From Lysobacterales bacterium 63-13 (GTDB lineage Bacteria; Pseudomonadota; Gammaproteobacteria; Xanthomonadales; Rhodanobacteraceae): a stretch of 64,000 nt of DNA. Shown here piece by piece: positions 1-64,000 of this stretch (position 1 is the first letter of the stretch; each line of letters begins with the position of its first letter). Below the pieces are notes generated by a model that saw nothing but the letters and a program-made list of their open reading frames with translations, was not told where the DNA came from and searched no databases. The translations under genes and the position numbers were made by a program. The DNA is taken from the NCBI GenBank assembly GCA_001899855.1, contig MKWR01000023.1:1-64000 (forward strand), written 5' to 3'.

Positions 1-142
1 ATGGGTTCGGCGACACCTGTCTGCGCGCGGATCTTTGTTGCGCTGCCTTGAAGGACGGCCAGTCCATCTGCGTCAGCGCGCCGCGATCTGCACGCAGACA
101 GGTGTCGTGACGGTTGTGCCACTTGATCAGCGTTGCCCTAGG
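1..142 (-). repeat. Truncated copy of dispersed palindromic (MITE-like) element
   Basis: This stretch matches, in reverse orientation and with about two mismatches, the left half of the complete element at 35728-36021. It ends in the same terminal motif around CCTAGG (137-142) and contains the same internal arms, GACACCTGTCTGCG near 12 and its inverse near 96. The window edge cuts it, so the other half is not visible. The 60-codon open frame at 35-217 runs through the repeat and is not considered a gene. Confidence 0.8.
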
Positions 143-319
143 ACAATGAGGAAACAAGTCCCCTGCCAAGGCGCGCGAGCCGCCGGCATCGAATCCTTCG
201 CCGTTCCAGCAGGTTGACTCCAACATGTTGATTCAATGGATATTCGTGATGGAGAGTGCGTCGCGTCATGGGCGTGCCCTTGAAAATTAGCTGCCTAGGA
301 CATAATATCCCTGGCTGCC
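143..319. other. Intergenic region upstream of the MarR gene
   Basis: No gene is supported here. The stretch lies between the truncated repeat element and the marR-like start and probably carries that gene's promoter and any MarR operator. No clear palindromic operator was identified by eye. Confidence 0.4.
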
Positions 320-775
320 ATGAACAGCATTGATCGCTCCTTCACCTACAGCCTGCACAACGTCACTTGCCTGTTGCGCAAGCATTTCGACCGCCGTGCA
401 ATCCGTTTTGGCCTGACCCGCGCGCAATGGCGGGCGCTGAAGTCGATCCGGCGCCGTGAAGGGCTCAGCCAGAGCGAGCTGGCCGAACTTCTTGAAATGG
501 AGCCGATTGCCGTCGGTCGCGTGCTCGATCGCCTGGTCGCGGCGGATTTTGTCGAGCGCCGTGCCGATCCGAACGATCGGCGACGCTGGCGCCTGCACCT
601 GACCGCCAGGGCGCACGAGGTCACCGACGACATGGAAGTGCTTGCCTCCGAGTTGCGCCAGGAAGCGCTGGTCGGTGTTGGCCAGGCGGATTTCGAAGCC
701 TTCGAGCGTGTCCTGGAACGGATCCGCAGCAACCTCCTCGCCATTGATGGCAACACCGAATCATCCGAATCCTGA
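320..775 (+). CDS. MarR-family transcriptional regulator
   Basis: A 151-residue protein of MarR size. A winged helix-turn-helix lies in the middle: GLSQSELAELLEMEP (about residues 49-63) looks like the HTH, and RRADPNDRRRWRLHLT (about 81-96) is the wing with the family's DxRxR-type signature. MarR dimers usually repress neighbouring efflux genes and release DNA on binding phenolic or toxic ligands. It sits 13 bp upstream of the EmrA-like gene on the same strand, so it is inferred to control the emrAB-like pair. The ligand cannot be read from sequence. Confidence 0.9.
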   Translation: MNSIDRSFTYSLHNVTCLLRKHFDRRAIRFGLTRAQWRALKSIRRREGLSQSELAELLEMEPIAVGRVLDRLVAADFVERRADPNDRRRWRLHLTARAHEVTDDMEVLASELRQEALVGVGQADFEAFERVLERIRSNLLAIDGNTESSES

Positions 776-788
776 TACCGAGCATGCA

Positions 789-1907
789 ATGACCAGCAAA
801 CAAGGCAATGAAACCGTCGCTGCCGGCGAACCCGGCACGCCTGCGCGAAAGCGCGGCAACCGCATGCTGTGGCTTGGCGGCCCGCTCGTGGTGGGCCTGG
901 TCGCCGGATATTTCTACGTCACCTCGGGACGCTACACTTCGACCGACAATGCCTATGTGCAAGCCGACCAGGTCACCATTGCGCCGCAGATCGCCGGTCG
1001 CGTCGTCGAAGTCGCCGTGCATGAGAACCAGCAGGTACGCAAGGGCGATCTGCTCTTCCGCCTCGATGCCGAGCCGCTGCAGCTCGCGGTGACCCAGATG
1101 GAAGCGCAGATCGAGGCCGCTGCGGATTACCTCAACGCCTCGCGCGACAACTATCGTTCGGCCAGTGCCGACCTGCGCTCCTCGGATGCAACCTTGCGCA
1201 ACCACGAGGCACAGCTCAAGCGCATCCGCGAATTGCGCAGCAAGGGCCTGGTCGCGCAGAAGACCCTCGACGATGCCATCAACGATGTGACCACGGCCCG
1301 CGGCAGCCGCGACAGCGATGCCGCAAACCTGGCCAAGGCCAAGACCATGCTTGGCGGGGCGGTGGATACGCCGCTTGCGCAGTTGTCCGGCTACAAGGTG
1401 GTCATGGCGCAACTGGCCAAGGCCAGGCTTGATTTGTCGCATGCGGAAATCCGCGCACCCATCGATGGCACGATCGGCAAGATGCATCTGCAGCCTGGCG
1501 ATTACCTGAATGTCGGGCAAGCGGCCATGCCGCTGGTTTCCAGCAGCATGTGGGTCGAAGGCAATTTCAAGGAAACCGACCTCACCAATGTCCACGTCGG
1601 CCAATCGGCCGAGATCGAGGTGGATACTTATCCAGGGTACAAGTGGAAGGCCACCGTGGCATCGATCAGTCCGGCCTCGGGTTCGCAGTTTTCCATCCTG
1701 CCGGCGCAGAACGCCACCGGCAACTGGGTGAAGATCGTGCAGCGCATTCCGGTGCATCTGTCGATCGATGCCAGCAGCCAGCAAGGCCTGATCCTGCGGG
1801 CGGGCATGAGCGCCGATGTCAAAATCGACACCGGCAAGGAGAACTCCGTGCTTGGTCGTTGGACCTTGGTGGCCGGGAATCGGGATTCGGGATTCGGGAG
1901 TGGGTAA
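789..1907 (+). CDS. emrA: EmrA-like HlyD-family membrane fusion protein
   Basis: A 372-residue periplasmic adaptor of a tripartite drug exporter, linking an inner-membrane MFS pump to an outer-membrane channel. It has one N-terminal membrane anchor (about residues 26-44). This is followed by the EmrA motif YTSTDNAYVQAD, a split biotinyl-lipoyl domain, an alanine-rich coiled-coil hairpin (about 100-210) and a beta-barrel domain. The ATG at 789 was chosen because it follows the marR stop closely and places the anchor near the N-terminus. The last residues (about GNRDSGFGSG) are encoded by a GGGATTCGGG-type repeat that also supplies the stop codon, so the natural C-terminus has probably been altered or extended by the repeat. 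Confidence 0.9.
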   Translation: MTSKQGNETVAAGEPGTPARKRGNRMLWLGGPLVVGLVAGYFYVTSGRYTSTDNAYVQADQVTIAPQIAGRVVEVAVHENQQVRKGDLLFRLDAEPLQLAVTQMEAQIEAAADYLNASRDNYRSASADLRSSDATLRNHEAQLKRIRELRSKGLVAQKTLDDAINDVTTARGSRDSDAANLAKAKTMLGGAVDTPLAQLSGYKVVMAQLAKARLDLSHAEIRAPIDGTIGKMHLQPGDYLNVGQAAMPLVSSSMWVEGNFKETDLTNVHVGQSAEIEVDTYPGYKWKATVASISPASGSQFSILPAQNATGNWVKIVQRIPVHLSIDASSQQGLILRAGMSADVKIDTGKENSVLGRWTLVAGNRDSGFGSG

Positions 1908-2008
1908 AGCAAAAGCCGCAGTGCACTCCGTACTGTGATTCCCTGCTTTTGACCTTCCGAATCCCCGCTTTCAACAGCCGAATGGCTGGTCATCCCGAAT
2001 CTCCAATC
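1874..2008. repeat. GGGATTCGGG-type intergenic repeat with inverted copies
   Basis: Units reading GGGATTCGGGATTCGGGAG at about 1882-1900 overlap the emrA 3' end. Inverse units (CCGAATCCCC near 1968 and CCCGAATCTCC near 1998) lie before the EmrB start. Similar units occur at 17753-17836. Repeats of this kind are common between genes in Lysobacterales. They may fold into hairpins that stabilise or end transcripts. Confidence 0.65.
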
Positions 2009-2024
2009 TCTGTCCTCTGTCGCC

Positions 2025-3560
2025 ATGACCCCCATCGCCTCGCATCGTGAGGTTGCCAATCTGCCGCTGCTGGTCGTTTCGATCATGCTGGCGACGCTGA
2101 TGCAGGTGATCGATTCGACGATCGCCAACGTCGCCTTGCCGGACATGCAGGGGTCGCTGTCGGCAACCCAGGACCAGGCGGCGTGGATCCTCACCTCGTA
2201 CATCGTTGCCGCGGCAATCGCCACGCCGGCAACCGGCTGGCTGGCCGCGCGCTTTGGTCGCCGCCATCTGCTGATCGTCGCCATCAGCGGATTCACGATT
2301 GCCTCGGTGCTCTGCGGCATTGCCACCAACATCAGCGAAATGGTCGCTTTCCGCGTGCTGCAGGGCCTTTTTGGTGCTGCCCTTGTACCCATTTCACAAT
2401 CTTCCCTTCTCGATGCCTTTCCGCCGGAACGACATGGCGCGGCCATGGCCTTGTGGGGCATGGGCGTGATGGTCGGGCCGATTGTCGGACCACCGCTGGG
2501 TGGCTGGTTGACCGACAACTACAGCTGGCATTGGGTGTTCCTGATCAATGTGCCGGTCGGCATCGTGGCCTTGCTCGGCGTGCTGGCCAGCGTGCCCAGG
2601 GACGAGACGCACACGAACCGTTTCGACTGGCGCGGCTTCGCCTTCCTTGCCATCGGCATCGCCGCGCTGCAGCTCATGCTCGATCGCGGCAACGAGAAGG
2701 ACTGGTTCTCCGCCGTCGAGATCCAGATCTACCTGGCCCTGGCCTTGCTCGGCTTCTATCTGTACTGGGTGCACTGGCGCAGCAGCGCGCGCAGCTTCGT
2801 TGATCTCTCCCTGCTCAAGGATCGCAATTTCGGTGTCGCCACGTTGTTCATCTTCATCGTTGGCGTGCTGCTGTTCGCGACCATGGCCTTGATGCCGCCG
2901 TACCTGCAAAACCTGATGAACTATCCGGTCGTCACCACCGGCGTGCTGCTGGCTCCGCGCGGCGTCGGCACGCTGGTTGCGATGACCATCGTCGGACGCT
3001 TGCTGCAGGCGGGCATCGATCCACGCAAACCCATGGCCATCGGCATCCTGCTGATTGCGCTTTCACTCGGCATGAGCGCGCAATTCGGCCCCGATGTGCC
3101 GATGTGGCCAATCATCAATGTCGGCATCCTGCAGGGCCTTGGCCTCGGCCTGGTCTTCGTGCCGGTGTCGACCCTGGCCTACGCGACCCTGCCGGGGCCG
3201 GCACGAACCGAGGCCGCCGGCATCTTCAGCCTGGCGCGCAATATCGGATCGAGCATCGGCATTTCGATCATGTTTGCCCTGGTCGCGCGCAATACGCAGA
3301 TCAATCATGCCGAAATCGCCGCGCGCCTGACGCCGTACTCGCTGAACCTGCCAGCGGGCGCATTCGACATCAATTCCGCACAGGGCCTGGCCATGTTGAA
3401 TGCCGAAGTGACGCGGCAGGCGGCAGCTATTGCCTATATCAATGACTTTTGGCTGATGATGTGGATGACCCTGATTGCGTTACCCTTCCTGCTTCTGTTC
3501 CGTATTCCGCGCCGGACCGGAGCCGCGGCCCGCGCGCCGCTGCCAGTCGCCGAGCACTGA
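2025..3560 (+). CDS. emrB: EmrB-like DHA2-family MFS drug exporter
   Basis: A 511-residue inner-membrane H+-coupled antiporter with the 14-helix layout of the DHA2 family. MFS motif A appears as LAARFGRRHLLI (near residue 79). Motif C, the antiporter motif, appears as GPIVGPPLGGW (near 155). Its partner is the EmrA-like adaptor 117 bp upstream, separated by the repeat. EmrAB pairs export uncouplers, phenolics and hydrophobic drugs through a TolC-type channel; no channel gene is in this cluster. The C-terminal tail (RRTGAAARAP) is cytoplasmic and short. Confidence 0.92.
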   Translation: MTPIASHREVANLPLLVVSIMLATLMQVIDSTIANVALPDMQGSLSATQDQAAWILTSYIVAAAIATPATGWLAARFGRRHLLIVAISGFTIASVLCGIATNISEMVAFRVLQGLFGAALVPISQSSLLDAFPPERHGAAMALWGMGVMVGPIVGPPLGGWLTDNYSWHWVFLINVPVGIVALLGVLASVPRDETHTNRFDWRGFAFLAIGIAALQLMLDRGNEKDWFSAVEIQIYLALALLGFYLYWVHWRSSARSFVDLSLLKDRNFGVATLFIFIVGVLLFATMALMPPYLQNLMNYPVVTTGVLLAPRGVGTLVAMTIVGRLLQAGIDPRKPMAIGILLIALSLGMSAQFGPDVPMWPIINVGILQGLGLGLVFVPVSTLAYATLPGPARTEAAGIFSLARNIGSSIGISIMFALVARNTQINHAEIAARLTPYSLNLPAGAFDINSAQGLAMLNAEVTRQAAAIAYINDFWLMMWMTLIALPFLLLFRIPRRTGAAARAPLPVAEH

Positions 3561-3676
3561 ACTGGCGACCGCACAAGCTCCTGGCAGCGTGGTCATCGTG
3601 CAGGCAAGCCGCGCTGCCGATCCCTTTGCAGTCACGCAAGCGCGCCCTTATCCGATTCGATGACCACACCGACAAC

Positions 3677-4732
3677 ATGCTGAAACCTCTCGCTACCACT
3701 GTTCTCGCCACCTGCCTGCTCGGGCTGGCCGCTTGCTCGAGCAAGGAGCCGTCAGGGCAAGCGTCAGCCAATCCCGCGATCCCGGTGACCACGGCCGTCA
3801 TCGAGCCGTCGACCTGGGTCGACACGATCGAGGCGGTCGGCACGACCAAGGCGCGCGAATCCATCACCCTGACCGCAAAGATCACCGAGACCGTGCGCAA
3901 GGTGAATTTCAGCGACGGCCAGCAGGTCGATGCCGGTGACGTGCTGGTCGAGATGACGTCGGGCCAGCAAGTTGCCGCGCTCGCCGAGGCGCAGGCGACA
4001 TTCAAGGATGCCGAGCGCCTGATGAAGCGCAACGACGACCTGGTGCGCCAGGGCACCGTCTCGAAACAGGTCGCCGACACCGCGCGCGCGACGCATGATT
4101 CGAGCCAGGCGCGCGTGGCCTTGCTGCGTGCGCAACTGGCCGATCGCGTGGTCACGGCACCCTTTTCGGGCGTGCTCGGCCTGCGTCAGGTGAGCGATGG
4201 CGCGCTGGTCACGCCGGGCACGATCATCACCACGCTGGATGACATCGACACGATCAAGCTCGATTTCGCCCTCGCCGAACGCAATCTGGCGCGACTGCAG
4301 CCGGGCCTCGAGTTGACCGCCAGCAGCGTCGCCTATCCGGGCCGCCACTTCAGCGGGCGCATCACCTCGATCGATTCCCGCGTCGATCCGATTACCCGCG
4401 CCATTCTCGTGCGCGCCGAATTGCCGAATCCCGATCACGCCTTGCGTGCCGGGATGCTGATGACGGTTCGCGTCCTGCAACCCGGGCGCGAGGTGCTGGC
4501 GCTGCCCGAGATCGCCATCGAGCAGGTCGGTACCGGCTCGTTCGCGTACCGGGTCAAGCCGGACATGCGCGTGGAACGCGTCGCGGTCGAACTGGGCGCG
4601 CGCAAGGACGGCAAGGTCGAGGTCATCCACGGCATCGATGCCGGCACGCGCATCGTCGTCGATGGCACGGTCAAGTTGCGTGATGGCTCGTTGATCAGCG
4701 ATGCGACGCCGGCAGCGGTGGCTCCGCAATGA
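3677..4732 (+). CDS. RND efflux adaptor lipoprotein (AcrA/MexE-like)
   Basis: A 351-residue periplasmic adaptor of an RND tripartite pump. The N-terminus is a lipoprotein signal with lipobox LAAC and lipidated Cys20. Two lipoyl half-motifs (near VNFSDGQQVDAGDVLVEM and VTAPFSGVLG) flank a short coiled-coil hairpin, and a barrel domain follows. The ATG at 3677 is used because it starts the lipoprotein signal; upstream in-frame codons overlap the end of emrB. Its stop overlaps the pump start as ATGA, so the two are translationally coupled. Confidence 0.92.
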   Translation: MLKPLATTVLATCLLGLAACSSKEPSGQASANPAIPVTTAVIEPSTWVDTIEAVGTTKARESITLTAKITETVRKVNFSDGQQVDAGDVLVEMTSGQQVAALAEAQATFKDAERLMKRNDDLVRQGTVSKQVADTARATHDSSQARVALLRAQLADRVVTAPFSGVLGLRQVSDGALVTPGTIITTLDDIDTIKLDFALAERNLARLQPGLELTASSVAYPGRHFSGRITSIDSRVDPITRAILVRAELPNPDHALRAGMLMTVRVLQPGREVLALPEIAIEQVGTGSFAYRVKPDMRVERVAVELGARKDGKVEVIHGIDAGTRIVVDGTVKLRDGSLISDATPAAVAPQ

Positions 4733-7700
4733 ATCTTTCCGAAATCTCGATCCGGCGCCCGGTGTTTGCGGCCGTCATCAGCCTGCTGCTGGTCGTGCTC
4801 GGCGTGATGTCGTTTTCGCGCCTGACCCTGCGCGAGTTGCCGGCGATCGATCCACCGATCGTTTCCGTCGAGGTGAATTATCCGGGGGCCTCGGCCGCAG
4901 TTGTCGAAACGCGCATCACCCAGGTGCTCGAAGATGCCCTGGCCGGCATCGAAGGCGTGGAGACGGTTGAATCGAGCAGCCGCAACGGCAGCGCCGATGT
5001 GTCGATGGAATTCAAGTTGAGCCGCGATATCGAGGCGGCCACCAATGATGTGCGTGATGCGGTCAGCCGCGTCCAGGATCGCCTGCCCGAAGAGGCCGAT
5101 CCGCCGGAAATCTCCAAGGTCGAAAGTGATTCCGACGCGATTGTCTGGCTCAACATGCGTTCGGATCGCATGGATTCGCTGGAATTGAGCGACTACGCCG
5201 AACGCTATGTCTCGGATCGGCTGTCGGCAATCGAAGGTGTGGCCCGCGTCATCGTCGGTGGCGGCCAGCGCTACGCGATGCGCATCTGGCTCGATCGCGA
5301 AGCGCTCGCCGCGCGCGGGCTGGCGGTCTCGGATATCGAAGCCGCCCTGCGCCGGGAAAACGTCGAGCTTCCGGCAGGGCGCATCGAATCGGAAAACCGC
5401 GATTTCACCCTGCGCGTGCAGCGCAACTACCGCAAGGCCGAGGATTTCGCCAAGCTCGCGCTGGCCAAGGGCAGTGACGGCTATGTCGTGCGTCTGGGCG
5501 ATGTCGCCAAGGTCGAGCGCGCGGCCGAGGAACGGCGTTCCTACCTGCGCAGCAACGGCCAGCCGAACGTCGGCCTCGGCATCGTCAAGACTTCCACGGC
5601 CAACAGCCTCGATGTCGCCCGCGCCGCCCGCGCCGAAGCCGAGCGCGTGCAGCAATCGCTGCCGGAAGGCACCGAGATCTTTGTTGCCTATGATTCCACC
5701 TTGTTCATCGAATCGGCGGTCGAGCGCGTCTACGCGACCTTGATCGAAGGCGGCATCCTCGTTGTCCTCGTCATCTTCCTCTTCCTCGGCAGCGCGCGTT
5801 CGGCCCTGATTCCCGCCGTGACCGTGCCGGTCTGCCTGATTGCCGCCTTCATCGGCCTCTACGCCTTCGGCTACTCGATAAACCTGCTGACCCTGCTGGC
5901 ACTGGTGCTGTGCATCGGCCTGGTCGTCGATGACGCGATTGTCGTGCTCGAAAACATCCAGCGCCGCGCCGATCTCGGTGAACCGGCGCTGATTGCCGCC
6001 AAGCGCGGCACGCGCCAGGTGGCGTTCGCGGTGATTGCCACGACCGCCGTCCTCGTCGCCGTGTTCCTGCCCATCGGCTTCATGGAAGGCAATACCGGAC
6101 GCCTGTTCCGCGAGCTCTCGGTGACCCTGGCCGGTGCCGTCGCGCTGTCGGCGTTCGTCGCCCTGACCCTGACCCCGATGATGGCCTCCAAGCTGGTGCG
6201 GCCGCATGTGCACAAATCGGGTTTCAACGGTTTCGTGCATGCGCGGCTCGAACGGCTGACCGCGCTGTACCGGCGTGGCGTCGTGCGCAGCAGCGGCAAG
6301 CCGGTCATCTTCATCCTCGTCCTGCTGGCGGCTTTCGGCGCCAGTGCCGTGCTCCTGCGATTCGTGCCTTCCGAACTGGCACCGACCGAGGATCGCGGCG
6401 TGCTGCATGTCTCGGTCACCGGCCCGGAAGGCGCCGGCTTCGACTACACGGTCGGGCAGATGCAGCAGGTCGAGGAGAAGTTCTTCGGCTTGATCGGTGA
6501 AGGCGGCCCGATCGAGCGCTTCAATTCGCGCGTTCCCGGCAGCTATGGTTCGAGCCAGGAGATGCATACCGGTCGCATCACGGTATTCCTCAAGGATTGG
6601 ACAAAGCGCAAGGAAACGACACCGCAGGTGACCGAGCAACTGCGCAAGGACCTGGCCAGCCTGCCGGGTGTGCGCGCGGTGCCTTCGTATCGCACTGGCC
6701 TGGTTCGTGGTGGCGGCCAACCGCTGAGCATTGTCCTCGGCGGCCCCGACTACAAGGAGCTGGCAAGCTGGCGCGATCGCATCCTGGCGCGCATGGAGGA
6801 GAACCCGGGCCTGTTCGGCGCCGATTCGGATTACAAGGAAACCCAACCGCAGATGCGCGTCGAGATCGATCATGCGCGCGCCGCGGACCTTGGCGTGTCG
6901 GCGCAGGAAATCGGCCGCACGCTGGAAACGATGATGGGCGGGCGGCGGGTGACGACCTATGTCGACGGCGGCGAGGAATACGATGTGATCATGCAGGCGC
7001 AGCGCAGCGATCGCGCGGCACCGGCCGATCTCGACAATCTCTATGTGCGCTCGGCACGCAGCGGCGAACTGATTCCCCTGGCCAACCTCGTAAGCCTCAA
7101 GGAACTTGCCGAACCCGGTCGCCTGAACCGCTTCAACCGCCTGCGCGGGATCACCATCTCGGCGGGACTGGCTCCAGGCTACACGCTGGGCGAGGCGCTG
7201 AGCTGGGCGCAGAAGACGGTTGCCGAGGAACTGCCGCCCACAGCGCAACTCGATTACAAGGGCGATTCGCGCGAGTACCTCAAGGCGGGTGGCGCGGTGG
7301 TGCTGACCTTTGCCCTGGCCTTGCTCGTCGTCTACCTCGTGCTGGCCGCGCAGTTCGAGAGTTTCGTGCATCCCTTCGTCATCATGCTGACCGTGCCGCT
7401 GGCCGTGCTCGGGGCCTTGATCGGTCTCTGGCTGACCGGCAACAGCCTCAACCTGTTCAGCCAGATCGGCATCGTCATGCTGATTGGACTGGCGGCAAAG
7501 AACGGCATCCTGATTGTCGAATTCGCCAACCAGTTGCGCGACGAGGGCAGGAGCATTGCCGATGCCATCGCCGAGTCCGCATCGGTGCGCCTGCGTCCGA
7601 TCCTGATGACCTCGGTGGCGACGATTGCCGGTGCCGTGCCGCTGGTCGTGGCCGGCGGCCCGGGTTCGGCCAGCCGCGCGGCAATCGGCGTGGTGGTGAT

Positions 7701-7851
7701 CTTTGGTGTCGCCTTCTCGACATTGTTGTCGTTGTTCGTGGTGCCCTCGTTCTACACGCTGCTGGCGCCGTTCACGCGCTCGCCCGATGCGCTGGCCCGC
7801 AGGATCGACAAGCTCGATGCGGAAACGCCGGCGGTTGGCGGGCATGCCTGA
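4729..7851 (+). CDS. RND multidrug efflux pump, inner-membrane subunit (AcrB/MexF-like)
   Basis: A 1040-residue proton-driven HAE1-type pump, full length for the family. It has the expected duplicated layout: one helix, a large periplasmic loop, a helix bundle, then the same again. The proton-relay region is visible as GLVVDDAIVVLENI in helix 4 (about residues 399-412). The second half has GLAAKNGILIVEFANQLR with the conserved lysine. It captures substrates from the periplasm and inner leaflet. It overlaps the adaptor gene by 4 bp and the next gene by 1 bp. No outer-membrane factor follows, so a TolC/OprM partner must be encoded elsewhere. Confidence 0.95.
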   Translation: MNLSEISIRRPVFAAVISLLLVVLGVMSFSRLTLRELPAIDPPIVSVEVNYPGASAAVVETRITQVLEDALAGIEGVETVESSSRNGSADVSMEFKLSRDIEAATNDVRDAVSRVQDRLPEEADPPEISKVESDSDAIVWLNMRSDRMDSLELSDYAERYVSDRLSAIEGVARVIVGGGQRYAMRIWLDREALAARGLAVSDIEAALRRENVELPAGRIESENRDFTLRVQRNYRKAEDFAKLALAKGSDGYVVRLGDVAKVERAAEERRSYLRSNGQPNVGLGIVKTSTANSLDVARAARAEAERVQQSLPEGTEIFVAYDSTLFIESAVERVYATLIEGGILVVLVIFLFLGSARSALIPAVTVPVCLIAAFIGLYAFGYSINLLTLLALVLCIGLVVDDAIVVLENIQRRADLGEPALIAAKRGTRQVAFAVIATTAVLVAVFLPIGFMEGNTGRLFRELSVTLAGAVALSAFVALTLTPMMASKLVRPHVHKSGFNGFVHARLERLTALYRRGVVRSSGKPVIFILVLLAAFGASAVLLRFVPSELAPTEDRGVLHVSVTGPEGAGFDYTVGQMQQVEEKFFGLIGEGGPIERFNSRVPGSYGSSQEMHTGRITVFLKDWTKRKETTPQVTEQLRKDLASLPGVRAVPSYRTGLVRGGGQPLSIVLGGPDYKELASWRDRILARMEENPGLFGADSDYKETQPQMRVEIDHARAADLGVSAQEIGRTLETMMGGRRVTTYVDGGEEYDVIMQAQRSDRAAPADLDNLYVRSARSGELIPLANLVSLKELAEPGRLNRFNRLRGITISAGLAPGYTLGEALSWAQKTVAEELPPTAQLDYKGDSREYLKAGGAVVLTFALALLVVYLVLAAQFESFVHPFVIMLTVPLAVLGALIGLWLTGNSLNLFSQIGIVMLIGLAAKNGILIVEFANQLRDEGRSIADAIAESASVRLRPILMTSVATIAGAVPLVVAGGPGSASRAAIGVVVIFGVAFSTLLSLFVVPSFYTLLAPFTRSPDALARRIDKLDAETPAVGGHA

Positions 7852-8411
7852 TGGCCGCGCTGCCGCGCATCGAGGGCGAAGGATTCGTGCTGCGCCCGTG
7901 GCAGGCTGCGGATCTCGATTCGCTGGTTCTGCACGCGAACGACGAAGCCGTTTCGCGCACGGTCTCCGATCGCTTTCCGTTTCCGTACACGAAGCAGGAT
8001 GCCGAGGAGTTCCTGCACGAACCGGCGAAGCCGCCGGCAATCGTGCTTGCCATTGAAATCGATGGCGTGGCCGTCGGCGGCATCGACGTGCGACCCGGCG
8101 CCGCCGAGTTCAGGATCGGCGGCGAAATCGGCTACTGGCTGGCCCGCCGTTACTGGGGCCGCGGCATCATGAGCCGTGTCGTTGCTTGCTGGTGCCGGTA
8201 TCTTTTCGCCGAGCACGGCTTCGAGCGCTTGCAGGCGGCGGTATTCGCGAACAACCCGGGTTCGGCGCGCGTGCTGGAAAAAGCCGGTTTCCAGCGCGAG
8301 GGCATCCTGCGTCGCGCCGTGATCAAGCACGGCAGGATCCTCGATCTGTGGATGTATGCGATGCTGCGATCCGCGCCGACCAACAGCAAGCAATCCGCCC
8401 GAGATGACTGA
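7851..8411 (+). CDS. GNAT-family N-acetyltransferase (RimJ/RimL type)
   Basis: A 186-residue acetyl-CoA-dependent acyltransferase. The acetyl-CoA loop is seen as RRYWGRGIMSRVV, and the C-terminal motif NNPGSARVLEKAGFQREG is typical of the RimJ/RimL/Acetyltransf_3 branch that modifies protein N-termini or small amines. The start is the ATG overlapping the RND stop by one base, so it is read from the same transcript. The substrate is unknown. Its place after an efflux pump may be only positional. Confidence 0.85.
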   Translation: MAALPRIEGEGFVLRPWQAADLDSLVLHANDEAVSRTVSDRFPFPYTKQDAEEFLHEPAKPPAIVLAIEIDGVAVGGIDVRPGAAEFRIGGEIGYWLARRYWGRGIMSRVVACWCRYLFAEHGFERLQAAVFANNPGSARVLEKAGFQREGILRRAVIKHGRILDLWMYAMLRSAPTNSKQSARDD

Positions 8412-9303
8412 AGACAAGTGGAAAGCCAGCAAGAAGGCAAGTGACTCACCGTGGAAGAAGCGCGCCGACGCACCTGCGCGTCCGCCTGTGCGACGGCAGC
8501 GGGAGCAGATGCCGGAAGCGGACGAAGCCGAAGCGAGGCCGCAGCGTCCGAGCGGCGAGATGCGCCTGTACGGGATCAATGCCTGCCTCGCCGCATTCGC
8601 CCGGCGTCCGCAGCAATTGCGCAAGGTCTACCTGCTGGAGTCGCGCATTGCCGAGCTGAAGCCGGTATTGGCCTGGTGCGTCAAGCATCGGCTCGGCTAT
8701 CGCGTGGTCGAAAGCCCGGACCTGGACAAGCTGACCGGTTCCCGCCACCACGAGGGCATCTGTTTCGAGATGCTGCGTCCGCCTGCACTGTCGCTGGATG
8801 ATCTGCTGGCGGCGCAGCCAAAGGCACCAGCGCCATCCCTGCTGATCTGGCTCGATGGCGTCGGCAATCCGCACAACCTTGGCGCACTGCTGCGCAGTGC
8901 CGCGCATTTCGGAGTCTCCGGGGTGATCGTGCCGGCGACATCGTCGCTTGATCTGTCAGGTGCCGCTGCACGCGTCGCCGAAGGCGGGGCGGAAGTGGTG
9001 CCATTGGTGCGCGTCGAGGATGACATGCTTGCCCTGGCCAGCCTGCGCGCGGCTGGCTACCGGATCACCGCGACCCTGCCGCGCGGCGGCGAAGACCTCT
9101 ACGCGACGCGCCTGGAACCGCGCAAGGTGCTGGTGTTCGGCGCGGAAGGCGAGGGCATGAGCAAGTCCCTGGTCGAGGCAGCCGACCACAAGGTTTCCAT
9201 ACCCGGAAGCGGCGTCGTCGAAAGTCTCAACATCTCGGTCAGCGCGGCGGTCGTGCTTGGCGAATACTGGCGCCAGTTGCACGCGGGTGCGATGCGTCGT
9301 TGA
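8404..9303 (+). CDS. SpoU-family RNA 2'-O-methyltransferase, YfiF-like
   Basis: A 299-residue SAM-dependent RNA ribose methyltransferase of the SPOUT class. A charged N-terminal segment precedes a substrate-binding domain (RLYGINACLAAFARRP). The knotted catalytic domain has all three SpoU motifs: NPHNLGALLRSAAHFG, VFGAEGEGMS and IPGSGVVESLNISVSAAV. The layout matches E. coli YfiF more than RlmB, because of the extended basic N-terminus. The ATG at 8404 overlaps the acetyltransferase stop by 8 bp. The RNA target is not determined. Confidence 0.85.
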   Translation: MTEDKWKASKKASDSPWKKRADAPARPPVRRQREQMPEADEAEARPQRPSGEMRLYGINACLAAFARRPQQLRKVYLLESRIAELKPVLAWCVKHRLGYRVVESPDLDKLTGSRHHEGICFEMLRPPALSLDDLLAAQPKAPAPSLLIWLDGVGNPHNLGALLRSAAHFGVSGVIVPATSSLDLSGAAARVAEGGAEVVPLVRVEDDMLALASLRAAGYRITATLPRGGEDLYATRLEPRKVLVFGAEGEGMSKSLVEAADHKVSIPGSGVVESLNISVSAAVVLGEYWRQLHAGAMRR

Positions 9304-9314
9304 TGCGACGAACC

Positions 9315-9343
9315 GGCGGGTCCACTGTGCAAGCGGACCCGCC
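9315..9343. terminator. Hairpin between convergent genes
   Basis: GGCGGGTCC (9315-9323) pairs with GGACCCGCC (9335-9343) around an 11-nt loop. It lies just after the methyltransferase stop and before the 3' end of the minus-strand secreted-protein gene. There is no clear T-tract, so intrinsic termination is uncertain. Confidence 0.55.
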
Positions 9344-9382
9344 CGTGGCGATCAGGCGTTCACCAACGCGAGTCGCCTGGCG

Positions 9383-9961
9383 TCATTCGATTGAAAACTG
9401 CTGCAACGAAACCGGCGTGGTTCCGGCGGTGATTTCGGTGTTCGGTGTGTTTTCGTAACAGTAGTTGTTCAGGCTTGCGGGAAACCCGTTGGGTCCGACG
9501 CTGGTCAAATTAATCCACCCATAGTACGTATTGCCGCCTTCGGTGAAGCGGAATCCGAGGTATTGGCCGGATACACCGGCCCGATATGAGCCCATGGCCG
9601 TCGGCGATGTCTGGATACCGGTCAGATAGGTGCTCGATGCTCCCACCGGCGTTCCGCCGGCCAGCGGCGTGATGACGCCGCCGCTGGATACATAGCCGGA
9701 ACCAGTGGCGGCATTGAACGAAAGCAGCGTGGCAGTGTTGCTCGCATAAGGATTGAAATCCCAGCCGGCGACCGAACTGCCTGTTGTGCCCGTCGCTCCG
9801 GTGACGAGATTGATGTACATGCCGTCGATGTTCTGCGGAACGGCAATGGACGGCGAGGCGCAGACCACGGCGGCATAGGCACTCGTTGTGCCGACGGTCA
9901 TGCTGCCGACCGCGGCGAGCGTGGCAAGTACGATTCGATTGGACAATTGCTTGTTGTACAT
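9383..9961 (-). CDS. Hypothetical secreted protein, Gly/Ser/Thr-rich
   Basis: A 192-residue protein with a clear Sec signal peptide (cleavage after AYA, residue 30). The mature part is rich in Gly, Ser, Thr, Asn and Tyr. It contains YLGFRFTEGGNTYYGWINL (about 134-152), a pattern shared with many exported PEP-CTERM-type beta-sandwich proteins. However, there is no PEP-CTERM tail: the end is PVSLQQFSIE, a bacterial surface-protein style ending. The start has a good ribosome-binding site (GAGGGAA, 7 bp upstream on the minus strand). Function unknown; extracellular or surface location is inferred. Confidence 0.75.
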   Translation of the reverse strand: MYNKQLSNRIVLATLAAVGSMTVGTTSAYAAVVCASPSIAVPQNIDGMYINLVTGATGTTGSSVAGWDFNPYASNTATLLSFNAATGSGYVSSGGVITPLAGGTPVGASSTYLTGIQTSPTAMGSYRAGVSGQYLGFRFTEGGNTYYGWINLTSVGPNGFPASLNNYCYENTPNTEITAGTTPVSLQQFSIE

Positions 9962-10222
9962 GGGTTTCCCTCGTGTTGACCCTGATCATGAGTGCCGTCA
10001 TCGAAGATCGAGGACGGCCCCATGTCGACAGCCTTGTCACCCGATCGAAGCGACAAGTGCAAGCTGCGCAGACTGCCCCGGCGAGTCCGGGGTGTCAATC
10101 GCATGTGCCGTGGAGGTCTCGATGTGTCACGACACCGGGGCTTGCACCATTGAGCCCCCGGCCTGCACGGCATCGATAATCCGGCAGGTTGCAGGAAAGC
10201 CGGCGATTGCGCAGACGAACAA
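9962..10222. other. Intergenic region upstream of the secreted-protein gene
   Basis: No gene is seen. The stretch contains a GC hairpin, CCCCGG (10076-10081) with CCGGGG (10087-10092), which could be the terminator of the minus-strand M28 peptidase gene or part of the leader of the secreted-protein gene. Confidence 0.4.
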
Positions 10223-11665
10223 TCAGTGCTCGTCGGCGTCTTCCGCGAACGCACCCGCGGCGGAACCGAAATCACCTTCGGCGGAAGCGGCCAGGAACAT
10301 GGCCACGGCATAGGCGGCGACGTTCTGGCGCAACTGCTCGGGATCGATCTTGTCGAGCGTGTCGTTGGCGGTGTGGTGCCAATCGAAGTAGCGTGCCGCG
10401 TCCTGGTGCAGGGAAAGCCCGGCCATGCCGACTGCATGCACGGCGGACAGGTCCGAGCCGCCGCTGCCGGCAGCCTTGGCGTCATATTCGATGCCGAGCG
10501 GCTTGAGGGCGCTGGCGATCTGGTCGATGGCGCCGCGCGCCTCGGGTTTTACCGTCGCGGTGACCTTGACGATGCGATCGGCACCGGCATCGGATTCCGC
10601 GCCGAGGATGGCCTTGCCGATCTGCAGGTGATGCTCGGCGGCATAGGCCTTGCCGCCATACAGGCCGGATTCCTCGTTGGCGAAGGCGACCACGCGAATG
10701 CTGCGTGCCGGACGCTCGGGCAATTGGCTGATCAGATGCGCGGCCGCGGTGGTGATGGCGATACCGGAGGCATCATCGATTGCGCCGGTGCCGAGATCCC
10801 AGGAATCAAGATGTCCGCCGCTCAGGAAATACTCGTTTGGCCGCGAGCTGCCGGTGATTTCGGCAATCACGTTGGCACCGATGTAGGTGCCTTCGGTGCC
10901 GCAATCGAGGGCGAGATGCAGTTTCACCGGCTTGCCGCGCTTGAGCATGGCGTCGAGCAGGTCGGCATCGGGATTGGAGAGCGCCGCCGCCGGGATCGCC
11001 TTGGCCGGATCCGAAAAACGCGTCATGCCGGTATGCGCGAGACGATTGGAGTCGGAACCGACCGAGCGCAGCAGGAATGCCCTTGCGCCCTTGGCGGCGG
11101 CCAGCTCCGGCCCGCGCACGCGGACCGCCGAACCGCTTCCGTAATCGTGGCCATCGCTCAGCGCATGCATGCGCGGGATGGCCAGATAGACGATCTTGCC
11201 CTTGACCAGGTAATCCGCTGCCGCCTTCATCGCCTCCAGCGATGCAAAGGCGATCACTTCGGCATCCAGCCCGCCGGTCGGCGTGCCGGCCGATCCGCCG
11301 AGAGCGGTCACCGCGAGGGACTGCGGGAAAGGCGAAACAATGGCTGCGCTCTCGCTGCGGCGTACCCATTTCGGGTAGCTGACCGGCTCGGTCCAGACCT
11401 TGTCGAAACCCAGCGCCTTGAAGCGCGCAACCATCCAGTCCCGCGCCTTCTGGTCATTCTCGCTGGCGGCCAGGCGCGGCCCGATCTCGGTGGTCAGGCC
11501 TTCGACGATGGCATAGGCGACATCATTTTTCAGCGCACGCTCGCGCAACTCGGCGGCCTTGTCGATGGCGGCCTGCGGAATCACGGTGGCACTGGTCGCA
11601 TCCGCCGCCTGGGCAGCGGTCTGCATCAGCAGCAGGGCAAGGGCAAGCGAGGCGAGGCGAGGCAT
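10223..11665 (-). CDS. Secreted M28-family zinc metallopeptidase
   Basis: A 480-residue exopeptidase with a signal peptide (MPRLASLALALLLMQTAAQA). A PA-like insert (about residues 120-240) precedes the M28 catalytic domain. Zinc-ligand motifs are visible: GGHLDSWDLGTGAIDDASG (His and Asp) and ANEESGLYGGKAY (catalytic Glu pair). Related enzymes are aminopeptidases and carboxypeptidase Q-like peptidases of the periplasm. The ATG at 11665 gives a proper signal peptide and has AGGTGG upstream. An upstream in-frame start would add 19 residues that fit no signal. Confidence 0.9.
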   Translation of the reverse strand: MPRLASLALALLLMQTAAQAADATSATVIPQAAIDKAAELRERALKNDVAYAIVEGLTTEIGPRLAASENDQKARDWMVARFKALGFDKVWTEPVSYPKWVRRSESAAIVSPFPQSLAVTALGGSAGTPTGGLDAEVIAFASLEAMKAAADYLVKGKIVYLAIPRMHALSDGHDYGSGSAVRVRGPELAAAKGARAFLLRSVGSDSNRLAHTGMTRFSDPAKAIPAAALSNPDADLLDAMLKRGKPVKLHLALDCGTEGTYIGANVIAEITGSSRPNEYFLSGGHLDSWDLGTGAIDDASGIAITTAAAHLISQLPERPARSIRVVAFANEESGLYGGKAYAAEHHLQIGKAILGAESDAGADRIVKVTATVKPEARGAIDQIASALKPLGIEYDAKAAGSGGSDLSAVHAVGMAGLSLHQDAARYFDWHHTANDTLDKIDPEQLRQNVAAYAVAMFLAASAEGDFGSAAGAFAEDADEH

Positions 11666-11778
11666 GATCGGATTCCACCTGGAGGCAAGCCCCCGATCAT
11701 GCCAGAGCCACGCTTGGAGCAACTGTGGCGAAGGTCATCCGGTGCCTCCCGCAGCGGCTTGAGACCTCGCCGGCTTGA

Positions 11779-12177
11779 TCACTTGCCCTGTTTCAGCAGA
11801 TCGCGGATTTCCGTCAGCAGGACGACATCGGCGGGTGGCGCGGCCGGTGTTTCCTCGGCCTTCTTGCTGAGGCGGTTGATTGCCTTGACCACCATGAAGA
11901 TTGCAAAGGCGACGATGGCGAACTGGATCATCGTGTTGATGAAGGCACCGTACTGGATGGCGACTTCGCCAGTGCCGTCCGCGGCGGCGGGAGTCAGCAC
12001 GAATTTGTACGCCGAGAAATCGATGCCGCCGATCAGATTGCCGATGGGCGGCATGATCACGTCATTGACCAGCGAAGTGACGATCTTGCCGAATGCGGCA
12101 CCGATAACGACACCGACAGCCAGATCGATGACATTGCCGCGCATGGCGAACGCCTTGAACTCCGACATCATGCTCAT
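11779..12177 (-). CDS. mscL: Large-conductance mechanosensitive channel MscL
   Basis: A 132-residue pentameric inner-membrane channel that opens under membrane tension to relieve osmotic downshock. The hallmark N-terminus [24 protein letters not shown] includes the S1 helix and pore-lining TM1. TM2 (about residues 75-95) is followed by the cytoplasmic bundle helix ending [13 protein letters not shown]. The start at 12177 has a strong site (AAGGAG) upstream, and upstream in-frame codons are rejected. It is a stand-alone gene. Confidence 0.97.
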
Positions 12178-12406
12178 GTTGACTCCTTCAGGGTGGAATG
12201 ATGGTGGCGACGGCGAGGGCCGCCGACGCACTCTATCCCGATAATTCCGCTGACGCAGCCCCGTTGCGAAGTTTTGCCAACATCGAAGCAATAACGGCCA
12301 AAAAGCCATCAAAGTCATGTACACCCGTTCGCGCCTTCAAATCACGAGCGGCAAACGCATCGCGGCTGAAGCGGCTTCCAGCACCGCAGCGGGAAGAACA
12401 TCGGGC

Positions 12407-13093
12407 TCAGACGATGCGGCCTTCCAGCACCGCCACGCCTTCCAGCTCGGCGCGGAAGCGGTCGCCCTTGACCAGGGCTGCAACGCCGGCTGGGGTGCCG
12501 GTGAAGATCAAGTCGCCTGATTGCAGGTCGTAGAGTTTCGACAGCTCATGGATGATTTCGGCAACGCTGAAGATCATCTCGCCGATGTCGGTTTGCTGGC
12601 GCCGTTCGCCGTTCACATCCAGGCTGAGCTGCAGGTGTTGCGGGTGACCGATCTCGCTGACCCGACGCAGGTCGGAGACCGGTGCGGAGCAGTCGAAGCC
12701 CTTGGCGACATCCCAGGGATTGCCCTTGCTCTTTGCCACTGCCTGCAGGTCGCGTCGGGTCAGATCGAGGCCGATGCCATAGGCATACACATGTTCCAGC
12801 GCGTGGGCGACGGCTATGTCGCGACCGCCGGTGGCAAGGGCGACGACCATCTCGACCTCGTGGTGCAGCTCTCGCGTTGCCGGGGGATAGGGCACATCGC
12901 CGTTGTCGATGACGATCGCATCCGCCGGCTTGCTGAAGAATATCGGCTGCGCGCGATCGACCTCGGAGCCCATTTCCCTGGCGTGATCGGCATAGTTGCG
13001 ACCGATGCAATAGATGCGATGCAGCGGAAAGCGCATGTCGGTGGCGCTGACCGGAATGGCAGCGATGGCATGGGGTGCGATGGCGAATGTCAT
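12407..13093 (-). CDS. Fumarylacetoacetate hydrolase-family enzyme
   Basis: A 228-residue FAH-fold protein. The family core is seen as IYCIGRNYADHAREMG, ELHHEVEMVVAL (metal-binding Glu residues) and DLTRRDLQ, plus GDLIFTGTPAGVAALVKGD at the C-terminus. Members hydrolyse or decarboxylate acylpyruvates and oxaloacetate with Mg2+ or Mn2+. This size and motif set suggest a YcgM/FAHD1-like acylpyruvase or oxaloacetate decarboxylase. The start at 13093 keeps the conserved N-terminal strand. The exact substrate cannot be fixed from sequence. Confidence 0.85.
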   Translation of the reverse strand: MTFAIAPHAIAAIPVSATDMRFPLHRIYCIGRNYADHAREMGSEVDRAQPIFFSKPADAIVIDNGDVPYPPATRELHHEVEMVVALATGGRDIAVAHALEHVYAYGIGLDLTRRDLQAVAKSKGNPWDVAKGFDCSAPVSDLRRVSEIGHPQHLQLSLDVNGERRQQTDIGEMIFSVAEIIHELSKLYDLQSGDLIFTGTPAGVAALVKGDRFRAELEGVAVLEGRIV

Positions 13094-13289
13094 GGAAGGA
13101 GATCCTCGGCGGGTCTGGGCAACTGGATTCTGTGCGTTTGCGCGTGTCGGTGTCGAGGATCGGACGGCGCTGACGGCGAGCATGACAGGCGTCACCACCA
13201 ACTGGTGATGAAGGCCGGTTGTTCATTATCGGTCGACCCGGCAACCTGTGGCAGACTCTGCGCCCCCACGGGCGCTCAGGACAGGATGG

Positions 13290-14513
13290 ATGGAGAACAA
13301 GGGTGAATTGCTCAACCAGTTGCGGATCGATCGGAACAAGGTCGAGCCGCCATCACGTGCGCCGTGGATCGTCGCGGTGATTGCGCTCGTGCTGGTCGCC
13401 ATCGCCGCGGCATGGTGGTGGATGTCGACGCAACGCAGCTTCGAGGTGTCGGCGGTGACCGCCATTGCGCCAAGTGCCGGCGGCTCTTCGGCGGCGGTCC
13501 TGCAGGCGACCGGCTATGTCACGGCGCGCCGCCAGGCCACGGTGTCGGCGCAGATCACCGGAACCCTCTCCGAAGTGCTGATCGAGGAAGGCGAGCATGT
13601 CGAGGCCGGGCAAGTGCTCGCTCGCCTTGAAGACACCGCGCAGCAGGCGAACCTCGCCCAGGCCCAGGCCCAGGTGGCACAGGCACGCGCGCAAGTCGGC
13701 CAGTTCCAGGCGCGACTCGATCAGGCGCGCCGCGACCTGCTGCGCCAGCAGGATCTCGTTGGCCGCAAGCTGGTGTCGAAACAGGCCGTGGAGGCTGCAC
13801 AGACCGAAGTGGACACGCTGGCCGCGCAGCTGACGGCGCAGCAGCGCAGCGTCGATCTTGCTTCCGCGCAGGCACGCAGCGCCCAGGTGCAGCTCGACTA
13901 CACGACCGTGCGCGCGCCGTTTGCCGGGGTGATCATCGCCAAGGCTGCCCAGGTCGGCGAAATCGTCTCGCCGCTTTCGGCGGGTGGCGGCTTCACGCGC
14001 ACCGGTGTCGGCACCATCGTCGACATGGACTCGCTCGAAATCGAAGTCGATGTGAACGAGTCATACATCAATCGGGTCGTGCCCGATGCGCCGGCCGAAG
14101 CCGTGCTCGATGCCTACCAGGACTGGACGATACCAGCCAGGGTCATTGCCATCATCCCGACTGCCGACCGCGGCAAGGCCACGGTCAAGGTGCGTGTCGG
14201 CCTCGAGCAGAAGGATCCGCGCATCCTCCCGGACATGGGCGCGCGCGTGTCGTTCATGGAAGAAAAGGCGGCGGCATCAGCCACGGCCGAGCCACCCAAG
14301 GGCGTGTTGCTGCCCGCATCGGCCATCGTCCAGCGCAACGGCAAGAGCGTGGTCTTCGTCATCGAGGGCGATCGCGCCGTGCTGAAGGCGGTCGTGCCCG
14401 GGCAGAACATGGGCGAGCTGCGCCTGGTCGAAGGCATTGCCGCCTCCGCGCAAATCGTTCGCGAGCCTCCTGCGGAAATGCAGGACGCTTCCCGCATCAG
14501 CGTGAAGAAATAA
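13290..14513 (+). CDS. MacA-like periplasmic adaptor of an ABC exporter
   Basis: A 407-residue HlyD/RND-type adaptor. It has a cytoplasmic start and a single membrane anchor (about residues 28-46, WIVAVIALVLVAIAAAWWW). Lipoyl halves surround a long Gln/Ala-rich coiled-coil hairpin (about 100-200), and a barrel domain follows. It is the first of four same-strand genes that together look like a tripartite ABC exporter. The ATG at 13290 was preferred over an upstream GTG because of AGGA just upstream and a normal anchor position. Confidence 0.88.
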   Translation: MENKGELLNQLRIDRNKVEPPSRAPWIVAVIALVLVAIAAAWWWMSTQRSFEVSAVTAIAPSAGGSSAAVLQATGYVTARRQATVSAQITGTLSEVLIEEGEHVEAGQVLARLEDTAQQANLAQAQAQVAQARAQVGQFQARLDQARRDLLRQQDLVGRKLVSKQAVEAAQTEVDTLAAQLTAQQRSVDLASAQARSAQVQLDYTTVRAPFAGVIIAKAAQVGEIVSPLSAGGGFTRTGVGTIVDMDSLEIEVDVNESYINRVVPDAPAEAVLDAYQDWTIPARVIAIIPTADRGKATVKVRVGLEQKDPRILPDMGARVSFMEEKAAASATAEPPKGVLLPASAIVQRNGKSVVFVIEGDRAVLKAVVPGQNMGELRLVEGIAASAQIVREPPAEMQDASRISVKK

Positions 14514-14559
14514 CCATCCCGGGTCGAATCCGGAACAAATCGGAAAGCGAGGATCTGTC

Positions 14560-15246
14560 ATGACAACTCTTGTGGAAATCCGCGAAGCCAGCAAGACCTA
14601 CGAGCGCGGCAAGCAGAAGGTCGAAGTCCTGCACCATATCGACCTGGATATCGCCAAGGGCGACTTCCTTGCCCTGATGGGGCCGTCCGGTTCCGGCAAG
14701 ACCACCCTGCTCAACCTGATTGGCGGGCTCGATTCGCCCAGCGGCGGTTCAATCAGCGTTGGCGGCCAGCGCATCGACAAGCTCGGCGGCGGCGCGCTGG
14801 CCAAGTGGCGTGCGGCCAATGTCGGTTTCATCTTCCAGTTCTACAACCTGCTGCCGATGCTGTCGGCGCAGAAGAATGTCGAAGTGCCGCTGCTGCTGAC
14901 CCGGCTTTCGGCGGCCGAACGCAAGCGCAACGCCTCGATCGCCCTGCAACTGGTTGGCCTGTCCGATCGTGCCAGCCACAAGCCGAACGAACTGTCCGGT
15001 GGCCAGCAACAGCGTGTCGCCATTGCCCGCGCGATCGTTTCGGATCCGACCCTGCTGGTCTGCGACGAGCCGACCGGCGATCTTGATCGCCAGTCGGCCG
15101 AGGAAGTGCTCGGCCTGCTGCAGATGCTCAATCGCGAACAGGGCAAGACCATCATCATGGTCACGCATGATCCGAAAGCGGCCGAATACGCCAGGCATAC
15201 CCTGCATCTGGACAAGGGCACCCTGGTCGAACCCGCGACCGCTTGA
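14560..15246 (+). CDS. ABC transporter ATP-binding protein (MacB/LolD type)
   Basis: A 228-residue nucleotide-binding subunit. Walker A is GPSGSGKTT (about residues 43-51), the ABC signature is LSGGQQQRVAIARA, and Walker B is LLVCDEPTGDLD with the catalytic Glu. The H-loop His is in MVTHD. The sequence type is that of LolD/MacB/FtsE exporters, which move lipoproteins, peptides or drugs from the periplasmic side rather than import. It is followed 14 bp later by the first permease. Confidence 0.93.
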   Translation: MTTLVEIREASKTYERGKQKVEVLHHIDLDIAKGDFLALMGPSGSGKTTLLNLIGGLDSPSGGSISVGGQRIDKLGGGALAKWRAANVGFIFQFYNLLPMLSAQKNVEVPLLLTRLSAAERKRNASIALQLVGLSDRASHKPNELSGGQQQRVAIARAIVSDPTLLVCDEPTGDLDRQSAEEVLGLLQMLNREQGKTIIMVTHDPKAAEYARHTLHLDKGTLVEPATA

Positions 15247-15260
15247 GGGGAGGCAGGGCA

Positions 15261-16424
15261 ATGAAATATTTCCATTTGATCTGGGCGGCGCTGTTCCGGC
15301 GCAAGACCCGCACCATCCTCACCCTGATGTCGGTGCTTGCCGCATTCCTGCTGTTCGGCATGCTCGATGCCGTGCGCGTCGCCTTCAACTCGGGTGGCGA
15401 TGCCGCCGGGGTCGACCGCATGGTCGTCTCGTCGAAGTACTCGATCATCCAGGGATTGCCGCAGAGCCTCGTTGCGCGCGTGCAGGCGACACCGGGCGTG
15501 AAGAACCTGACCTGGGCGAACTGGTTCGGCGGCTACTACCAGGATCGCAAGAACCAGATGGTCAACATCGCCATCGATCCGAACTACTTCGACATCTATC
15601 CCGAGTTCAGCATCCCGCCCGAACAACTGCAGAAATTCAGGGAAACCCGCACTGGCGCGCTGGTCGGCGAGAGCCTGGCCAGGCGCTGGGGCTGGAAGAT
15701 CGGTGACAAGATCCCGATCAGTGGCGCGATCTATCCAAACAAGGCCAGCGGCGACACCAACTGGAGCTTTGACCTGGTCGGCATCTTCAAGGCCAGGGAC
15801 GAGAAGCAGCGTGGCGCCGAACAGCAGTTGTTCTTTCGCTGGGATTATTTCGACGAGGCCAACAGCTATGGCGCTCGCGAAGTCGGCTGGTTGATCGTGC
15901 AGGTGGCCGATCCGCAAAAGTCCGACGAGGTGGCCAAGGCCATCGATGCGATTTCGGCAAACTCGGATCATGAAACCCGCACGCAGACCGAACAGGCCTT
16001 CCAGCTTTCCTTTGCCAAGCAGCTTGGCGACATCGGGCTGATCGTCAGCGCGATCATGGGCGCGGTGTTCTTCACCTTGTTGCTGCTCACCGGCAACACC
16101 ATGGCCCAGGCCGTGCGCGAGCGCGTGCCCGAGCTGGCCACGTTGAAGACCATCGGCTTTTCCGATGTCAGCTTGTTGCTGCTGGTGTTTGCCGAGGCCG
16201 TGCTGCTGATCGTGATTGGCGGCAGTCTCGGTCTTGGCCTGGTCTCGCTGCTGCTGCCGGTGATCGGTGCGGCGAGTGGCGGCATGCTGCAATTGCCGCC
16301 GGTTGGCGCCGGCACCTGGCTGACTGGCCTGCTGATGATGATCGGCATCGGCCTGCTGGTCGGCGTGTTGCCGGCATTGCGGGCGATGCGCCTGAATATC
16401 GTCGATGCACTGGCTGGTCGCTGA
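15261..16424 (+). CDS. ABC exporter permease 1 (FtsX/MacB domain)
   Basis: A 387-residue permease with one N-terminal helix, a large periplasmic MacB-type domain (about residues 40-250) and three C-terminal helices of the FtsX fold (about 265-385). The ATG at 15261 follows AGGCAGGG. Its partner permease starts 10 bp after its stop, so the transporter is likely a heterodimer of two half-permeases rather than the fused MacB of E. coli. Confidence 0.88.
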   Translation: MKYFHLIWAALFRRKTRTILTLMSVLAAFLLFGMLDAVRVAFNSGGDAAGVDRMVVSSKYSIIQGLPQSLVARVQATPGVKNLTWANWFGGYYQDRKNQMVNIAIDPNYFDIYPEFSIPPEQLQKFRETRTGALVGESLARRWGWKIGDKIPISGAIYPNKASGDTNWSFDLVGIFKARDEKQRGAEQQLFFRWDYFDEANSYGAREVGWLIVQVADPQKSDEVAKAIDAISANSDHETRTQTEQAFQLSFAKQLGDIGLIVSAIMGAVFFTLLLLTGNTMAQAVRERVPELATLKTIGFSDVSLLLLVFAEAVLLIVIGGSLGLGLVSLLLPVIGAASGGMLQLPPVGAGTWLTGLLMMIGIGLLVGVLPALRAMRLNIVDALAGR

Positions 16425-16434
16425 GGATCCCGAC

Positions 16435-17751
16435 ATGCGCAAGTTCAAATCCTTTCTTTTCGGCTCCGGCCTGTTCCTCGTCATCCTTGCCTCGGTGGCC
16501 CTGTGGGTCATGTTGCCGGGCGTGGTCCTGCTGGGCCTGGCCGTGCTGCTGGCGGCGTGGATGGCGTTCACGCGAATGGGCCGCCAGGCCGCCTCGGTCA
16601 CCTGGGTCGGTGTCTCGACCCTGCGCCAGCGCCTCGGTGCCTCGTCGGTGATCATTGTCGGCATCGCCGGCGTGGTCGGCGTGCTGGTCGCCCTGCTGGC
16701 CATGGGCGACGGCTTGCAGAAGACGCTGAAGAGCACCGGCGACAACGAAACCGCCATCATCCTGCGCGGTGGCGCGACGGCCGAGCTGAGCTCGGGAGTC
16801 ACCCGCGAACACGCGACCCTGATCGCGCAGTCGCCCGGCATCCTGCGTGACGCCGAGGGCAAGCCGATCGTTTCCGCCGAACTCGTGGTGGTCGCCAACC
16901 TGCCAAAGAAATCGACCGGCACCGATGCCAATGTCGAGGTGCGCGGGGTCGGCCCGCAGGTCTGGGCGCTGCGTCCGAACATCCGCATCGTCGAGGGGCG
17001 CAGGTTCACCCCGGGCCTGCGCGAGATGATCGTCGGCAAGGGGGCGCGCCAGCAGTTCGTTGGCCTCGATCCGGGCTCGACGATCAATCTCAACAACCAG
17101 CAATGGACGATCGTCGGCGTCTTCGAATCCGGCGACGCGCACGAATCGGAACTGGAAGGCGATGTCGATACGGTCTCGGCGGCCTACCGGCGCCAGGGAT
17201 TCCAGTCGGTCACGGTGAGGTTGACCTCGCCCGAGGCGCTGGATGCCTTGAAGGCCTCGCTGGCCAGCGATCCACGGCTCAAGGTCGAGGCCAAGACCAC
17301 GCTCGATTACTACACCGCGCAATCGGAAGGATTGAGCAAGGTCATTCGTGTCGTCGGCATCACCATCGCCGTGATCATGGCGATTGGCGCGATCTTCGGC
17401 GCACTCAACTCGATGTATGCGGCAGTGGCTACGCGCGCCCGCGAAATCGCCACCTTGCGCGCGATCGGCTTCCGCTCGCCGCCGGTGATCATCTCGGTGA
17501 TGCTGGAGACCATGCTGCTGGCACTGATTGGCGGTTTGCTGGGTGCCAGCATCGCCTGGCTGTTGTTCAACAACTACACGGTGTCGACGCTGGGCTCCAA
17601 CTTCAGCCAGGTCGTGTTCCAGTTCTCGATTTCGCCGGCGCTGCTCTGGGCCGGCGTGAAATGGGCCCTCGCCATCGGCTTCGTCGGCGGCCTCCTGCCC
17701 GCCGTACGCGCCGCCCGCTTGCCAGTGACGACCGCCTTGCGGGAGTCCTGA
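16435..17751 (+). CDS. ABC exporter permease 2 (FtsX/MacB domain)
   Basis: A 438-residue second permease. Two closely spaced N-terminal hydrophobic segments (about residues 8-45), a further helix near 75-97, a periplasmic MacB-like domain and three C-terminal FtsX helices (about 310-430) are visible. It ends the four-gene exporter operon. The start at 16435 was chosen because upstream in-frame residues lie inside the preceding gene. Substrate unknown. The region just after its stop is a GGGATTCGGG-type repeat. Confidence 0.87.
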   Translation: MRKFKSFLFGSGLFLVILASVALWVMLPGVVLLGLAVLLAAWMAFTRMGRQAASVTWVGVSTLRQRLGASSVIIVGIAGVVGVLVALLAMGDGLQKTLKSTGDNETAIILRGGATAELSSGVTREHATLIAQSPGILRDAEGKPIVSAELVVVANLPKKSTGTDANVEVRGVGPQVWALRPNIRIVEGRRFTPGLREMIVGKGARQQFVGLDPGSTINLNNQQWTIVGVFESGDAHESELEGDVDTVSAAYRRQGFQSVTVRLTSPEALDALKASLASDPRLKVEAKTTLDYYTAQSEGLSKVIRVVGITIAVIMAIGAIFGALNSMYAAVATRAREIATLRAIGFRSPPVIISVMLETMLLALIGGLLGASIAWLLFNNYTVSTLGSNFSQVVFQFSISPALLWAGVKWALAIGFVGGLLPAVRAARLPVTTALRES

Positions 17752-17752
17752 A

Positions 17753-17836
17753 AGCCGGGATTGGGGATTCGGGATTGGGGATTCGGGAAAGCGGCATTCC
17801 GCGCGCGAATTGCTTTACGAATCCCTAATCCCGGCT
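17753..17836. repeat. GGGATTCGGG-type inverted repeat between convergent genes
   Basis: AGCCGGGATTGGGGATTCG (17753-17771) pairs with its inverse at 17818-17836 with a single mismatch. The left side continues with two further GGGATTSGGG-type units. The hairpin spans the gap between the converging exporter permease and the YedA-like gene. The right arm contains the TAG stop of the YedA-like gene (17825-17827). It may act as a bidirectional terminator or mRNA-stabilising structure. Confidence 0.7.
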
Positions 17837-18682
17837 CTTGCCCAACGTGATCATCGCCACGCCAGCGAGGATGACGGCCATGGCGGCGACGTCGCTGGCG
17901 TGGACGACTTCGCCGAGAATGATGGCGCCGAGCAGGACGGCGACCGGAGGATTGACGTAGGCGTAACTGGTGGCGAGCAAGGGGCGCACGTTCTTCAGCA
18001 GGAACAGGTAGGCGGTGAATGCGACCAGCGAGCCGAACACGATCAGGTAGAGCAAGGCCAGGGTGGCCTGAAGGCCGGGCAGGGCATGCATGCGCTCGCC
18101 CTGCAGGATCGAGAAGAGGCTGAGCGCCGCACCGCCACAGATCATCTGCGCGGCCGTGTTCATCGATGCCGGCGGCATGTCGCGGCGTCGGCTCCACACC
18201 GAGCCGAAGGCCCAGGCGATCGCGGCGACGACCAGGGCGATTGCGCCAAGCGGCGATCCACTCATGCCGCTGCCGAGATTGAGCAGGATGACACCGCCGA
18301 ATCCGATCACCAGCCCGAGCCATTCCAGCCGACTCGGCCAATCCCGATAGAGCGTGCCGAACGCGGCGGCAAACAACGGCATGCTGGCGACCGCGATCGC
18401 CGCCAGGCCGGAGGCGACGGTTTGTTCGGCGTAGCAGACCAGGCCGTTGCCTATGCCAAGCAACAAGGTTCCGCTGATGGCGGCATTGCGCCATTGCAGT
18501 CGCGTCGGCGCTGGCATGCCACGCAGGCGCAGGAACGCGTAGAGCGCACCGCCGGCGGCGAGGAAGCGCACCGCGCCAAGCAGGAACGGAGGCCAGCTGT
18601 CCAGCGCCACGCGAATGGCCAGGTAAGTCGAGCCCCAGACCACATACACGGCGAACAAGGCCAATGGAACCAGCAGGCGCAT
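17825..18682 (-). CDS. EamA-family transporter, YedA-like
   Basis: A 285-residue drug/metabolite transporter with ten predicted helices in two EamA repeats. Strong family landmarks shared with E. coli YedA are VWGSTYLAIRV near the N-terminus, AIAWAFGSVWSRR in the middle, and LLATSYAYVNPPVAVLLG near the C-terminus. Likely an inner-membrane metabolite exporter; the substrate is unknown. The start at 18682 begins at the first helix but has no strong ribosome-binding site; a GTG at 18748 would add 22 residues. The stop codon lies inside the intergenic repeat. Confidence 0.87.
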   Translation of the reverse strand: MRLLVPLALFAVYVVWGSTYLAIRVALDSWPPFLLGAVRFLAAGGALYAFLRLRGMPAPTRLQWRNAAISGTLLLGIGNGLVCYAEQTVASGLAAIAVASMPLFAAAFGTLYRDWPSRLEWLGLVIGFGGVILLNLGSGMSGSPLGAIALVVAAIAWAFGSVWSRRRDMPPASMNTAAQMICGGAALSLFSILQGERMHALPGLQATLALLYLIVFGSLVAFTAYLFLLKNVRPLLATSYAYVNPPVAVLLGAIILGEVVHASDVAAMAVILAGVAMITLGKSRD

Positions 18683-18899
18683 GCTGCCAGGTGTCGGCTC
18701 AGTGGCGTCGAGGCTTTCCCCGGTCTTGCGCGAATCGGCCTTGTTCACTGCAGTGATCGCCACGCAAGGGATTCGGCAACGCACAAACTGACCATGGGAT
18801 TGCCCTGATGCGCCGAGGCGCTGAATTGACGGTGTCGCTGCTTGCTGTCGCCCGATGATTGCTGGCAGCAGGTGGACCCGTGCCGGCACGGACGCTGCT

Positions 18900-19199
18900 T
18901 CAGTGCGGTCGGCCGCTGCCGCCGTGTTCGAGACGTGCCGGTTGCTCGTGGTTGCTGACCACGATGAACTCGCCATCGATGATGCCGCTGGCCGCCGCGG
19001 AGGCCGGGGATGACGCAACAGGTCGCCCTTTCAAGCGCAGCAGGTGGACCAGATACCAGATTGCCGCGCCCACCGTCAGGGCGAGGAAGGCCAGGAAACC
19101 AATGGCCAGCACGCCAATCACCGCGAACAGGCCGAGGATGCCGCCAAGCAGTCGCAGCAAGGGATTGCGCGGGCGCAGGTTGGACTGGAAAACAAACAT
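18900..19199 (-). CDS. Small membrane protein, unknown function
   Basis: A 99-residue protein with a continuous hydrophobic stretch long enough for two helices (about residues 14-53, LLGGILGLFAVIGVLAIGF onward). A polar Ser/Ala-rich C-terminus follows. The start at 19199 has a good site (GAGGAG) on the minus strand, which supports translation. It is divergent from the Rieske ferredoxin gene, with 94 bp between starts for both promoters. No family recognised. Confidence 0.6.
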   Translation of the reverse strand: MFVFQSNLRPRNPLLRLLGGILGLFAVIGVLAIGFLAFLALTVGAAIWYLVHLLRLKGRPVASSPASAAASGIIDGEFIVVSNHEQPARLEHGGSGRPH

Positions 19200-19293
19200 C
19201 TGGCACTCCTCGGCGCGGATCATGCTGGGGGCAGCGCATCCGGACGGGTATTCTTGGGGCAGAATCCCTCTCCCACAAGTGTCCAGGGTTTGC

Positions 19294-19623
19294 ATGAGCG
19301 AGTCCCGCGCCCTTTGCCGCGTTGAAGATATCCCGGACAACGGGGCGATTGCCGTGCATGTGGATTCGTCGACTGGCGGCTTCGACATCATCCTCATGCG
19401 CCAGGGTGAGGCGGTTTTCGGCTACCACAACGAGTGTCCGCACCAGGGCCGCCAGCTTGATTACGTGCCCGGCAAATTCCTCGTCAAGGAGGGTTGCATC
19501 ATGTGCGCCGCCCACGGTGCGCTGTTCAAGGTGCATTCGGGCGAGCGGGTCGCCGGGCCGTGCAGTACCGGCCTGGTCCGCGTCCCGGTGCGCATCGAGG
19601 GTGCCGAGGTGTTCTCGGCCTGA
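19294..19623 (+). CDS. Rieske [2Fe-2S] ferredoxin-like protein
   Basis: A 109-residue single-domain Rieske protein. The two cluster-binding motifs are intact: C48-P-H50 in ECPHQGRQ, and C71-A-A-H74 in CAAHGALFKVHSG. The protein is soluble, with no membrane helix or catalytic domain, like the small Rieske ferredoxins and NirD-like proteins that pass electrons to oxygenases. No oxygenase gene is adjacent, so the partner is unknown. Confidence 0.9.
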   Translation: MSESRALCRVEDIPDNGAIAVHVDSSTGGFDIILMRQGEAVFGYHNECPHQGRQLDYVPGKFLVKEGCIMCAAHGALFKVHSGERVAGPCSTGLVRVPVRIEGAEVFSA

Positions 19624-19740
19624 GCGCGGCGCCCTGTGTCTACGATGGCTCTCGTTGACAGCCCGTGCGGGAATGTCTAGGCTCGTTGCGTTTCTAGGCC
19701 GCCCTTGCGGCTGCCCCGATGATTCCTCGCCGAGGTTCCA

Positions 19741-20142
19741 ATGCGCAGCAGGATTCCGCAAACCCCGAAACCGACCGAAGCCGAACTCGGCATCCTCAAC
19801 GTGCTTTGGCAGCATGGCCCGATGACCGTGCGCGAACTGCACGAGGCGCACTATCGCGATGATGGAACCGGCTACACGACTTCCCTGAAGATGCTGCAGA
19901 TCATGCATGCCAAGGGCCTGGTCGAGCGCGACGATTCGCAACGCGCGCACGTTTATCGCGCCGTGATCAGCAAGGAATCCAATCAGCAGCGGTTTCTCAG
20001 CGACATGGTGCAGCGCGTCTTCGATGGCTCGCCATCCCGGCTTGTGCTGCAGGCATTGGGCGGTCAACCCAAGGCCAGCCAGCAGGAACTCGACGAGATC
20101 CGCGCCCTGCTCGACAGCATCGAATCAGGCCAGCAGCCATGA
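19741..20142 (+). CDS. BlaI/MecI/CopY-family repressor
   Basis: A 133-residue winged-helix repressor. The N-terminal HTH region (PTEAELGILNVLWQHGPMTVRELHE) and the dimerisation C-terminus fit BlaI/MecI. The stop overlaps the M56 peptidase start as ATGA. In the classical system the membrane peptidase senses a signal and triggers cleavage of the repressor. Here the pair probably regulates itself and unknown targets. No beta-lactamase is nearby. Confidence 0.9.
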   Translation: MRSRIPQTPKPTEAELGILNVLWQHGPMTVRELHEAHYRDDGTGYTTSLKMLQIMHAKGLVERDDSQRAHVYRAVISKESNQQRFLSDMVQRVFDGSPSRLVLQALGGQPKASQQELDEIRALLDSIESGQQP

Positions 20143-22052
20143 TTGCGGCCATTTCCGACCTCGCCTGGATGCAGGCACTGGGCTGGACCCTGGTCCATTT
20201 CCTCTGGCAGGGCCTGATCATCGGTATCGTTCATGCACTGATTCGGCGCCTTGTTCCTGCCGAGCAGAGTTCGTTGCGCTACGCGTTTGGCCTGTTTTCC
20301 TTGCTGGCCCTGCTGCTCGCGCCGATCCTGACGCTCGCGCTGCTGTGGCCATCCGCGGCAATGGAAACCACGCATGCCCATGCCAGTGGCACTGTCAGTG
20401 CCAGCCTGGCCACCACGACAACCCTGTCGCCTGGCGCACCGGCATTCGACAGCCTGCTGGCACTGCTTGTCGCGGCCTGGTTGGCCGGTGTCCTGCTGAT
20501 GATTGGCCGCGCCGCGCAGCAATGGCATTCGCTGGATCAGATTGCCCGCCGACTGGCCTGGCGCGACCTCGCCATCGAGCGCTTGCTGGCGCAGGTGGCC
20601 GAGCGTTTTGGCACGCTGCCGGGCGTGCGCGTCCTGGTCTCGGCAAACATCGATACGCCGACCCTGATTGGCTGGCTGAAGCCGGTGGTCCTGCTGCCCG
20701 TGGCAGTGGTCGCCAAGCTCCCGCGCCAGCAACTTGAACTGATCCTGGCCCATGAGCTCGGCCATCTGCGCCGCTACGACCACCTCGTCAACCTGGCCCA
20801 GGCCATTGTCGAAACCCTGCTTTTCTATCATCCGGTGGTGCACTGGATTTCGCGCGAGGTTCGCCATGAGCGCGAGGTCTGCTGCGACAACCTGGTGTTG
20901 CACCTCACCGATAGCGAACCCCGCGAATATGCACGCACCCTGGCGGCACTGGAAAACCTGCGCCAACTGACCCCGCAGCTTGCCGTTGCCGCGAGCGGCG
21001 GCATGTTGCTGGATCGCGTGCGGCGCATTGTCGGCCCGGTTCACCCGCACGCGCGCGTGCGCCGCTCGCGCCTTGCGGTGTGGCTGGTCGCGGCAGGTTG
21101 CGGCTCGATCGTGGTCACCGCTGTCGTCCTTTCGCACACCAGCGCAGACCCGCAGCCGGAGGTGTTCCTGCAGCCTCGCTCGGTGGATTTCGCCCCTGCC
21201 AAGCCAGCGCTCACGCTTGCGCACGAAATTGCGTCGCTGCAGGTCGAGCTCGCCAGTGTCTCGATGCCAAGCGAAGGCGTGCCGCTCGCCACAGCCGACG
21301 ACAGCGTCGACGTGGCCAAGGCAGAGGCGTTGGCAGTCACAGCGGTCATGCCGCGCGTTGACGCGAAGCCAGTCGAGGCGCTCGCCGCCGCCCCGAGCAC
21401 AGCCGCCGAATCGCTTGCCGTGGCGCCGGTCGATGCAGCGGACAGCGCCATCCGGCACGCCCCGATCGAGATGGTCGCGACGGCAGATGCCGGCCCTGCG
21501 CAGGCCACGCCGAAGATCGTGCGCATGGTGGCGCCGGAATATCCGGATCGCGGATTCAGCCGCCCGCATGCGAAAGTCAGCTTTGAATTTTCCATCGATC
21601 GCGGCGGACGCGTGCGCAACATCCGCACCATCAGCGGTGATTTGCAGAGCCCGTTCGTGGTTGCCGCGCGCAACGCCCTGCGTCAATGGCGATTCGATGC
21701 ACAATCGCTGGACCCGAGCGGTGCGGAGAAATTCCACCAGGACTTCGAGTTTGTCGGCGATGCCAAGGTCGCCGGCGTCGCCGACGAGGGCTCCTGTGCG
21801 ATACCGATGGGTTCCCATGTCTGTCGCGCCGGGCACCCGCTTGGCCAGGCGCGCAGGACCGACGAGCGAGCCGCGCCGATTGCGCAAGCGGTTCGCCTGG
21901 ATGCCGGCAAGGCCGTGGCCATGGATTACTGCATTCCGGAAATCGGATCGCATGTCTGTCGTCCGCTTGACGTCAGTGGCCCGGCACCAAGAGAGCCCGA
22001 GCTCGGGCCGACCTTGAAGGAAACAGGTTTTCTGGCCGGCGGCACGAACTGA
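20139..22052 (+). CDS. M56 (BlaR1-like) membrane peptidase with TonB C-terminal domain
   Basis: A 637-residue fusion. The N-terminal membrane part (helices near 15-35, 47-71 and 104-124) carries the zinc motif HELGH (205-209) followed by HEREVCCDNLV (243-253), and another helix lies near 312-331. An Ala/Val-rich linker follows. Next is a TonB-like C-terminal domain (about 458-540, APEYPDRGFSRP to QWRFD). The tail has two copies of GSHVCR (558-563 and 603-608), each preceded by a Cys-Ile/Ala-Pro context. The beta-lactam sensor domain of BlaR1 is absent. Translation is coupled to the BlaI-type repressor. Confidence 0.88.
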   Translation: MIAAISDLAWMQALGWTLVHFLWQGLIIGIVHALIRRLVPAEQSSLRYAFGLFSLLALLLAPILTLALLWPSAAMETTHAHASGTVSASLATTTTLSPGAPAFDSLLALLVAAWLAGVLLMIGRAAQQWHSLDQIARRLAWRDLAIERLLAQVAERFGTLPGVRVLVSANIDTPTLIGWLKPVVLLPVAVVAKLPRQQLELILAHELGHLRRYDHLVNLAQAIVETLLFYHPVVHWISREVRHEREVCCDNLVLHLTDSEPREYARTLAALENLRQLTPQLAVAASGGMLLDRVRRIVGPVHPHARVRRSRLAVWLVAAGCGSIVVTAVVLSHTSADPQPEVFLQPRSVDFAPAKPALTLAHEIASLQVELASVSMPSEGVPLATADDSVDVAKAEALAVTAVMPRVDAKPVEALAAAPSTAAESLAVAPVDAADSAIRHAPIEMVATADAGPAQATPKIVRMVAPEYPDRGFSRPHAKVSFEFSIDRGGRVRNIRTISGDLQSPFVVAARNALRQWRFDAQSLDPSGAEKFHQDFEFVGDAKVAGVADEGSCAIPMGSHVCRAGHPLGQARRTDERAAPIAQAVRLDAGKAVAMDYCIPEIGSHVCRPLDVSGPAPREPELGPTLKETGFLAGGTN

Positions 22053-22073
22053 CCGCTGCCAGTCAGTGCAGAG

Positions 22074-22093
22074 GGCGGCGCAGCACCGCCGCC
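22074..22093. terminator. GC hairpin between convergent genes
   Basis: GGCGGCG (22074-22080) pairs with CGCCGCC (22087-22093) around a 6-nt loop, 21 bp after the M56 gene stop. There is no T-tract, so intrinsic termination is only possible, not certain. Confidence 0.45.
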
Positions 22094-22184
22094 TGCGAAT
22101 CAAGTCCAAACCTGCGGGTGACATGGTTGCAGCCGATGCAGTACCGCTGCGCTTGGGCGGACAACTATCGGCGGATGCTGGCGC

Positions 22185-24035
22185 TCAGCCGCGATTGAAG
22201 ACCAGGTTGACCGAGATCAGCGTGGTCACCAGGATCAGCACGGTCAGCGGCAGGCCGACGCGCAGGAAATCCCGGGTCTTGTAGCCGCCGGGGCCGGCGA
22301 CGACAAGCAGCACCGGATTGGCACTTGGCAGCAGGAAGGTGTTGGACGTCGAAATGGCGACGATCAACGCATAGGCCGCCGGATTGCCGCCCGAAGCCAG
22401 GGCGATGTTGATCGCCATCGGCACCATCATGACCGCCGCGCCAACGTTCGAGATGACCTGCGAGAAACCGAGGGCGAGTACGGCGAGGAAAGCCTGGATC
22501 ATCCATTGCGGCAGGCCATCGAGATAGACCATGGCTTCCTGGGCAATCCAGGCCGCCGTGCCGGTGGAATCCATCGCGCCGCCAAGCGGGATCAGGCAGG
22601 CAAGGATGAAGATCGTCTTCCAGTTGATCGCGTGGTAGGCCTCGTCCATGCTGAGCACGCCAGCCAGCAACATGCCGACCGCGCCAACCAGCATCGACAC
22701 GGCCAGGGTGAGGTTGCTGAACAGGCCAAGGCCCATGGCCAGCGCGAAGAAGATCGCCGCATGCCAGATCTTGCTTGGCCGCTGCTCCTCCTGCGGGAAA
22801 TCGGTGACGACCACGAAATCGCGTGATTCGGCGGCCAGGGTCAGGTCGCGCCACAGGCCGTGGATGATCAGGGTGTCGCCGGGGCGCAGCGAGACTTCGC
22901 GCACGTCCTCGCGGAAGACCTGCTCGCCGCGGGTCACTGCCAGCACGCTGATGCCGAAGCGCTTGCGCATGCGCAGGTCGCCGACCAGTTGCTTGACCCA
23001 GCGCGAGTTCGGGACAACCACCGCCTCGGCGATGCCGGCGCGGGTCGGATTGAACATGTCGCCAAAGTTGCGCAGTCGCGATTGCATCCGGCACAACTGG
23101 TTGTTGGCGAAGGCGCTGATGTCCTCGCGCTTGCCGAGCACGCCGAGCACGCTGCCGACCCAGATCATCTGGTCGCCCGGCGGTGCCAGGCGCGCTTCGT
23201 TGCCGGTCTTCAGGGCAAGGATCAGCGGTGCGCCATGCAGTCGCTCGGCCTCGACGATGCTCATGCCGACCATCGGACTTTCCGCGGTCACGGTCAGCTC
23301 CATGACCTCGCCATCGATGCCGTACATCTCGGCGAAATAGGTCTCGGTGCGCCCGGGCGTGACTTTCTGCTTCTCCTCCTCGCTGGGCCACAGGCGCGGG
23401 GTGAGGTAGGCGAAATAGGCAAGTCCGACCAGCAGCAGGGGAATGCCGATCGGGGTGATCGCGAACAGCGAGAACGGCTCGATGCTCTGCGCCCCCGGCG
23501 GCAGGTTGCGGTTGGCACTGGCGACCAGGTCGTTGAGCAGGATCAACGGTGAATTGGAAATCATCGTGATGTTGGTGCCGGCGAGGATGCAGAAGGCCAT
23601 CGGCAGCAGCAGGCGCTTCAGGGGGATGCCGGTGCGTGAGCTGATGCGGCTGACCACGGGCATGAACAGGGCCGCCAGCGCCTGGCTCTGCATGATCCCC
23701 GACATGCTGCCGACCATGGCGTTGATCAGGTTGGAGACGCGCGTCTCGACGCCGCCGGCGATCTTCAGGATGAAGTTCGCCGCCTTGCCGAGCATGCCGG
23801 TGCGATCGAGGCCCGCGCCCATGATCATCACCGCGATCAGCGACATCACCGCGTTGCCGGCAAACCCGTCAAACAGTTGCTCCACCGGCATCAGGCGCGT
23901 CACGCCGATGACGACGAGGACGAGCAGGGCGACCAGGTCCCCGCGCACCCATTCGAGCACGAGCATGATCACGGTGAACACCAGCAGGCCGAGGACGAGG
24001 GCCATGTCGGTGGTCAGGGTCAGGCTCATTTCCAT
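22185..24035 (-). CDS. SLC13/DASS-family permease with TrkA-C (RCK_C) domains
   Basis: A 616-residue sodium- or proton-coupled anion transporter. Helices fill both ends. The middle (about residues 215-385) is a cytoplasmic pair of TrkA-C domains, seen in TVTAESPMVGMSIVEAERLHGAPLI and the second repeat DTLIIHGLWRDL. The DASS signature lies near AGTNITMISNSPLILLND. Relatives with this layout take up sulfate or dicarboxylates. It is downstream of trmB with a 52-bp gap and may share the thi-trmB transcript. The start at 24035 follows TTGACAAAGAAACACG; its ribosome-binding site is weak. Confidence 0.88.
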   Translation of the reverse strand: MEMSLTLTTDMALVLGLLVFTVIMLVLEWVRGDLVALLVLVVIGVTRLMPVEQLFDGFAGNAVMSLIAVMIMGAGLDRTGMLGKAANFILKIAGGVETRVSNLINAMVGSMSGIMQSQALAALFMPVVSRISSRTGIPLKRLLLPMAFCILAGTNITMISNSPLILLNDLVASANRNLPPGAQSIEPFSLFAITPIGIPLLLVGLAYFAYLTPRLWPSEEEKQKVTPGRTETYFAEMYGIDGEVMELTVTAESPMVGMSIVEAERLHGAPLILALKTGNEARLAPPGDQMIWVGSVLGVLGKREDISAFANNQLCRMQSRLRNFGDMFNPTRAGIAEAVVVPNSRWVKQLVGDLRMRKRFGISVLAVTRGEQVFREDVREVSLRPGDTLIIHGLWRDLTLAAESRDFVVVTDFPQEEQRPSKIWHAAIFFALAMGLGLFSNLTLAVSMLVGAVGMLLAGVLSMDEAYHAINWKTIFILACLIPLGGAMDSTGTAAWIAQEAMVYLDGLPQWMIQAFLAVLALGFSQVISNVGAAVMMVPMAINIALASGGNPAAYALIVAISTSNTFLLPSANPVLLVVAGPGGYKTRDFLRVGLPLTVLILVTTLISVNLVFNRG

Positions 24036-24087
24036 CGTGTTTCTTTGTCAATCCGTTTCTTGTCGAGTTGGCGGACAGGAGGATGCT

Positions 24088-24804
24088 TCAGACGCGCTCG
24101 AAAATCAGGTCCCAGACACCATGGCCAAGACGCACGCCGCGCTTTTCGAAATGGGTGTTGATGCGCCAGCCGGGTGCCTCGGAGTATGCCCCGAGTCCGG
24201 CCCGGTTGCGCCATCGGCTTGAGGCATCGACCACCGCCAGCATGTGCTCGGCATACTCGGCCCAGTCGGTGGCGAGATGCAGCAGGCCGCCGCTGCGAAC
24301 GCGCCCGGCGAGGAGTTCGACGAACTCCGGCTGGATCAGGCGTCGCTTGTGATGGCGCTTCTTCGGCCACGGATCCGGGAAATAGATGCGTACTTCATCG
24401 AGCGAATCGGGCGCGAGCTGATGCTCGATGACTTCCACGGCATCGTGGTTGCTGATGCGGATGTTGTCGACATTCGCCTCGGCGAGGCCATTCATCAGGC
24501 GGCCGACGCCGGGGCGGTGGACTTCGATGCCGATGAAATTGCGCGCAGGCTCGTTGACGGCGGCGTGCAGGAGTTGTTCGCCATTGCCGAAGCCGATCTC
24601 GAGAACCACCGGTGCGGGTCGCGCGAAAAGCACTTGCAGGTCGAGGCGCTGGTCGCTGTAGTCGAGGCCGTAACGCGACCAGTGCGCATCGAAGGCCTGA
24701 GCTTGCGCCGGGGTGATGCGGCCCTGGCGCAAGACGAAACTGCGCACGCGGCGTTGCCCGCCGGGTTCTGCGGATTGGCGATCGGCGTGGCGGGGATCAG
24801 TCAT
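24088..24804 (-). CDS. trmB: tRNA (guanine-N7-)-methyltransferase TrmB
   Basis: A 238-residue SAM-dependent enzyme that makes m7G46 in tRNA variable loops. Motifs are EIGFGNGEQLL for SAM binding and the family signature YFPDPWPKKRHHKRRL. The C-terminal THFEKRG region matches TrmB substrate-binding residues. It starts 4 bp after the thiG stop, so it is the third gene of a thiS-thiG-trmB operon. Confidence 0.96.
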   Translation of the reverse strand: MTDPRHADRQSAEPGGQRRVRSFVLRQGRITPAQAQAFDAHWSRYGLDYSDQRLDLQVLFARPAPVVLEIGFGNGEQLLHAAVNEPARNFIGIEVHRPGVGRLMNGLAEANVDNIRISNHDAVEVIEHQLAPDSLDEVRIYFPDPWPKKRHHKRRLIQPEFVELLAGRVRSGGLLHLATDWAEYAEHMLAVVDASSRWRNRAGLGAYSEAPGWRINTHFEKRGVRLGHGVWDLIFERV

Positions 24805-24808
24805 CGCC

Positions 24809-25600
24809 TCAGCCGATCGTGCCGTCGATCGGGCTCGATGCCGAGGCATAGCGTTTGCGCGGGATGCGTCCGGCGCGGAATGCGGCACGTCCGGCCTGGA
24901 TGGCCAGTTTCATCGCATGGGCCATCAGCAGCGGATCCCGCGCACCGGCAATGGCCGTGTTCATGAGCACGCCATCACAGCCCAGTTCCATGGCGATCGC
25001 CGCATCCGAAGCGGTGCCGACGCCGGCATCGACAAGCACCGGAACCTTGGCGTTCTCGACAATCTCGAGCAGGTTGTAGCGGTTCTGGATGCCCAGGCCC
25101 GAACCGATTGGCGCGGCCAGCGGCATGATCGCGACGCAGCCGATCTGTTCGAGTCGACGCGCCAGCAAGGGGTCGTCGCTGGTGTAGACCATCACCTCGA
25201 AACCGTCGGCGACCAGGCGCTCGGCCGCGGCAAGCGTCTGCACGACATCCGGGAACAGGGTGCGCGGGTCGCCCAGCACTTCCAGCTTGACCAGCTTGTG
25301 GCCATCAAGCAGCTCGCGCGCAAGCTGCAGCGTGCGCACGGCATCATCGGCCGTGTAGCAGCCGGCGGTGTTCGGCAGGATGGTGTAGCGATCGGGCGGC
25401 AGCACGTCGAGGAGATTGGGCTGTGCAGGATCCTGGCCAATGTTCGTGCGGCGGATGGCGACGGTGACGATCTCGGCTGCCGCGGCTTCGGTGGCCAGGC
25501 GCGTCTCCTCGAGATCCTTGAATTTTCCGGTACCGGTGAGCAGGCGCGAGCGGTAGTGGCGGCCGGCGATAACCAGGGTGTCGTCTGCGATCTGGGTCAT
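24809..25600 (-). CDS. thiG: Thiazole synthase ThiG
   Basis: A 263-residue TIM-barrel enzyme. It condenses deoxyxylulose-5-phosphate, dehydroglycine and ThiS-thiocarboxylate into the thiazole phosphate of thiamine. Family motifs include LTGTGKF, the Schiff-base lysine in LVKLEVLGD, and phosphate-binding [15 protein letters not shown]. The ATG at 25600 is preferred over a TTG nine codons upstream. It lies 69 bp after thiS in the same orientation. Confidence 0.96.
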
Positions 25601-25669
25601 TGGCTTGTTCAGTATTCCTTTTTGCAACTGGCAACGGGGCAGGGCATGGCGGCACTCGTTCGATCCGCT

Positions 25670-25870
25670 TCAGCCACCGCCAATGGCATGCACGATCTCG
25701 ATGCGGTCGCCAGCCTTGATCTCGCGTTCGCGGTACACGCTGCGCGGGATGATCTGGCGATTGATCTCCACCGCCACGCGCTTGTCGGCAAAACCGTTCG
25801 CCGCCAGCAGGTGTTCCAGCGTCGATTGTTCGGCGATGTCATGGACTTCGCCATTGAGGGTGATTTTCAT
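25670..25870 (-). CDS. thiS: Sulfur carrier protein ThiS
   Basis: A 66-residue ubiquitin-fold sulfur carrier ending in the required Gly-Gly (…AIGGG; the last two glycines are the activated end). ThiF adenylates that terminus and it then carries sulfur to ThiG. The N-terminus MKITLNGEVHDI is typical. No TPP riboswitch could be recognised in the 165 bp upstream, which instead hold a terminator hairpin for the gene before it. Confidence 0.94.
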   Translation of the reverse strand: MKITLNGEVHDIAEQSTLEHLLAANGFADKRVAVEINRQIIPRSVYREREIKAGDRIEIVHAIGGG

Positions 25871-25963
25871 GCGTGCATTCTATCCCGAACGCCAGCCCGA
25901 ACGCCGGCCCGAGCGTCTGCCACCGGCGCATCCGCGCGCGAGACTGGACCGGCGGATACATGC

Positions 25964-25993
25964 GAAAACGCCGCAGATGTCTGCGGCGTTTTC
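25964..25993 (-). terminator. Strong rho-independent terminator
   Basis: GAAAACGCCGCAGA (25964-25977) and TCTGCGGCGTTTTC (25980-25993) form a perfect 14-bp stem with a 2-nt apex. The ends are A/T-rich on both sides, so it can work in either direction. It lies just after the DUF6600-like gene stop (minus strand) and separates that gene from thiS. Confidence 0.88.
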
Positions 25994-26035
25994 CGTGGCA
26001 AACCCCTCACCGGGGCAAGGTCGTTGACAGCATGG

Positions 26036-28387
26036 TCATTCCCGGCGCTTGCGCTGGTTGTCCTTGTTGTCATCGCTGGAGTCGTCGTTCTTCTTGCTCT
26101 TGCGCTCTTGTGACTGTGGCGCAGGCTGGTTCTGCGCCGGCTGGCGGGGTTGCACCGCCTGACGTTGCTCGGGCTGCGGCACATTGCGTGGCTGCACCTG
26201 GCGACGCTCGACTGGTGCAACCTCGCGCCTCGGCTCGGGCTGGCTGCGCTGTTGCGGCACATTGCGCGGCGACACCTCACGACGTTCCTGTTGCGGCATG
26301 TTGCGCGGTTCCGGCTGCGGGGCGACGCGACGCTCCTGCATTGGCTGCGCCTCGCGTCGCGCCGGTTGCTCGCGCTGCACCGGCTGGCGTTGCTCGATGC
26401 TGCGGGGCGCAGGCAGGGCGATGCCCTGGTCGCGCGTGGCATTGCCGCGATTGCGCTCGACCGCCTCGGGATTGGCACGAATCGTTGACGGCCTGCGTTG
26501 CTCGGGGGCGTTTATCGTGCGTGCCGGCGCATCGCGTTCGATGGTCGCGCGCGGCGTCACCTGGCGGTTCGATTGCTGGTCGCGATCAATCGCCTGCCGC
26601 GGCTGGCTGGCGGGCGGATTGCGCTCGATGCGCTCATTGCGCGGCGCGCGGATGGTTTCCGCAGGAGCGGCATCACGATTGCGCTCGATGCGCGTGTTGG
26701 CCGGTGTCCGATCGCGCGCGTTGTCTTCGCGCCTCGTTGCGTCCGGGCGGGTTTGCCGCTGGATGCGTGACTGGCCGTCGGCCGCATTGCGTGAAGGCAC
26801 CGCCGTTGCCGCGGGACGCTCGCCACCGACAACCTGGATGCGGCGCGTCTGGCGTTCATCCGAGCGCGGCTGGGTTGTCGCCAGATCGCGCATCTGGCCG
26901 ACCGCGAGTGGCTGGTTGTCGTTGCGCGAAATCGCACGGATGCGTTCCTGCGCATCAAGGCGACGCATCGGCGGAGCCGTGCGCGCGATGACCCCGCGGT
27001 CAAACGCGGTGGCAGCCTGGCTGTTGCGCCGAGTCTCCGGCAATGCAGTGCCGCCGGCAAAACTGCGTGCAGTCGGAGCCATGTCGATGCGACTGACCAC
27101 GCGACCCTGGCTCAATTGCGACTGCGCAACCTGCACGCGCGCGCTGTTGACCGAGCGCGCATTGATGAAGGCATCGCGCGGGACCGCGGTGTAGGCGCGA
27201 TGATCGTTGCGATAGGCGTAGTTGAAATTGGTGATCGGCTGACCACGCGAATAGTTGTTGTAGACATTGGTGATATAGGTATTGTTGATGATCGTCGTGT
27301 TGCGCACGTTGATGTCGTTGAAATAGCTGCGCGAGCCGCGGTACCACGGCACATAGACGTCACGCGGGCCAAGCGGGAACCAGCCGATCGGGCCACCGCT
27401 GGAAATGCTCACGCTGAAGCCGCCGCCACCGACAAAGGCGACCAGGGCCGGCGCGTAGATCGGCCGCACATGGCGCGGTCCCGGCACCCAGCCCCAACGG
27501 CTGCCGACATAAGCCCAGCGCCCGTAATGCGACGGCGCAAAACCCCATGGCGTGTTGTCGACCCACGTCCAGCCCCACGGATCGATCCACGACCAGTGGC
27601 CATCGCGGTACGGTGCCCAGCCCGCACTGACGCGAGACGGGTACCAGATCGAACCGTAGGTTGCGGCCGTGCTCCAGCTTCCGTACGCGTCGAGATCGGC
27701 ATAGCCGATGACCTCTTCGGAGACATAGCGACGCGAGGGCGAACGCTCGTAGCGGTCGGCGCGTTCGTAGCACCAGCGGTCGAAATCGTCCTGGCGCGGC
27801 AGGTCGAATACTTCGTAGTCCTGCAGCTGCGAATCGTAGAAACGATAGGACTCGCCGTCACGCACGCGGAAGCTGGCATTGTCGCGGCCGTAGACATCGC
27901 CATTGCCATCGATCACCGAAACCATGGTCGAGTCGCCATCGGGGGCAACGTCAACGCGGTACTGGCCCGGGGTCTGGATGACCAGGGCCAGGGTCGGAGT
28001 ATCGATCTCGTAGGTCTGGCCTTCGAAGACGTGGCGGACCGTCAGGTTCAAGGTGCCGGCGGTCAGCTCGATCTGCGCGTTGTCGTCATCGAGATTGAGC
28101 AGGCGGAACGCGGTGCGCTCGTCGAGGCGCAAGGTCGCGGCACCAACTTCCATTTCCACGCGCGAGGCACGATCGGAGTAGAGGCTGTCACCGGTGACCA
28201 ACGGGCGATTGATGCGCGCTTCCGCCCATTCCTCGAAACCGGCTGGCTGCATGCTGACATCGCCGCCGACATAGCTCAGGCGGGCGACCCGGCCCGGTGG
28301 GTCTGCCAGGGCTTGTCCGGCGGCTGCGCACAGCAGCAGCACCGGCACCAGCCAGGTGGCAAGTCGGGACAATTGACGATTGAACAT
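26036..28387 (-). CDS. Secreted DUF6600-like protein with FecR-like start and disordered R/Q/P tail
   Basis: A 783-residue exported protein. A signal peptide (cleavage after ALA, residue 28) leads into a FecR-like beta domain (about 30-200), seen in LSYVGGDVSMQPAGFEEWAEA and LVTGDSLYSDRASRVEM. A Trp/Tyr-rich DUF6600-type region (about 225-370) has repeats such as GHWSWIDPWGWTWVDN and GSRWGWVPGPRH. The last 350 residues are low-complexity Arg, Gln, Pro and Asn, with repeated NVPQ, RREV and ERR motifs and a lysine-rich end. Function unknown. An envelope protein that binds a polyanion such as peptidoglycan, DNA or glycan is possible but speculative. Confidence 0.8.
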   Translation of the reverse strand: MFNRQLSRLATWLVPVLLLCAAAGQALADPPGRVARLSYVGGDVSMQPAGFEEWAEARINRPLVTGDSLYSDRASRVEMEVGAATLRLDERTAFRLLNLDDDNAQIELTAGTLNLTVRHVFEGQTYEIDTPTLALVIQTPGQYRVDVAPDGDSTMVSVIDGNGDVYGRDNASFRVRDGESYRFYDSQLQDYEVFDLPRQDDFDRWCYERADRYERSPSRRYVSEEVIGYADLDAYGSWSTAATYGSIWYPSRVSAGWAPYRDGHWSWIDPWGWTWVDNTPWGFAPSHYGRWAYVGSRWGWVPGPRHVRPIYAPALVAFVGGGGFSVSISSGGPIGWFPLGPRDVYVPWYRGSRSYFNDINVRNTTIINNTYITNVYNNYSRGQPITNFNYAYRNDHRAYTAVPRDAFINARSVNSARVQVAQSQLSQGRVVSRIDMAPTARSFAGGTALPETRRNSQAATAFDRGVIARTAPPMRRLDAQERIRAISRNDNQPLAVGQMRDLATTQPRSDERQTRRIQVVGGERPAATAVPSRNAADGQSRIQRQTRPDATRREDNARDRTPANTRIERNRDAAPAETIRAPRNERIERNPPASQPRQAIDRDQQSNRQVTPRATIERDAPARTINAPEQRRPSTIRANPEAVERNRGNATRDQGIALPAPRSIEQRQPVQREQPARREAQPMQERRVAPQPEPRNMPQQERREVSPRNVPQQRSQPEPRREVAPVERRQVQPRNVPQPEQRQAVQPRQPAQNQPAPQSQERKSKKNDDSSDDNKDNQRKRRE

Positions 28388-28602
28388 GGTGCTCTCCTCG
28401 AAAGGTGATTACGGCACCGCCATGCCTGCATGGAGCATGCAGGCGGGGTACGCGCACGCTTATCTGACCGGATCATGGCTGAACGTGAACCGTCCGCCCG
28501 CCAGGCCTGCAAAAATTCAACATTCGCAGCTCTTGCCTGGCCGGATCGGGTGCCGGTTTTTGCTTGCCGCCTGCCTGCAATGACGGATAATCTGTCGCTT
28601 GC
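28388..28602. other. Divergent intergenic region between the DUF6600-like gene and tRNA-Gly
   Basis: It holds the leader of the minus-strand DUF6600-like gene, including a perfect 9-bp hairpin GCCTGCATG/CATGCAGGC (28424-28444). The tRNA promoter lies on the plus strand at its right end. No gene is seen. Confidence 0.5.
28564..28591 (+). promoter_or_regulatory. Putative sigma-70 promoter of the split tRNA-Gly
   Basis: TTGCCG (28564-28569), a 16-bp spacer and GATAAT (28586-28591) lie just upstream of the tRNA 5' end at 28603. The spacing places the start site a few bases before the mature tRNA. Confidence 0.6.
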
Positions 28603-28641
28603 GCGGGTGTAGCTCAATGGTAGAGCTGTAGCTTCCCAAGC
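28603..28641 (+). tRNA. tRNA-Gly(CCC), 5' exon (interrupted by group II intron)
   Basis: The first 39 nt of a tRNA-Gly: acceptor GCGGGTG, D arm, 5' anticodon stem GTAGC, loop TTCCCAA with anticodon CCC, and the first two stem bases GC. At 28642 it changes abruptly to GTGCG, the consensus 5' end of a group II intron. The 3' exon is at 31318-31352. Joining them restores a perfect GTAGC/GCTAC anticodon stem and a 74-nt tRNA with encoded CCA, so this is not a dead fragment if the intron splices. Confidence 0.85.
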
Positions 28642-29459
28642 GTGCGACGTCAGCTGCGAGTCACACGCCTTTGCTGTAGCAGTCGATTCCTCATCGTAAA
28701 CAGAGGCGGCACCCGGCACCGATTGCCGGTTGGTTTGGACAGGATGTTTCTGTCTGGACGCAGCAAGGGAGAGTCGTGTCCACAAGCAGTACGTGGTCAC
28801 GACGTTTCGCGGCGAAGGCCGTACAAGAAATTGTCGGATGGAGTGAGTGCATTCCAATCCGACCAGACGTTCGACCGTCTGTAGCCTAGGATCGATGCGG
28901 GGTGGGTAACTGCCCGGTATTGAGCGATCTGACAATGTAGCCACCTTACGGGGTACGCTGACTCCGCGAGGGGGCATGCGTGTATCTGGGTAAACGCACT
29001 CGGAGAGGCGCTAGGCTGGAACGAAGGGTTAGCGAAAGCAAACTACCGTCGTAATCGTCGTCAAGCAGTAGAGGCCAAAGCGTTCGGGCCTCGTACCAAA
29101 AGGTATAGGACTGGTTGTGCCCCTGCTTGGTGGGCACACGTCGACATCACGGTCCTCGGCGAAATAGGTAGAACCCTCCCGTTTCTGTTTCTTGTCCGGA
29201 AGACGGTAACCTCGTTAAGCTGTCGGCGCACCGTGCCGACTAGGTGCCCGCAAGGGTCATTGAAGGCTTAGCGGGAACAGGATCGCGGAGAAAGCGAAAG
29301 CCCGGCTGTAATGGCCGGGATAGGGGATGTAAAGATCGCCCCGACCCGAAAGGGTGCAGACTTCCGCGTGGTGGCCTGTCGCTAGACAGGTCTGACAACC
29401 AACTCCCGATGGGGTGACGAACCCCATCAGGGGAACGTCCATCCCCAAAGGGTTCATGG
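28642..29459 (+). ncRNA. Group II intron ribozyme, domains I-III
   Basis: About 818 nt without a credible protein gene. Many short helices are visible: the EBS1 hairpin (29116-29136), CCCGGC/GCCGGG near 29300-29320, CCTGTC/GACAGG near 29383-29400, and GATGGGG/CCCCATC near 29408-29428. Exact domain borders would need covariance modelling. Small open frames here are not considered genes. Confidence 0.75.
29125..29130 (+). other. EBS1, exon-binding site 1 of the intron
   Basis: GCTTGG in the loop of a GTGCCC/GGGCAC hairpin. It is the exact complement of CCAAGC, the last six bases of the 5' exon (28636-28641). The same CCAAGC is present in the embedded tRNA (29494-29499), so that gene also has the target motif. 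Confidence 0.8.
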
Positions 29460-29533
29460 GCGGGTGTAGCTCAATGGTAGAGCTGCGGCTTCCCAAGCCG
29501 CTGACGAGGGTTCGATTCCCTTCACCCGCTCCA
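29460..29533 (+). tRNA. tRNA-Gly(CCC), intact, embedded in the group II intron
   Basis: A complete 74-nt tRNA gene. The acceptor GCGGGTG pairs with CACCCGC, anticodon stem GCGGC/GCCGC surrounds loop TTCCCAA (anticodon CCC), and the T arm is GAGGG/CCCTT with loop TTCGATT. CCA is encoded. It differs from the interrupted host tRNA only in two anticodon-stem pairs. It lies in intron domain IV, 16 nt before the RT start codon. No separate promoter was recognised, so it may be released by RNase P and 3' processing from the intron transcript. Confidence 0.95.
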
Positions 29534-29549
29534 ACTTTGGAGGACTGAT

Positions 29550-31196
29550 ATGGACGCCATCATTGATGGTGATATTGCCTCCACACGATGGGCTGACTGG
29601 CACACGATCCCGTGGGCCATGGCATTCCAGAGTGTTCGGAGGTTGCAGATCCGCATAGCGAAGGCAGCAAAGGACGAAGACTGGCGCAGGGTCCGTTTCC
29701 TGCAACGGTTACTCGTCCGCTCGACCACCGCAAAAGCAGTCGCGGTGCGTCGAGTTACGGAGAACCAGGGCCGTAAGACCTCGGGCGTAGACGGTGTTAC
29801 TTGGTCGACGTCCACGGAGAAGGGGCGAGCAATAGCGGAGCTGGAGACGCGGCGCTATCGTCCAAAGCCCCTCCGCCGGGTGCATATCCCGAAAGCCAAT
29901 GGAGGAAAGCGCCCACTTGGGATTCCGACAATGAAGGACCGGGCAATGCAGGCGCTCTATTGGCTTGCGCTCGATCCTGTCGCGGAGACTCGAGGGGATT
30001 TGAACTCCTATGGTTTTCGCTCCGGACGCTCTACTGCGGACGCAATCGCTCAGTGCCACAACGGACTGGCGAGGAAGCATTCCCCGGAATGGGTACTGGA
30101 GGCTGACATCAAGGGCTGTTTCGACAACATCAGTCACGATTGGCTGGTGCAGCACGTGCCTATGGATAAGTGCGTGTTGTTGAGATGGCTCAAGGCCGGG
30201 TATGTCGAGGGTCGTACGTTGTTCCCGACGGCCGCCGGAACGCCACAGGGAGGAATCATTTCTCCGACCTTGGCGAATTTGGTGCTAGACGGCATGGAAC
30301 GATTGTTGAAAGACAGTCTTCCTCGTTGTGCCAAGATAAACTTTGTCCGTTATGCGGATGACTTCATTGTGACTGGGGCCTCGAAAGAGGTTTTGGAAAC
30401 ACGAGTCAAACCGTTGATCGTGGGGTTTCTTGCCGAGCGCGGGTTACAGCTATCGGTTGAGAAAACGAAGATCACCCCTGTGACGGAGGGGTTTGATTTT
30501 CTTGGGTGGCATGTGCAGAAACACCTCAAGGGAAACGCCAAGAAAAAGGACTTCCTGCGCATCGTGCCGTCGAAGCGAAATGCCAAAGCGTTCTATGCCA
30601 AACTCAGGAGTCGACTGAGTGAGCTGCGAGGTGTCAGGCAGGACGACGTGATTTTTGCCCTGAATCCGATTATCCGGGGTTGGGGCAACTATCACCGGGT
30701 CGTGCATGCATCCCGTCCGTTCGCGAAGATGGATCACCAGATATGGCGGGCACTTTGGCGCTGGTCAGTGCGTAGGCATCCGACGAAGGGCAAGCGCTGG
30801 ATCAAACGGCGGTACTTCCGCTCGAATGGTTCACGCGACTGGCTCTTTCAGGCTGAGAAGTATCCTCTGGTGCGGTTGTCCAGTATTTCCGTGGGCAACT
30901 ACATCAAGGTGCGATCCGACGCGAGCCCGTACGATCCCAAGGATGAAACCTACTTCGACGTGAGGATGACTCGTCGGATGGGGTCTAGCCTGCAAGGACG
31001 CAGGAAGTTGTTTTGGCTTTGGAATCAACAGGAAGGACTTTGCCCGGTTTGCGCCTCCAAGATCACGAAAGCTACGGGATGGCATGTCCATCACATGGTC
31101 TGGCGGGTCTTTGGGGGTTCGGATCGGTTGTCCAACCTGCAATTGCTCCACCCTACGTGCCACATGCAGTTGCACGCGCGTGCTGCGAAGGAATAG
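29550..31196 (+). CDS. ltrA: Group II intron-encoded reverse transcriptase/maturase with HNH endonuclease
   Basis: A 548-residue intron protein with the order RT N-terminal, RT, maturase X, HNH. The N-terminal domain runs from about residues 20 to 85 (RRLQIRIAKAAKD, AVRRVTENQGRKTSGVDG). RT motifs include RPLGIPTMKDRAMQ, AGTPQGGIISPTLAN and the catalytic YADD (268-271). Domain X contains the IRGWGNYHRV region (375-384). The HNH domain has CPVC (498-501), WHVHHMVW, SNLQLLHPTCH and a final His. It should aid splicing and drive target-primed reverse transcription. The start has a fine site, TTGGAGGA, 7 nt upstream, in the spacer directly after the tRNA. It appears intact and active. Confidence 0.95.
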   Translation: MDAIIDGDIASTRWADWHTIPWAMAFQSVRRLQIRIAKAAKDEDWRRVRFLQRLLVRSTTAKAVAVRRVTENQGRKTSGVDGVTWSTSTEKGRAIAELETRRYRPKPLRRVHIPKANGGKRPLGIPTMKDRAMQALYWLALDPVAETRGDLNSYGFRSGRSTADAIAQCHNGLARKHSPEWVLEADIKGCFDNISHDWLVQHVPMDKCVLLRWLKAGYVEGRTLFPTAAGTPQGGIISPTLANLVLDGMERLLKDSLPRCAKINFVRYADDFIVTGASKEVLETRVKPLIVGFLAERGLQLSVEKTKITPVTEGFDFLGWHVQKHLKGNAKKKDFLRIVPSKRNAKAFYAKLRSRLSELRGVRQDDVIFALNPIIRGWGNYHRVVHASRPFAKMDHQIWRALWRWSVRRHPTKGKRWIKRRYFRSNGSRDWLFQAEKYPLVRLSSISVGNYIKVRSDASPYDPKDETYFDVRMTRRMGSSLQGRRKLFWLWNQQEGLCPVCASKITKATGWHVHHMVWRVFGGSDRLSNLQLLHPTCHMQLHARAAKE

Positions 31197-31242
31197 GCTG
31201 CCGCTCTACCGACGCGGGTGTCGGTAGAGTTCTTGGCTGCTT

Positions 31243-31317
31243 GAGCCGTATGAGGCGAAAGTCTCACGTACGGTTCTTAGGGGAGGGGGTGGCCGCGAGG
31301 CCGCCTCCTCACCCGAC
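31243..31317 (+). ncRNA. Group II intron domains V and VI and 3' splice site
   Basis: Domain V is the 34-nt hairpin GAGCCGTATGAGGC-GAAA-…-ACGGTTC (31243-31276) with the catalytic AGC-type triad and a GAAA tetraloop. Domain VI (31280-31314) closes with a GCGA loop at 31295-31298. It leaves A31311 bulged as the branch point, followed by three pairs and GAC. The distance from branch A to 31317 fits the usual seven- or eight-nucleotide rule. Confidence 0.88.
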
Positions 31318-31352
31318 TACTGACGAGGGTTCGATTCCCTTCACCCGCTCCA
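31318..31352 (+). tRNA. tRNA-Gly(CCC), 3' exon
   Basis: The last 35 nt of the interrupted tRNA: TAC completing the anticodon stem, TGAC variable loop, T arm, acceptor CACCCGC, discriminator T and encoded CCA. It is downstream of the intron end (AC at 31317). See the 5' exon at 28603-28641. Confidence 0.85.
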
Positions 31353-31424
31353 ACCTGATCGGCGATCCGTCCTGCGGAGCGCAGCGCAGCCCGCCATGAT
31401 GCTTCGCTCGAGTCCGCATCCACC

Positions 31425-32345
31425 ATGAAGATCGCGATCCTCTCCCGCAACTCCTCGTTGTACTCGACGAGCCGACTGGTCGAGGCCGGCCGCAGCCGCG
31501 GACACCGCGTGCGCGTGCTCGATCCGCTGCGCTGCTACATGCGCATCGCGCAGAACGGATTCGCCATGCACTACAAGGGGCGCGCGCTGAGCGGCTTCGA
31601 TGCGGTGATTCCGCGCATAGGCTCATCCATCACGTTCTACGGGACGGCGGTGCTGCGCCAGTTCGAGATGATGGGCGTGTACACGCCGAACTGTTCGGAC
31701 GCCGTGCTGCGCGCGCGCGACAAGTTGCGCTCGTTGCAGTTGCTGGCCCGCGAGGGCATGGATCTGCCAAGGACCGTATTTGGCGATTACCCCGATGACA
31801 CCGCCGACCTGCTGCAGATGCTTGGCGATCCACCGCATGTCATCAAGCTCAACGAGGGAACCCAGGGACAGGGCGTTCTGCTCGCCGAAAAGCGTGCATC
31901 CTCGCAAGGCATGATCGAGGCGTTTCGCGGCCTGTATGCCAATTTCGTCGTGCAGGAGTTCATTGGCGAGGCGGGCGGCGGCGATCTTCGCTGTTTCGTC
32001 ATCGGCAATCGGGTTGCAGCAGCGATGCACCGGCAGGCGCCAGATGGTGATTTTCGCGCCAACCTGCACCGTGGCGGCGTTGCCAGCGGCGTCAAGCTGA
32101 GCGAGCTGGAAACCGAAGTTGCGCTGCGCGCGGCGGCGACCATGGGCCTCGGCATTGCCGGCGTCGACCTGTTGCGCTCGCGGCGCGGACCACTGGTGCT
32201 TGAGGTGAACGCCTCGCCAGGTCTGGAAGGCATCGAAAAGGCCAGCGGCGAGGACATTGCCGGCGAGATCGTCGCCTATCTGGAAAACGCGGTCGAGGTG
32301 CGCAAGCCGCAGGTGCCGCCGAGGAAGAAACGCGGCCAGGCGTGA
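31425..32345 (+). CDS. rimK: RimK-family ATP-grasp ligase (ribosomal protein S6 glutamylation)
   Basis: A 306-residue ATP-grasp enzyme. It matches RimK well from the first residue ([21 protein letters not shown]), with [18 protein letters not shown] for the ATP-binding lid and [19 protein letters not shown] for the Mg-binding C-terminal motif. RimK adds glutamates to the C-terminus of S6. The C-terminal tail ending PPRKKRGQA is basic. It starts 72 bp after the tRNA 3' exon and may be cotranscribed with it. Confidence 0.93.
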
Positions 32346-32374
32346 ATTAACGGAAGCATCAGTGCCGCTTAACC

Positions 32375-32401
32375 TTGATTTAAGCCTTTGATCCCTATAG
32401 T
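32375..32401 (+). promoter_or_regulatory. Putative promoter of a candidate small RNA
   Basis: TTGATT (32375-32380) and TATAGT (32396-32401) are 15 bp apart; reading the -35 box as CTTGAT gives 16. It is directed toward the terminator at 32486-32536. Confidence 0.45.
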
Positions 32402-32407
32402 CCCAGC

Positions 32408-32536
32408 CACTGTAGGTTCTGCTCGACACTCCTAAGTTTTTGGCAAGGTGACCGGCAGATTACGGTAATCGGGGCAGTAGCTTTTGGCCCAAGCGAGGTG
32501 TGTTCCCCCAAAGGCACCTCCTTGGGCCATTTTATT
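32408..32536 (+). ncRNA. Candidate small RNA (or long leader of the response-regulator mRNA)
   Basis: About 129 nt between a promoter-like sequence and a strong terminator, with no open reading frame. The 5' part is less GC-rich than the flanks (ACTCCTAAGTTTTTGGCAAG). The family is not recognised. If the terminator is conditional, this could instead be a leader controlling the two-component operon that begins 86 bp later. Confidence 0.45.
32486..32536 (+). terminator. Rho-independent terminator
   Basis: GGCCCAAGCGAGGTG (32486-32500) pairs with CACCTCCTTGGGCC (32515-32528), leaving one bulged base, and is followed by ATTTTATT. It is the end of the candidate small RNA or of the rimK transcript. 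Confidence 0.85.
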
Positions 32537-32621
32537 GCGCTGCAATCCGACCTTCCCACCCTTCGCCGAATTCCTCATCCGTGCATTCCTGATCGGGGGT
32601 TCCGCGTTAAGCTATCGCCCC

Positions 32622-33308
32622 ATGCGCATACTCGTCATTGAAGACAACAGCGATATCGCTGCCAATATCGGCGATTTCCTCGCCGACCGTGGTCACGTGG
32701 TCGATTTTGCCGGTGACGGCGTGACTGGCCTGCACCTGGCCGTGGTCAACGAATTCGACGCCATCGTGCTCGATCTGGGCCTGCCCGGCATGGACGGGCT
32801 CGAAGTCTGTCGCAAGCTGCGCCAGGATGCGCGCCGGCAGACTCCGGTGCTGATGCTGACTGCCCGCGATGCCCTTGAACAGAAACTCTCCGGCTTCGAC
32901 TCCGGTGCCGATGACTACATGGTCAAGCCGTTCGCCCTGCAGGAACTGGCCGCCCGCGTCGAAGTGCTGGGCCGTCGCGGCAAGGGCATCAAGAGCCGCA
33001 TCCTGCAACTCGCCGATCTCACCTACAACCTCGATACCCTGGTCGTCATCCGCGATGGCAAGTCGATCCAGCTCAATCCGATCGGCCTGAAGCTGTTGCA
33101 GGCCTTGATGGATTCGGCGCCATCGGTGGTCACCCGGCAGGAGCTCGAGACCCGCGTCTGGGGCGAGGAATTGCCTGACAGTGATTCCCTGCGCGTGCAT
33201 ATCCACGGCTTGCGCGCCGCAATCGACAAGCCCTTTGACAAGCCGCTGATCCAGACGCGTCACGGCATCGGCTATCGCATGGTCGATCCGGATGCAGTAC
33301 CGGCGTAG
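32622..33308 (+). CDS. OmpR/PhoB-family response regulator
   Basis: A 228-residue regulator. The receiver domain has acidic residues in VIEDNSD, phospho-acceptor Asp51 in LDLGLPGMDG, and the conserved lysine in DDYMVKPF. The C-terminal winged helix (about 130-225) ends in HIHGLRAAIDKP and RHGIGYRMV, typical of OmpR-type DNA binding. It overlaps the kinase gene by 17 bp, so the two are coupled. The target genes are unknown. The start at 32622 fits the conserved receiver beginning. Confidence 0.93.
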   Translation: MRILVIEDNSDIAANIGDFLADRGHVVDFAGDGVTGLHLAVVNEFDAIVLDLGLPGMDGLEVCRKLRQDARRQTPVLMLTARDALEQKLSGFDSGADDYMVKPFALQELAARVEVLGRRGKGIKSRILQLADLTYNLDTLVVIRDGKSIQLNPIGLKLLQALMDSAPSVVTRQELETRVWGEELPDSDSLRVHIHGLRAAIDKPFDKPLIQTRHGIGYRMVDPDAVPA

Positions 33309-34584
33309 GCTGCGCAGCCGGATCATCATCTCGTTTGCGCTGTTCGGGCTGGGCCTCACGGCCCTGTTTGCGGTTGCCACGATTTACGTGCGGGCACGCC
33401 TCGAAGACCAGTTCATCAACAGCACCCTGGCTCGCGAAGTGCAGAGCTTCGCCGATTTCAAGCGCGAGAATCCTTCGCCGGATGCGCCATGGCAACTCTC
33501 CCTGTATCAGGCGCGCATTTTCAGTGCCAGGCGTTTTTCCAATGTTCCATTGGCCTGGCAGAAATTCGACAGCGGCGTCTACGACCTTGCCGACTACGAT
33601 GACAAGGGCCACTTGCGTCCCTACAAGCTCGCGGTGTCGAAGTCGGACGACCTGTGGGCCTTCCTGCAGCAGGATGTCAGCGCGCAGAAACTCAGCGAAC
33701 GCCAGCTGCTGATTGCCCTGATCGCCACGGTGATCCTGTTTGCGGTGTTTTCCCTGTTCATGGGCCTGTGGTTGTCCTCGCGGGTGATGAGCCCGGTCAC
33801 CGAGCTGGCCCGGCGCCTGCGTGAACTGCGCAAGTCGGGAAACTACGCGCCGATGGCGCCGCGCTTTGCCAACGACGAAGTGGGCGAGCTGGCCCTTGCG
33901 CTGGACGACTATGCCGCGCGCCTGACCCATCTGGTCGAGCGTGACCGCGAGTTCAATGCCGATGTCAGCCACGAGCTGCGCACGCCGCTGGCGGTGATTG
34001 CATCGACCACCGAGCTCATGCTTGGGCAGCAGGATCTTTCCGCGAAGACGCACGAGCGCCTGCGCCGCATCGAGCGCGCGGTGCGCCAGTCGACCGAACT
34101 GACCGATGCCCTGCTGCTGCTCTCACGCAGCGAGCGCCAGGCCCCGACCGATGGCGAGACCACCGATGTCGCCAAGGTCGTCGAGCAGGTCATCGATATC
34201 AGTCGCCCGCATCTCGGCAACAAGCCGGTCGATGTTCGCCTGGAGCTCGAGCAGCCGCTGTCGACCGTCGCCCCGTCCTCGGTGGTTGCCGTGGCCCTGA
34301 CCAACCTGATCAGCAATGCCTTCAAGTACACCCAGGAGGGCGAGGTCGCGGTGATCGTCGGCCATGGTCGGGTCGCGGTCGAGGACACCGGTCCCGGCTT
34401 TGCCGCCGAGGATGCCGAGCGCCTGTTCGAACGTGGCGAACGCGGCACGACCCTGGTCAAGGGCGCCGGACTTGGACTGGCGATCGTGCGTCGACTTTGC
34501 GAGCTGTACGGTTGGCAGGTGACTCTGGCACCACGTCCGCAAGGTGGCGCGGTGGCCACCCTGCAGTTTGACCGGCAATCCTGA
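33292..34584 (+). CDS. Sensor histidine kinase
   Basis: A 430-residue inner-membrane kinase. TM1 is about residues 11-32, followed by a periplasmic sensor (33-136), TM2 (about 137-163), a HAMP domain (165-215), the H-box DVSHELRTP with phospho-His227, and a HATPase domain with N-box LISNAFKYT, DTGPGF and KGAGLGLAIVRRL. It partners the overlapping response regulator. The stop TGA abuts the stop of the converging ilvE gene with no intervening base, so each gene's terminator must lie within the other gene. Confidence 0.93.
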   Translation: MQYRRRLRSRIIISFALFGLGLTALFAVATIYVRARLEDQFINSTLAREVQSFADFKRENPSPDAPWQLSLYQARIFSARRFSNVPLAWQKFDSGVYDLADYDDKGHLRPYKLAVSKSDDLWAFLQQDVSAQKLSERQLLIALIATVILFAVFSLFMGLWLSSRVMSPVTELARRLRELRKSGNYAPMAPRFANDEVGELALALDDYAARLTHLVERDREFNADVSHELRTPLAVIASTTELMLGQQDLSAKTHERLRRIERAVRQSTELTDALLLLSRSERQAPTDGETTDVAKVVEQVIDISRPHLGNKPVDVRLELEQPLSTVAPSSVVAVALTNLISNAFKYTQEGEVAVIVGHGRVAVEDTGPGFAAEDAERLFERGERGTTLVKGAGLGLAIVRRLCELYGWQVTLAPRPQGGAVATLQFDRQS

Positions 34585-35505
34585 TCAGGCGACCGGGTCG
34601 AGCCAGTTCCAGCGATCCTCGGTCTTGCCGCTGAACAGGCCGAAGTACAGCTCCTGCATCTTGCGCGTGATCGGTCCGGCCTTGCCTGCGCCGACCTGCT
34701 TGGCATCAACCGTGCGGATTGGCGTGACTTCGGCAGCGGTGCCGCACATGAAGATCTCGTCGGCCAGGTAGAGGTATTCGCGTGGCATGTCGCGCTCGAC
34801 CACCTCGATGCCGTTGGCGCGGGCGAGCGTCATCAGCGTGTGCCTGGTGATGCCATTGAGGATCGCGGCGCTGGCCGGCGTCGTGTGCAGCTGGCCGTTA
34901 AAGACGAGGAACAGGTTTTCGCCGGCACCTTCGCTGAGCAGGCCGTTCGAGGCCAGCGCGATGCCTTCGCCAAAACCGAGGCGACGCGCTTCGCGTGCGA
35001 TCAGTTGCCCGGAAAGGTAATTGCCGCCTGCCTTGGCGCCGGTCGGGATGGTGTTGGGAGCCATGCGGTTCCAGGTGGATACGCAGGCATCGATACCGGC
35101 TTCGAGCACGCCCGGGCCAAGATAAGGGCCCATTTCCCAGGTCGCCACGGCGACATCGGTGGGTGTTTCGGCGGATAGTCCGAAACCGCCCAGGCCGCGG
35201 AAGGCGACCGGGCGCAGATAGGCCTTCGTCAGGCCGTTCTTGAGAATGACTTCGCGACAGGCCGCGGCGAGTTCGTCGATCGTGTACGGGATGGCGATGT
35301 CGTAGATCTTTGCCGACATGTACAGGCGCTTGAGGTGATCGCCGAGGCGGAAGATCGCCGGTCCCTGCGGCGTCTCGTAGCTGCGGATGCCCTCGAATAC
35401 CGACGAGCCGTAATGCAGCGCATGCGCCATCACATGCACGGTGGCTTCAGCCCAGGGCTTGATCCTGCCGTTCTGCCAGATGTACTCGGGATAGGTCGCC
35501 GCCAT
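34585..35505 (-). CDS. ilvE: Branched-chain amino acid aminotransferase
   Basis: A 306-residue fold-type IV PLP enzyme that makes or degrades Leu, Ile and Val. It has the usual start (MAATYPEYIWQNGRIKPWAEATVHVMAHALHYG), PLP-binding KAGGNYLSGQLIAREA with the Schiff-base lysine, and the LSEGAGENLFLV and CGTAAEVTPIRTVD motifs. The start at 35505 has GAGGA upstream; an ATG nine codons earlier is less likely. Confidence 0.95.
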   Translation of the reverse strand: MAATYPEYIWQNGRIKPWAEATVHVMAHALHYGSSVFEGIRSYETPQGPAIFRLGDHLKRLYMSAKIYDIAIPYTIDELAAACREVILKNGLTKAYLRPVAFRGLGGFGLSAETPTDVAVATWEMGPYLGPGVLEAGIDACVSTWNRMAPNTIPTGAKAGGNYLSGQLIAREARRLGFGEGIALASNGLLSEGAGENLFLVFNGQLHTTPASAAILNGITRHTLMTLARANGIEVVERDMPREYLYLADEIFMCGTAAEVTPIRTVDAKQVGAGKAGPITRKMQELYFGLFSGKTEDRWNWLDPVA

Positions 35506-35727
35506 GATGCAAATCCTCGTTGGGTAGCCTGCCATGATAACCGCGCGGCGCCGATCGGGCGATCTTGAGGAGCTTGCGCGGCAGAAGGCGACCGGCTGCA
35601 AGCGCGTCTGCGCGGTTCGCATTTCCGCCACTCCCTGGCCTGTGGAACCACTACAGGCCGGCGAATCGTCGAAACTGCGCCCTGGCGCAGCCACACGTCC
35701 GCCTCGATCACTTCTGCCGCGCAGGCT
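35506..35727. other. Intergenic region upstream of ilvE
   Basis: No gene is supported between the ilvE start and the palindromic element. It probably contains the ilvE promoter (minus strand). No leader peptide with runs of Leu, Ile or Val codons was found. Confidence 0.4.
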
Positions 35728-36021
35728 CCTAGGGCAACGCTGATCAAGTAGCGCAACCGTCACGACACCTGTCTGCGTGCAGATCGCGGCGCGCTGACGC
35801 AGATGGACTGGCCGTCCTTCAAGGCAGCGCAACAAAGATCCGCGCGCAGACAGGTGTCGCCGAACCCATTGATTCTTATCAAGAACGGTGGCGCTCGGAA
35901 GGTCCGCCACGCGCACCGCGCAGCTTGCCAAGGCAACCAGCCTTCGCTTCGCCACGCAGCACGCATGGCGAACCTTCCGAACGCCATGACGGTTGTGCTA
36001 CTTGATCAGCGTTGCCCTAGG
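35728..36021. repeat. Complete dispersed palindromic element (MITE-like)
   Basis: A 294-bp element with 35-bp terminal inverted repeats (35728-35762 and 35987-36021) that differ at one base and begin CCTAGGGCAACGCTGATCAA. Inside are two more inverted repeats: GACACCTGTCTGCG-type arms at 35764-35785 and 35837-35858, and CTCGGAAGGT-type arms at 35890-35909 and 35966-35985. It has no coding capacity. A second, truncated copy lies at 1-142. The right end supplies the TAG stop of the neighbouring DUF4124-like gene. Confidence 0.85.
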
Positions 36022-36658
36022 GCATCAGCAGCCACCAGCAGCCCCGCAATTCCGTCAATTCGTAGTGGCGGATCGACTCGAACGGGACGTTGCGTTCCTC
36101 TTCGCCAACCGTGCGGATGACGAGTTCGTAAAGCGCGTCGTCATCGTTGCGGGCTTCGCCGTAGCGGTAGCGATCTCGGGGCTGGGATCGGGGCGAAGAC
36201 TCCAGGTCGATGGCAAGCAGTGGCTCATGGATCAGCACGGCAAGCTCGCGCAGCGGCGCAATCGCCGAACCCTGGCCAAATCCATCCCACAGGAACAGGC
36301 CGGAAAAACCGACCGCATTCGTCGCGGCAAACGTGGCGGCAACCCGCTCGCGCAGATCCTGCGGCGAAACCGCGCAGGTTTGCGTGATCGCGGCGCTGGC
36401 TGCGCCCGTGCTGCCGGGTTGTGCGGGTGCATTGGCAGCCTGTGCCGGAGCGGGGGTGGCCTTCAGTGCGGCGCATTTGCGGTCACTGAAGGTGGGCTCG
36501 CCATTTTCGCCAATGCAGCGATGCACGCGTGCGCCTTGCGCATGCGCGATGCCGCTTGTGGCCAGCAAAAGCATCAGCCCCAATGGTTTCGCATGCAAGC
36601 AAAGTCGGACGAACAAATGCTTGCCTTGGCCGATGGCTTCTGCTCTATTGATGTCCAT
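36017..36658 (-). CDS. Secreted DUF4124-like protein, unknown function
   Basis: A 213-residue exported protein. A hydrophobic segment ending ATSGIAHA (cleavage near residue 40) precedes VHRCIGENGEPTFSDRKC, the short Cys-containing motif of DUF4124 proteins. An Ala/Pro linker and a C-terminal domain of unknown fold follow (about 85-213). The start at 36658 has GGAG at good spacing, though it gives a rather long signal n-region. The stop codon TAG lies within the terminal repeat of the palindromic element, so the original C-terminus may have been changed by its insertion. Confidence 0.7.
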   Translation of the reverse strand: MDINRAEAIGQGKHLFVRLCLHAKPLGLMLLLATSGIAHAQGARVHRCIGENGEPTFSDRKCAALKATPAPAQAANAPAQPGSTGAASAAITQTCAVSPQDLRERVAATFAATNAVGFSGLFLWDGFGQGSAIAPLRELAVLIHEPLLAIDLESSPRSQPRDRYRYGEARNDDDALYELVIRTVGEEERNVPFESIRHYELTELRGCWWLLMP

Positions 36659-36775
36659 GTACTCCGTGACCAGCAAGCCGACTTTCTTCGCCGCCGCCGC
36701 CAATTGCAACGGTCGCAATAATCCGCGCTCGACATCCGGGGCTGGCGTGCACTGACGGTTACACAACCAATTACA

Positions 36776-36813
36776 CGCAGAAGGCCCGCCAATGAGCGGG
36801 CCTTCTGCGTTTT
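36776..36813 (+). terminator. Strong terminator hairpin between divergent genes
   Basis: CGCAGAAGGCCCGC (36776-36789) and GCGGGCCTTCTGCG (36796-36809) form a perfect 14-bp stem with loop CAATGA and a TTTT tail. It lies between the starts of two divergent genes, so no known gene ends here. It may end a short unannotated transcript. Confidence 0.8.
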
Positions 36814-36817
36814 GGTG

Positions 36818-36897
36818 CCATGGATGACACGTATGCCTGAAACGCAGGAGCAGTTTCAGGCGAGGCCACGGATGGCACGTATGCATGAAATGCAGGA
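36818..36897 (+). repeat. Two tandem 32-bp repeats upstream of asnB
   Basis: Copies at 36818-36849 and 36866-36897 share 28 of 32 bases (core CACGTATGC). A small hairpin CCTGAAAC/GTTTCAGG (36836-36860) joins them. They are 42 bp before the asnB start, so they could be operator or leader sequences. Confidence 0.6.
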
Positions 36898-36939
36898 CAC
36901 GCAGGCATTGGGCTTTCGATCAACTCAGGAATCATCAAC

Positions 36940-38613
36940 ATGTGCTCGATATTCGGAATGTTTGGCCTGCAGGCTGGCGACGATCTGGTCAGCCTGCGCC
37001 GGCTCGCCCTGGAGCTGTCCCAGCGCCAGCGTCATCGCGGCCCGGACTGGAGCGGGGTGCATGTCGATGAAGCGGCGATCCTCGTCCATGAGCGGCTGGC
37101 GATCGTCGATCCTGCTGGCGGTGCCCAGCCGATCCGTTCCGCCGATGGCGAGCTGGTGCTCGCGGTCAATGGCGAGATCTACAACCATCGCGAACTCGAG
37201 CAGGGTTTGACCCAGGCCTATGATTTCCAGACCGGATCCGATTGCGAGGTGATCAATGCCCTCTATCGCGAACACGGTGCGCAGGGCGTGCGCAAGCTCA
37301 ACGGCATCTTCGCGTTTGCGTTGTGGGATCGTGCCGCCAGGCGCTTTGTCATCGCCCGTGACCCGATTGGCGTCTGCCCCCTGTACTGGGGACACGATGG
37401 CCAGGGACGCATCTGTGTCGCCTCGGAAATGAAGGCCCTGGTCGGGATCTGTGCCGATGTCGCCGCGTTTCCGCCGGGGCATGTCTTCGACAGCGCGGTT
37501 GGCGAGCTGCAGCGCTACTACGAAAAACCGTGGCGCAGTTACGCTGCGACCGAAGGAGTTGAAGTGACGGCACAGGCGCTGCGCGTCGCCTTTGAAGCGG
37601 CCGTGCACCGGCAGATGATGACCGATGTTCCTTACGGCGTGCTGCTCTCCGGTGGACTTGATTCCTCCCTGGTCGCGGCCTGTGCGGCGCGCTTCGCGCG
37701 TCGGCGTGTCGAGGAGGATGATTCCGCCGAAGCCTGGTGGCCGCGCCTGCATTCGTTTGCCATTGGTCTTGAAGGCTCGCCCGATCTGGCCGCCGCGGAA
37801 GTCGCCGCCGAGGCGCTCGGCACCGTCCATCACGGCTTCCGCTACACCTTCGAGGAAGGCCTCGATGCCTTGCCCGAGGTGATCCGCCATGTGGAGACCT
37901 GCGATGTGACGACGATCCGCGCATCGACACCCATGTACCTGCTGGCGCGCCGCATCAAGGCCATGGGCGTGAAGATGGTGCTCTCCGGTGAAGGATCCGA
38001 CGAGATCTTCGGCGGCTATCTCTATTTCCACAAGGCACCGGACGCGCGTGAATTCCACGCTGAAACCGTGCGCAAGATCGATGCCCTGCATCTCTACGAC
38101 TGCGCCCGCGCCAACAAGTCGATGATGGCCTGGGGCGTCGAGGCGCGCGTGCCGTTCCTCGACCTGGAGTTCCTCGATGTCGCCATGGGCATGGACGCGA
38201 AATTCAAGATGGCCGGCAACGGGCGCATCGAGAAGGCGGTATTGCGCGAAGCCTTTGCCGGTGCGCTGCCGGAATCGATCCTCTGGCGGCAGAAGGAGCA
38301 GTTCAGCGATGGCGTCGGCTATGGCTGGATCGATGGCCTCAAGGCGCATGCCGAAGCCCAGGTCAGCGATCGCGAATTTGCCGCGGCGGCCAGGCGCTTT
38401 CCACTCAATCCGCCGACCACCAAGGAGGGATATTTCTATCGGCGCATCTTCGAGCAGCATTTCCCTGGCGATGCCTGCGCGCAGACCATTCCCGGCGGCA
38501 AGTCGATCGCCTGCTCCTCGGCGGCTGCCATTGCCTGGGATCCCGCTTTTGCCCTGGCCGCCGATCCCTCCGGTCGTGCCGTGGCCGGCGTGCATCAGGC
38601 CGCGAACGCCTGA
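36940..38613 (+). CDS. asnB: Asparagine synthase B (glutamine-hydrolysing)
   Basis: A 557-residue enzyme converting aspartate, glutamine and ATP to asparagine. The N-terminus MCSIFG exposes the catalytic Cys of the class II glutaminase domain (about 2-190). The synthetase domain has the pyrophosphate loop LLSGGLDSSLVAA and LSGEGSDEIFGGYLYF. Length and motifs match E. coli AsnB (554 residues). It is a single-gene unit with a long, repeat-bearing upstream region. Confidence 0.96.
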   Translation: MCSIFGMFGLQAGDDLVSLRRLALELSQRQRHRGPDWSGVHVDEAAILVHERLAIVDPAGGAQPIRSADGELVLAVNGEIYNHRELEQGLTQAYDFQTGSDCEVINALYREHGAQGVRKLNGIFAFALWDRAARRFVIARDPIGVCPLYWGHDGQGRICVASEMKALVGICADVAAFPPGHVFDSAVGELQRYYEKPWRSYAATEGVEVTAQALRVAFEAAVHRQMMTDVPYGVLLSGGLDSSLVAACAARFARRRVEEDDSAEAWWPRLHSFAIGLEGSPDLAAAEVAAEALGTVHHGFRYTFEEGLDALPEVIRHVETCDVTTIRASTPMYLLARRIKAMGVKMVLSGEGSDEIFGGYLYFHKAPDAREFHAETVRKIDALHLYDCARANKSMMAWGVEARVPFLDLEFLDVAMGMDAKFKMAGNGRIEKAVLREAFAGALPESILWRQKEQFSDGVGYGWIDGLKAHAEAQVSDREFAAAARRFPLNPPTTKEGYFYRRIFEQHFPGDACAQTIPGGKSIACSSAAAIAWDPAFALAADPSGRAVAGVHQAANA

Positions 38614-38664
38614 GTTTTGCCTGGCATGGGACTATCATCGGCGCAAATCCCGACGGAGAAGACC

Positions 38665-39465
38665 ATGCGCGCCTTGCTAGCTTCAGTCTTGTTTTTGCTT
38701 GCCGTGACCTCGGTCGAGGCCGCAATGGTGGTCAAGCCGATCAGTTACACGGTCGACAAGACCCGCTTCGCCGGGCACCTGGTCTATGACGACGCGAGCA
38801 AGGCCTTGCGTCCCGGTCTGGTCATGGTGCCGAACTGGATGGGCGAGACCGAATCGGCCATCGAGCGTGCGAAGGAAGTAGCCGCAAGTGATTACGTGAT
38901 CCTCGTCGCCGACATGTATGGCGAAGGCGTGCGGCCGAAGGATGCCAAGGAGGCACGTGCGCAAGTCGGTGTGCTTTATGCGGATCGGGCGATCTTGCGC
39001 TCCCGCATCAGCGAAGCCGTCGCCACCTTGCGCGCACAGGTTGGCAAGGTGCCCCTGCAGGCGGACAGGATTGCCGCGATCGGATTCTGTTTCGGTGGTT
39101 CCACCGTCCTCGAACTCGCCCGCAGCGGCGCGGATCTTGCCGGCGTGGTCAGTTTCCATGGCGGCCTGTCGACATCGATGCCGGCGGCAGAGCATTCCAT
39201 CAAGACGCCGATACTCGTGCTCAATGGCGCCGATGACCAGGGCACTTCGTTGGAGGACATCGGCAAGTTCAACGAGGAAATGGATGCAGCCGGAGCCGAT
39301 TGGCAGTTCGTCAACTTCAGCGGTGCCGTGCATTGCTTCGCCGAAGCCGACGCAAACAGTCCGCCCGGCTGCCTCTACAACGAACGCGCCGCAAAACGCG
39401 CCTACCGCATGATGCGCGCCTTCCTCGCCGAGCGATTTGCTGCGGAGGCCGGGAATTTGGAATAG
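38665..39465 (+). CDS. Secreted dienelactone hydrolase-family protein
   Basis: A 266-residue alpha/beta hydrolase with a signal peptide (MRALLASVLFLLAVTSVEA). The catalytic triad is Cys in GFCFGGS, Asp in LNGADDQ and His in GAVHCFAEAD, typical of dienelactone hydrolases. Export suggests a general periplasmic esterase role rather than aromatic degradation. The ATG at 38665 gives the signal peptide and has GGAGAA upstream. Confidence 0.9.
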   Translation: MRALLASVLFLLAVTSVEAAMVVKPISYTVDKTRFAGHLVYDDASKALRPGLVMVPNWMGETESAIERAKEVAASDYVILVADMYGEGVRPKDAKEARAQVGVLYADRAILRSRISEAVATLRAQVGKVPLQADRIAAIGFCFGGSTVLELARSGADLAGVVSFHGGLSTSMPAAEHSIKTPILVLNGADDQGTSLEDIGKFNEEMDAAGADWQFVNFSGAVHCFAEADANSPPGCLYNERAAKRAYRMMRAFLAERFAAEAGNLE

Positions 39466-39669
39466 GTCTGTGCAGATAGGAGGTCGGAACCAACAGCGAA
39501 GCCATCGCGACGAGCCTCACATCAACGAGACTCCGAAATTCCCTAGGCAGCTCATGGGCGCGAATCACCACGAATTGGCACGACCATTCTCCCTACTCTC
39601 TATTGTCGAAATCCACGAGTAATTTGCTAGGGCGTCTGTTGATAAATTTAACTGGACAAAAAGTTCGCT
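39466..39669. other. Intergenic region
   Basis: No gene is seen. The sequence becomes AT-richer toward the DUF551-like gene (TAAATTTAACTGGACAAAAAG near 39646). Confidence 0.4.
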
Positions 39670-39900
39670 ATGAAGGAACAAGGCTCGTGGTACTCAATTG
39701 AGACTGCGCCGAAGGGAGTGAATCTTTTGCTCTATGTTGCGCCGTTGAAGCTTACGTTTGTTGGCAGTTGGCGATCGGAGTCGATTGTTTCTTGGAAGAA
39801 CTACGCCTCAGCAAGAAAAGCGTGGCGGTGCAATGCGACTAGTCAAATGTATTCACCCACCCATTGGATGCCGCTTCCCGCCCCACCGGAGGGGGAGTAG
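39670..39900 (+). CDS. Small DUF551-like protein
   Basis: A 76-residue protein whose end, YSPTHWMPLPAPPEGE, matches the signature ending of DUF551 proteins (THWMPLPxPP), which are frequent in phages and mobile DNA. The start SWYSIETAPKG also fits that family. The DNA is visibly AT-richer than its neighbours, which suggests horizontal origin. Function unknown. Confidence 0.65.
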   Translation: MKEQGSWYSIETAPKGVNLLLYVAPLKLTFVGSWRSESIVSWKNYASARKAWRCNATSQMYSPTHWMPLPAPPEGE

Positions 39901-40271
39901 TCGAAACGGTGCCCCCTTTGATGGGGAATAGGGAGATGCGTGCAGACGACGCGGGCCTCGGTAGTCTTACCAGCATCGCTGCTTCGTCGCAGGAAGCGGC
40001 TACAGCCGCGATGCCCTTGATTTGCGGAGGCGCAGGACGCGCGTCCTTCGCAAAGCGGTTTGCCGCCATTGCGACATCCGGAAGCGGGAAACAGGCTGCC
40101 TGGCCCCGGCGATGCTCCAACAGCGTCAGCCTTGCGCCGCTGTGGTCGTAATCTTGTTCCATATTCCCTGATACCAATCAATGGCTTGCAGCATTCCGCC
40201 TTGACCGGTGGGCGTCTTTGGGCGGGGCAATCTACAATGGTCGGTCCGAATCCTGGTCTTGAGGTCATCCG
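39901..40271. other. Intergenic region upstream of the rml operon
   Basis: No gene is supported. A perfect 14-bp palindrome, AGGACGCGCGTCCT, lies at 40034-40047. The rmlA promoter should be in the last 120 bp, but no clear boxes were identified. Confidence 0.4.
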
Positions 40272-41159
40272 GTGACAAAACGACGCGGCATCATCCTCGC
40301 CGGCGGCTCCGGCACGCGCCTGTATCCGCTGACGCAATCGGTCAGCAAGCAACTGCTGCCGGTTTACGACAAGCCGATGATCTATTACCCGCTGAGCACC
40401 CTGATGCTGGCCGGAATCCGCGATGTGCTGATCATCAACACGCCGCATGAGCAGGCCTTGTTCCAGCGCCTGCTTGGCGACGGATCGCAATGGGGCCTTT
40501 CGATCCGCTACGCCGTGCAGGATTCACCGGATGGACTTGCGCAGGCCTATCTGATCGGTCGTGATTTCGTCGGCAATGATCCAAGTTGCCTGATTCTCGG
40601 CGACAACATCTTCTATGGCGATGGCCTGACGCGCTTGTTGCGCGCTGCCGATGCGCGTACGAACGGGGCCACGGTTTTCGGTTACTGGGTGCGCGATCCG
40701 GAGCGCTACGGCGTCGCCGAATTCGATGGCAACGCTCGCGTCATCGGACTTGAGGAAAAGCCTGCCCATCCACGATCGAACTGGGCGGTCACCGGGCTTT
40801 ATTTCTACGATGGCCGTGCCGCCGATTTTGCCCGCGAGCTGAAACCTTCGCCGCGTGGCGAGCTGGAAATCACCGATCTCAACCGCTGTTACCTGGCCGA
40901 TGATTCGCTGATGCTCGAACGCATGGGCCGGGGCTTCGCCTGGCTTGATACCGGCACGCACGAATCCCTGGTCGAGGCATCGAGCTATGTGCAGACCATC
41001 GAGAACCGCCAGGGCCTGAAGATCTGCTGCCCCGAGGAAATCGCCTTCCTGAATCGCTGGATCGATGCCGAGCAGGTGCTCCGACTTGCCGCACCCCTGG
41101 CGAAGAACGCCTACGGCCAGTACCTGCAGGAGCTGGTGCGGGAAGGGCGTCCGGCATGA
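40272..41159 (+). CDS. rmlA: Glucose-1-phosphate thymidylyltransferase
   Basis: A 295-residue nucleotidyltransferase making dTDP-glucose, the first step to dTDP-L-rhamnose. The N-terminal signature [16 protein letters not shown] and the [19 protein letters not shown] motif are complete. It uses a GTG start at 40272. The stop overlaps rmlC by 4 bp. rmlB, usually first in such operons, is not in the window. Confidence 0.96.
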
Positions 41160-41710
41160 AGCTGATCAAGACCGCGCTGGAGGGTTGTCTCGTCATCGAG
41201 CCAAAGGTTCATGGTGATGCGCGCGGATTTTTCTACGAGAGTTTCAATGCCAATCGGTTTGCCGAGGCAGGGCTTGATCTGCATTTCGTGCAGACCAATG
41301 TCTCGCGCTCGGAGCAGGGCGTTTTGCGCGGCCTGCATTACCAGTGGCCGAATCCGCAGGGCAAGCTGGTCAGCGTGCTCGAAGGCGAGGTTTACGATGT
41401 CGCCGTGGATATCCGGACTGGTTCGCCGACCCGTGGCCAATGGGCGGCGGCGATCCTCAGTGCCGAGAACAAACGCCATTTCTGGATTCCTGAAGGATTT
41501 GCCCATGGTTTCGCCGTGTTGACCGGGCCGGCGACGTTTGTCTACCAGTGCACGGCGCACTACGACGCCGCGGCCGATGCCGGCATCCGCTGGAATGATG
41601 CTGCGCTGGCGATCGATTGGCCGCTGGCGCGTCCATCGCTGTCGGAAAAGGACGAGAAGGCGCCTTTTCTCGCCGATGTGGCAGCGGACAAGCTGCCGGT
41701 CTACGCGTGA
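41156..41710 (+). CDS. rmlC: dTDP-4-dehydrorhamnose 3,5-epimerase
   Basis: A 184-residue cupin-fold epimerase, third step of the rhamnose pathway. It has [12 protein letters not shown], the catalytic His in [10 protein letters not shown], and [14 protein letters not shown]. The length is normal. It overlaps rmlA (ATGA) and rmlD (its TGA stop overlaps the GTG start). Confidence 0.96.
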
Positions 41711-42651
41711 ACATCCTGCTGCTCGGTGCCAATGGCCAGGTCGGCCACGCCTTGCGCGAACCACTCGCGGCGCTCGGCCGGCTGACGTGTGCGACGCGAA
41801 TGGGTCGGCTCGAGGATGGCAGCGACTGCCTGCAAGTCGATCTCGCCGATGCCGCTGCACTGGCACGCGTGCTCGATGCGAGCGAGGCCAGGATCATCGT
41901 CAATGCGGCGGCCTATACCGCCGTCGATCGGGCCGAAGACGAGCCGGCTCTGGCCGATCGGATCAATCATCTTGCACTGGCGGAGATCGGCACCTGGGCG
42001 GCAGGTCACGATGCGCTCGTCGTCCACTATTCGACCGATTATGTGTTCGATGGGCGCAGCGATCGCCCGTGGCACGAGAACGATGAAACCGCGCCGCTGG
42101 GCGTCTACGGTCGCAGCAAGCTCGCCGGCGAGCAGGCCTTGCGCGACAGCGGCGCGCAACACCTGATCCTGCGCACGGCCTGGGTGTATGCGGCGCGCGG
42201 GCAGAACTTCCTGCGTACGATGTTGCGCCTGGCAGCCGAGCGCGAAGAGTTGCGCGTAGTCGACGACCAGATTGGCGCACCAACACCGGCAAGCTGGATC
42301 GCGCGGACGACTGGCAGTGTCTTGCAGCGCTGGTTGGCGATGGACAGGCGCGAACGCGAAACAGCTTGTGGCACGTATCACCTGACTGCGTCCCAGCGTT
42401 GCAGCTGGTTTGGATTCGCCAGCGCCATCATGCGCGAGGCGCAGCGCGCCGGCCTGCTTGCAAGGATTCCAGAACTGACGCCGATTGCCAGCATCGATTA
42501 CCCGACGCGCGCGCAACGCCCGGCGTTTTCAGTGCTCGACAACACCAGGCTTGCCCTTGTATTCGGACAACACTTGCCGCCCTGGGAATCCGGGCTGCGC
42601 GAGGTGATCGGCGAACTCGCCGCCCTTCAAGACCGTGGAGTAACAGCATGA
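41707..42651 (+). CDS. rmlD: dTDP-4-dehydrorhamnose reductase
   Basis: A 314-residue short-chain dehydrogenase, last step of dTDP-L-rhamnose synthesis. The NAD(P) motif is LLGANGQVG. Catalytic Thr/Tyr/Lys are in YSTDYVFDG and YGRSKLAGE. The GTG at 41707 overlaps the rmlC stop. The end overlaps the next gene (ATGA). Confidence 0.95.
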   Translation: MNILLLGANGQVGHALREPLAALGRLTCATRMGRLEDGSDCLQVDLADAAALARVLDASEARIIVNAAAYTAVDRAEDEPALADRINHLALAEIGTWAAGHDALVVHYSTDYVFDGRSDRPWHENDETAPLGVYGRSKLAGEQALRDSGAQHLILRTAWVYAARGQNFLRTMLRLAAEREELRVVDDQIGAPTPASWIARTTGSVLQRWLAMDRRERETACGTYHLTASQRCSWFGFASAIMREAQRAGLLARIPELTPIASIDYPTRAQRPAFSVLDNTRLALVFGQHLPPWESGLREVIGELAALQDRGVTA

Positions 42652-44114
42652 TCGTTCCGGTAATCCTTTCCGGCGGAGCCGGCACCCGTCTCTGGCCGGT
42701 ATCGCGCAGCGCCTATCCAAAGCCGTTCATGCGCATGGCGGATGGCCGCTCGCTGCTCTACAAGACGCTCGATCGCGCCCTCAGGCTCGCCGATGGCGGC
42801 ACCGTGCTGACCGTGACCGGGCGGGACTACTACTTCCTCACCCGCGACGAGTACGCGACCCACGCCGATGCCGACCTCGATCGCCTGCCATTCCTGCTGG
42901 AGCCGGTCGGGCGCAATACCGCGCCGGCGATCCTGCTCGCCGCGCTGTACGTGCTCGACCAGTGCGCCAGTGATGCGACCTTGCTGATCCTGCCGTCGGA
43001 TCACTTGATCCGCGACGTCGAGGCCTTTGCCGCCGATGTGCGCCGCGCCGCGAAGATCGCCGCCGATGGCTGGCTGGTCACTTTCGGCATCCAGCCAAGC
43101 GCACCGGAAACCGGCTTTGGCTATATCCGTATGGGCACCGAGGTCGAGGGCAGCGAAGGCCGCGAAGTCGCCGCCTTCGTCGAAAAACCCGACCAGGCCA
43201 CGGCGGAAAGTTACCTGCTGTCCGGCGATTACACCTGGAACTCGGGCATGTTCTGTTTCCGCGCCGATGCCCTGATTGCCGCTGCACAGAAGGCCTGCCC
43301 GGACGTGCTTGCGGCCGCGCGCGCCTGCCATGCCAGCGAGAGCGGTCAGGCCAGCCCGGTCGAATTCTCCCGCGAGGCCTTCATTGCCCAGCCCGACATC
43401 TCGATCGACTACGCGATCATGGAACGTGCCGAGCGGGTTGCCGTCGTGCCGGCGCGCTTTGACTGGAGCGACATCGGCTCGTGGAAGGCAATCAGCGAGA
43501 TTGAAGTCGAAGCCGATGCCGACGGCAATCGCGTGCAGGGCGATGCCGTCGTCGTCGAGAGCCGCAACTGCTACATCCAGTCCGATGCGCGCATGGTCGC
43601 CGCGGTCGGCGTCGAGAACCTCATCATCATCGACACCGGCGACGCCGTGCTCGTCGCCGATCGCGATCGCGCCCAGCAGGTCAAGACCGTGGTGGAGCGC
43701 CTGCGCGAGAGCAACCATCCGGCCGCCGCGCTGCACAACACCGTGCATCGGCCGTGGGGCAGCTACACGATCCTCGAGGACCGCGAGGACTGCAAGGTCA
43801 AGCGCCTCACGGTAAAGCCCGGCCATGTGCTTTCGCTGCAATTGCACAATCGCCGCAGCGAGCACTGGACTGTCGTCGATGGCACCGCCAAGGTGCGCAT
43901 CGGCGAGCGCGAGTTCCTGCTCAATGCCAATGAATCCGCCTACATCCCGATGAACACCGTGCACCGGCTGGAGAATCCGACCGGGCGCGACATCCACCTG
44001 ATCGAGGTGCAGTGTGGCGACTACTTCGGCGAAGACGACATTGTCCGCCTGGAAGACCGCTACGGCCGAGTGCCCACGAAAGCGCAGGTACCATCAGGGC
44101 ATGAAACAATGTAG
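42648..44114 (+). CDS. manC: Mannose-1-phosphate guanylyltransferase / mannose-6-phosphate isomerase (bifunctional)
   Basis: A 488-residue enzyme like XanB/AlgA. The N-terminal nucleotidyltransferase has VILSGGAGTRLWPVSR, VEKPD and NSGMFCFRA. The C-terminal cupin isomerase domain (about 370-480) has RPWGSYTILEDREDCKVKRL and SLQLHNRRSEHWTVV. It makes GDP-mannose for O-antigen or exopolysaccharide. It is the last gene of the rmlA-C-D-manC operon. Confidence 0.95.
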   Translation: MIVPVILSGGAGTRLWPVSRSAYPKPFMRMADGRSLLYKTLDRALRLADGGTVLTVTGRDYYFLTRDEYATHADADLDRLPFLLEPVGRNTAPAILLAALYVLDQCASDATLLILPSDHLIRDVEAFAADVRRAAKIAADGWLVTFGIQPSAPETGFGYIRMGTEVEGSEGREVAAFVEKPDQATAESYLLSGDYTWNSGMFCFRADALIAAAQKACPDVLAAARACHASESGQASPVEFSREAFIAQPDISIDYAIMERAERVAVVPARFDWSDIGSWKAISEIEVEADADGNRVQGDAVVVESRNCYIQSDARMVAAVGVENLIIIDTGDAVLVADRDRAQQVKTVVERLRESNHPAAALHNTVHRPWGSYTILEDREDCKVKRLTVKPGHVLSLQLHNRRSEHWTVVDGTAKVRIGEREFLLNANESAYIPMNTVHRLENPTGRDIHLIEVQCGDYFGEDDIVRLEDRYGRVPTKAQVPSGHETM

Positions 44115-44146
44115 ATTAGACTTTTGCCAATCACGGGAGAGTTGCA

Positions 44147-46159
44147 ATGCGCGGGAAAGGGATGTTTCTGGCCGGGTTGATCCTGGCATGTGCCAGCGCG
44201 CAAGCCGCCGAGCCGGTACCGCTGGCGGATTTCGCCAGGCACATGAAGTTCGGCGAAGTGCAGATTTCTCCTGACGGCAAGTACCTCGCCGCGATGGCGC
44301 AGATCGATGGTCAGCGATCGCTTTCGCTGATCAACCTCGCCGACAACAAGGCGGTCAACATCCGCCCGCGGGAGAATGCGCAGGTCATCCAGTTGTGGTG
44401 GGTCGGTCCGCAACGCGTCATGTACACCGTCGGCGAGGCAGTTGGCGGGCTCGAGGCGCCGGTGGCGAACGGTGAACTGCATGTCGTCAATGCCGATGGC
44501 AGTGGCAACGACCTGTTGTTCGGCTATCGCGCTGGTGCCGGCACGACCGGTACGCGCATCCAGCGCAAGGAAGGCGAACTCGCGAGTGCGTGGTTGCTCG
44601 ACAAGCTGCGCGATGACGACAATTCCGCGCTGATCACGGTGCGGCCGTGGAACGTAAGCCGTGTCGCCGTGGCCGGCAGCGACGGACTGTTCGCCGAAGC
44701 CCGGCGCATCAACCTGCGCGACGGCAAGACGCGCGTCGTCGCGACCGCGCCGATACGCATTGCCGAATTCCTCACCGACCACGATGGCGTCGTGCGTTTT
44801 GCATACGGTGACGACGTAACCCAGAAGCGCAAGGTCTATTACCGCGAAGGTGACGACAAGCCGTGGGAGCTGCTCGTCGACGAGGTCTCCAGCAGCGGGC
44901 GCGTGACGCCGATCATGTTCAATCGTGCCGGCACGGCGGTGTATTTCTCATGCGGCGGCGTGTGCCGCTGGGATGTCGCCACACGCAAGATGGAAACGGT
45001 CTGGAGCGCGAATGGCGCCGATCCGATCGAACTCGTCATGACGCTCGATGAGCGCGATGCCTTCGCCGTGCGCTCGATGCCGGGCCGCGTCGCAGTCAGC
45101 CTGCTCGACAAGGCCGCGCCTGAAGCGAAGCTGCTCGTCGAACTGATGCAGCAGTTCCCCGGTGAAGACGTGCGCATTGCGTCGCGCAGTGCAGATGGCA
45201 AGAAGATCGTCCTCGAAGTCAGCAGCGATCTCAATCCAGGCACGTTCCACCTGTACGACGTCGCGAACAGGAAGCTGACGGCCTTGCTCGCACGCGCGCC
45301 GTGGCTGAAGGCCGATGATCTGGCGACAATGGAGCCTATTTCGCTCAAGGCGCGCGACGGCACCTCGCTGCACGGCTATCTCAGCAAGCCGGTCGGCAAG
45401 GAGGAAGCGAAAAATCTGCCGCTCGTCGTGCTCGTGCATGGCGGTCCGTACGGGGTGCGCGACACCTGGGGTTATGTCCGCACGGCACAGGTCCTCACCA
45501 ATCGCGGCTATGCCGTGCTGCAGGTCAACTTCCGCGGTTCGGGTGGTTATGGCTTCGCTTTCGAGAAGGCCGGATATCAGGAGTGGGGCGGCAGGATGCA
45601 GGACGACATCACCGATGCGACGAAGTGGGCGATTGCCGAAGGCATCGCCGATCCGAAGCGCATCTGCATCGCCGGCACGAGTTATGGTGGGTACGCGGCA
45701 CTGCAGGGTGCAGTCCGCGAGCCGGATCTTTATCGTTGCGCGATCGGGGATTCAGGTGTTTACGACCTGCGTCTGATGAAGTCCCGCGGCGATATCCCGC
45801 AATCCGCAATGGGTAGCGGCTATCTCGACATGGTGCTCGGCAAGGACGATGCACTGCTTGCGCAACGCTCGCCGGTCAACCAGGTCGAGCACATCAAGGC
45901 CAATGTCATGCTGATTGTCGGCGGCCAGGACAAGCGCGTGCCGCCGGTGCAGGGTGAAACCATGCGCAATGCCATGCTCAAGCGCGGCAAGAACGTCGAA
46001 TGGATCTACCAGCGGACCGAGGCACACGGCTTCTACGATGAGGCCAACGTGACCGACATGTACAGCAAGATGCTGGCGTTCCTTGACCGCAACATTGGCG
46101 CAGGCAGCAAGCACGATGCGGTTGCCGACGAGGCGGCCGCACCGGCGGCTGAAGACTGA
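44147..46159 (+). CDS. Secreted S9-family (prolyl oligopeptidase-like) peptidase
   Basis: A 670-residue enzyme with a signal peptide (cleavage after residue 20, SAQA). A beta-propeller (about 40-390) is followed by an alpha/beta-hydrolase domain. The catalytic triad is Ser512 in GTSYGGY, Asp595 in GGQDKRVPP and His627 in EAHGFYDEAN. Related DPP/acylaminoacyl peptidases degrade short peptides in the periplasm. The start has GGAGAG upstream. It lies 32 bp after manC and could be read from the same transcript. Confidence 0.92.
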   Translation: MRGKGMFLAGLILACASAQAAEPVPLADFARHMKFGEVQISPDGKYLAAMAQIDGQRSLSLINLADNKAVNIRPRENAQVIQLWWVGPQRVMYTVGEAVGGLEAPVANGELHVVNADGSGNDLLFGYRAGAGTTGTRIQRKEGELASAWLLDKLRDDDNSALITVRPWNVSRVAVAGSDGLFAEARRINLRDGKTRVVATAPIRIAEFLTDHDGVVRFAYGDDVTQKRKVYYREGDDKPWELLVDEVSSSGRVTPIMFNRAGTAVYFSCGGVCRWDVATRKMETVWSANGADPIELVMTLDERDAFAVRSMPGRVAVSLLDKAAPEAKLLVELMQQFPGEDVRIASRSADGKKIVLEVSSDLNPGTFHLYDVANRKLTALLARAPWLKADDLATMEPISLKARDGTSLHGYLSKPVGKEEAKNLPLVVLVHGGPYGVRDTWGYVRTAQVLTNRGYAVLQVNFRGSGGYGFAFEKAGYQEWGGRMQDDITDATKWAIAEGIADPKRICIAGTSYGGYAALQGAVREPDLYRCAIGDSGVYDLRLMKSRGDIPQSAMGSGYLDMVLGKDDALLAQRSPVNQVEHIKANVMLIVGGQDKRVPPVQGETMRNAMLKRGKNVEWIYQRTEAHGFYDEANVTDMYSKMLAFLDRNIGAGSKHDAVADEAAAPAAED

Positions 46160-46182
46160 TTCGATCGCAGGTGCCTGCATGG

Positions 46183-46211
46183 GGGCGGAAGCCGCACAAA
46201 GGTTTCCGCCC
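46183..46211. terminator. Hairpin between converging peptidase and pgi genes
   Basis: GGGCGGAA (46183-46190) pairs with TTCCGCCC (46204-46211). No long T-tract follows. It is well placed as a shared terminator. Confidence 0.5.
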
Positions 46212-46259
46212 GCTGCCAAGCCGTGATTGGTCAGCGTGACTGACGGCGGTGACCCGCCA

Positions 46260-47858
46260 TCAGTGTCGCAGGCGCTTGAGCAGGCCTGCCGTGGAACCAT
46301 CCAGCCCGTCAGTGTCGCCAGAATCGAACCGGGGCAGCAGGTCGTTGCACAACATCTTGCCGAGTTCGACGCCCCACTGATCGAAGCTGTTGATGTTCCA
46401 CAGCGCGCCGCTGACGAAGACGCGATGCTCGTACATGGCGACCAGTGCGCCGAGCGCGGCAGGCGTCAGTCGATCGATGAGGAAGGTGCTGCTCGGGCGA
46501 TTGCCGGGGAAGGTGCGATGCCGCGCCAGCACCTCGGCATCCATCAATGCCGATGCCGTCGGCACCTTGTCCTTGATTGCCTCGGCTGCACTCCTGCCAA
46601 GCATCAATGCCTGTGCCTGGGCCAGGCCATTGGCAAGCAGCTTGCGGTGCGCATCGGCATGCGCATGCGCTGGATCGCGTTCGAGGATGAACTCGACCGG
46701 GATCACGTCGCTGCCCTGGTGCAGCATCTGGAAATAGGCGTGCTGGCTATTGGTGCCGGCCTCGCCCCAGATCACCGGGCTGGTCGCGAAGGGCAGCAGC
46801 TCGCCATCCATGTCGACGCGCTTGCCGTTGCTCTCCATTTCCAGTTGTTGCAGATAGGCCGGAAGGCGGCGCAGGCCCTGGTGGTAGGGAGCGATGCTGC
46901 GGCTCGTGAAACCGTGGAAATTCCGGTACCAGACATCCAGCAGGCCGAGCTGGATCGGCAGGTTGCGCTCGATCGGCGACTCGCGGAAATGCCGGTCCAT
47001 CGCCTGCGCACCGCCAAGCAGGTCGCGGAAGTTCTGCGCGCCAATGGCCAGTGCAATCGGCAAGCCAATCGCCGACCACAGCGAATAGCGTCCGCCCACC
47101 CAGTCCCAGAATCCAAACGTCGTGTCGATGCCGAATTCCGCGGCGGCCTTGATGTTCGTCGTCGCGGCGACGAAATGCCTGCGTGTATCGGTGCCACCAT
47201 TGGCGACAAACCAATCCCGAGCAATCCGCGCATTGCTCATGGTTTCCTGGGTCGTGAAGGTCTTCGAGGCAATCAAGAACAGGGTTGCCGACGGCTGCAG
47301 GCCGCGTAGCGCGGAATTGATGTCATGGCCGTCGACATTGGAGACGAAATGCAGGGTGAGGTCGCGTTGGCACCAGGCTTCAAGGGCCGGAACCACCATT
47401 TGCGGACCGAGATCGGAGCCGCCGATGCCGATGTTGACGATGTGCCGGATGCCGCTGGCGCGCGTGTCGCGCACGCGCTCGGCGAAGGCGAGCATGCGCT
47501 CGAGGACTTCATGGACTTCCTCGCCATGCAGCGCCGACTCGCGCGGCGCACGCAGCGCGGTATGCAGGACGGCCCGATTTTCAGTCGCATTGATCGCCGC
47601 CCCGGCAAACATCGCATCGCGGCGCTGCTCGATGCGGCATTCGCGGGCCAGGTCGGCCAGGGCGGCCATCACCGTGCGGTCGATCAGGTTCTTGGAAAGA
47701 TCGGCAAACACGCCGGCTGCCTCGAACGAGAGCGAATCGAATCGCTGCGCATCGGCCGCGAACGCCTCGCGCAGATCGAATCTCGCAGCACTCGTTTCAA
47801 ACAGGGTTTTCAGGACCTTCCACGCATCAGCGCGGTCACAACGCGGGGCGGCAATCAT
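46260..47858 (-). CDS. pgi: Glucose-6-phosphate isomerase
   Basis: A 532-residue enzyme of glycolysis and gluconeogenesis that also supplies fructose-6-phosphate to GDP-mannose synthesis. Family signatures are NIGIGGSDLGPQM, ASKTFTTQETM, GGRYSLWSAIGLP and GEAGTNSQHAYFQMLHQG. The ATG at 47858 with GAGAG upstream is preferred to an in-frame TTG 11 codons earlier. Confidence 0.96.
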   Translation of the reverse strand: MIAAPRCDRADAWKVLKTLFETSAARFDLREAFAADAQRFDSLSFEAAGVFADLSKNLIDRTVMAALADLARECRIEQRRDAMFAGAAINATENRAVLHTALRAPRESALHGEEVHEVLERMLAFAERVRDTRASGIRHIVNIGIGGSDLGPQMVVPALEAWCQRDLTLHFVSNVDGHDINSALRGLQPSATLFLIASKTFTTQETMSNARIARDWFVANGGTDTRRHFVAATTNIKAAAEFGIDTTFGFWDWVGGRYSLWSAIGLPIALAIGAQNFRDLLGGAQAMDRHFRESPIERNLPIQLGLLDVWYRNFHGFTSRSIAPYHQGLRRLPAYLQQLEMESNGKRVDMDGELLPFATSPVIWGEAGTNSQHAYFQMLHQGSDVIPVEFILERDPAHAHADAHRKLLANGLAQAQALMLGRSAAEAIKDKVPTASALMDAEVLARHRTFPGNRPSSTFLIDRLTPAALGALVAMYEHRVFVSGALWNINSFDQWGVELGKMLCNDLLPRFDSGDTDGLDGSTAGLLKRLRH

Positions 47859-48018
47859 CAGGCTCTCGGGCAGCGCACGGGCAATGGCCAAGCATAGCGA
47901 TTCCAGCCCTGGAATTTCGCCTGGCGCAGGCCGCCACGCTGCACATCACCTGCCTTGGCGGGCCAGGACGCGCGCGGCCATGTACCATTCACGGTTCCAA
48001 CGGATCCGCGCGGAATTC

Positions 48019-48513
48019 ATGTCGAAGCAAACCAATGCCCTGAGCTGGCTGCTGCTGTCAGTACTCATCATCGTCGCCGACCAGGTCAGCAAATGGGTCG
48101 TGCTGCAGCATTTCCAGCTGCACGATTCGCTGCCCGTCATTGCCGGATTGCTGAACTGGACCCTGGCCTACAACGAGGGCGCGGCCTTCAGTTTCCTCTC
48201 TGACGCCGGCGGCTGGCAGCGCTGGTTCTTCACAGCGCTGGCGGTGATTGTCTCGGCCATCCTCGTGGTCTGGCTCAAGCGCACGAATCGCGCGGACTGG
48301 CGCACCGCGATGCCGTTGGCCCTGATCATTGGCGGCGCCATCGGCAACGTGATCGATCGCATCCGCCTTGGCCATGTCGTTGATTTCATCGATGTCCATT
48401 ACGGCACCTGGTCGTGGCCGGCCTTCAACATTGCCGATTCGGCGATCAGTGTCGGAGCCGTCATGCTGATCGCATTTGGATTGTTCGCCAGCAAGCCCGA
48501 CTCTGCGCGATAA
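48019..48513 (+). CDS. lspA: Lipoprotein signal peptidase
   Basis: A 164-residue inner-membrane aspartyl protease that removes signal peptides from lipidated prolipoproteins. It has four helices. The two catalytic aspartates are in GNVIDRI and FNIADSAIS. Its stop overlaps or touches the ispH start region. The lspA-ispH order is common in proteobacteria. Confidence 0.95.
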
Positions 48514-48521
48514 TGCCGGCC

Positions 48522-49469
48522 ATGCAAGTGCTGCTCGCCAACCCACGTGGATTCTGTGCCGGCGTCGATCGCGCCATCGAGATCGTCGAGCGCGCGCTCG
48601 AATCGTTCGGCGCGCCGATCTACGTGCGTCACGAAGTCGTGCACAATCGCTTTGTCGTCGATTCCCTGCGCAAGCGTGGAGCCGTGTTTGTCGAGGAGCT
48701 TGACGAGGTGCCGGACGGTGCCACGGTGATCTTCAGCGCGCATGGCGTATCGCAGGAGGTCAGGATCGAAGCCGACAGGCGCGGCCTGAACGTGTTCGAT
48801 GCGACCTGTCCGCTGGTGACCAAGGTGCATATCGAGGTCGCCCGCCATGGCAAGGCCGGGCGTGATGTGGTCCTGATCGGCCACGCCGGGCATCCGGAAG
48901 TGGAGGGCACGATGGGCCAGTGGAGCCCCTTGAACAAGGGCCGCATCCACCTCGTCGAAACCCCGGAATGCGTGGCCCGCCTCGAGCCCCGCAATCCTGC
49001 CAAACTCGCTTATGTCAGCCAGACCACGCTTTCCGTCGATGACACCCGCACGGTGATCGACACCCTGCGCGCACGCTTCCCGAATATTCTCGGGCCGCGC
49101 CACGACGACATCTGCTACGCCACGCAAAATCGCCAGGATGCCGTGCGCGAGCTCGGCCAGCAATGCGACATCGTGTTCGTGGTCGGTTCGCCCAACAGTT
49201 CCAACTCCAACCGCCTGCGCGAGCTTGCCGAGAAGCAGGGCGTCCCGGCCTACCTGATCGATGGCGCCGATGACATCCAGCGCGAGTGGCTGGCTGACCG
49301 CCAGCGCGTCGGCCTGACCGCCGGCGCCTCTGCTCCCGAGAGCCTGGTGATCGAGGTCATCGAACGCCTCAAGGCCTGGGGCGTGGGCGAAGTTCGAGAA
49401 CTTGCTGGCCAGCGCGAAACCATGACCTTCGCCCTGCCGAAGGAACTGCGCATCAAGGTTGTCGGCTGA
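48522..49469 (+). CDS. ispH: 4-hydroxy-3-methylbut-2-enyl diphosphate reductase
   Basis: A 315-residue iron-sulfur enzyme, last step of the MEP isoprenoid pathway. It starts [19 protein letters not shown] with cluster-ligand Cys12. Other cluster cysteines are in FDATCPLVT and, probably, [24 protein letters not shown] binds substrate phosphate. An ATG three codons earlier (48513, overlapping the lspA stop) is an equally possible start. Confidence 0.96.
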
Positions 49470-49648
49470 TCCTGGCCGACCCGGCGCCCGGGCGCGCCTG
49501 GCCTCGTTCGCAGGCGGTCCGGACCGCAATCCCGGCTCCACCGCTCATCCGCCAATTCCTACCTCGCGCGCGCAGCCTGCTTGCCCGGCTTTCGGGCGTC
49601 CCGTAGTGTTGCCGCATGATAGTTGCCCGATTCCGCGCAGGGGGAGTC

Positions 49649-50182
49649 ATGTCGGTACCGAAGTATCCGCACCGGTTCAGGGGATTCACCCGAAGTCCCG
49701 GTTTCACCTTGTTGGAATTGCTGATTGCGGTAGCGGTCGTTGGCGTACTTGTCGCGATGGCGCTGCCCAGCTTTCGTGAATTCAACATCCGCACGCAGGT
49801 CACCCAGTTGACCAATGAGCTTGTGCACGACCTGACGATGGCCCGGACCGAGGCCGTAAAACGCGGACGTGATGTCGTTGTCAAGGCCAATTCCAGTTGG
49901 AGCAATGGTTGGTCAGTCAAGTTCGGCAGCGAGGAGATCAGCACGCACGCCGCGATTGACCCCCAATACACCATTCAATCCAAATCCTCCGGCGGCGGGG
50001 CAGACGACACGATCACATTTCGGGCAACCGGAAGCCTGCTCGGTGCCACCGCGTTCGATCTCAATGTATGCCGGCCGACCGCGAGAGCCGACAGCAGCCA
50101 ATCCCGGCGTATCAGCGTGCTCGGCAGCGGCGTGATTTCCAGTCGACGGGACATTACCGGTTCACCGGCAGGTGGTTGCTGA
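49649..50182 (+). CDS. fimT: Type IV pilus minor pilin FimT/GspH
   Basis: A 177-residue minor pilin. An 18-residue leader ends at G-FTLLELL, the prepilin peptidase site, followed by the hydrophobic helix with Glu5. The C-terminal part fits the GspH/FimT domain. FimT-type pilins help initiate pili and bind DNA in natural transformation. The start at 49649 has a strong site (GGGGGAG). It is first in a six-gene operon. Confidence 0.9.
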   Translation: MSVPKYPHRFRGFTRSPGFTLLELLIAVAVVGVLVAMALPSFREFNIRTQVTQLTNELVHDLTMARTEAVKRGRDVVVKANSSWSNGWSVKFGSEEISTHAAIDPQYTIQSKSSGGGADDTITFRATGSLLGATAFDLNVCRPTARADSSQSRRISVLGSGVISSRRDITGSPAGGC

Positions 50183-50706
50183 TGAAAATCTTCTCCTTGA
50201 TGACCGCGAAGCCGCTTGATCGGGGCTTTACGCTACTCGAAGTGTTGATTGCCTTGCTTATTTTCAGTCTCGGCCTGCTTGGCATGGCTGGGCTCATGGT
50301 GCTTTCCGTGAGAACCAACCAGAGCGCGTTCCTGCGTACACAAGCCACCTTCCTTGCGCAGTCGATGATGGATCGCATGCGGTCGAATCTCGGTCAGATT
50401 TCAACGTATGCAATCACTTATCCAGCCACTGGCAGCGATCCGTGCGCTGGCGGTGCGGTGTGCAACCCGGCGAATATCGCAGCTCACGATATAGCTCTTT
50501 GGAGTACGCAACTGGTCGATTCGCTTCCAAATGCAGCTGCCCAGATCCGATGCAATGGCGCCTTGCTTGGGTCCGGCCTCCAGGTCGGCGCGGCACCCTA
50601 CAACGGGCAATGCACGATGACGATTCAATGGAGCGAATCGACTCTTGATCGAGACAGCACCGGCGCGCCTGACACCCAGACCTTTGCCTGGGTTTTTCAG
50701 CCCTGA
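50182..50706 (+). CDS. pilV: Type IV pilus minor pilin PilV
   Basis: A 174-residue minor pilin with a 15-residue leader ending at RG-FTLLEVLIALLIFSLGLLG, the PilV-style helix. Four cysteines in the C-terminal domain (DPCAGGAVC, IRC, QC) could form disulfides. Its start overlaps the fimT stop by one base. Confidence 0.92.
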   Translation: MKIFSLMTAKPLDRGFTLLEVLIALLIFSLGLLGMAGLMVLSVRTNQSAFLRTQATFLAQSMMDRMRSNLGQISTYAITYPATGSDPCAGGAVCNPANIAAHDIALWSTQLVDSLPNAAAQIRCNGALLGSGLQVGAAPYNGQCTMTIQWSESTLDRDSTGAPDTQTFAWVFQP

Positions 50707-50709
50707 GGA

Positions 50710-52185
50710 ATGGCACGAATGAATGACAAAACTGCACTGCCTCAGTTGGATTCGGCGGACAGGGCTGACCTGCATTTGCCTGCGGTAGTGTTGACCAGGC
50801 GTTGCCGTGGAGCGGCTTCCCGTCGCGCGCAGGCTGGATCCGCTTTCGCGTCCGGCATCCAATCGCAGGGACAAGGCGGCTTTACCCTGCTGGAAATCAT
50901 GATTGCCCTGGCCTTGGGCTTGTTGCTCAGCATCGGCATCCTGGGTTTGTTCTCTGGCACGAGTCATACCAACAGAGTGCAGGATGGTCTTGCCCGACTG
51001 CAGGAAAACGGTCGCTACGGGGTAGCGCGAATCGAATCCGATCTGCGCGTGAGCAGGGGGCAGTTCTGCAGCAATACGTCCGGAAATGCCACAACCGGCG
51101 GCAGCGTGCCGACATGGAGTGGGCGCGGGCCGATGGTATTTGCCGCGAATCTCAATCTGCCAGATGTGGGCAGCAACAATGTCAGTGTTGATGGCAGCGG
51201 CAACCTGAGCAACGCGACGCCGACTGCCGCTTATGTCTTGAGCCCACGGTATTTCATGCAGGGATACCGATGCGTTTCAGGTACTTGCACTCCAGCCTTG
51301 CCAAGCGGCGCAGGCCAGGTGCCGGCAGCGGGACTCGCGGCAGGTTCGCGCGTACCCAATAGCGATGTATTGACGATTCGCTACCAGCGCGGCAGTGGAT
51401 GGCCGATGATCGTCAATGGCAACTGCAGCTCAGGCGGTTCTGTCACGGTCAGTCCACAAACCGGAGACGATCCGGTTGCGTTTGCGCCGGGTGCGGGGCT
51501 CGCATTGATATCCGATTGCCAGAATCCGAGCATCGTGCCGGTCAGCGGTTTCTCCGGAAACACAATAAACATCGGGGCCATGTTGCCTGGCTCGCCTACC
51601 TGCACGGCAACGGCATTGCGTGACGTGCGGGTATTCAATTTCTCCGAGGATTTCGTCACGGTGACTTATTATCTCGGTTTCCGCAACGACGACAATCCGG
51701 ATGCGCGACGCAACAGCCCTGCTGCCAAGCGCTTGATCCCCACTCTTATCCGGCGCGAAAACGGGGTTGATCAGGAACTCGTGCAAGGCGTGGATCGGCT
51801 TGATTTCCGTTTCGGCGTCCAGGACATCACGGGCAATACCCGCTTCCTCAGTGCAGATAAAGTCGAGAATCGGAATGGCGGGACGGTCACCTGTCCCAAC
51901 AAGCCTGAGGGTGTTGCGCCGAACCCGACCGTTCCGACCAGCAACGAGCCTGGATGTCTGTGGCGATCTGTTCGCGTCGTCGAGACACATCTCTTGATGA
52001 ATTCGGTCAACGACGTGCCAGGGCTTGATCCCGCCAGTCGTTCCTATAGATACACCTTCAATGCGACAGGGGGTGCCGCGGGGGCTGCGGTCGACCAGAC
52101 CATCTTGCCGTCGGGACTCAATCTTTCCAGCATGCTGCGCAGGGAGTTCATCGCGCAGACCGCCAATCGCAACTACATTCCCTGA
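50710..52185 (+). CDS. pilW: Type IV pilus minor pilin PilW
   Basis: A 491-residue minor pilin. The prepilin cleavage site GG-FTLLEIMIALALGLLLSIG is at residues 57/58, so the leader is unusually long. No in-frame Met lies closer to the site; a GTG at codon 27 is one alternative. A large beta-rich C-terminal domain follows, longer than most PilW proteins. Starts 3 bp after pilV. Confidence 0.9.
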   Translation: MARMNDKTALPQLDSADRADLHLPAVVLTRRCRGAASRRAQAGSAFASGIQSQGQGGFTLLEIMIALALGLLLSIGILGLFSGTSHTNRVQDGLARLQENGRYGVARIESDLRVSRGQFCSNTSGNATTGGSVPTWSGRGPMVFAANLNLPDVGSNNVSVDGSGNLSNATPTAAYVLSPRYFMQGYRCVSGTCTPALPSGAGQVPAAGLAAGSRVPNSDVLTIRYQRGSGWPMIVNGNCSSGGSVTVSPQTGDDPVAFAPGAGLALISDCQNPSIVPVSGFSGNTINIGAMLPGSPTCTATALRDVRVFNFSEDFVTVTYYLGFRNDDNPDARRNSPAAKRLIPTLIRRENGVDQELVQGVDRLDFRFGVQDITGNTRFLSADKVENRNGGTVTCPNKPEGVAPNPTVPTSNEPGCLWRSVRVVETHLLMNSVNDVPGLDPASRSYRYTFNATGGAAGAAVDQTILPSGLNLSSMLRREFIAQTANRNYIP

Positions 52186-52200
52186 TTGGAAGGCAAGCCG

Positions 52201-52875
52201 ATGATTTCGAAAGCTCCCTTTGTCTTCCGTGTTCCGCGAGATCAGCGCGGCGCGGTACTGTTTGTTGCCCTGATCTTCCTGATTCTCCTGACCTTGCTTG
52301 CGTTGACAGCAACGAGCACGTCCATCTTGCAGGAGAAGATGACTGGCGGCATGCGCAATCGCCAACTGAGCCTTTCCGGGGCCGAAAGCGTCTTGCGTGG
52401 CGCAGAAGCCTCCTTGTGGCAATTGAGTTATGTCGGTTCGCAACCGCTACCGCCTTGCATCGATGCGAGCGCTTCAGTGAATTGCGTGTACCGACCCCTG
52501 CCATCGGGTTTGCTGATGGATAATGTCCAGCGCTTTCGCAGCGAAAAGGAGTGGGAGCCGGCAACACCGCTTTCAGGCTGGTTCACCTACGCGTATGCGA
52601 TGACGGGGCTTTCCGGGAGTGCCGAAACAGCGGCGCTCGGCGAGGAGCCGCGTTTGATCATTGAAGACATGGGCCCTGCCGTACCGCCAGGCGCAGGACA
52701 ACAACTTGGCACTCGTGACCGCGAACTGACTTCGCTGGTCGGCAGGCATGAGTGGTATCGGATAACGGCACGTAGCGTTGGCGGCAGCGATGCCGTCGTG
52801 CGCGTCGCTGAAAGCGTCTATTCCGCCATTGATCTCACTAATACCGGCTTCAATGCGCCCCCGGGCGGGCCATGA
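52201..52875 (+). CDS. pilX: Type IV pilus assembly protein PilX
   Basis: A 224-residue minor pilin-like protein. Its N-terminal helix (QRGAVLFVALIFLILLTLLAL, about residues 15-35) follows the PilX pattern, in which the FTLLE motif is replaced by GAVLFVALIFL. The ATG at 52201 has GGAAGG upstream. It overlaps the pilY1 start (ATGA). Confidence 0.9.
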   Translation: MISKAPFVFRVPRDQRGAVLFVALIFLILLTLLALTATSTSILQEKMTGGMRNRQLSLSGAESVLRGAEASLWQLSYVGSQPLPPCIDASASVNCVYRPLPSGLLMDNVQRFRSEKEWEPATPLSGWFTYAYAMTGLSGSAETAALGEEPRLIIEDMGPAVPPGAGQQLGTRDRELTSLVGRHEWYRITARSVGGSDAVVRVAESVYSAIDLTNTGFNAPPGGP

Positions 52876-55800
52876 GTCGTACCGCGAGGAGTTTCAACAT
52901 GAGCGCATCTCCATTAAGGAACAGCGTGCAGCTGAGTCTGCTTTCGGCAGCTATTTCATTCCTTGCCGGCATGGGCACGTTTTCAACCGTCGTCCAGGCG
53001 TCACCGGCGGCGGGTACGGTCGACCTCCTGGCAACGCCTCCCGAGCTCACCACCACGGTGGATCCCAACGTCGTCGTTACCTTCGACGATTCGGGTTCGA
53101 TGATGGCAACATCCCTGCCTGATTCATTGAGTGGAAGCTACGGAAACAAGTATTATTTTTCACCCGACACCAACTTGATTTATTTTGATCCGAGCAAAAG
53201 CTATCCGCCGCCACTCAAGGCCGATGGAAGTTCGTTCCCGAATGCCAGCTATACCGGTGCCTGGCGTGATGGTTTGTGTGCCAACGCAACTGGCAGCTAT
53301 TGCTATGGCTCCGCCAACACGTTGAATCTGTCGACGAGGTTCTATCAGGATTTCAGCAAGGTCACCAGTACGGGTGACGCACCCAATGCGCTGACCGGCG
53401 TTGACATCAGCAGCACGGTCCGCGGCGGAAGCAGCGGCAAGTACAATGGTGGCTTCTACTACACTTGTCCGACACCGTTCAGCAACACGGGCTGCACCGC
53501 GACCTACATCAATGACGAAACTGCCGCGGTACAGCAGAACTTTGCCAACTGGTATTCCTATTACCGTACCCGCAACTTGCTGTCGCGTACGGCACTGACG
53601 CGGGCGTATGGAAGCATCAGTGGTGATGTTCGCGTCGCTTGGCAGACGATCAATTCGGATTTTTCAAGTCCATATTCCCTTGCCAGTCCGGCACTGTCGA
53701 CCCGCGCGATCCAGAAGAACGTCGGGGCCTGGCGCAACAACTTCTACAACTGGATCTACAACACGGTCAGTACAGGCAGTACCCCCAATCGTCGCGCCAT
53801 GATCGCGGTGGGAAAGTTCTTCGAGCGTTCGCTCACCACAAACAACATGAATCCGTATTGGGAATTCACGCCGGATGGGCCTGAAGTGGGCCAGAACCTG
53901 TCCTGCCGAAAGAATTTCAACATGCAGGTTACGGACGGTTACTGGAATGACAATACGACAGCACTGAGTCCCGTTGCACCGGCGGGGTATTTCGATGGAC
54001 AGACGGCTCGCACGCTGCCCGATGGCAGGGCATTTGCCACGAACGATGCCGAAAGTCGAATAATCTGGGATGTGCAAGGAACCAAAGTATCCTTGTCAAT
54101 GGCGAATATCGGTTTCCATTATTGGGCCAAGGATCTGCAGCCAAGCCTCAACAACAATGTAACGCCGTATATTCCCGATCGATCCACCGGCGTCACCGGT
54201 TCGGTGCCCCTGCTGGCTGGTCAGGGCCCGCTGGACAACAAGGAAATCTACTGGAATCCAGTCAACGATCCGGCAACCTGGCAGCATCTTTCCCAGTTCA
54301 TGGTGACGCTGGGTGTCGCCGGTAGCCTGGATTTTCCTGGAGATCTTCTGCCTCTGCGCAAGGGCACGAATACCAGTGCATTGTCGACAGGCTGGCCGAT
54401 GCCCACCAACAACGCCCCACCCGGCGTTGATGACACCTGGCATGCCGCGGTCAACGGACGCGGCGCGTATTTCAGCGCAAGCAATCCACAGCAGCTGGTG
54501 CAGACGTTGACCGATATCCTGTCGGCCATCCTCGCGCAAAGCGCGGCGTCGACACCAATCGCGATTTCCTTGCCCCTGATCACCGCCGGGACGACCGGGT
54601 ACGCAGCAAGCTATCAAAGTTCGGATTGGTCGGGATCACTGACCCGACATAATCTGGACTCGAACTCTGAACCTGTTATTCCCCCGGTATGGGATGCAGC
54701 GTGCCTGTTGACGGGTGGTTCATGCAGCAGCACCGGAACCACGGTCACTCAGGCCCTGGCACCTACAGCGCGCAGGATATTCACGTCGGACGGCAAACCG
54801 GGCACCGGCAAGGCATTCCGCTGGAGTTCGCTCTCCGCATCGCAGATGAACAAACTCAATGCCGATCCCGCCAGCATCAACTTGAACGCTGTTCCACCCG
54901 CGCTTCCCTTTACCACGGATGGTCTTGGTTCGGATCGCGTCGACTATCTCCGTGGCGATCGCACAAGAGAGAGCATTGGCACGCCACGTTTCCGGACACG
55001 CGGTTCGTTGATGGGGGCGGTGATCAAGGGTGAACCCGTTTATGTCTCATCACCGACCAGCGGCTTCCGGGATATTTTTCCGGTGGGGACGCCCGAACAG
55101 GCCGCCAATGTGGCGGGCAACTCGTATGCCAAGTTCCAATTTGACAATCGTGCGCGCAGCCCCAATGTCTATGTCGGTTCGAACGATGGCATGCTGCACG
55201 CGTTCTCCGCTTCTTCCGGGCTGGAGCAATGGGCGTACGTGCCCAATGCCATCATCGAGAATTTGCGTTTGACCAAATCAACCCAGCAGTCCGCAAGCTT
55301 CGTTTCCACCGTGGATGATGCGCCGCAACAGATCGATGCGTTCATCGGTGGCCAATGGAGGACCTACCTGGTTGGTTCATTGCGGCTCGGCGGACGCGGC
55401 GTCTATGCGCTGGATGTTTCCAATCCTAACCCGGGTAGCGAGACCGCTGCCGCAAGCGCCGTGCCAAGGTGGGAGTTCACGAATGTTGCGCCGACCAGCG
55501 GTGGCGGAACGGACTGCCAGCCCGGTGCGCGCTTCTGTTCATCGCTGGGTTACACCTACGATTCGGTAAGCATTGCCCGACTTGAATACCAGAACAAATG
55601 GGCCGCAATCGTGTCGAGCGGCTATTTCCCGGAGGACACCGCTGATCCGGCAAGCAAGGATCCCGCTGCCAAGCGCACCTCGTTGCTTGTCATTGACCTT
55701 GAAACCGGGATCCTGATCAAGGAAATACGCACGCCAGCTCCCACCTCGGGCGTGAGCTATGGCCTTTCGACGGCCACGGTCTACGACTTCGGCTCCAACC

Positions 55801-56672
55801 AGATTGATGATATCGCCGTCGCTGGCGATCTCGCCGGCAACCTGTGGCGATTTGACTTGACTGGCGACCCGTCCACCTGGAAAGCCGACCTGATGTTCAC
55901 CTCCTACGGTGGCGGGGTTGCGGTCGGTGACCAACCGCTTTCCTTCAACCCCACCGCCATGCGTGATCCCGTGGCGCGTGTACCGATGTTTGTCTTCGGC
56001 ACCGGCAAGTATCTGGGCAAGCCCGATCGGACCAACAATATCCCGCAACAGTATTATTATGGGGTTCGGGATTATGGAACCTGCAGGTCGGGCAGCCCGG
56101 CTTGCTCGGTTTATCCGATTACACCGGCGAGTCTGGAGGAGCAAGTAATGTCCCAGACTTCAACCACGGGTGGCGATGGCAAGCTTTATCAGGTCCGGAG
56201 GATCACCAAGACCGCAACGCCCATGCTGGGTGCAAAGGGCTGGAAAATCCGACTAGGAAGTACTACAAATCCGAACTCCGGGATGACCGCGTCTGCGGGC
56301 GAACGCGCGCAGCGGCGAGCGTATCCATTCTATTCGGCCAATCTGGCAATGCTGTTCACGCTTGTCCCGAGGAACCAGGATCCGTGTTCGCCCGGCAATG
56401 ACTATGGTTTCGTCATTGTCAACGCGGCATCGGGATCATTCAACGCGCCCAGCAGTCCATTGGCTACGTCTGCCGATGTCGGCGTCTTGCTGCCGACCCC
56501 GCGACCGATAGGTACGCCAGTGGTTCCGCCAGGTGGTGGTGCGGTGGAAATCCCCGGAATCGACAAGACTACCCTGCCGATCAATGTGGCAGAGGCTGTC
56601 GAAGAAGCGCTGACGGGTGCCGATGACGTGTGGCACAGGAATGCCTGGCGAGAGCTGTTGAATATTTTCTAA
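52872..56672 (+). CDS. pilY1: Type IV pilus tip adhesin/assembly factor PilY1
   Basis: A 1266-residue exported protein, tip component with the minor pilins. A signal-like segment (about 17-43) precedes a vWA-like domain with MIDAS motif DDSGSM (72-77). The C-terminal half (about 720-1200) is the PilY1 beta-propeller, including VYVGSNDGMLHAFSA and the DLAGNLWRFDLTGD region where a calcium loop is expected. PilY1 promotes extension and mechanosensing. Overlaps pilX by 4 bp. A second ATG at codon 10 may be the true start. Confidence 0.93.
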   Translation: MSRTARSFNMSASPLRNSVQLSLLSAAISFLAGMGTFSTVVQASPAAGTVDLLATPPELTTTVDPNVVVTFDDSGSMMATSLPDSLSGSYGNKYYFSPDTNLIYFDPSKSYPPPLKADGSSFPNASYTGAWRDGLCANATGSYCYGSANTLNLSTRFYQDFSKVTSTGDAPNALTGVDISSTVRGGSSGKYNGGFYYTCPTPFSNTGCTATYINDETAAVQQNFANWYSYYRTRNLLSRTALTRAYGSISGDVRVAWQTINSDFSSPYSLASPALSTRAIQKNVGAWRNNFYNWIYNTVSTGSTPNRRAMIAVGKFFERSLTTNNMNPYWEFTPDGPEVGQNLSCRKNFNMQVTDGYWNDNTTALSPVAPAGYFDGQTARTLPDGRAFATNDAESRIIWDVQGTKVSLSMANIGFHYWAKDLQPSLNNNVTPYIPDRSTGVTGSVPLLAGQGPLDNKEIYWNPVNDPATWQHLSQFMVTLGVAGSLDFPGDLLPLRKGTNTSALSTGWPMPTNNAPPGVDDTWHAAVNGRGAYFSASNPQQLVQTLTDILSAILAQSAASTPIAISLPLITAGTTGYAASYQSSDWSGSLTRHNLDSNSEPVIPPVWDAACLLTGGSCSSTGTTVTQALAPTARRIFTSDGKPGTGKAFRWSSLSASQMNKLNADPASINLNAVPPALPFTTDGLGSDRVDYLRGDRTRESIGTPRFRTRGSLMGAVIKGEPVYVSSPTSGFRDIFPVGTPEQAANVAGNSYAKFQFDNRARSPNVYVGSNDGMLHAFSASSGLEQWAYVPNAIIENLRLTKSTQQSASFVSTVDDAPQQIDAFIGGQWRTYLVGSLRLGGRGVYALDVSNPNPGSETAAASAVPRWEFTNVAPTSGGGTDCQPGARFCSSLGYTYDSVSIARLEYQNKWAAIVSSGYFPEDTADPASKDPAAKRTSLLVIDLETGILIKEIRTPAPTSGVSYGLSTATVYDFGSNQIDDIAVAGDLAGNLWRFDLTGDPSTWKADLMFTSYGGGVAVGDQPLSFNPTAMRDPVARVPMFVFGTGKYLGKPDRTNNIPQQYYYGVRDYGTCRSGSPACSVYPITPASLEEQVMSQTSTTGGDGKLYQVRRITKTATPMLGAKGWKIRLGSTTNPNSGMTASAGERAQRRAYPFYSANLAMLFTLVPRNQDPCSPGNDYGFVIVNAASGSFNAPSSPLATSADVGVLLPTPRPIGTPVVPPGGGAVEIPGIDKTTLPINVAEAVEEALTGADDVWHRNAWRELLNIF

Positions 56673-56766
56673 GCATGCAAGGCAGGATCCATTTGGTCCG
56701 ACCAATCCGAAGTCTCCGGCTGTACGGCTCACAGCGCAGTCGGAGCATGTTTCCCAGGGGTATCTG

Positions 56767-57183
56767 ATGAACCTGCAAACCAATGGCAAAGGGTTTACCC
56801 TGATCGAATTGCTGATTGTCGTAGCAATAGTCGCGATTATCGCGGCCGTTGCATTGCCCAGCTACGATCGATATGTGCAACGCACGCGCCGTGCGGACGG
56901 TCGCGAAGCATTGATGCGCGTTGCCGCCGCGCAAGAGCGTTTTTACACCAACAGAAACCGGTACAGTACTGATGTGACGGCGGGTCTCGGATTGGGCACA
57001 AACTCCGAGAAAGGCTACTACTCCATTGCCGCTGCATTTGTCGGGGGGAGCGATCAGACCTATGTCCTGACGGCGACGCCTCAGGGAGCGCAGGCGAATG
57101 ATGCCTGCCATGAATTGACGATAAACAACACTGGCCTCAAGGCTGCACCAAGCGATACGGGAACCAATGGCGCGTGTTGGTAG
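56767..57183 (+). CDS. pilE: Type IV pilin PilE
   Basis: A 138-residue pilin with a short leader ending KG-FTLIELLIVVAIVAIIAAVALPSY, cleaved by PilD after Gly9, with Glu5 present. The C-terminus has two cysteines (DACHEL and GACW) placed to form the D-region disulfide. By analogy with other Lysobacterales it is a minor pilin of the fimT-pilVWXY1E operon. Its role as major subunit cannot be excluded, because no other pilA-like gene is in the window. Confidence 0.92.
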   Translation: MNLQTNGKGFTLIELLIVVAIVAIIAAVALPSYDRYVQRTRRADGREALMRVAAAQERFYTNRNRYSTDVTAGLGLGTNSEKGYYSIAAAFVGGSDQTYVLTATPQGAQANDACHELTINNTGLKAAPSDTGTNGACW

Positions 57184-57315
57184 AGTTGGCCCGGAGTCGA
57201 AGCGCAACAGTTGTTTGATGCAACCACTATTCGGCAACAACCGGCTTGCCGGTTCCATCACGCCACGATGGCTTGCTTGCCATATTTCGAGCAGATAGCC
57301 TGTGGGTGCCAAGCC

Positions 57316-57344
57316 TTGTTAGGCGTTGATCGAATCACTATAAT
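57316..57344 (+). promoter_or_regulatory. Sigma-70 promoter of the tRNA-Thr/tRNA-Val operon
   Basis: TTGTTA (57316-57321), a 17-bp spacer and a consensus TATAAT (57339-57344) lie 16 bp before the tRNA-Thr 5' end. Confidence 0.82.
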
Positions 57345-57359
57345 CCGCGTCCCTTCTGT

Positions 57360-57435
57360 GCCGGAATAGCTCAGTTGGTAGAGCGCGTCATTCGTAATGA
57401 TGAGGTCGTAGGTTCGATTCCTATTTCCGGCACCA
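57360..57435 (+). tRNA. tRNA-Thr(CGT)
   Basis: A 76-nt cloverleaf. Acceptor GCCGGAA pairs with TTCCGGC, anticodon stem CGTCA/TGATG surrounds loop TTCGTAA (anticodon CGT), and CCA is encoded. All arms are intact. Confidence 0.95.
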
Positions 57436-57450
57436 CCTTTTCAGGTCATT

Positions 57451-57525
57451 GGGCGGTTAGCTCAGCGGTAGAGCATTGCCTTCACACGGCAAGGGTCGCA
57501 GGTTCGAACCCTGCACCGCCCACCA
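57451..57525 (+). tRNA. tRNA-Val(CAC)
   Basis: A 75-nt cloverleaf. Acceptor GGGCGGT pairs with ACCGCCC, anticodon stem TTGCC/GGCAA surrounds TTCACAC (anticodon CAC), and CCA is encoded. It is 15 bp after tRNA-Thr and in the same transcript. Confidence 0.95.
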
Positions 57526-57677
57526 GACGATCACGCACACGGCCATTGCGAGCGGTCATGTTCCGCGCCTTGGCCTGTCCAGGCTTCGGATGTACGGTCG
57601 GAGCCTTCCGACCAGCGTGCTGGTCAGGCAGCCGCGCTTGAGGCAATCTGGCCGCTCCCGTCAGGAGTGGAACGCTC

Positions 57678-58148
57678 ATGATCAGCAAATCCTTTTCCGC
57701 CGTCAGGATCTTCTTTCTGGCATTGCTATTCCTTGCCATTTCGGGCGAGGCCCTTGCACAAGGATCGTTCAGAGGTGAATGGATCATCGTTGATGTCCAC
57801 AGCCCGGATTGGGCTGGTAACCCCGCAGCCGTGAAGCCGGCACCAGGTCCGGGTTTCGAAGGTGGAACGGTGGATTTCCGATCGTCCGAGGTTGTGTCCA
57901 ACGGTGCGTTGGCTTGCAGGAGTGCGGTCTACCAGATCCTCAATATCCGTCCCAATGAGATCTTCCAGGGCAGGGCAGGAACCTATGCCGAGCATGCCGC
58001 TGAATCGGCCGGTATATCCGACAATTCCAAAACGTTGCGGGTGACCTGTGGCAATGGCGAATCGGTCGACTACCACGAAGCTGGGAAATCCCTTGTCGTG
58101 TTATCCGGTGACTACCTGTACACGCTGATGCGCGAGGATCTGCGCTGA
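57678..58148 (+). CDS. Hypothetical secreted protein
   Basis: A 156-residue protein with a clear signal peptide (cleavage after ALA, residue 27). The mature part has two cysteines (ALACRS and VTCGNG) that may pair. No family recognised. The start has GGAACG upstream, a fair ribosome-binding site. Periplasmic or extracellular location is inferred. Confidence 0.7.
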   Translation: MISKSFSAVRIFFLALLFLAISGEALAQGSFRGEWIIVDVHSPDWAGNPAAVKPAPGPGFEGGTVDFRSSEVVSNGALACRSAVYQILNIRPNEIFQGRAGTYAEHAAESAGISDNSKTLRVTCGNGESVDYHEAGKSLVVLSGDYLYTLMREDLR

Positions 58149-58345
58149 TCAACTGGATGTTGGCCCAGTCCGGTTAACCACCGGCATGCCATTCGATTGA
58201 CGTCGACGTCATTGTTTGCGAGTTGGTTCGCCCCTTTTCCAGCGATCGGCTTACTGCCAGGGCGCGTCCTCACCAGTCAATTCAAGCAGTCGAGCCCCTG
58301 CCTGCGTCCTTTCGGGTTGCCAAGGGTTGGGCACAGCAATGCCAG

Positions 58346-59224
58346 TCAACCACCGCTGACCAGAAACCATTCCTGATACAGGACGAGCAGCTGGCTGCCA
58401 AAGACGAACCAGACCCATCCCGCGGCGGCAATGAATGGTCCAAACGGAATGGGTGTGCTTCGATCCTTTCCTTTTGCCGCCAGCACGATGCTGCCGACGA
58501 TCGCGCCGATCAGCGATGACAGCAGGATGATCGGCAGCAGGGCCGCCGCGCCCATCCATGCACCAAGGGCTGCGAGCAGTTTGAAATCGCCGTAGCCCAT
58601 GCCCTCCTTGCCGGTCATCAGCTTGAACAGCCAGAACACCGACCACAGGCTGAGCCAGCCAATGATCGCACCGAGAATGGCTTCGGCGGGCGCAACAAAC
58701 ACTGGCAGCAGGGAAATCAGCAGGCCAAGCCAGAGCAGGGGCAAGGTCAGCTGATCAGGCAGCAATTGCGTGCGTGCGTCAATTCCCGATGCCGCAATGA
58801 GGATCCAGGTGAACGCCAGGGCGGCAAGCAGTTGCCAGCCAAAACCAAACTTCCAGGCAACGACTGCACTGGCTGTGGCAGTGATGAGTTCCACCATCGG
58901 GTATTGCCAGGAAATGGCCGTCCTGCAGTAGCGGCAGCGCCCGCGCAGGATGAGAAAGCTCAGCAGAGGGATGTTGTCGAGAGGCGACAGCTCATGCTTG
59001 CAGTGCGGGCAATGTGAACCCTTGAACACCAGATCTGGCGGCGCTTCCTCTGCTGCGGGTTCCGTGTGGCCGAGAAACTCGCGAGCCTGTGACATCCAGT
59101 CATGTTCAAGGCGACGTGGCAGACGCAGGATCACGACATTCAAGAAGCTGCCCACTAGCAGTCCCAGCACCCCCGCGAGTGGAATCAGCGCACTCGGTTG
59201 TTCAAGCCACGACCAATCCATCAA
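58346..59224 (-). CDS. pilD: Prepilin peptidase / N-methyltransferase PilD
   Basis: A 292-residue inner-membrane enzyme that cleaves and N-methylates type IV pilins. The zinc-type four-cysteine loop is present (CPHC … CRYC). Both catalytic aspartates are visible, in IDARTQLLPD and GYGDFKLL. The end of the protein is at the left, and it is the last gene of the pilB-pilC-pilD run. A second Met directly follows the first. Confidence 0.95.
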   Translation of the reverse strand: MMDWSWLEQPSALIPLAGVLGLLVGSFLNVVILRLPRRLEHDWMSQAREFLGHTEPAAEEAPPDLVFKGSHCPHCKHELSPLDNIPLLSFLILRGRCRYCRTAISWQYPMVELITATASAVVAWKFGFGWQLLAALAFTWILIAASGIDARTQLLPDQLTLPLLWLGLLISLLPVFVAPAEAILGAIIGWLSLWSVFWLFKLMTGKEGMGYGDFKLLAALGAWMGAAALLPIILLSSLIGAIVGSIVLAAKGKDRSTPIPFGPFIAAAGWVWFVFGSQLLVLYQEWFLVSGG

Positions 59225-59552
59225 CGAAGCTCCGCTCGATCAAGCTGTCAAAATACCAGCTTTCACTTGCCACGAGACAGGATTGAGCGAACAGGCTGTG
59301 ACGCATTATTCCCGGAGCAGCAAGGGCGTTCGAGTGGCTCCCGACGTTGTCGTCTTGTCAAAGGAGTGGTTTCCGCCGTCCCAGGAGGAGCCGCCGCTGG
59401 CCTCGGGAAGGCTCCCCTGGAATACCGTTTCCTTGGGCGCGCTTAGCAGGAAGCCCAGTTACGGGCGATGGTTCTTCGCAAACTGCGATTGAGCTTCGGG
59501 CATGAATGCCCTTCCCTAGACTTCCAGCAACCATAAGCCCTGCCGATAGGAA
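59225..59552. other. Intergenic region between pilC and pilD
   Basis: 328 bp without a credible gene on either strand. In other pilus loci pilD follows pilC closely. Here the gap has only short, unsupported frames and could be a degraded gene or a pilD promoter region. Confidence 0.45.
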
Positions 59553-60830
59553 TCAACCCACCACCGCGCCAAGCTTGAAGATCGGCAGGTACATGCCTAT
59601 GACCATGCCGCCGACGATTACGCCGATGATGATCATGATGAAAGGCTCCAACAGGCTGGCGAGGGCGTCGACCGCGTTGTTGACTTCCTGCTCGTAGAAC
59701 TCTGCAATCTTGAACAACATGGTATCGAGCGCACCGGATTCCTCACCGATCGCGACCATCTGCACCACCATGTTCGGGAACAGGTTGGTCTGGCGAATTG
59801 CGAGCTGGAGTTGGTGGCCCACAGATACATCTTCACGAATTTGCTTGACCGCTTCGTTGTAAACCACGCTGCCAGTTGCGCCCGCCACCGAATCCAGTGC
59901 CTCGACCAGCGGCACGCCGGCCTTGAAGGTCACCCCCAAGGTGCGGGCGAAGCGTGCCATTGCCGATTGGCGAAGAATTTCGCCAATGACGGGCAGCTTG
60001 AGTACTGCACGGCCGATAAAATGCTGGAACTTGGTCGATCGCTTGTACACCGTAATGAAGGCGAAGATGCTGCCGACAAGCCAAAGCAGCAACAACCACC
60101 AATACGAAACCATGAAACGCGACATGCCCACGAGCATCAGTGTGAATGCCGGAAGGTCAGCGCCAAAGCCCTTGAATACTGATTCAAACTGGGGAATCAC
60201 AAAGATCAGCAAGATGCATGAGACCAAAACAGCAACTGAAAGCACCATGGCCGGATAAAACATGGCTTTCTTGATCTTGCCTTTGATGGCTTCGATGTTC
60301 TCCTGATAATTCGCGATCGTGTCGAGGATGGTATCGAGCACACCGGCCGATTCACCGGCCTTGACCAGGTTGCGGTAAAGCTCGTCGAACTGCACTGGAT
60401 ACTTGCCCAGTGACTCATTCAATGCGGATCCTCCTTCGATTTCAGTCTTGATATCGACCAGCATGTCCTTGAAGCGCGGGTTGTTCTGACCTCCGGCGAC
60501 AATCTCGAAACCCTGCACCATCGGGACGCCAGCCGCCATCATGGTCGCGAGCTGACGGCTGAAAACCGAAATATCCCGCGATTTTACGGACTTGCCGGTC
60601 TTGCCAAAAAGGGGCTTTGGCTTGGCCTTGACGCTTTGCGGATTGATCCCTTGGCGACGCAATTCGGCCTTGACCAGACTGGCGGACTTGGTCGTCATCT
60701 CGCCTTTCATGCGCTGGCCACGCTTGTCGAGGCCAACCCAGATGTAGGTATCCATCTGGCTCAGGGAAGCGCGCGATTTCCCGACGTTGGCCTTGACGCC
60801 GGCTTTGGCGGTTGCGGTCGTAGTTGCCAT
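59553..60830 (-). CDS. pilC: Type IV pilus inner-membrane platform protein PilC
   Basis: A 425-residue protein with two GspF domains (about 90-215 and 295-415). Helices are near 190-215, 240-262 and 390-415. It anchors PilB to the pilus base and positions pilins for extraction. The N-terminus is Ala/Lys-rich (MATTTATAKAGVKANVGKSR). Starts 3 bp after the pilB stop. Confidence 0.96.
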   Translation of the reverse strand: MATTTATAKAGVKANVGKSRASLSQMDTYIWVGLDKRGQRMKGEMTTKSASLVKAELRRQGINPQSVKAKPKPLFGKTGKSVKSRDISVFSRQLATMMAAGVPMVQGFEIVAGGQNNPRFKDMLVDIKTEIEGGSALNESLGKYPVQFDELYRNLVKAGESAGVLDTILDTIANYQENIEAIKGKIKKAMFYPAMVLSVAVLVSCILLIFVIPQFESVFKGFGADLPAFTLMLVGMSRFMVSYWWLLLLWLVGSIFAFITVYKRSTKFQHFIGRAVLKLPVIGEILRQSAMARFARTLGVTFKAGVPLVEALDSVAGATGSVVYNEAVKQIREDVSVGHQLQLAIRQTNLFPNMVVQMVAIGEESGALDTMLFKIAEFYEQEVNNAVDALASLLEPFIMIIIGVIVGGMVIGMYLPIFKLGAVVG

Positions 60831-60833
60831 GGC

Positions 60834-62561
<1,728 letters not shown>

Positions 62562-62702
62562 AAGAAGTCCGCGTAAACCCCTGTTGATACTGCGAATCTA
62601 CCGCAAATACATTGCCGAAAGAACACCTGCCGGGCAGTATAGTGGCCCAATCCACACAATTTCCGGCCGCTTCGACCCAGGGCCGCGAATTCCGGGGTAT
62701 CC

Positions 62703-63551
62703 ATGATCAGCATTGTCCTGCCGGCAAAGAATGAAGCCGCGGCACTGACTCACGTATTGCCGGCTTTGCGGAGCTCCCATCCAGAAGCCGAAATCATCGT
62801 CGTCGATGATGGCTCGACCGACGATACAGCCGAAATTTGCCACCAAAATGGCGTCAAGTCGCTGCGCCAGCCGTATTCAATGGGCAATGGCGCTGCCATC
62901 AAGCGGGGTGCCAGGGCGGCCAGCGGCGAAACGATTGTTTTCATGGATGCGGATGGCCAGCATGACCCCGCCCTCATCAGTCGATTGCTAAGCCGTATTG
63001 ACGAAGGCTTCGACATGGTCGTCGGCGCCCGTGACTGGTCCGGCCAGGCTGGCGTCAGCCGGGGATTGGCCAATGCGCTCTACAACTGGCTTGCCAGCCA
63101 CATGACCGGATTCGAGGTCAAGGACCTGACTTCCGGGTTTCGCGCTGTCCGCGCCGACAAGTTCCGCGAGTTCCTGCATCTGTTGCCAAACGGGTTCTCG
63201 TACCCGACGACCTGCACCATGGCCTTCTTCCGAAGTGCCTATGCCGTCGCCTATGAGCCGATTCCTGTTGCCAAGCGTGTCGGCAAAAGCCATATCAAGC
63301 CGATTCGTGATGGGTTGCGTTTTCTGCTCATCATTTTCAAGATTGCAACGTTGTACTCACCCCTGCGGCTGTTTGTGCCAATCAGTACGCTGTTCTTCGT
63401 TCTTGGACTCGCGTACTACGGCTTCACCTTCGCAACCCAGCACCGATTCACGAACATGAGTCTGCTGCTCTTCAGCGCCGCGGTGATCATATTCCTGATC
63501 GGTTTGATTTCCGAGCAGATCACCGCATTGACGTACCGGCGCGATACTTGA
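62703..63551 (+). CDS. Family 2 glycosyltransferase (DPM1-like)
   Basis: A 282-residue membrane glycosyltransferase. The GT-A domain has IVLPAKNEAAAL, nucleotide-binding VVDDGSTDDT and metal-binding MDADGQHDP. Two C-terminal helices (about 215-240 and 250-275) anchor it, as in polyprenyl-phosphate mannosyl/glucosyl transferases. It diverges from pilB and probably starts a glycan locus. Substrate unknown. Confidence 0.9.
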   Translation: MISIVLPAKNEAAALTHVLPALRSSHPEAEIIVVDDGSTDDTAEICHQNGVKSLRQPYSMGNGAAIKRGARAASGETIVFMDADGQHDPALISRLLSRIDEGFDMVVGARDWSGQAGVSRGLANALYNWLASHMTGFEVKDLTSGFRAVRADKFREFLHLLPNGFSYPTTCTMAFFRSAYAVAYEPIPVAKRVGKSHIKPIRDGLRFLLIIFKIATLYSPLRLFVPISTLFFVLGLAYYGFTFATQHRFTNMSLLLFSAAVIIFLIGLISEQITALTYRRDT

Positions 63552-63582
63552 GGCAATTCGGGTGTGAGCGCATATCCGGCAT

Positions 63583-64000
63583 TCAACTCATGCGGCGCAG
63601 ATAGCCGCCCGGCGCGACCGTGATCTGGATCTTGGCTTCGATGTCGCGATCGACGGCAAATTCCGGATGCTCGGCAAGGAATGCCTGAACTGCGGTCTTT
63701 GGATTGTTGCCGACATCCCATGGGCGATCGGGGTACATGCCAGCAGGCAAGTCCTCGATTATCGTGTCATACACGATGCAGTAGTTGCCCGGAGTCACCA
63801 GCGGTGCATAGGAATGCAGCTCGGCCAGCACATGCGCATGGGTGTGATTCGAATCCAGACAGACCATCACGCGATCGTAGCCGCGCGCGGCATGTTGCAC
63901 CTTAGCGACGATGGTCGGCTCTATCGACGATCCTTGCAGCATGTCGATGTGGCTGGCCAGTGGATGTGCGAGGATCGCCTCTCGGTTGTGTTCACGGATG
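63583..64000 (-). CDS. CmcI-like (cephalosporin hydroxylase family) protein, partial
   Basis: Only the C-terminal 138 residues are visible; the gene continues past the window's right edge. The frame reads through 64000 (IREHNREAILAHPLASHIDMLQGSS), then VMVCLDSNHTHAHVLAEL and GNYCIVYDT, which fits the CmcI/rhamnosyl O-methyltransferase family with an SAM-binding fold. In glycan clusters such proteins are thought to methylate sugars. Confidence 0.82.
   Translation of the reverse strand, partial: IREHNREAILAHPLASHIDMLQGSSIEPTIVAKVQHAARGYDRVMVCLDSNHTHAHVLAELHSYAPLVTPGNYCIVYDTIIEDLPAGMYPDRPWDVGNNPKTAVQAFLAEHPEFAVDRDIEAKIQITVAPGGYLRRMS

Follow-up and report, generated by a model that had tools for sequence, protein, structure and literature searches.

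Why should a group II intron that interrupts a tRNA-Gly(CCC) gene carry a complete tRNA-Gly(CCC) gene of its own? The question is raised by a locus of Lysobacterales bacterium 63-13, located in the window, i.e. the whole stretch of 64,000 nucleotides of contig MKWR01000023.1 that was analysed. As the original prediction had it, a tRNA-Gly(CCC) gene is split after nucleotide 39 by the intron, a full-length tRNA-Gly(CCC) lies inside the intron just 5' of the maturase gene, and the two tRNAs share their anticodon and differ only at two anticodon-stem pairs. ARAGORN and Rfam both detect the embedded tRNA, and the positions at which it departs from the joined host tRNA are nucleotides 27, 28, 40 and 41. 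The locus has the following layout:

28564..28591, + strand: promoter-like site TTGCCG-16-GATAAT, 5' of the split tRNA (consensus scan only)
28603..28641, + strand: host tRNA-Gly(CCC) 5' exon, 39 nt (sequence)
28630-28634, + strand: IBS2 AGCTT, inside the host 5' exon
28636-28641, + strand: IBS1 CCAAGC, inside the host 5' exon
28642..31317, + strand: group II intron GTGCGAC...CCCGAC (Rfam group-II-D1D4-7 and Intron_gpII; boundaries common to homologues)
28863..29011, + strand: conserved intron core, group-II-D1D4-7 (RF02012; Rfam 88.9 bits)
29063..29067, + strand: EBS2 candidate AAGCA (most homologues have AAGCT, which pairs with IBS2 AGCTT)
29125..29130, + strand: EBS1 loop GCTTGG, pairing with IBS1 CCAAGC
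29436..29450, + strand: hairpin 5' strand, the apical loop being the embedded tRNA (RNA fold)
29460..29533, + strand: embedded complete tRNA-Gly(CCC), CCA encoded (ARAGORN, Rfam, homologous copies)
29535..29556, + strand: hairpin 3' strand, holding the RT Shine-Dalgarno sequence GGAGG and start codon (sequence, fold)
29550..31196, + strand: intron-encoded RT/maturase with HNH endonuclease domain, 548 aa (Pfam RVT_N, RVT_1, GIIM, HNH)
31241..31317, + strand: domain V/VI, Intron_gpII (RF00029; Rfam 66.0 bits)
31318..31352, + strand: host tRNA-Gly(CCC) 3' exon (sequence)
starting at 31425: rimK-like gene, 3' of the host tRNA (Pfam RimK)

The intron begins with GTGCGAC, a group II 5' end, immediately after host nucleotide 39. 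It carries the boundary motifs GUGYG...AY, pairs with its exon at 6/6 EBS1 and 4/5 EBS2 positions and, as is characteristic of mobile group II introns, exceeds the Rfam gathering scores for both RF02012 and RF00029. The RT open reading frame scores 367.6 bits against NCBIfam TIGR04416 (cut-off 300), and its best PDB match is 6me0 (E 3.2e-177). All introns for which a junction was read contain the EBS1 sequence GCTTGG, and in several congeners the 5' half of the uninterrupted gene is identical to the host 5' exon of the window. The embedded copy (Rfam tRNA match at 29460-29530, 72.6 bits, E 6e-14) has the cloverleaf, the CCC anticodon and the encoded CCA expected of a functional tRNA-Gly(CCC). 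ARAGORN called it as tRNA-Gly(ccc) and missed the split host gene, an example of how annotation can list the embedded tRNA as an ordinary one and overlook the interrupted gene. The promoter scan found one site, compared with a shuffle mean of 0.5, and this site is a possible promoter for host tRNA, intron, embedded tRNA and RT.

Related introns occupy the same tRNA position in 41 genome entries from gamma- and betaproteobacteria. A complete embedded tRNA-Gly(CCC) is present in 39 of these; of the remaining two, one has an assembly gap and the other is broken by an island. All 41 clade members found interrupt tRNA-Gly(CCC) after one and the same nucleotide and hold the same isoacceptor, or a remnant of it, at the same place, which identifies the tRNA as part of the intron. 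A tRNA-Gly(CCC) or its remnant lies directly 5' of the RT in 9/9 host-family introns with an RT at least 75% identical as well as in 36/36 clade loci from genome_contigs. A GIIM family search, which is independent of the window RT, added one further carrier in a one-contig genome (G952, RT 58% identical). In an RT tree built from 38 carriers and 19 chosen non-carriers, the carriers make up one side of a single branch (SH-aLRT 99). The carrier introns are a conserved family forming one RT clade. Within one bacterial family the same tRNA site is found both filled and empty, and at clade loci integrative islands use the embedded tRNA as their site. Outside the clade, no embedded tRNA was found in 17 more distant RT loci from order and family searches, in 44 further genome_contigs and 16 viral_contigs loci, or in 28 of the 30 loci listed out of a larger number of GIIM search matches, the other two being the window and G952; these sets overlap partly and include a few loci with little sequence 5' of the RT. 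Two candidates were rejected: L050, whose tRNA-Pro lies on the strand opposite to the RT and outside the Rfam intron matches, and L166, where the flank of the supposed tRNA insertion reads as a protein gene. Among the blastn matches listed for the intron, the best plasmid match covers 27% and the best phage match 29%. By title and abstract start, no description of a bacterial group II intron with tRNA cargo was found in the open-access literature searched.

The cargo has been conserved as a tRNA. The 33 aligned embedded copies are without exception tRNA-Gly genes; their CCC anticodon loop does not vary, and CCA is encoded in each. Among 20 distinct copies, 98.6% of the cloverleaf cells are paired, 43 cells are changed on both sides and the covariation score is 0.297; in 500 shuffles no value as high arose for any of the three. 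Of the five measures of covariation applied, two do not exceed the shuffles (152/500 and 373/500). For 22 introns from beyond the host family, the mean difference between host and embedded tRNA is 13.4 of 74 nucleotides, which argues against a recent duplication of the local gene and for a cargo that moves together with the intron. By exact pattern, precisely one uninterrupted CCC gene was counted in 44 of 45 handles, representing 40 distinct genomes, and likewise one in G952; with the exception of G489, this single gene is the embedded copy in all those genomes. In the 39 carriers with a complete embedded copy, the same pattern finds no other uninterrupted tRNA-Gly(CCC), and in some forty proteobacterial genomes the only uninterrupted gene for this tRNA sits in a retroelement.

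The anticodon stem of the host differs from that of the embedded copy in 39/39 introns compared; in Rhodanobacter thiooxydans LCS2 (L094), for example, it reads GTAGC in the host and GTTGC in the embedded tRNA. As a test, an absence of coincidences between host and embedded stems would prove little, because few alleles are common to the two sets. The 11-nt core recognized by EBS1 and EBS2 is perfect in 32/39 hosts and in 2/39 embedded copies; pairing is better for the host in 32 cases, equal in seven and better for the embedded copy in none. The usual change is one flipped pair, 29-41, which alters IBS2 and IBS3 and keeps the stem; in L033, L042, L043 and L044 a single flipped pair is the sole difference between host and embedded tRNA. 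Among uninterrupted genes of intronless genomes of the family, pair 29-41 is changed in 13/201 and nucleotides 31/39 in none, whereas all nine embedded copies of the family have a non-target stem (seven at pair 29-41, two at nucleotides 31/39; Fisher p 2.7e-10, or 3e-5 if each of the four embedded alleles enters only once). In the window itself EBS2 reads AAGCA instead of AAGCT, host and embedded copy each pair at 10/11 positions, and one position beyond the core the embedded copy even pairs better than the host, as it does in L109; judged against its homologues, EBS2 of the window intron has drifted. The embedded copies of L114 and L118 match the 11-nt core, and only the next position tells them from the host. 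One mismatch may weaken homing rather than abolish it.

The sequences make it probable that this mobile intron has the anticodon stem of tRNA-Gly(CCC) as its homing site and carries a recoded spare, in other words that it is a natural home-and-rescue element: a gene is interrupted, and the interrupting element brings an intact copy of it. Comparison across genomes shows where the intron inserts, what it carries and in which place, that this cargo is conserved as a tRNA and is the sole uninterrupted gene, and that it departs from the host stem at the EBS2-pairing bases. The target stem would belong to a tRNA gene that is usually present just once per genome, and the spare would reside in domain IV. 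The intron RNP would reverse-splice into the target gene and interrupt it, RNase P and 3'-end processing would release the spare from the transcript of the intron, and the spare could sustain decoding of GGG as long as the host tRNA is spliced slowly or incompletely. Its altered stem would stop the spare from becoming a homing target and would also avoid competition in cis for EBS1 and EBS2. That the embedded tRNA acts as a replacement for the broken one had been proposed originally and is supported by the homologues, but the proposal missed the departure of the spare at the bases that pair with EBS2 while stem pairing is kept.

The same base-pairing data would fit a recoding that protects splicing rather than DNA targets, since an exact copy of IBS1 and IBS2 would rival the 5' exon for EBS1 and EBS2; such protection would extend to every intron transcript, even that of an intron that never moves. 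As the principal cause we regard it as rather unlikely. IBS1 is changed in only 6/39 embedded copies, so that the longer competing pairing stays in 33, and the +1 base, which bears on target recognition, is A or C in 34/39 embedded copies as opposed to T in 31/34 joined hosts. Splicing protection and home-and-rescue are, moreover, compatible. Less likely still is that the tRNA primarily serves the processing or regulation of the maturase, capping the hairpin that holds ribosome-binding site and start codon, with cleavage at the tRNA ends freeing the RT message or separating ribozyme and mRNA. The tRNA does occupy the loop of this hairpin (RNA fold of 29380-29560: -79.1 kcal/mol, z -3.77), and many homologues, judged by eye and uncounted, have a similar hairpin pairing. 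Any tRNA would serve for this purpose, however, whereas all 33 aligned copies keep glycine identity, CCC loop and CCA, and the cargo matches the host isoacceptor where no other CCC gene is intact by pattern. Maturase regulation may be a second role.

A tRNA trapped once in domain IV and inherited without use would require a single label change on the RT tree, and domain IV, which in group II introns juts out of the ribozyme core and harbours the protein gene (PMC3073962), would be a suitable place for it. Compensatory stem changes and the invariant anticodon loop make such a passive passenger improbable, as do closely related introns with different cargo tRNAs (e.g. L109 and L120), all of which keep tRNA structure. 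For misassembly or two adjacent elements, which the original prediction had named as a danger, we found no point in favour and consider the probability negligible: the arrangement recurs in 41 genome entries, including the one-contig genomes G115, G393 and G952, and the cargo lies between the 5' part of the ribozyme and the RT wherever no island splits the intron. Chance is ruled out by the same recurrence.

For home-and-rescue, the degree to which the spare is needed matters. No mispair occurs in 25/34 joined host tRNAs; as the host halves have not decayed, the host tRNA is probably still spliced and the need for the spare may be smaller than assumed. The description of tRNA-Gly(CCC) as essential also has to be qualified, because tRNA-Gly(UCC), the gene for which is present in the window's genome, may read GGG codons by wobble and because two genomes yielded no CCC gene by pattern. 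The CCC gene pattern occurs in 210/233 genomes of the family, and of the other 23, 13 were rechecked: 11 have the gene, G263 (99% complete) and G304 (93%) gave none by pattern. In E. coli, 5360/5426 genomes contain a match to this tRNA-Gly, the median being one match per genome. If the reading is correct, carriers come to depend on the tRNA of the element, the recoded stem puts the spare beyond the reach of the element's own guide, and dependence on the cargo explains both the persistence of the intron and the retention of its cargo. In this way a tRNA gene could become an inexpensive home for a mobile intron, and a single flipped base pair set against homing immunity would offer a clean test system. 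The wider claim, that an RNA-guided selfish element takes over a single-copy host tRNA gene, which it interrupts and replaces with a recoded copy of its own, has in our judgement an even chance of being true; we know of no earlier retroelement seen to do so.

Several known systems share part of this design. The window RT is close to the 6me0 maturase, which we take to be that of Thermosynechococcus elongatus (subclass IIB), and the intron resembles this type in being bacterial, in its RT-maturase-HNH protein, in its Rfam D1-D4 and domain V matches, in EBS1 and EBS2 and in the ORF between; it differs in its target, a tRNA anticodon stem, and in its cargo, a complete tRNA of the same kind as the target. 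Organellar group II introns such as plastid trnK/matK likewise lie in tRNA genes and are associated with a maturase, and to our knowledge none of them holds an embedded tRNA. Group I introns occur in the anticodon regions of bacterial tRNAs, some with a homing endonuclease, e.g. in Synechocystis tRNA-fMet (PMC3073962). They too are self-splicing mobile introns at this site but use another ribozyme and another mobility chemistry. We know of no tRNA cargo in them. Integrative islands reconstitute the 3' end of the tRNA gene to which they attach and thus also offset insertion in a tRNA gene by carried sequence, yet they restore a short 3' piece whereas the window intron carries a second whole gene. 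A further parallel comes from engineering, namely synthetic home-and-rescue (HomeR) drives, whose rescue copy is reportedly recoded. These drives place a homing element in a needed gene together with an encoded rescue and are built on Cas9 in flies (PMC7968924), whereas the intron described here would be a natural form of that strategy, a bacterial retroelement guided by its own intron RNA.

The original prediction of a complete tRNA-Gly(CCC) lying inside the intron before the maturase gene is borne out by the layout of the window:

28603-28641 and 31318-31352, halves of the host tRNA-Gly(CCC), from sequence reading
28642-31317, group II intron between these two halves
29460-29533, embedded complete tRNA-Gly(CCC) with encoded CCA
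29550-31196, ORF of the intron-encoded reverse transcriptase/maturase (RT), with domains RVT_N, RVT_1, GIIM and HNH

Rfam places a group II core followed by DV/DVI in the expected order. Direct comparison of the two tRNAs of the window also upheld the claim that their differences are confined to two anticodon-stem pairs. The embedded tRNA forms the apical loop of a predicted hairpin (z -3.77) that holds the ribosome-binding site and start codon of the RT on its 3' strand, and when 36 introns were folded with their tRNA masked, comparable pairing was judged by eye to be present in many.

RT matches at E 1e-100 or better occur in 16 of 233 genomes of the host family Rhodanobacteraceae, and in nine of these, the window's included, the intron is at least 75% identical. 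Each of the nine interrupts tRNA-Gly at one shared nucleotide and contains the embedded tRNA, the point on which a check of homologous introns had been proposed; the tRNA is absent from 17 more distant RT loci from the order and family searches. Among the best 80 of 242 loci retained from the genome_contigs scan, a tRNA-Gly(CCC) precedes the RT in all 36 that are at least 59% identical; none was found in the remaining 44 or in 16 viral loci. ARAGORN finds the tRNA complete in 32 of the 36; L113 has an assembly gap within it, and in L097, L104 and L121 just the 3' end adjoins the RT because an island entered the tRNA. Five of the 36 are genomes already in the family set (same contig positions), leaving 40 distinct entries, two of which look like re-binned copies (L088/L089, 99.97% identical across 3 kb; L113/L115, identical across 2.5 kb from the RT start). 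The L088 contig is labelled Planctomycetota and is probably mis-binned, its partner L089 being a proteobacterial MAG. In a GIIM family search of 299 genomes of the phylum, independent of this RT, the 30 loci listed from a larger number of matches comprise the window, one new carrier (G952, a one-contig genome with an RT 58% identical) and 28 without embedded tRNA. Overall, the embedded tRNA is complete in 39 of 41 carrier entries. An RT tree was built from 38 of the 40 carrier entries, without L034 (broken frame) and L113 and before G952 had come to light, plus 19 of the 60 non-carriers from the genome_contigs and viral scans; a single branch separates carriers from non-carriers (SH-aLRT 99). 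In the Mizugakiibacter intron L034/L093 (genome G246) the first stop comes 127 amino acids from the RT start, and embedded tRNA and host halves are intact despite the broken frame.

By exact pattern, a count which genes departing from the pattern escape and in which some genomes are incomplete, 44 of 45 genome records, which stand for 40 distinct genomes, have one uninterrupted tRNA-Gly(CCC), and so has G952; the exception, G481, has none and a gap within its embedded copy. Except in G489 (Thauera), this sole uninterrupted gene is the embedded copy. The genome of Lysobacterales bacterium 63-13, in which a count of tRNA-Gly(CCC) genes had been proposed, has 42 tRNAs (Rfam); among 30 tRNA loci examined, those for glycine have the anticodons TCC, GCC and, in the embedded copy, CCC. 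Family genomes that lack the intron almost always have a single tRNA-Gly(CCC) gene, too.

Of the 39 complete embedded tRNAs, 33 (20 distinct) were aligned, leaving out L088, L097, L104, L112 and L125 (75 nt each) and G952. Stem cells are paired in 98.6% of cases and 43 have both sides changed, both more than in any shuffle; for the counts of double-change pairs and pair types the real set is not above the shuffles. All six unpaired stem cells among the 20 distinct tRNAs lie in the outer two anticodon-stem pairs. Joining the host halves was attempted for 36 introns and gave 34 tRNAs, 25 without mispair; since the halves are structurally sound, splicing of the host tRNA probably works. The different cargo tRNAs of the close introns L109 and L120 suggest that cargo has been exchanged with other tRNA-Gly genes, and an embedded tRNA of type GTCGTATAAC... 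in L112 and L125, resembling the host tRNA of L110, likewise suggests exchange with chromosomal tRNA genes.

In Solimonas fluminis (L211/L097), Burkholderiales (L186/L104) and Thauera (L209/L121) an island has invaded the embedded tRNA at its 3' end, giving a nested arrangement of island within intron within tRNA gene. An intact embedded tRNA was recovered at the far end of the island in L097 and L104; L121 has a broken embedded copy and, directly downstream, a further intact one that was probably delivered by the island. A tyrosine integrase comes next in L211 (Pfam Arm-DNA-bind_3 and Phage_integrase) and L186 (recognised by eye only), and the following ORF of L209 matches weakly, under the Pfam cut-off. 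If they are on a single contig, the two ends of the Solimonas fluminis island are separated by ~89 kb.

Wherever the junction was read, the intron guide EBS1 (GCTTGG) is complementary to IBS1 (CCAAGC); EBS2 (AAGCT in most) pairs with IBS2 (AGCTT). Both sites were readable in 39 introns (25 distinct combinations), including L121 with its broken copy and excluding G952, and in all 39 the host stem is unlike the embedded stem. The 11-nt core of EBS1 and EBS2 is matched perfectly by 32 hosts and by two embedded copies (L114, L118); pairing is stronger with the host in 32 introns, equal in seven (L032, which is the window's own, and L040, L088, L109, L114, L118 and L121) and stronger with the embedded copy in none. 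With one extra EBS2 position the host is better in 35, the two are equal in two, and the embedded copy is better in two, the window's intron among them. At nucleotide 29 in standard numbering, which belongs to the third stem pair, 36 of the 39 hosts have A, and the embedded copies have U in 26, G in eight and A in five; its partner, nucleotide 41, is A, C and U in 26, eight and five embedded copies. Nucleotide 29 lies within IBS2 and the 3' exon opens with nucleotide 41, so that one flipped pair alters both contacts while the tRNA stays paired. It is the sole difference over 74 nt in four of 32 introns compared; IBS1 is changed as well in six of the 39 embedded copies. G952 (host stem GAAGC, EBS2 AAGCT, embedded stem CTTGG) agrees with this recoding. 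The closest two introns have crossed specificities (window 29063-29067; L040/L088/L089): the window's has EBS2 AAGCA yet host A29, and that of G383, 90% identical, EBS2 AAGCT yet host T29.

The target AGCTTCCCAAGC is common: out of 232 genomes from the class, 104 have it in an uninterrupted gene. Among the 201 family genomes that lack the intron and show the gene pattern, pair 29-41 is changed in 13 (G261, G319, G320, G326, G329, G330, G377, G381, G387, G394, G430, G434 and G444). Nucleotides 31/39 are changed in just two of all 233 genomes of the family, in each case in the embedded copy. All nine family embedded copies have off-target stems (seven at pair 29-41, two at 31/39); compared with the intronless genes this gives a Fisher p of 2.7e-10, or 3e-5 when each of the four embedded alleles enters only once. 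The 13 intronless stems could represent resistant alleles or be what lost introns left behind; no intron remains were seen by eye in the short flanks of three such genes (L074, L082, L083).

Insertion site, cargo, sole uninterrupted copy and recoding emerge from sequence comparison and are most simply explained by an intron whose homing target is a tRNA gene, usually single-copy, and whose cargo is a replacement kept unlike that target. The intron would be mobile, homing into the tRNA-Gly(CCC) gene, and the embedded tRNA would be processed from the intron transcript, charged and immune to homing. Against this reading, the window's EBS2 no longer discriminates host from embedded tRNA; since congeners with the tRNA stem GTTGC exist, the window's intron may be a product of drift or of a change of target. 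The tRNA-Gly(CCC) gene may, moreover, be beneficial rather than essential. A separate group II intron (L246:1322-4568, genome G895) also lies beside a tRNA: its end falls in the 5' leader of a complete tRNA-Leu(CAG), ~5 nt short of the gene, and another tRNA-Leu(CAG) follows ~300 bp beyond the first.
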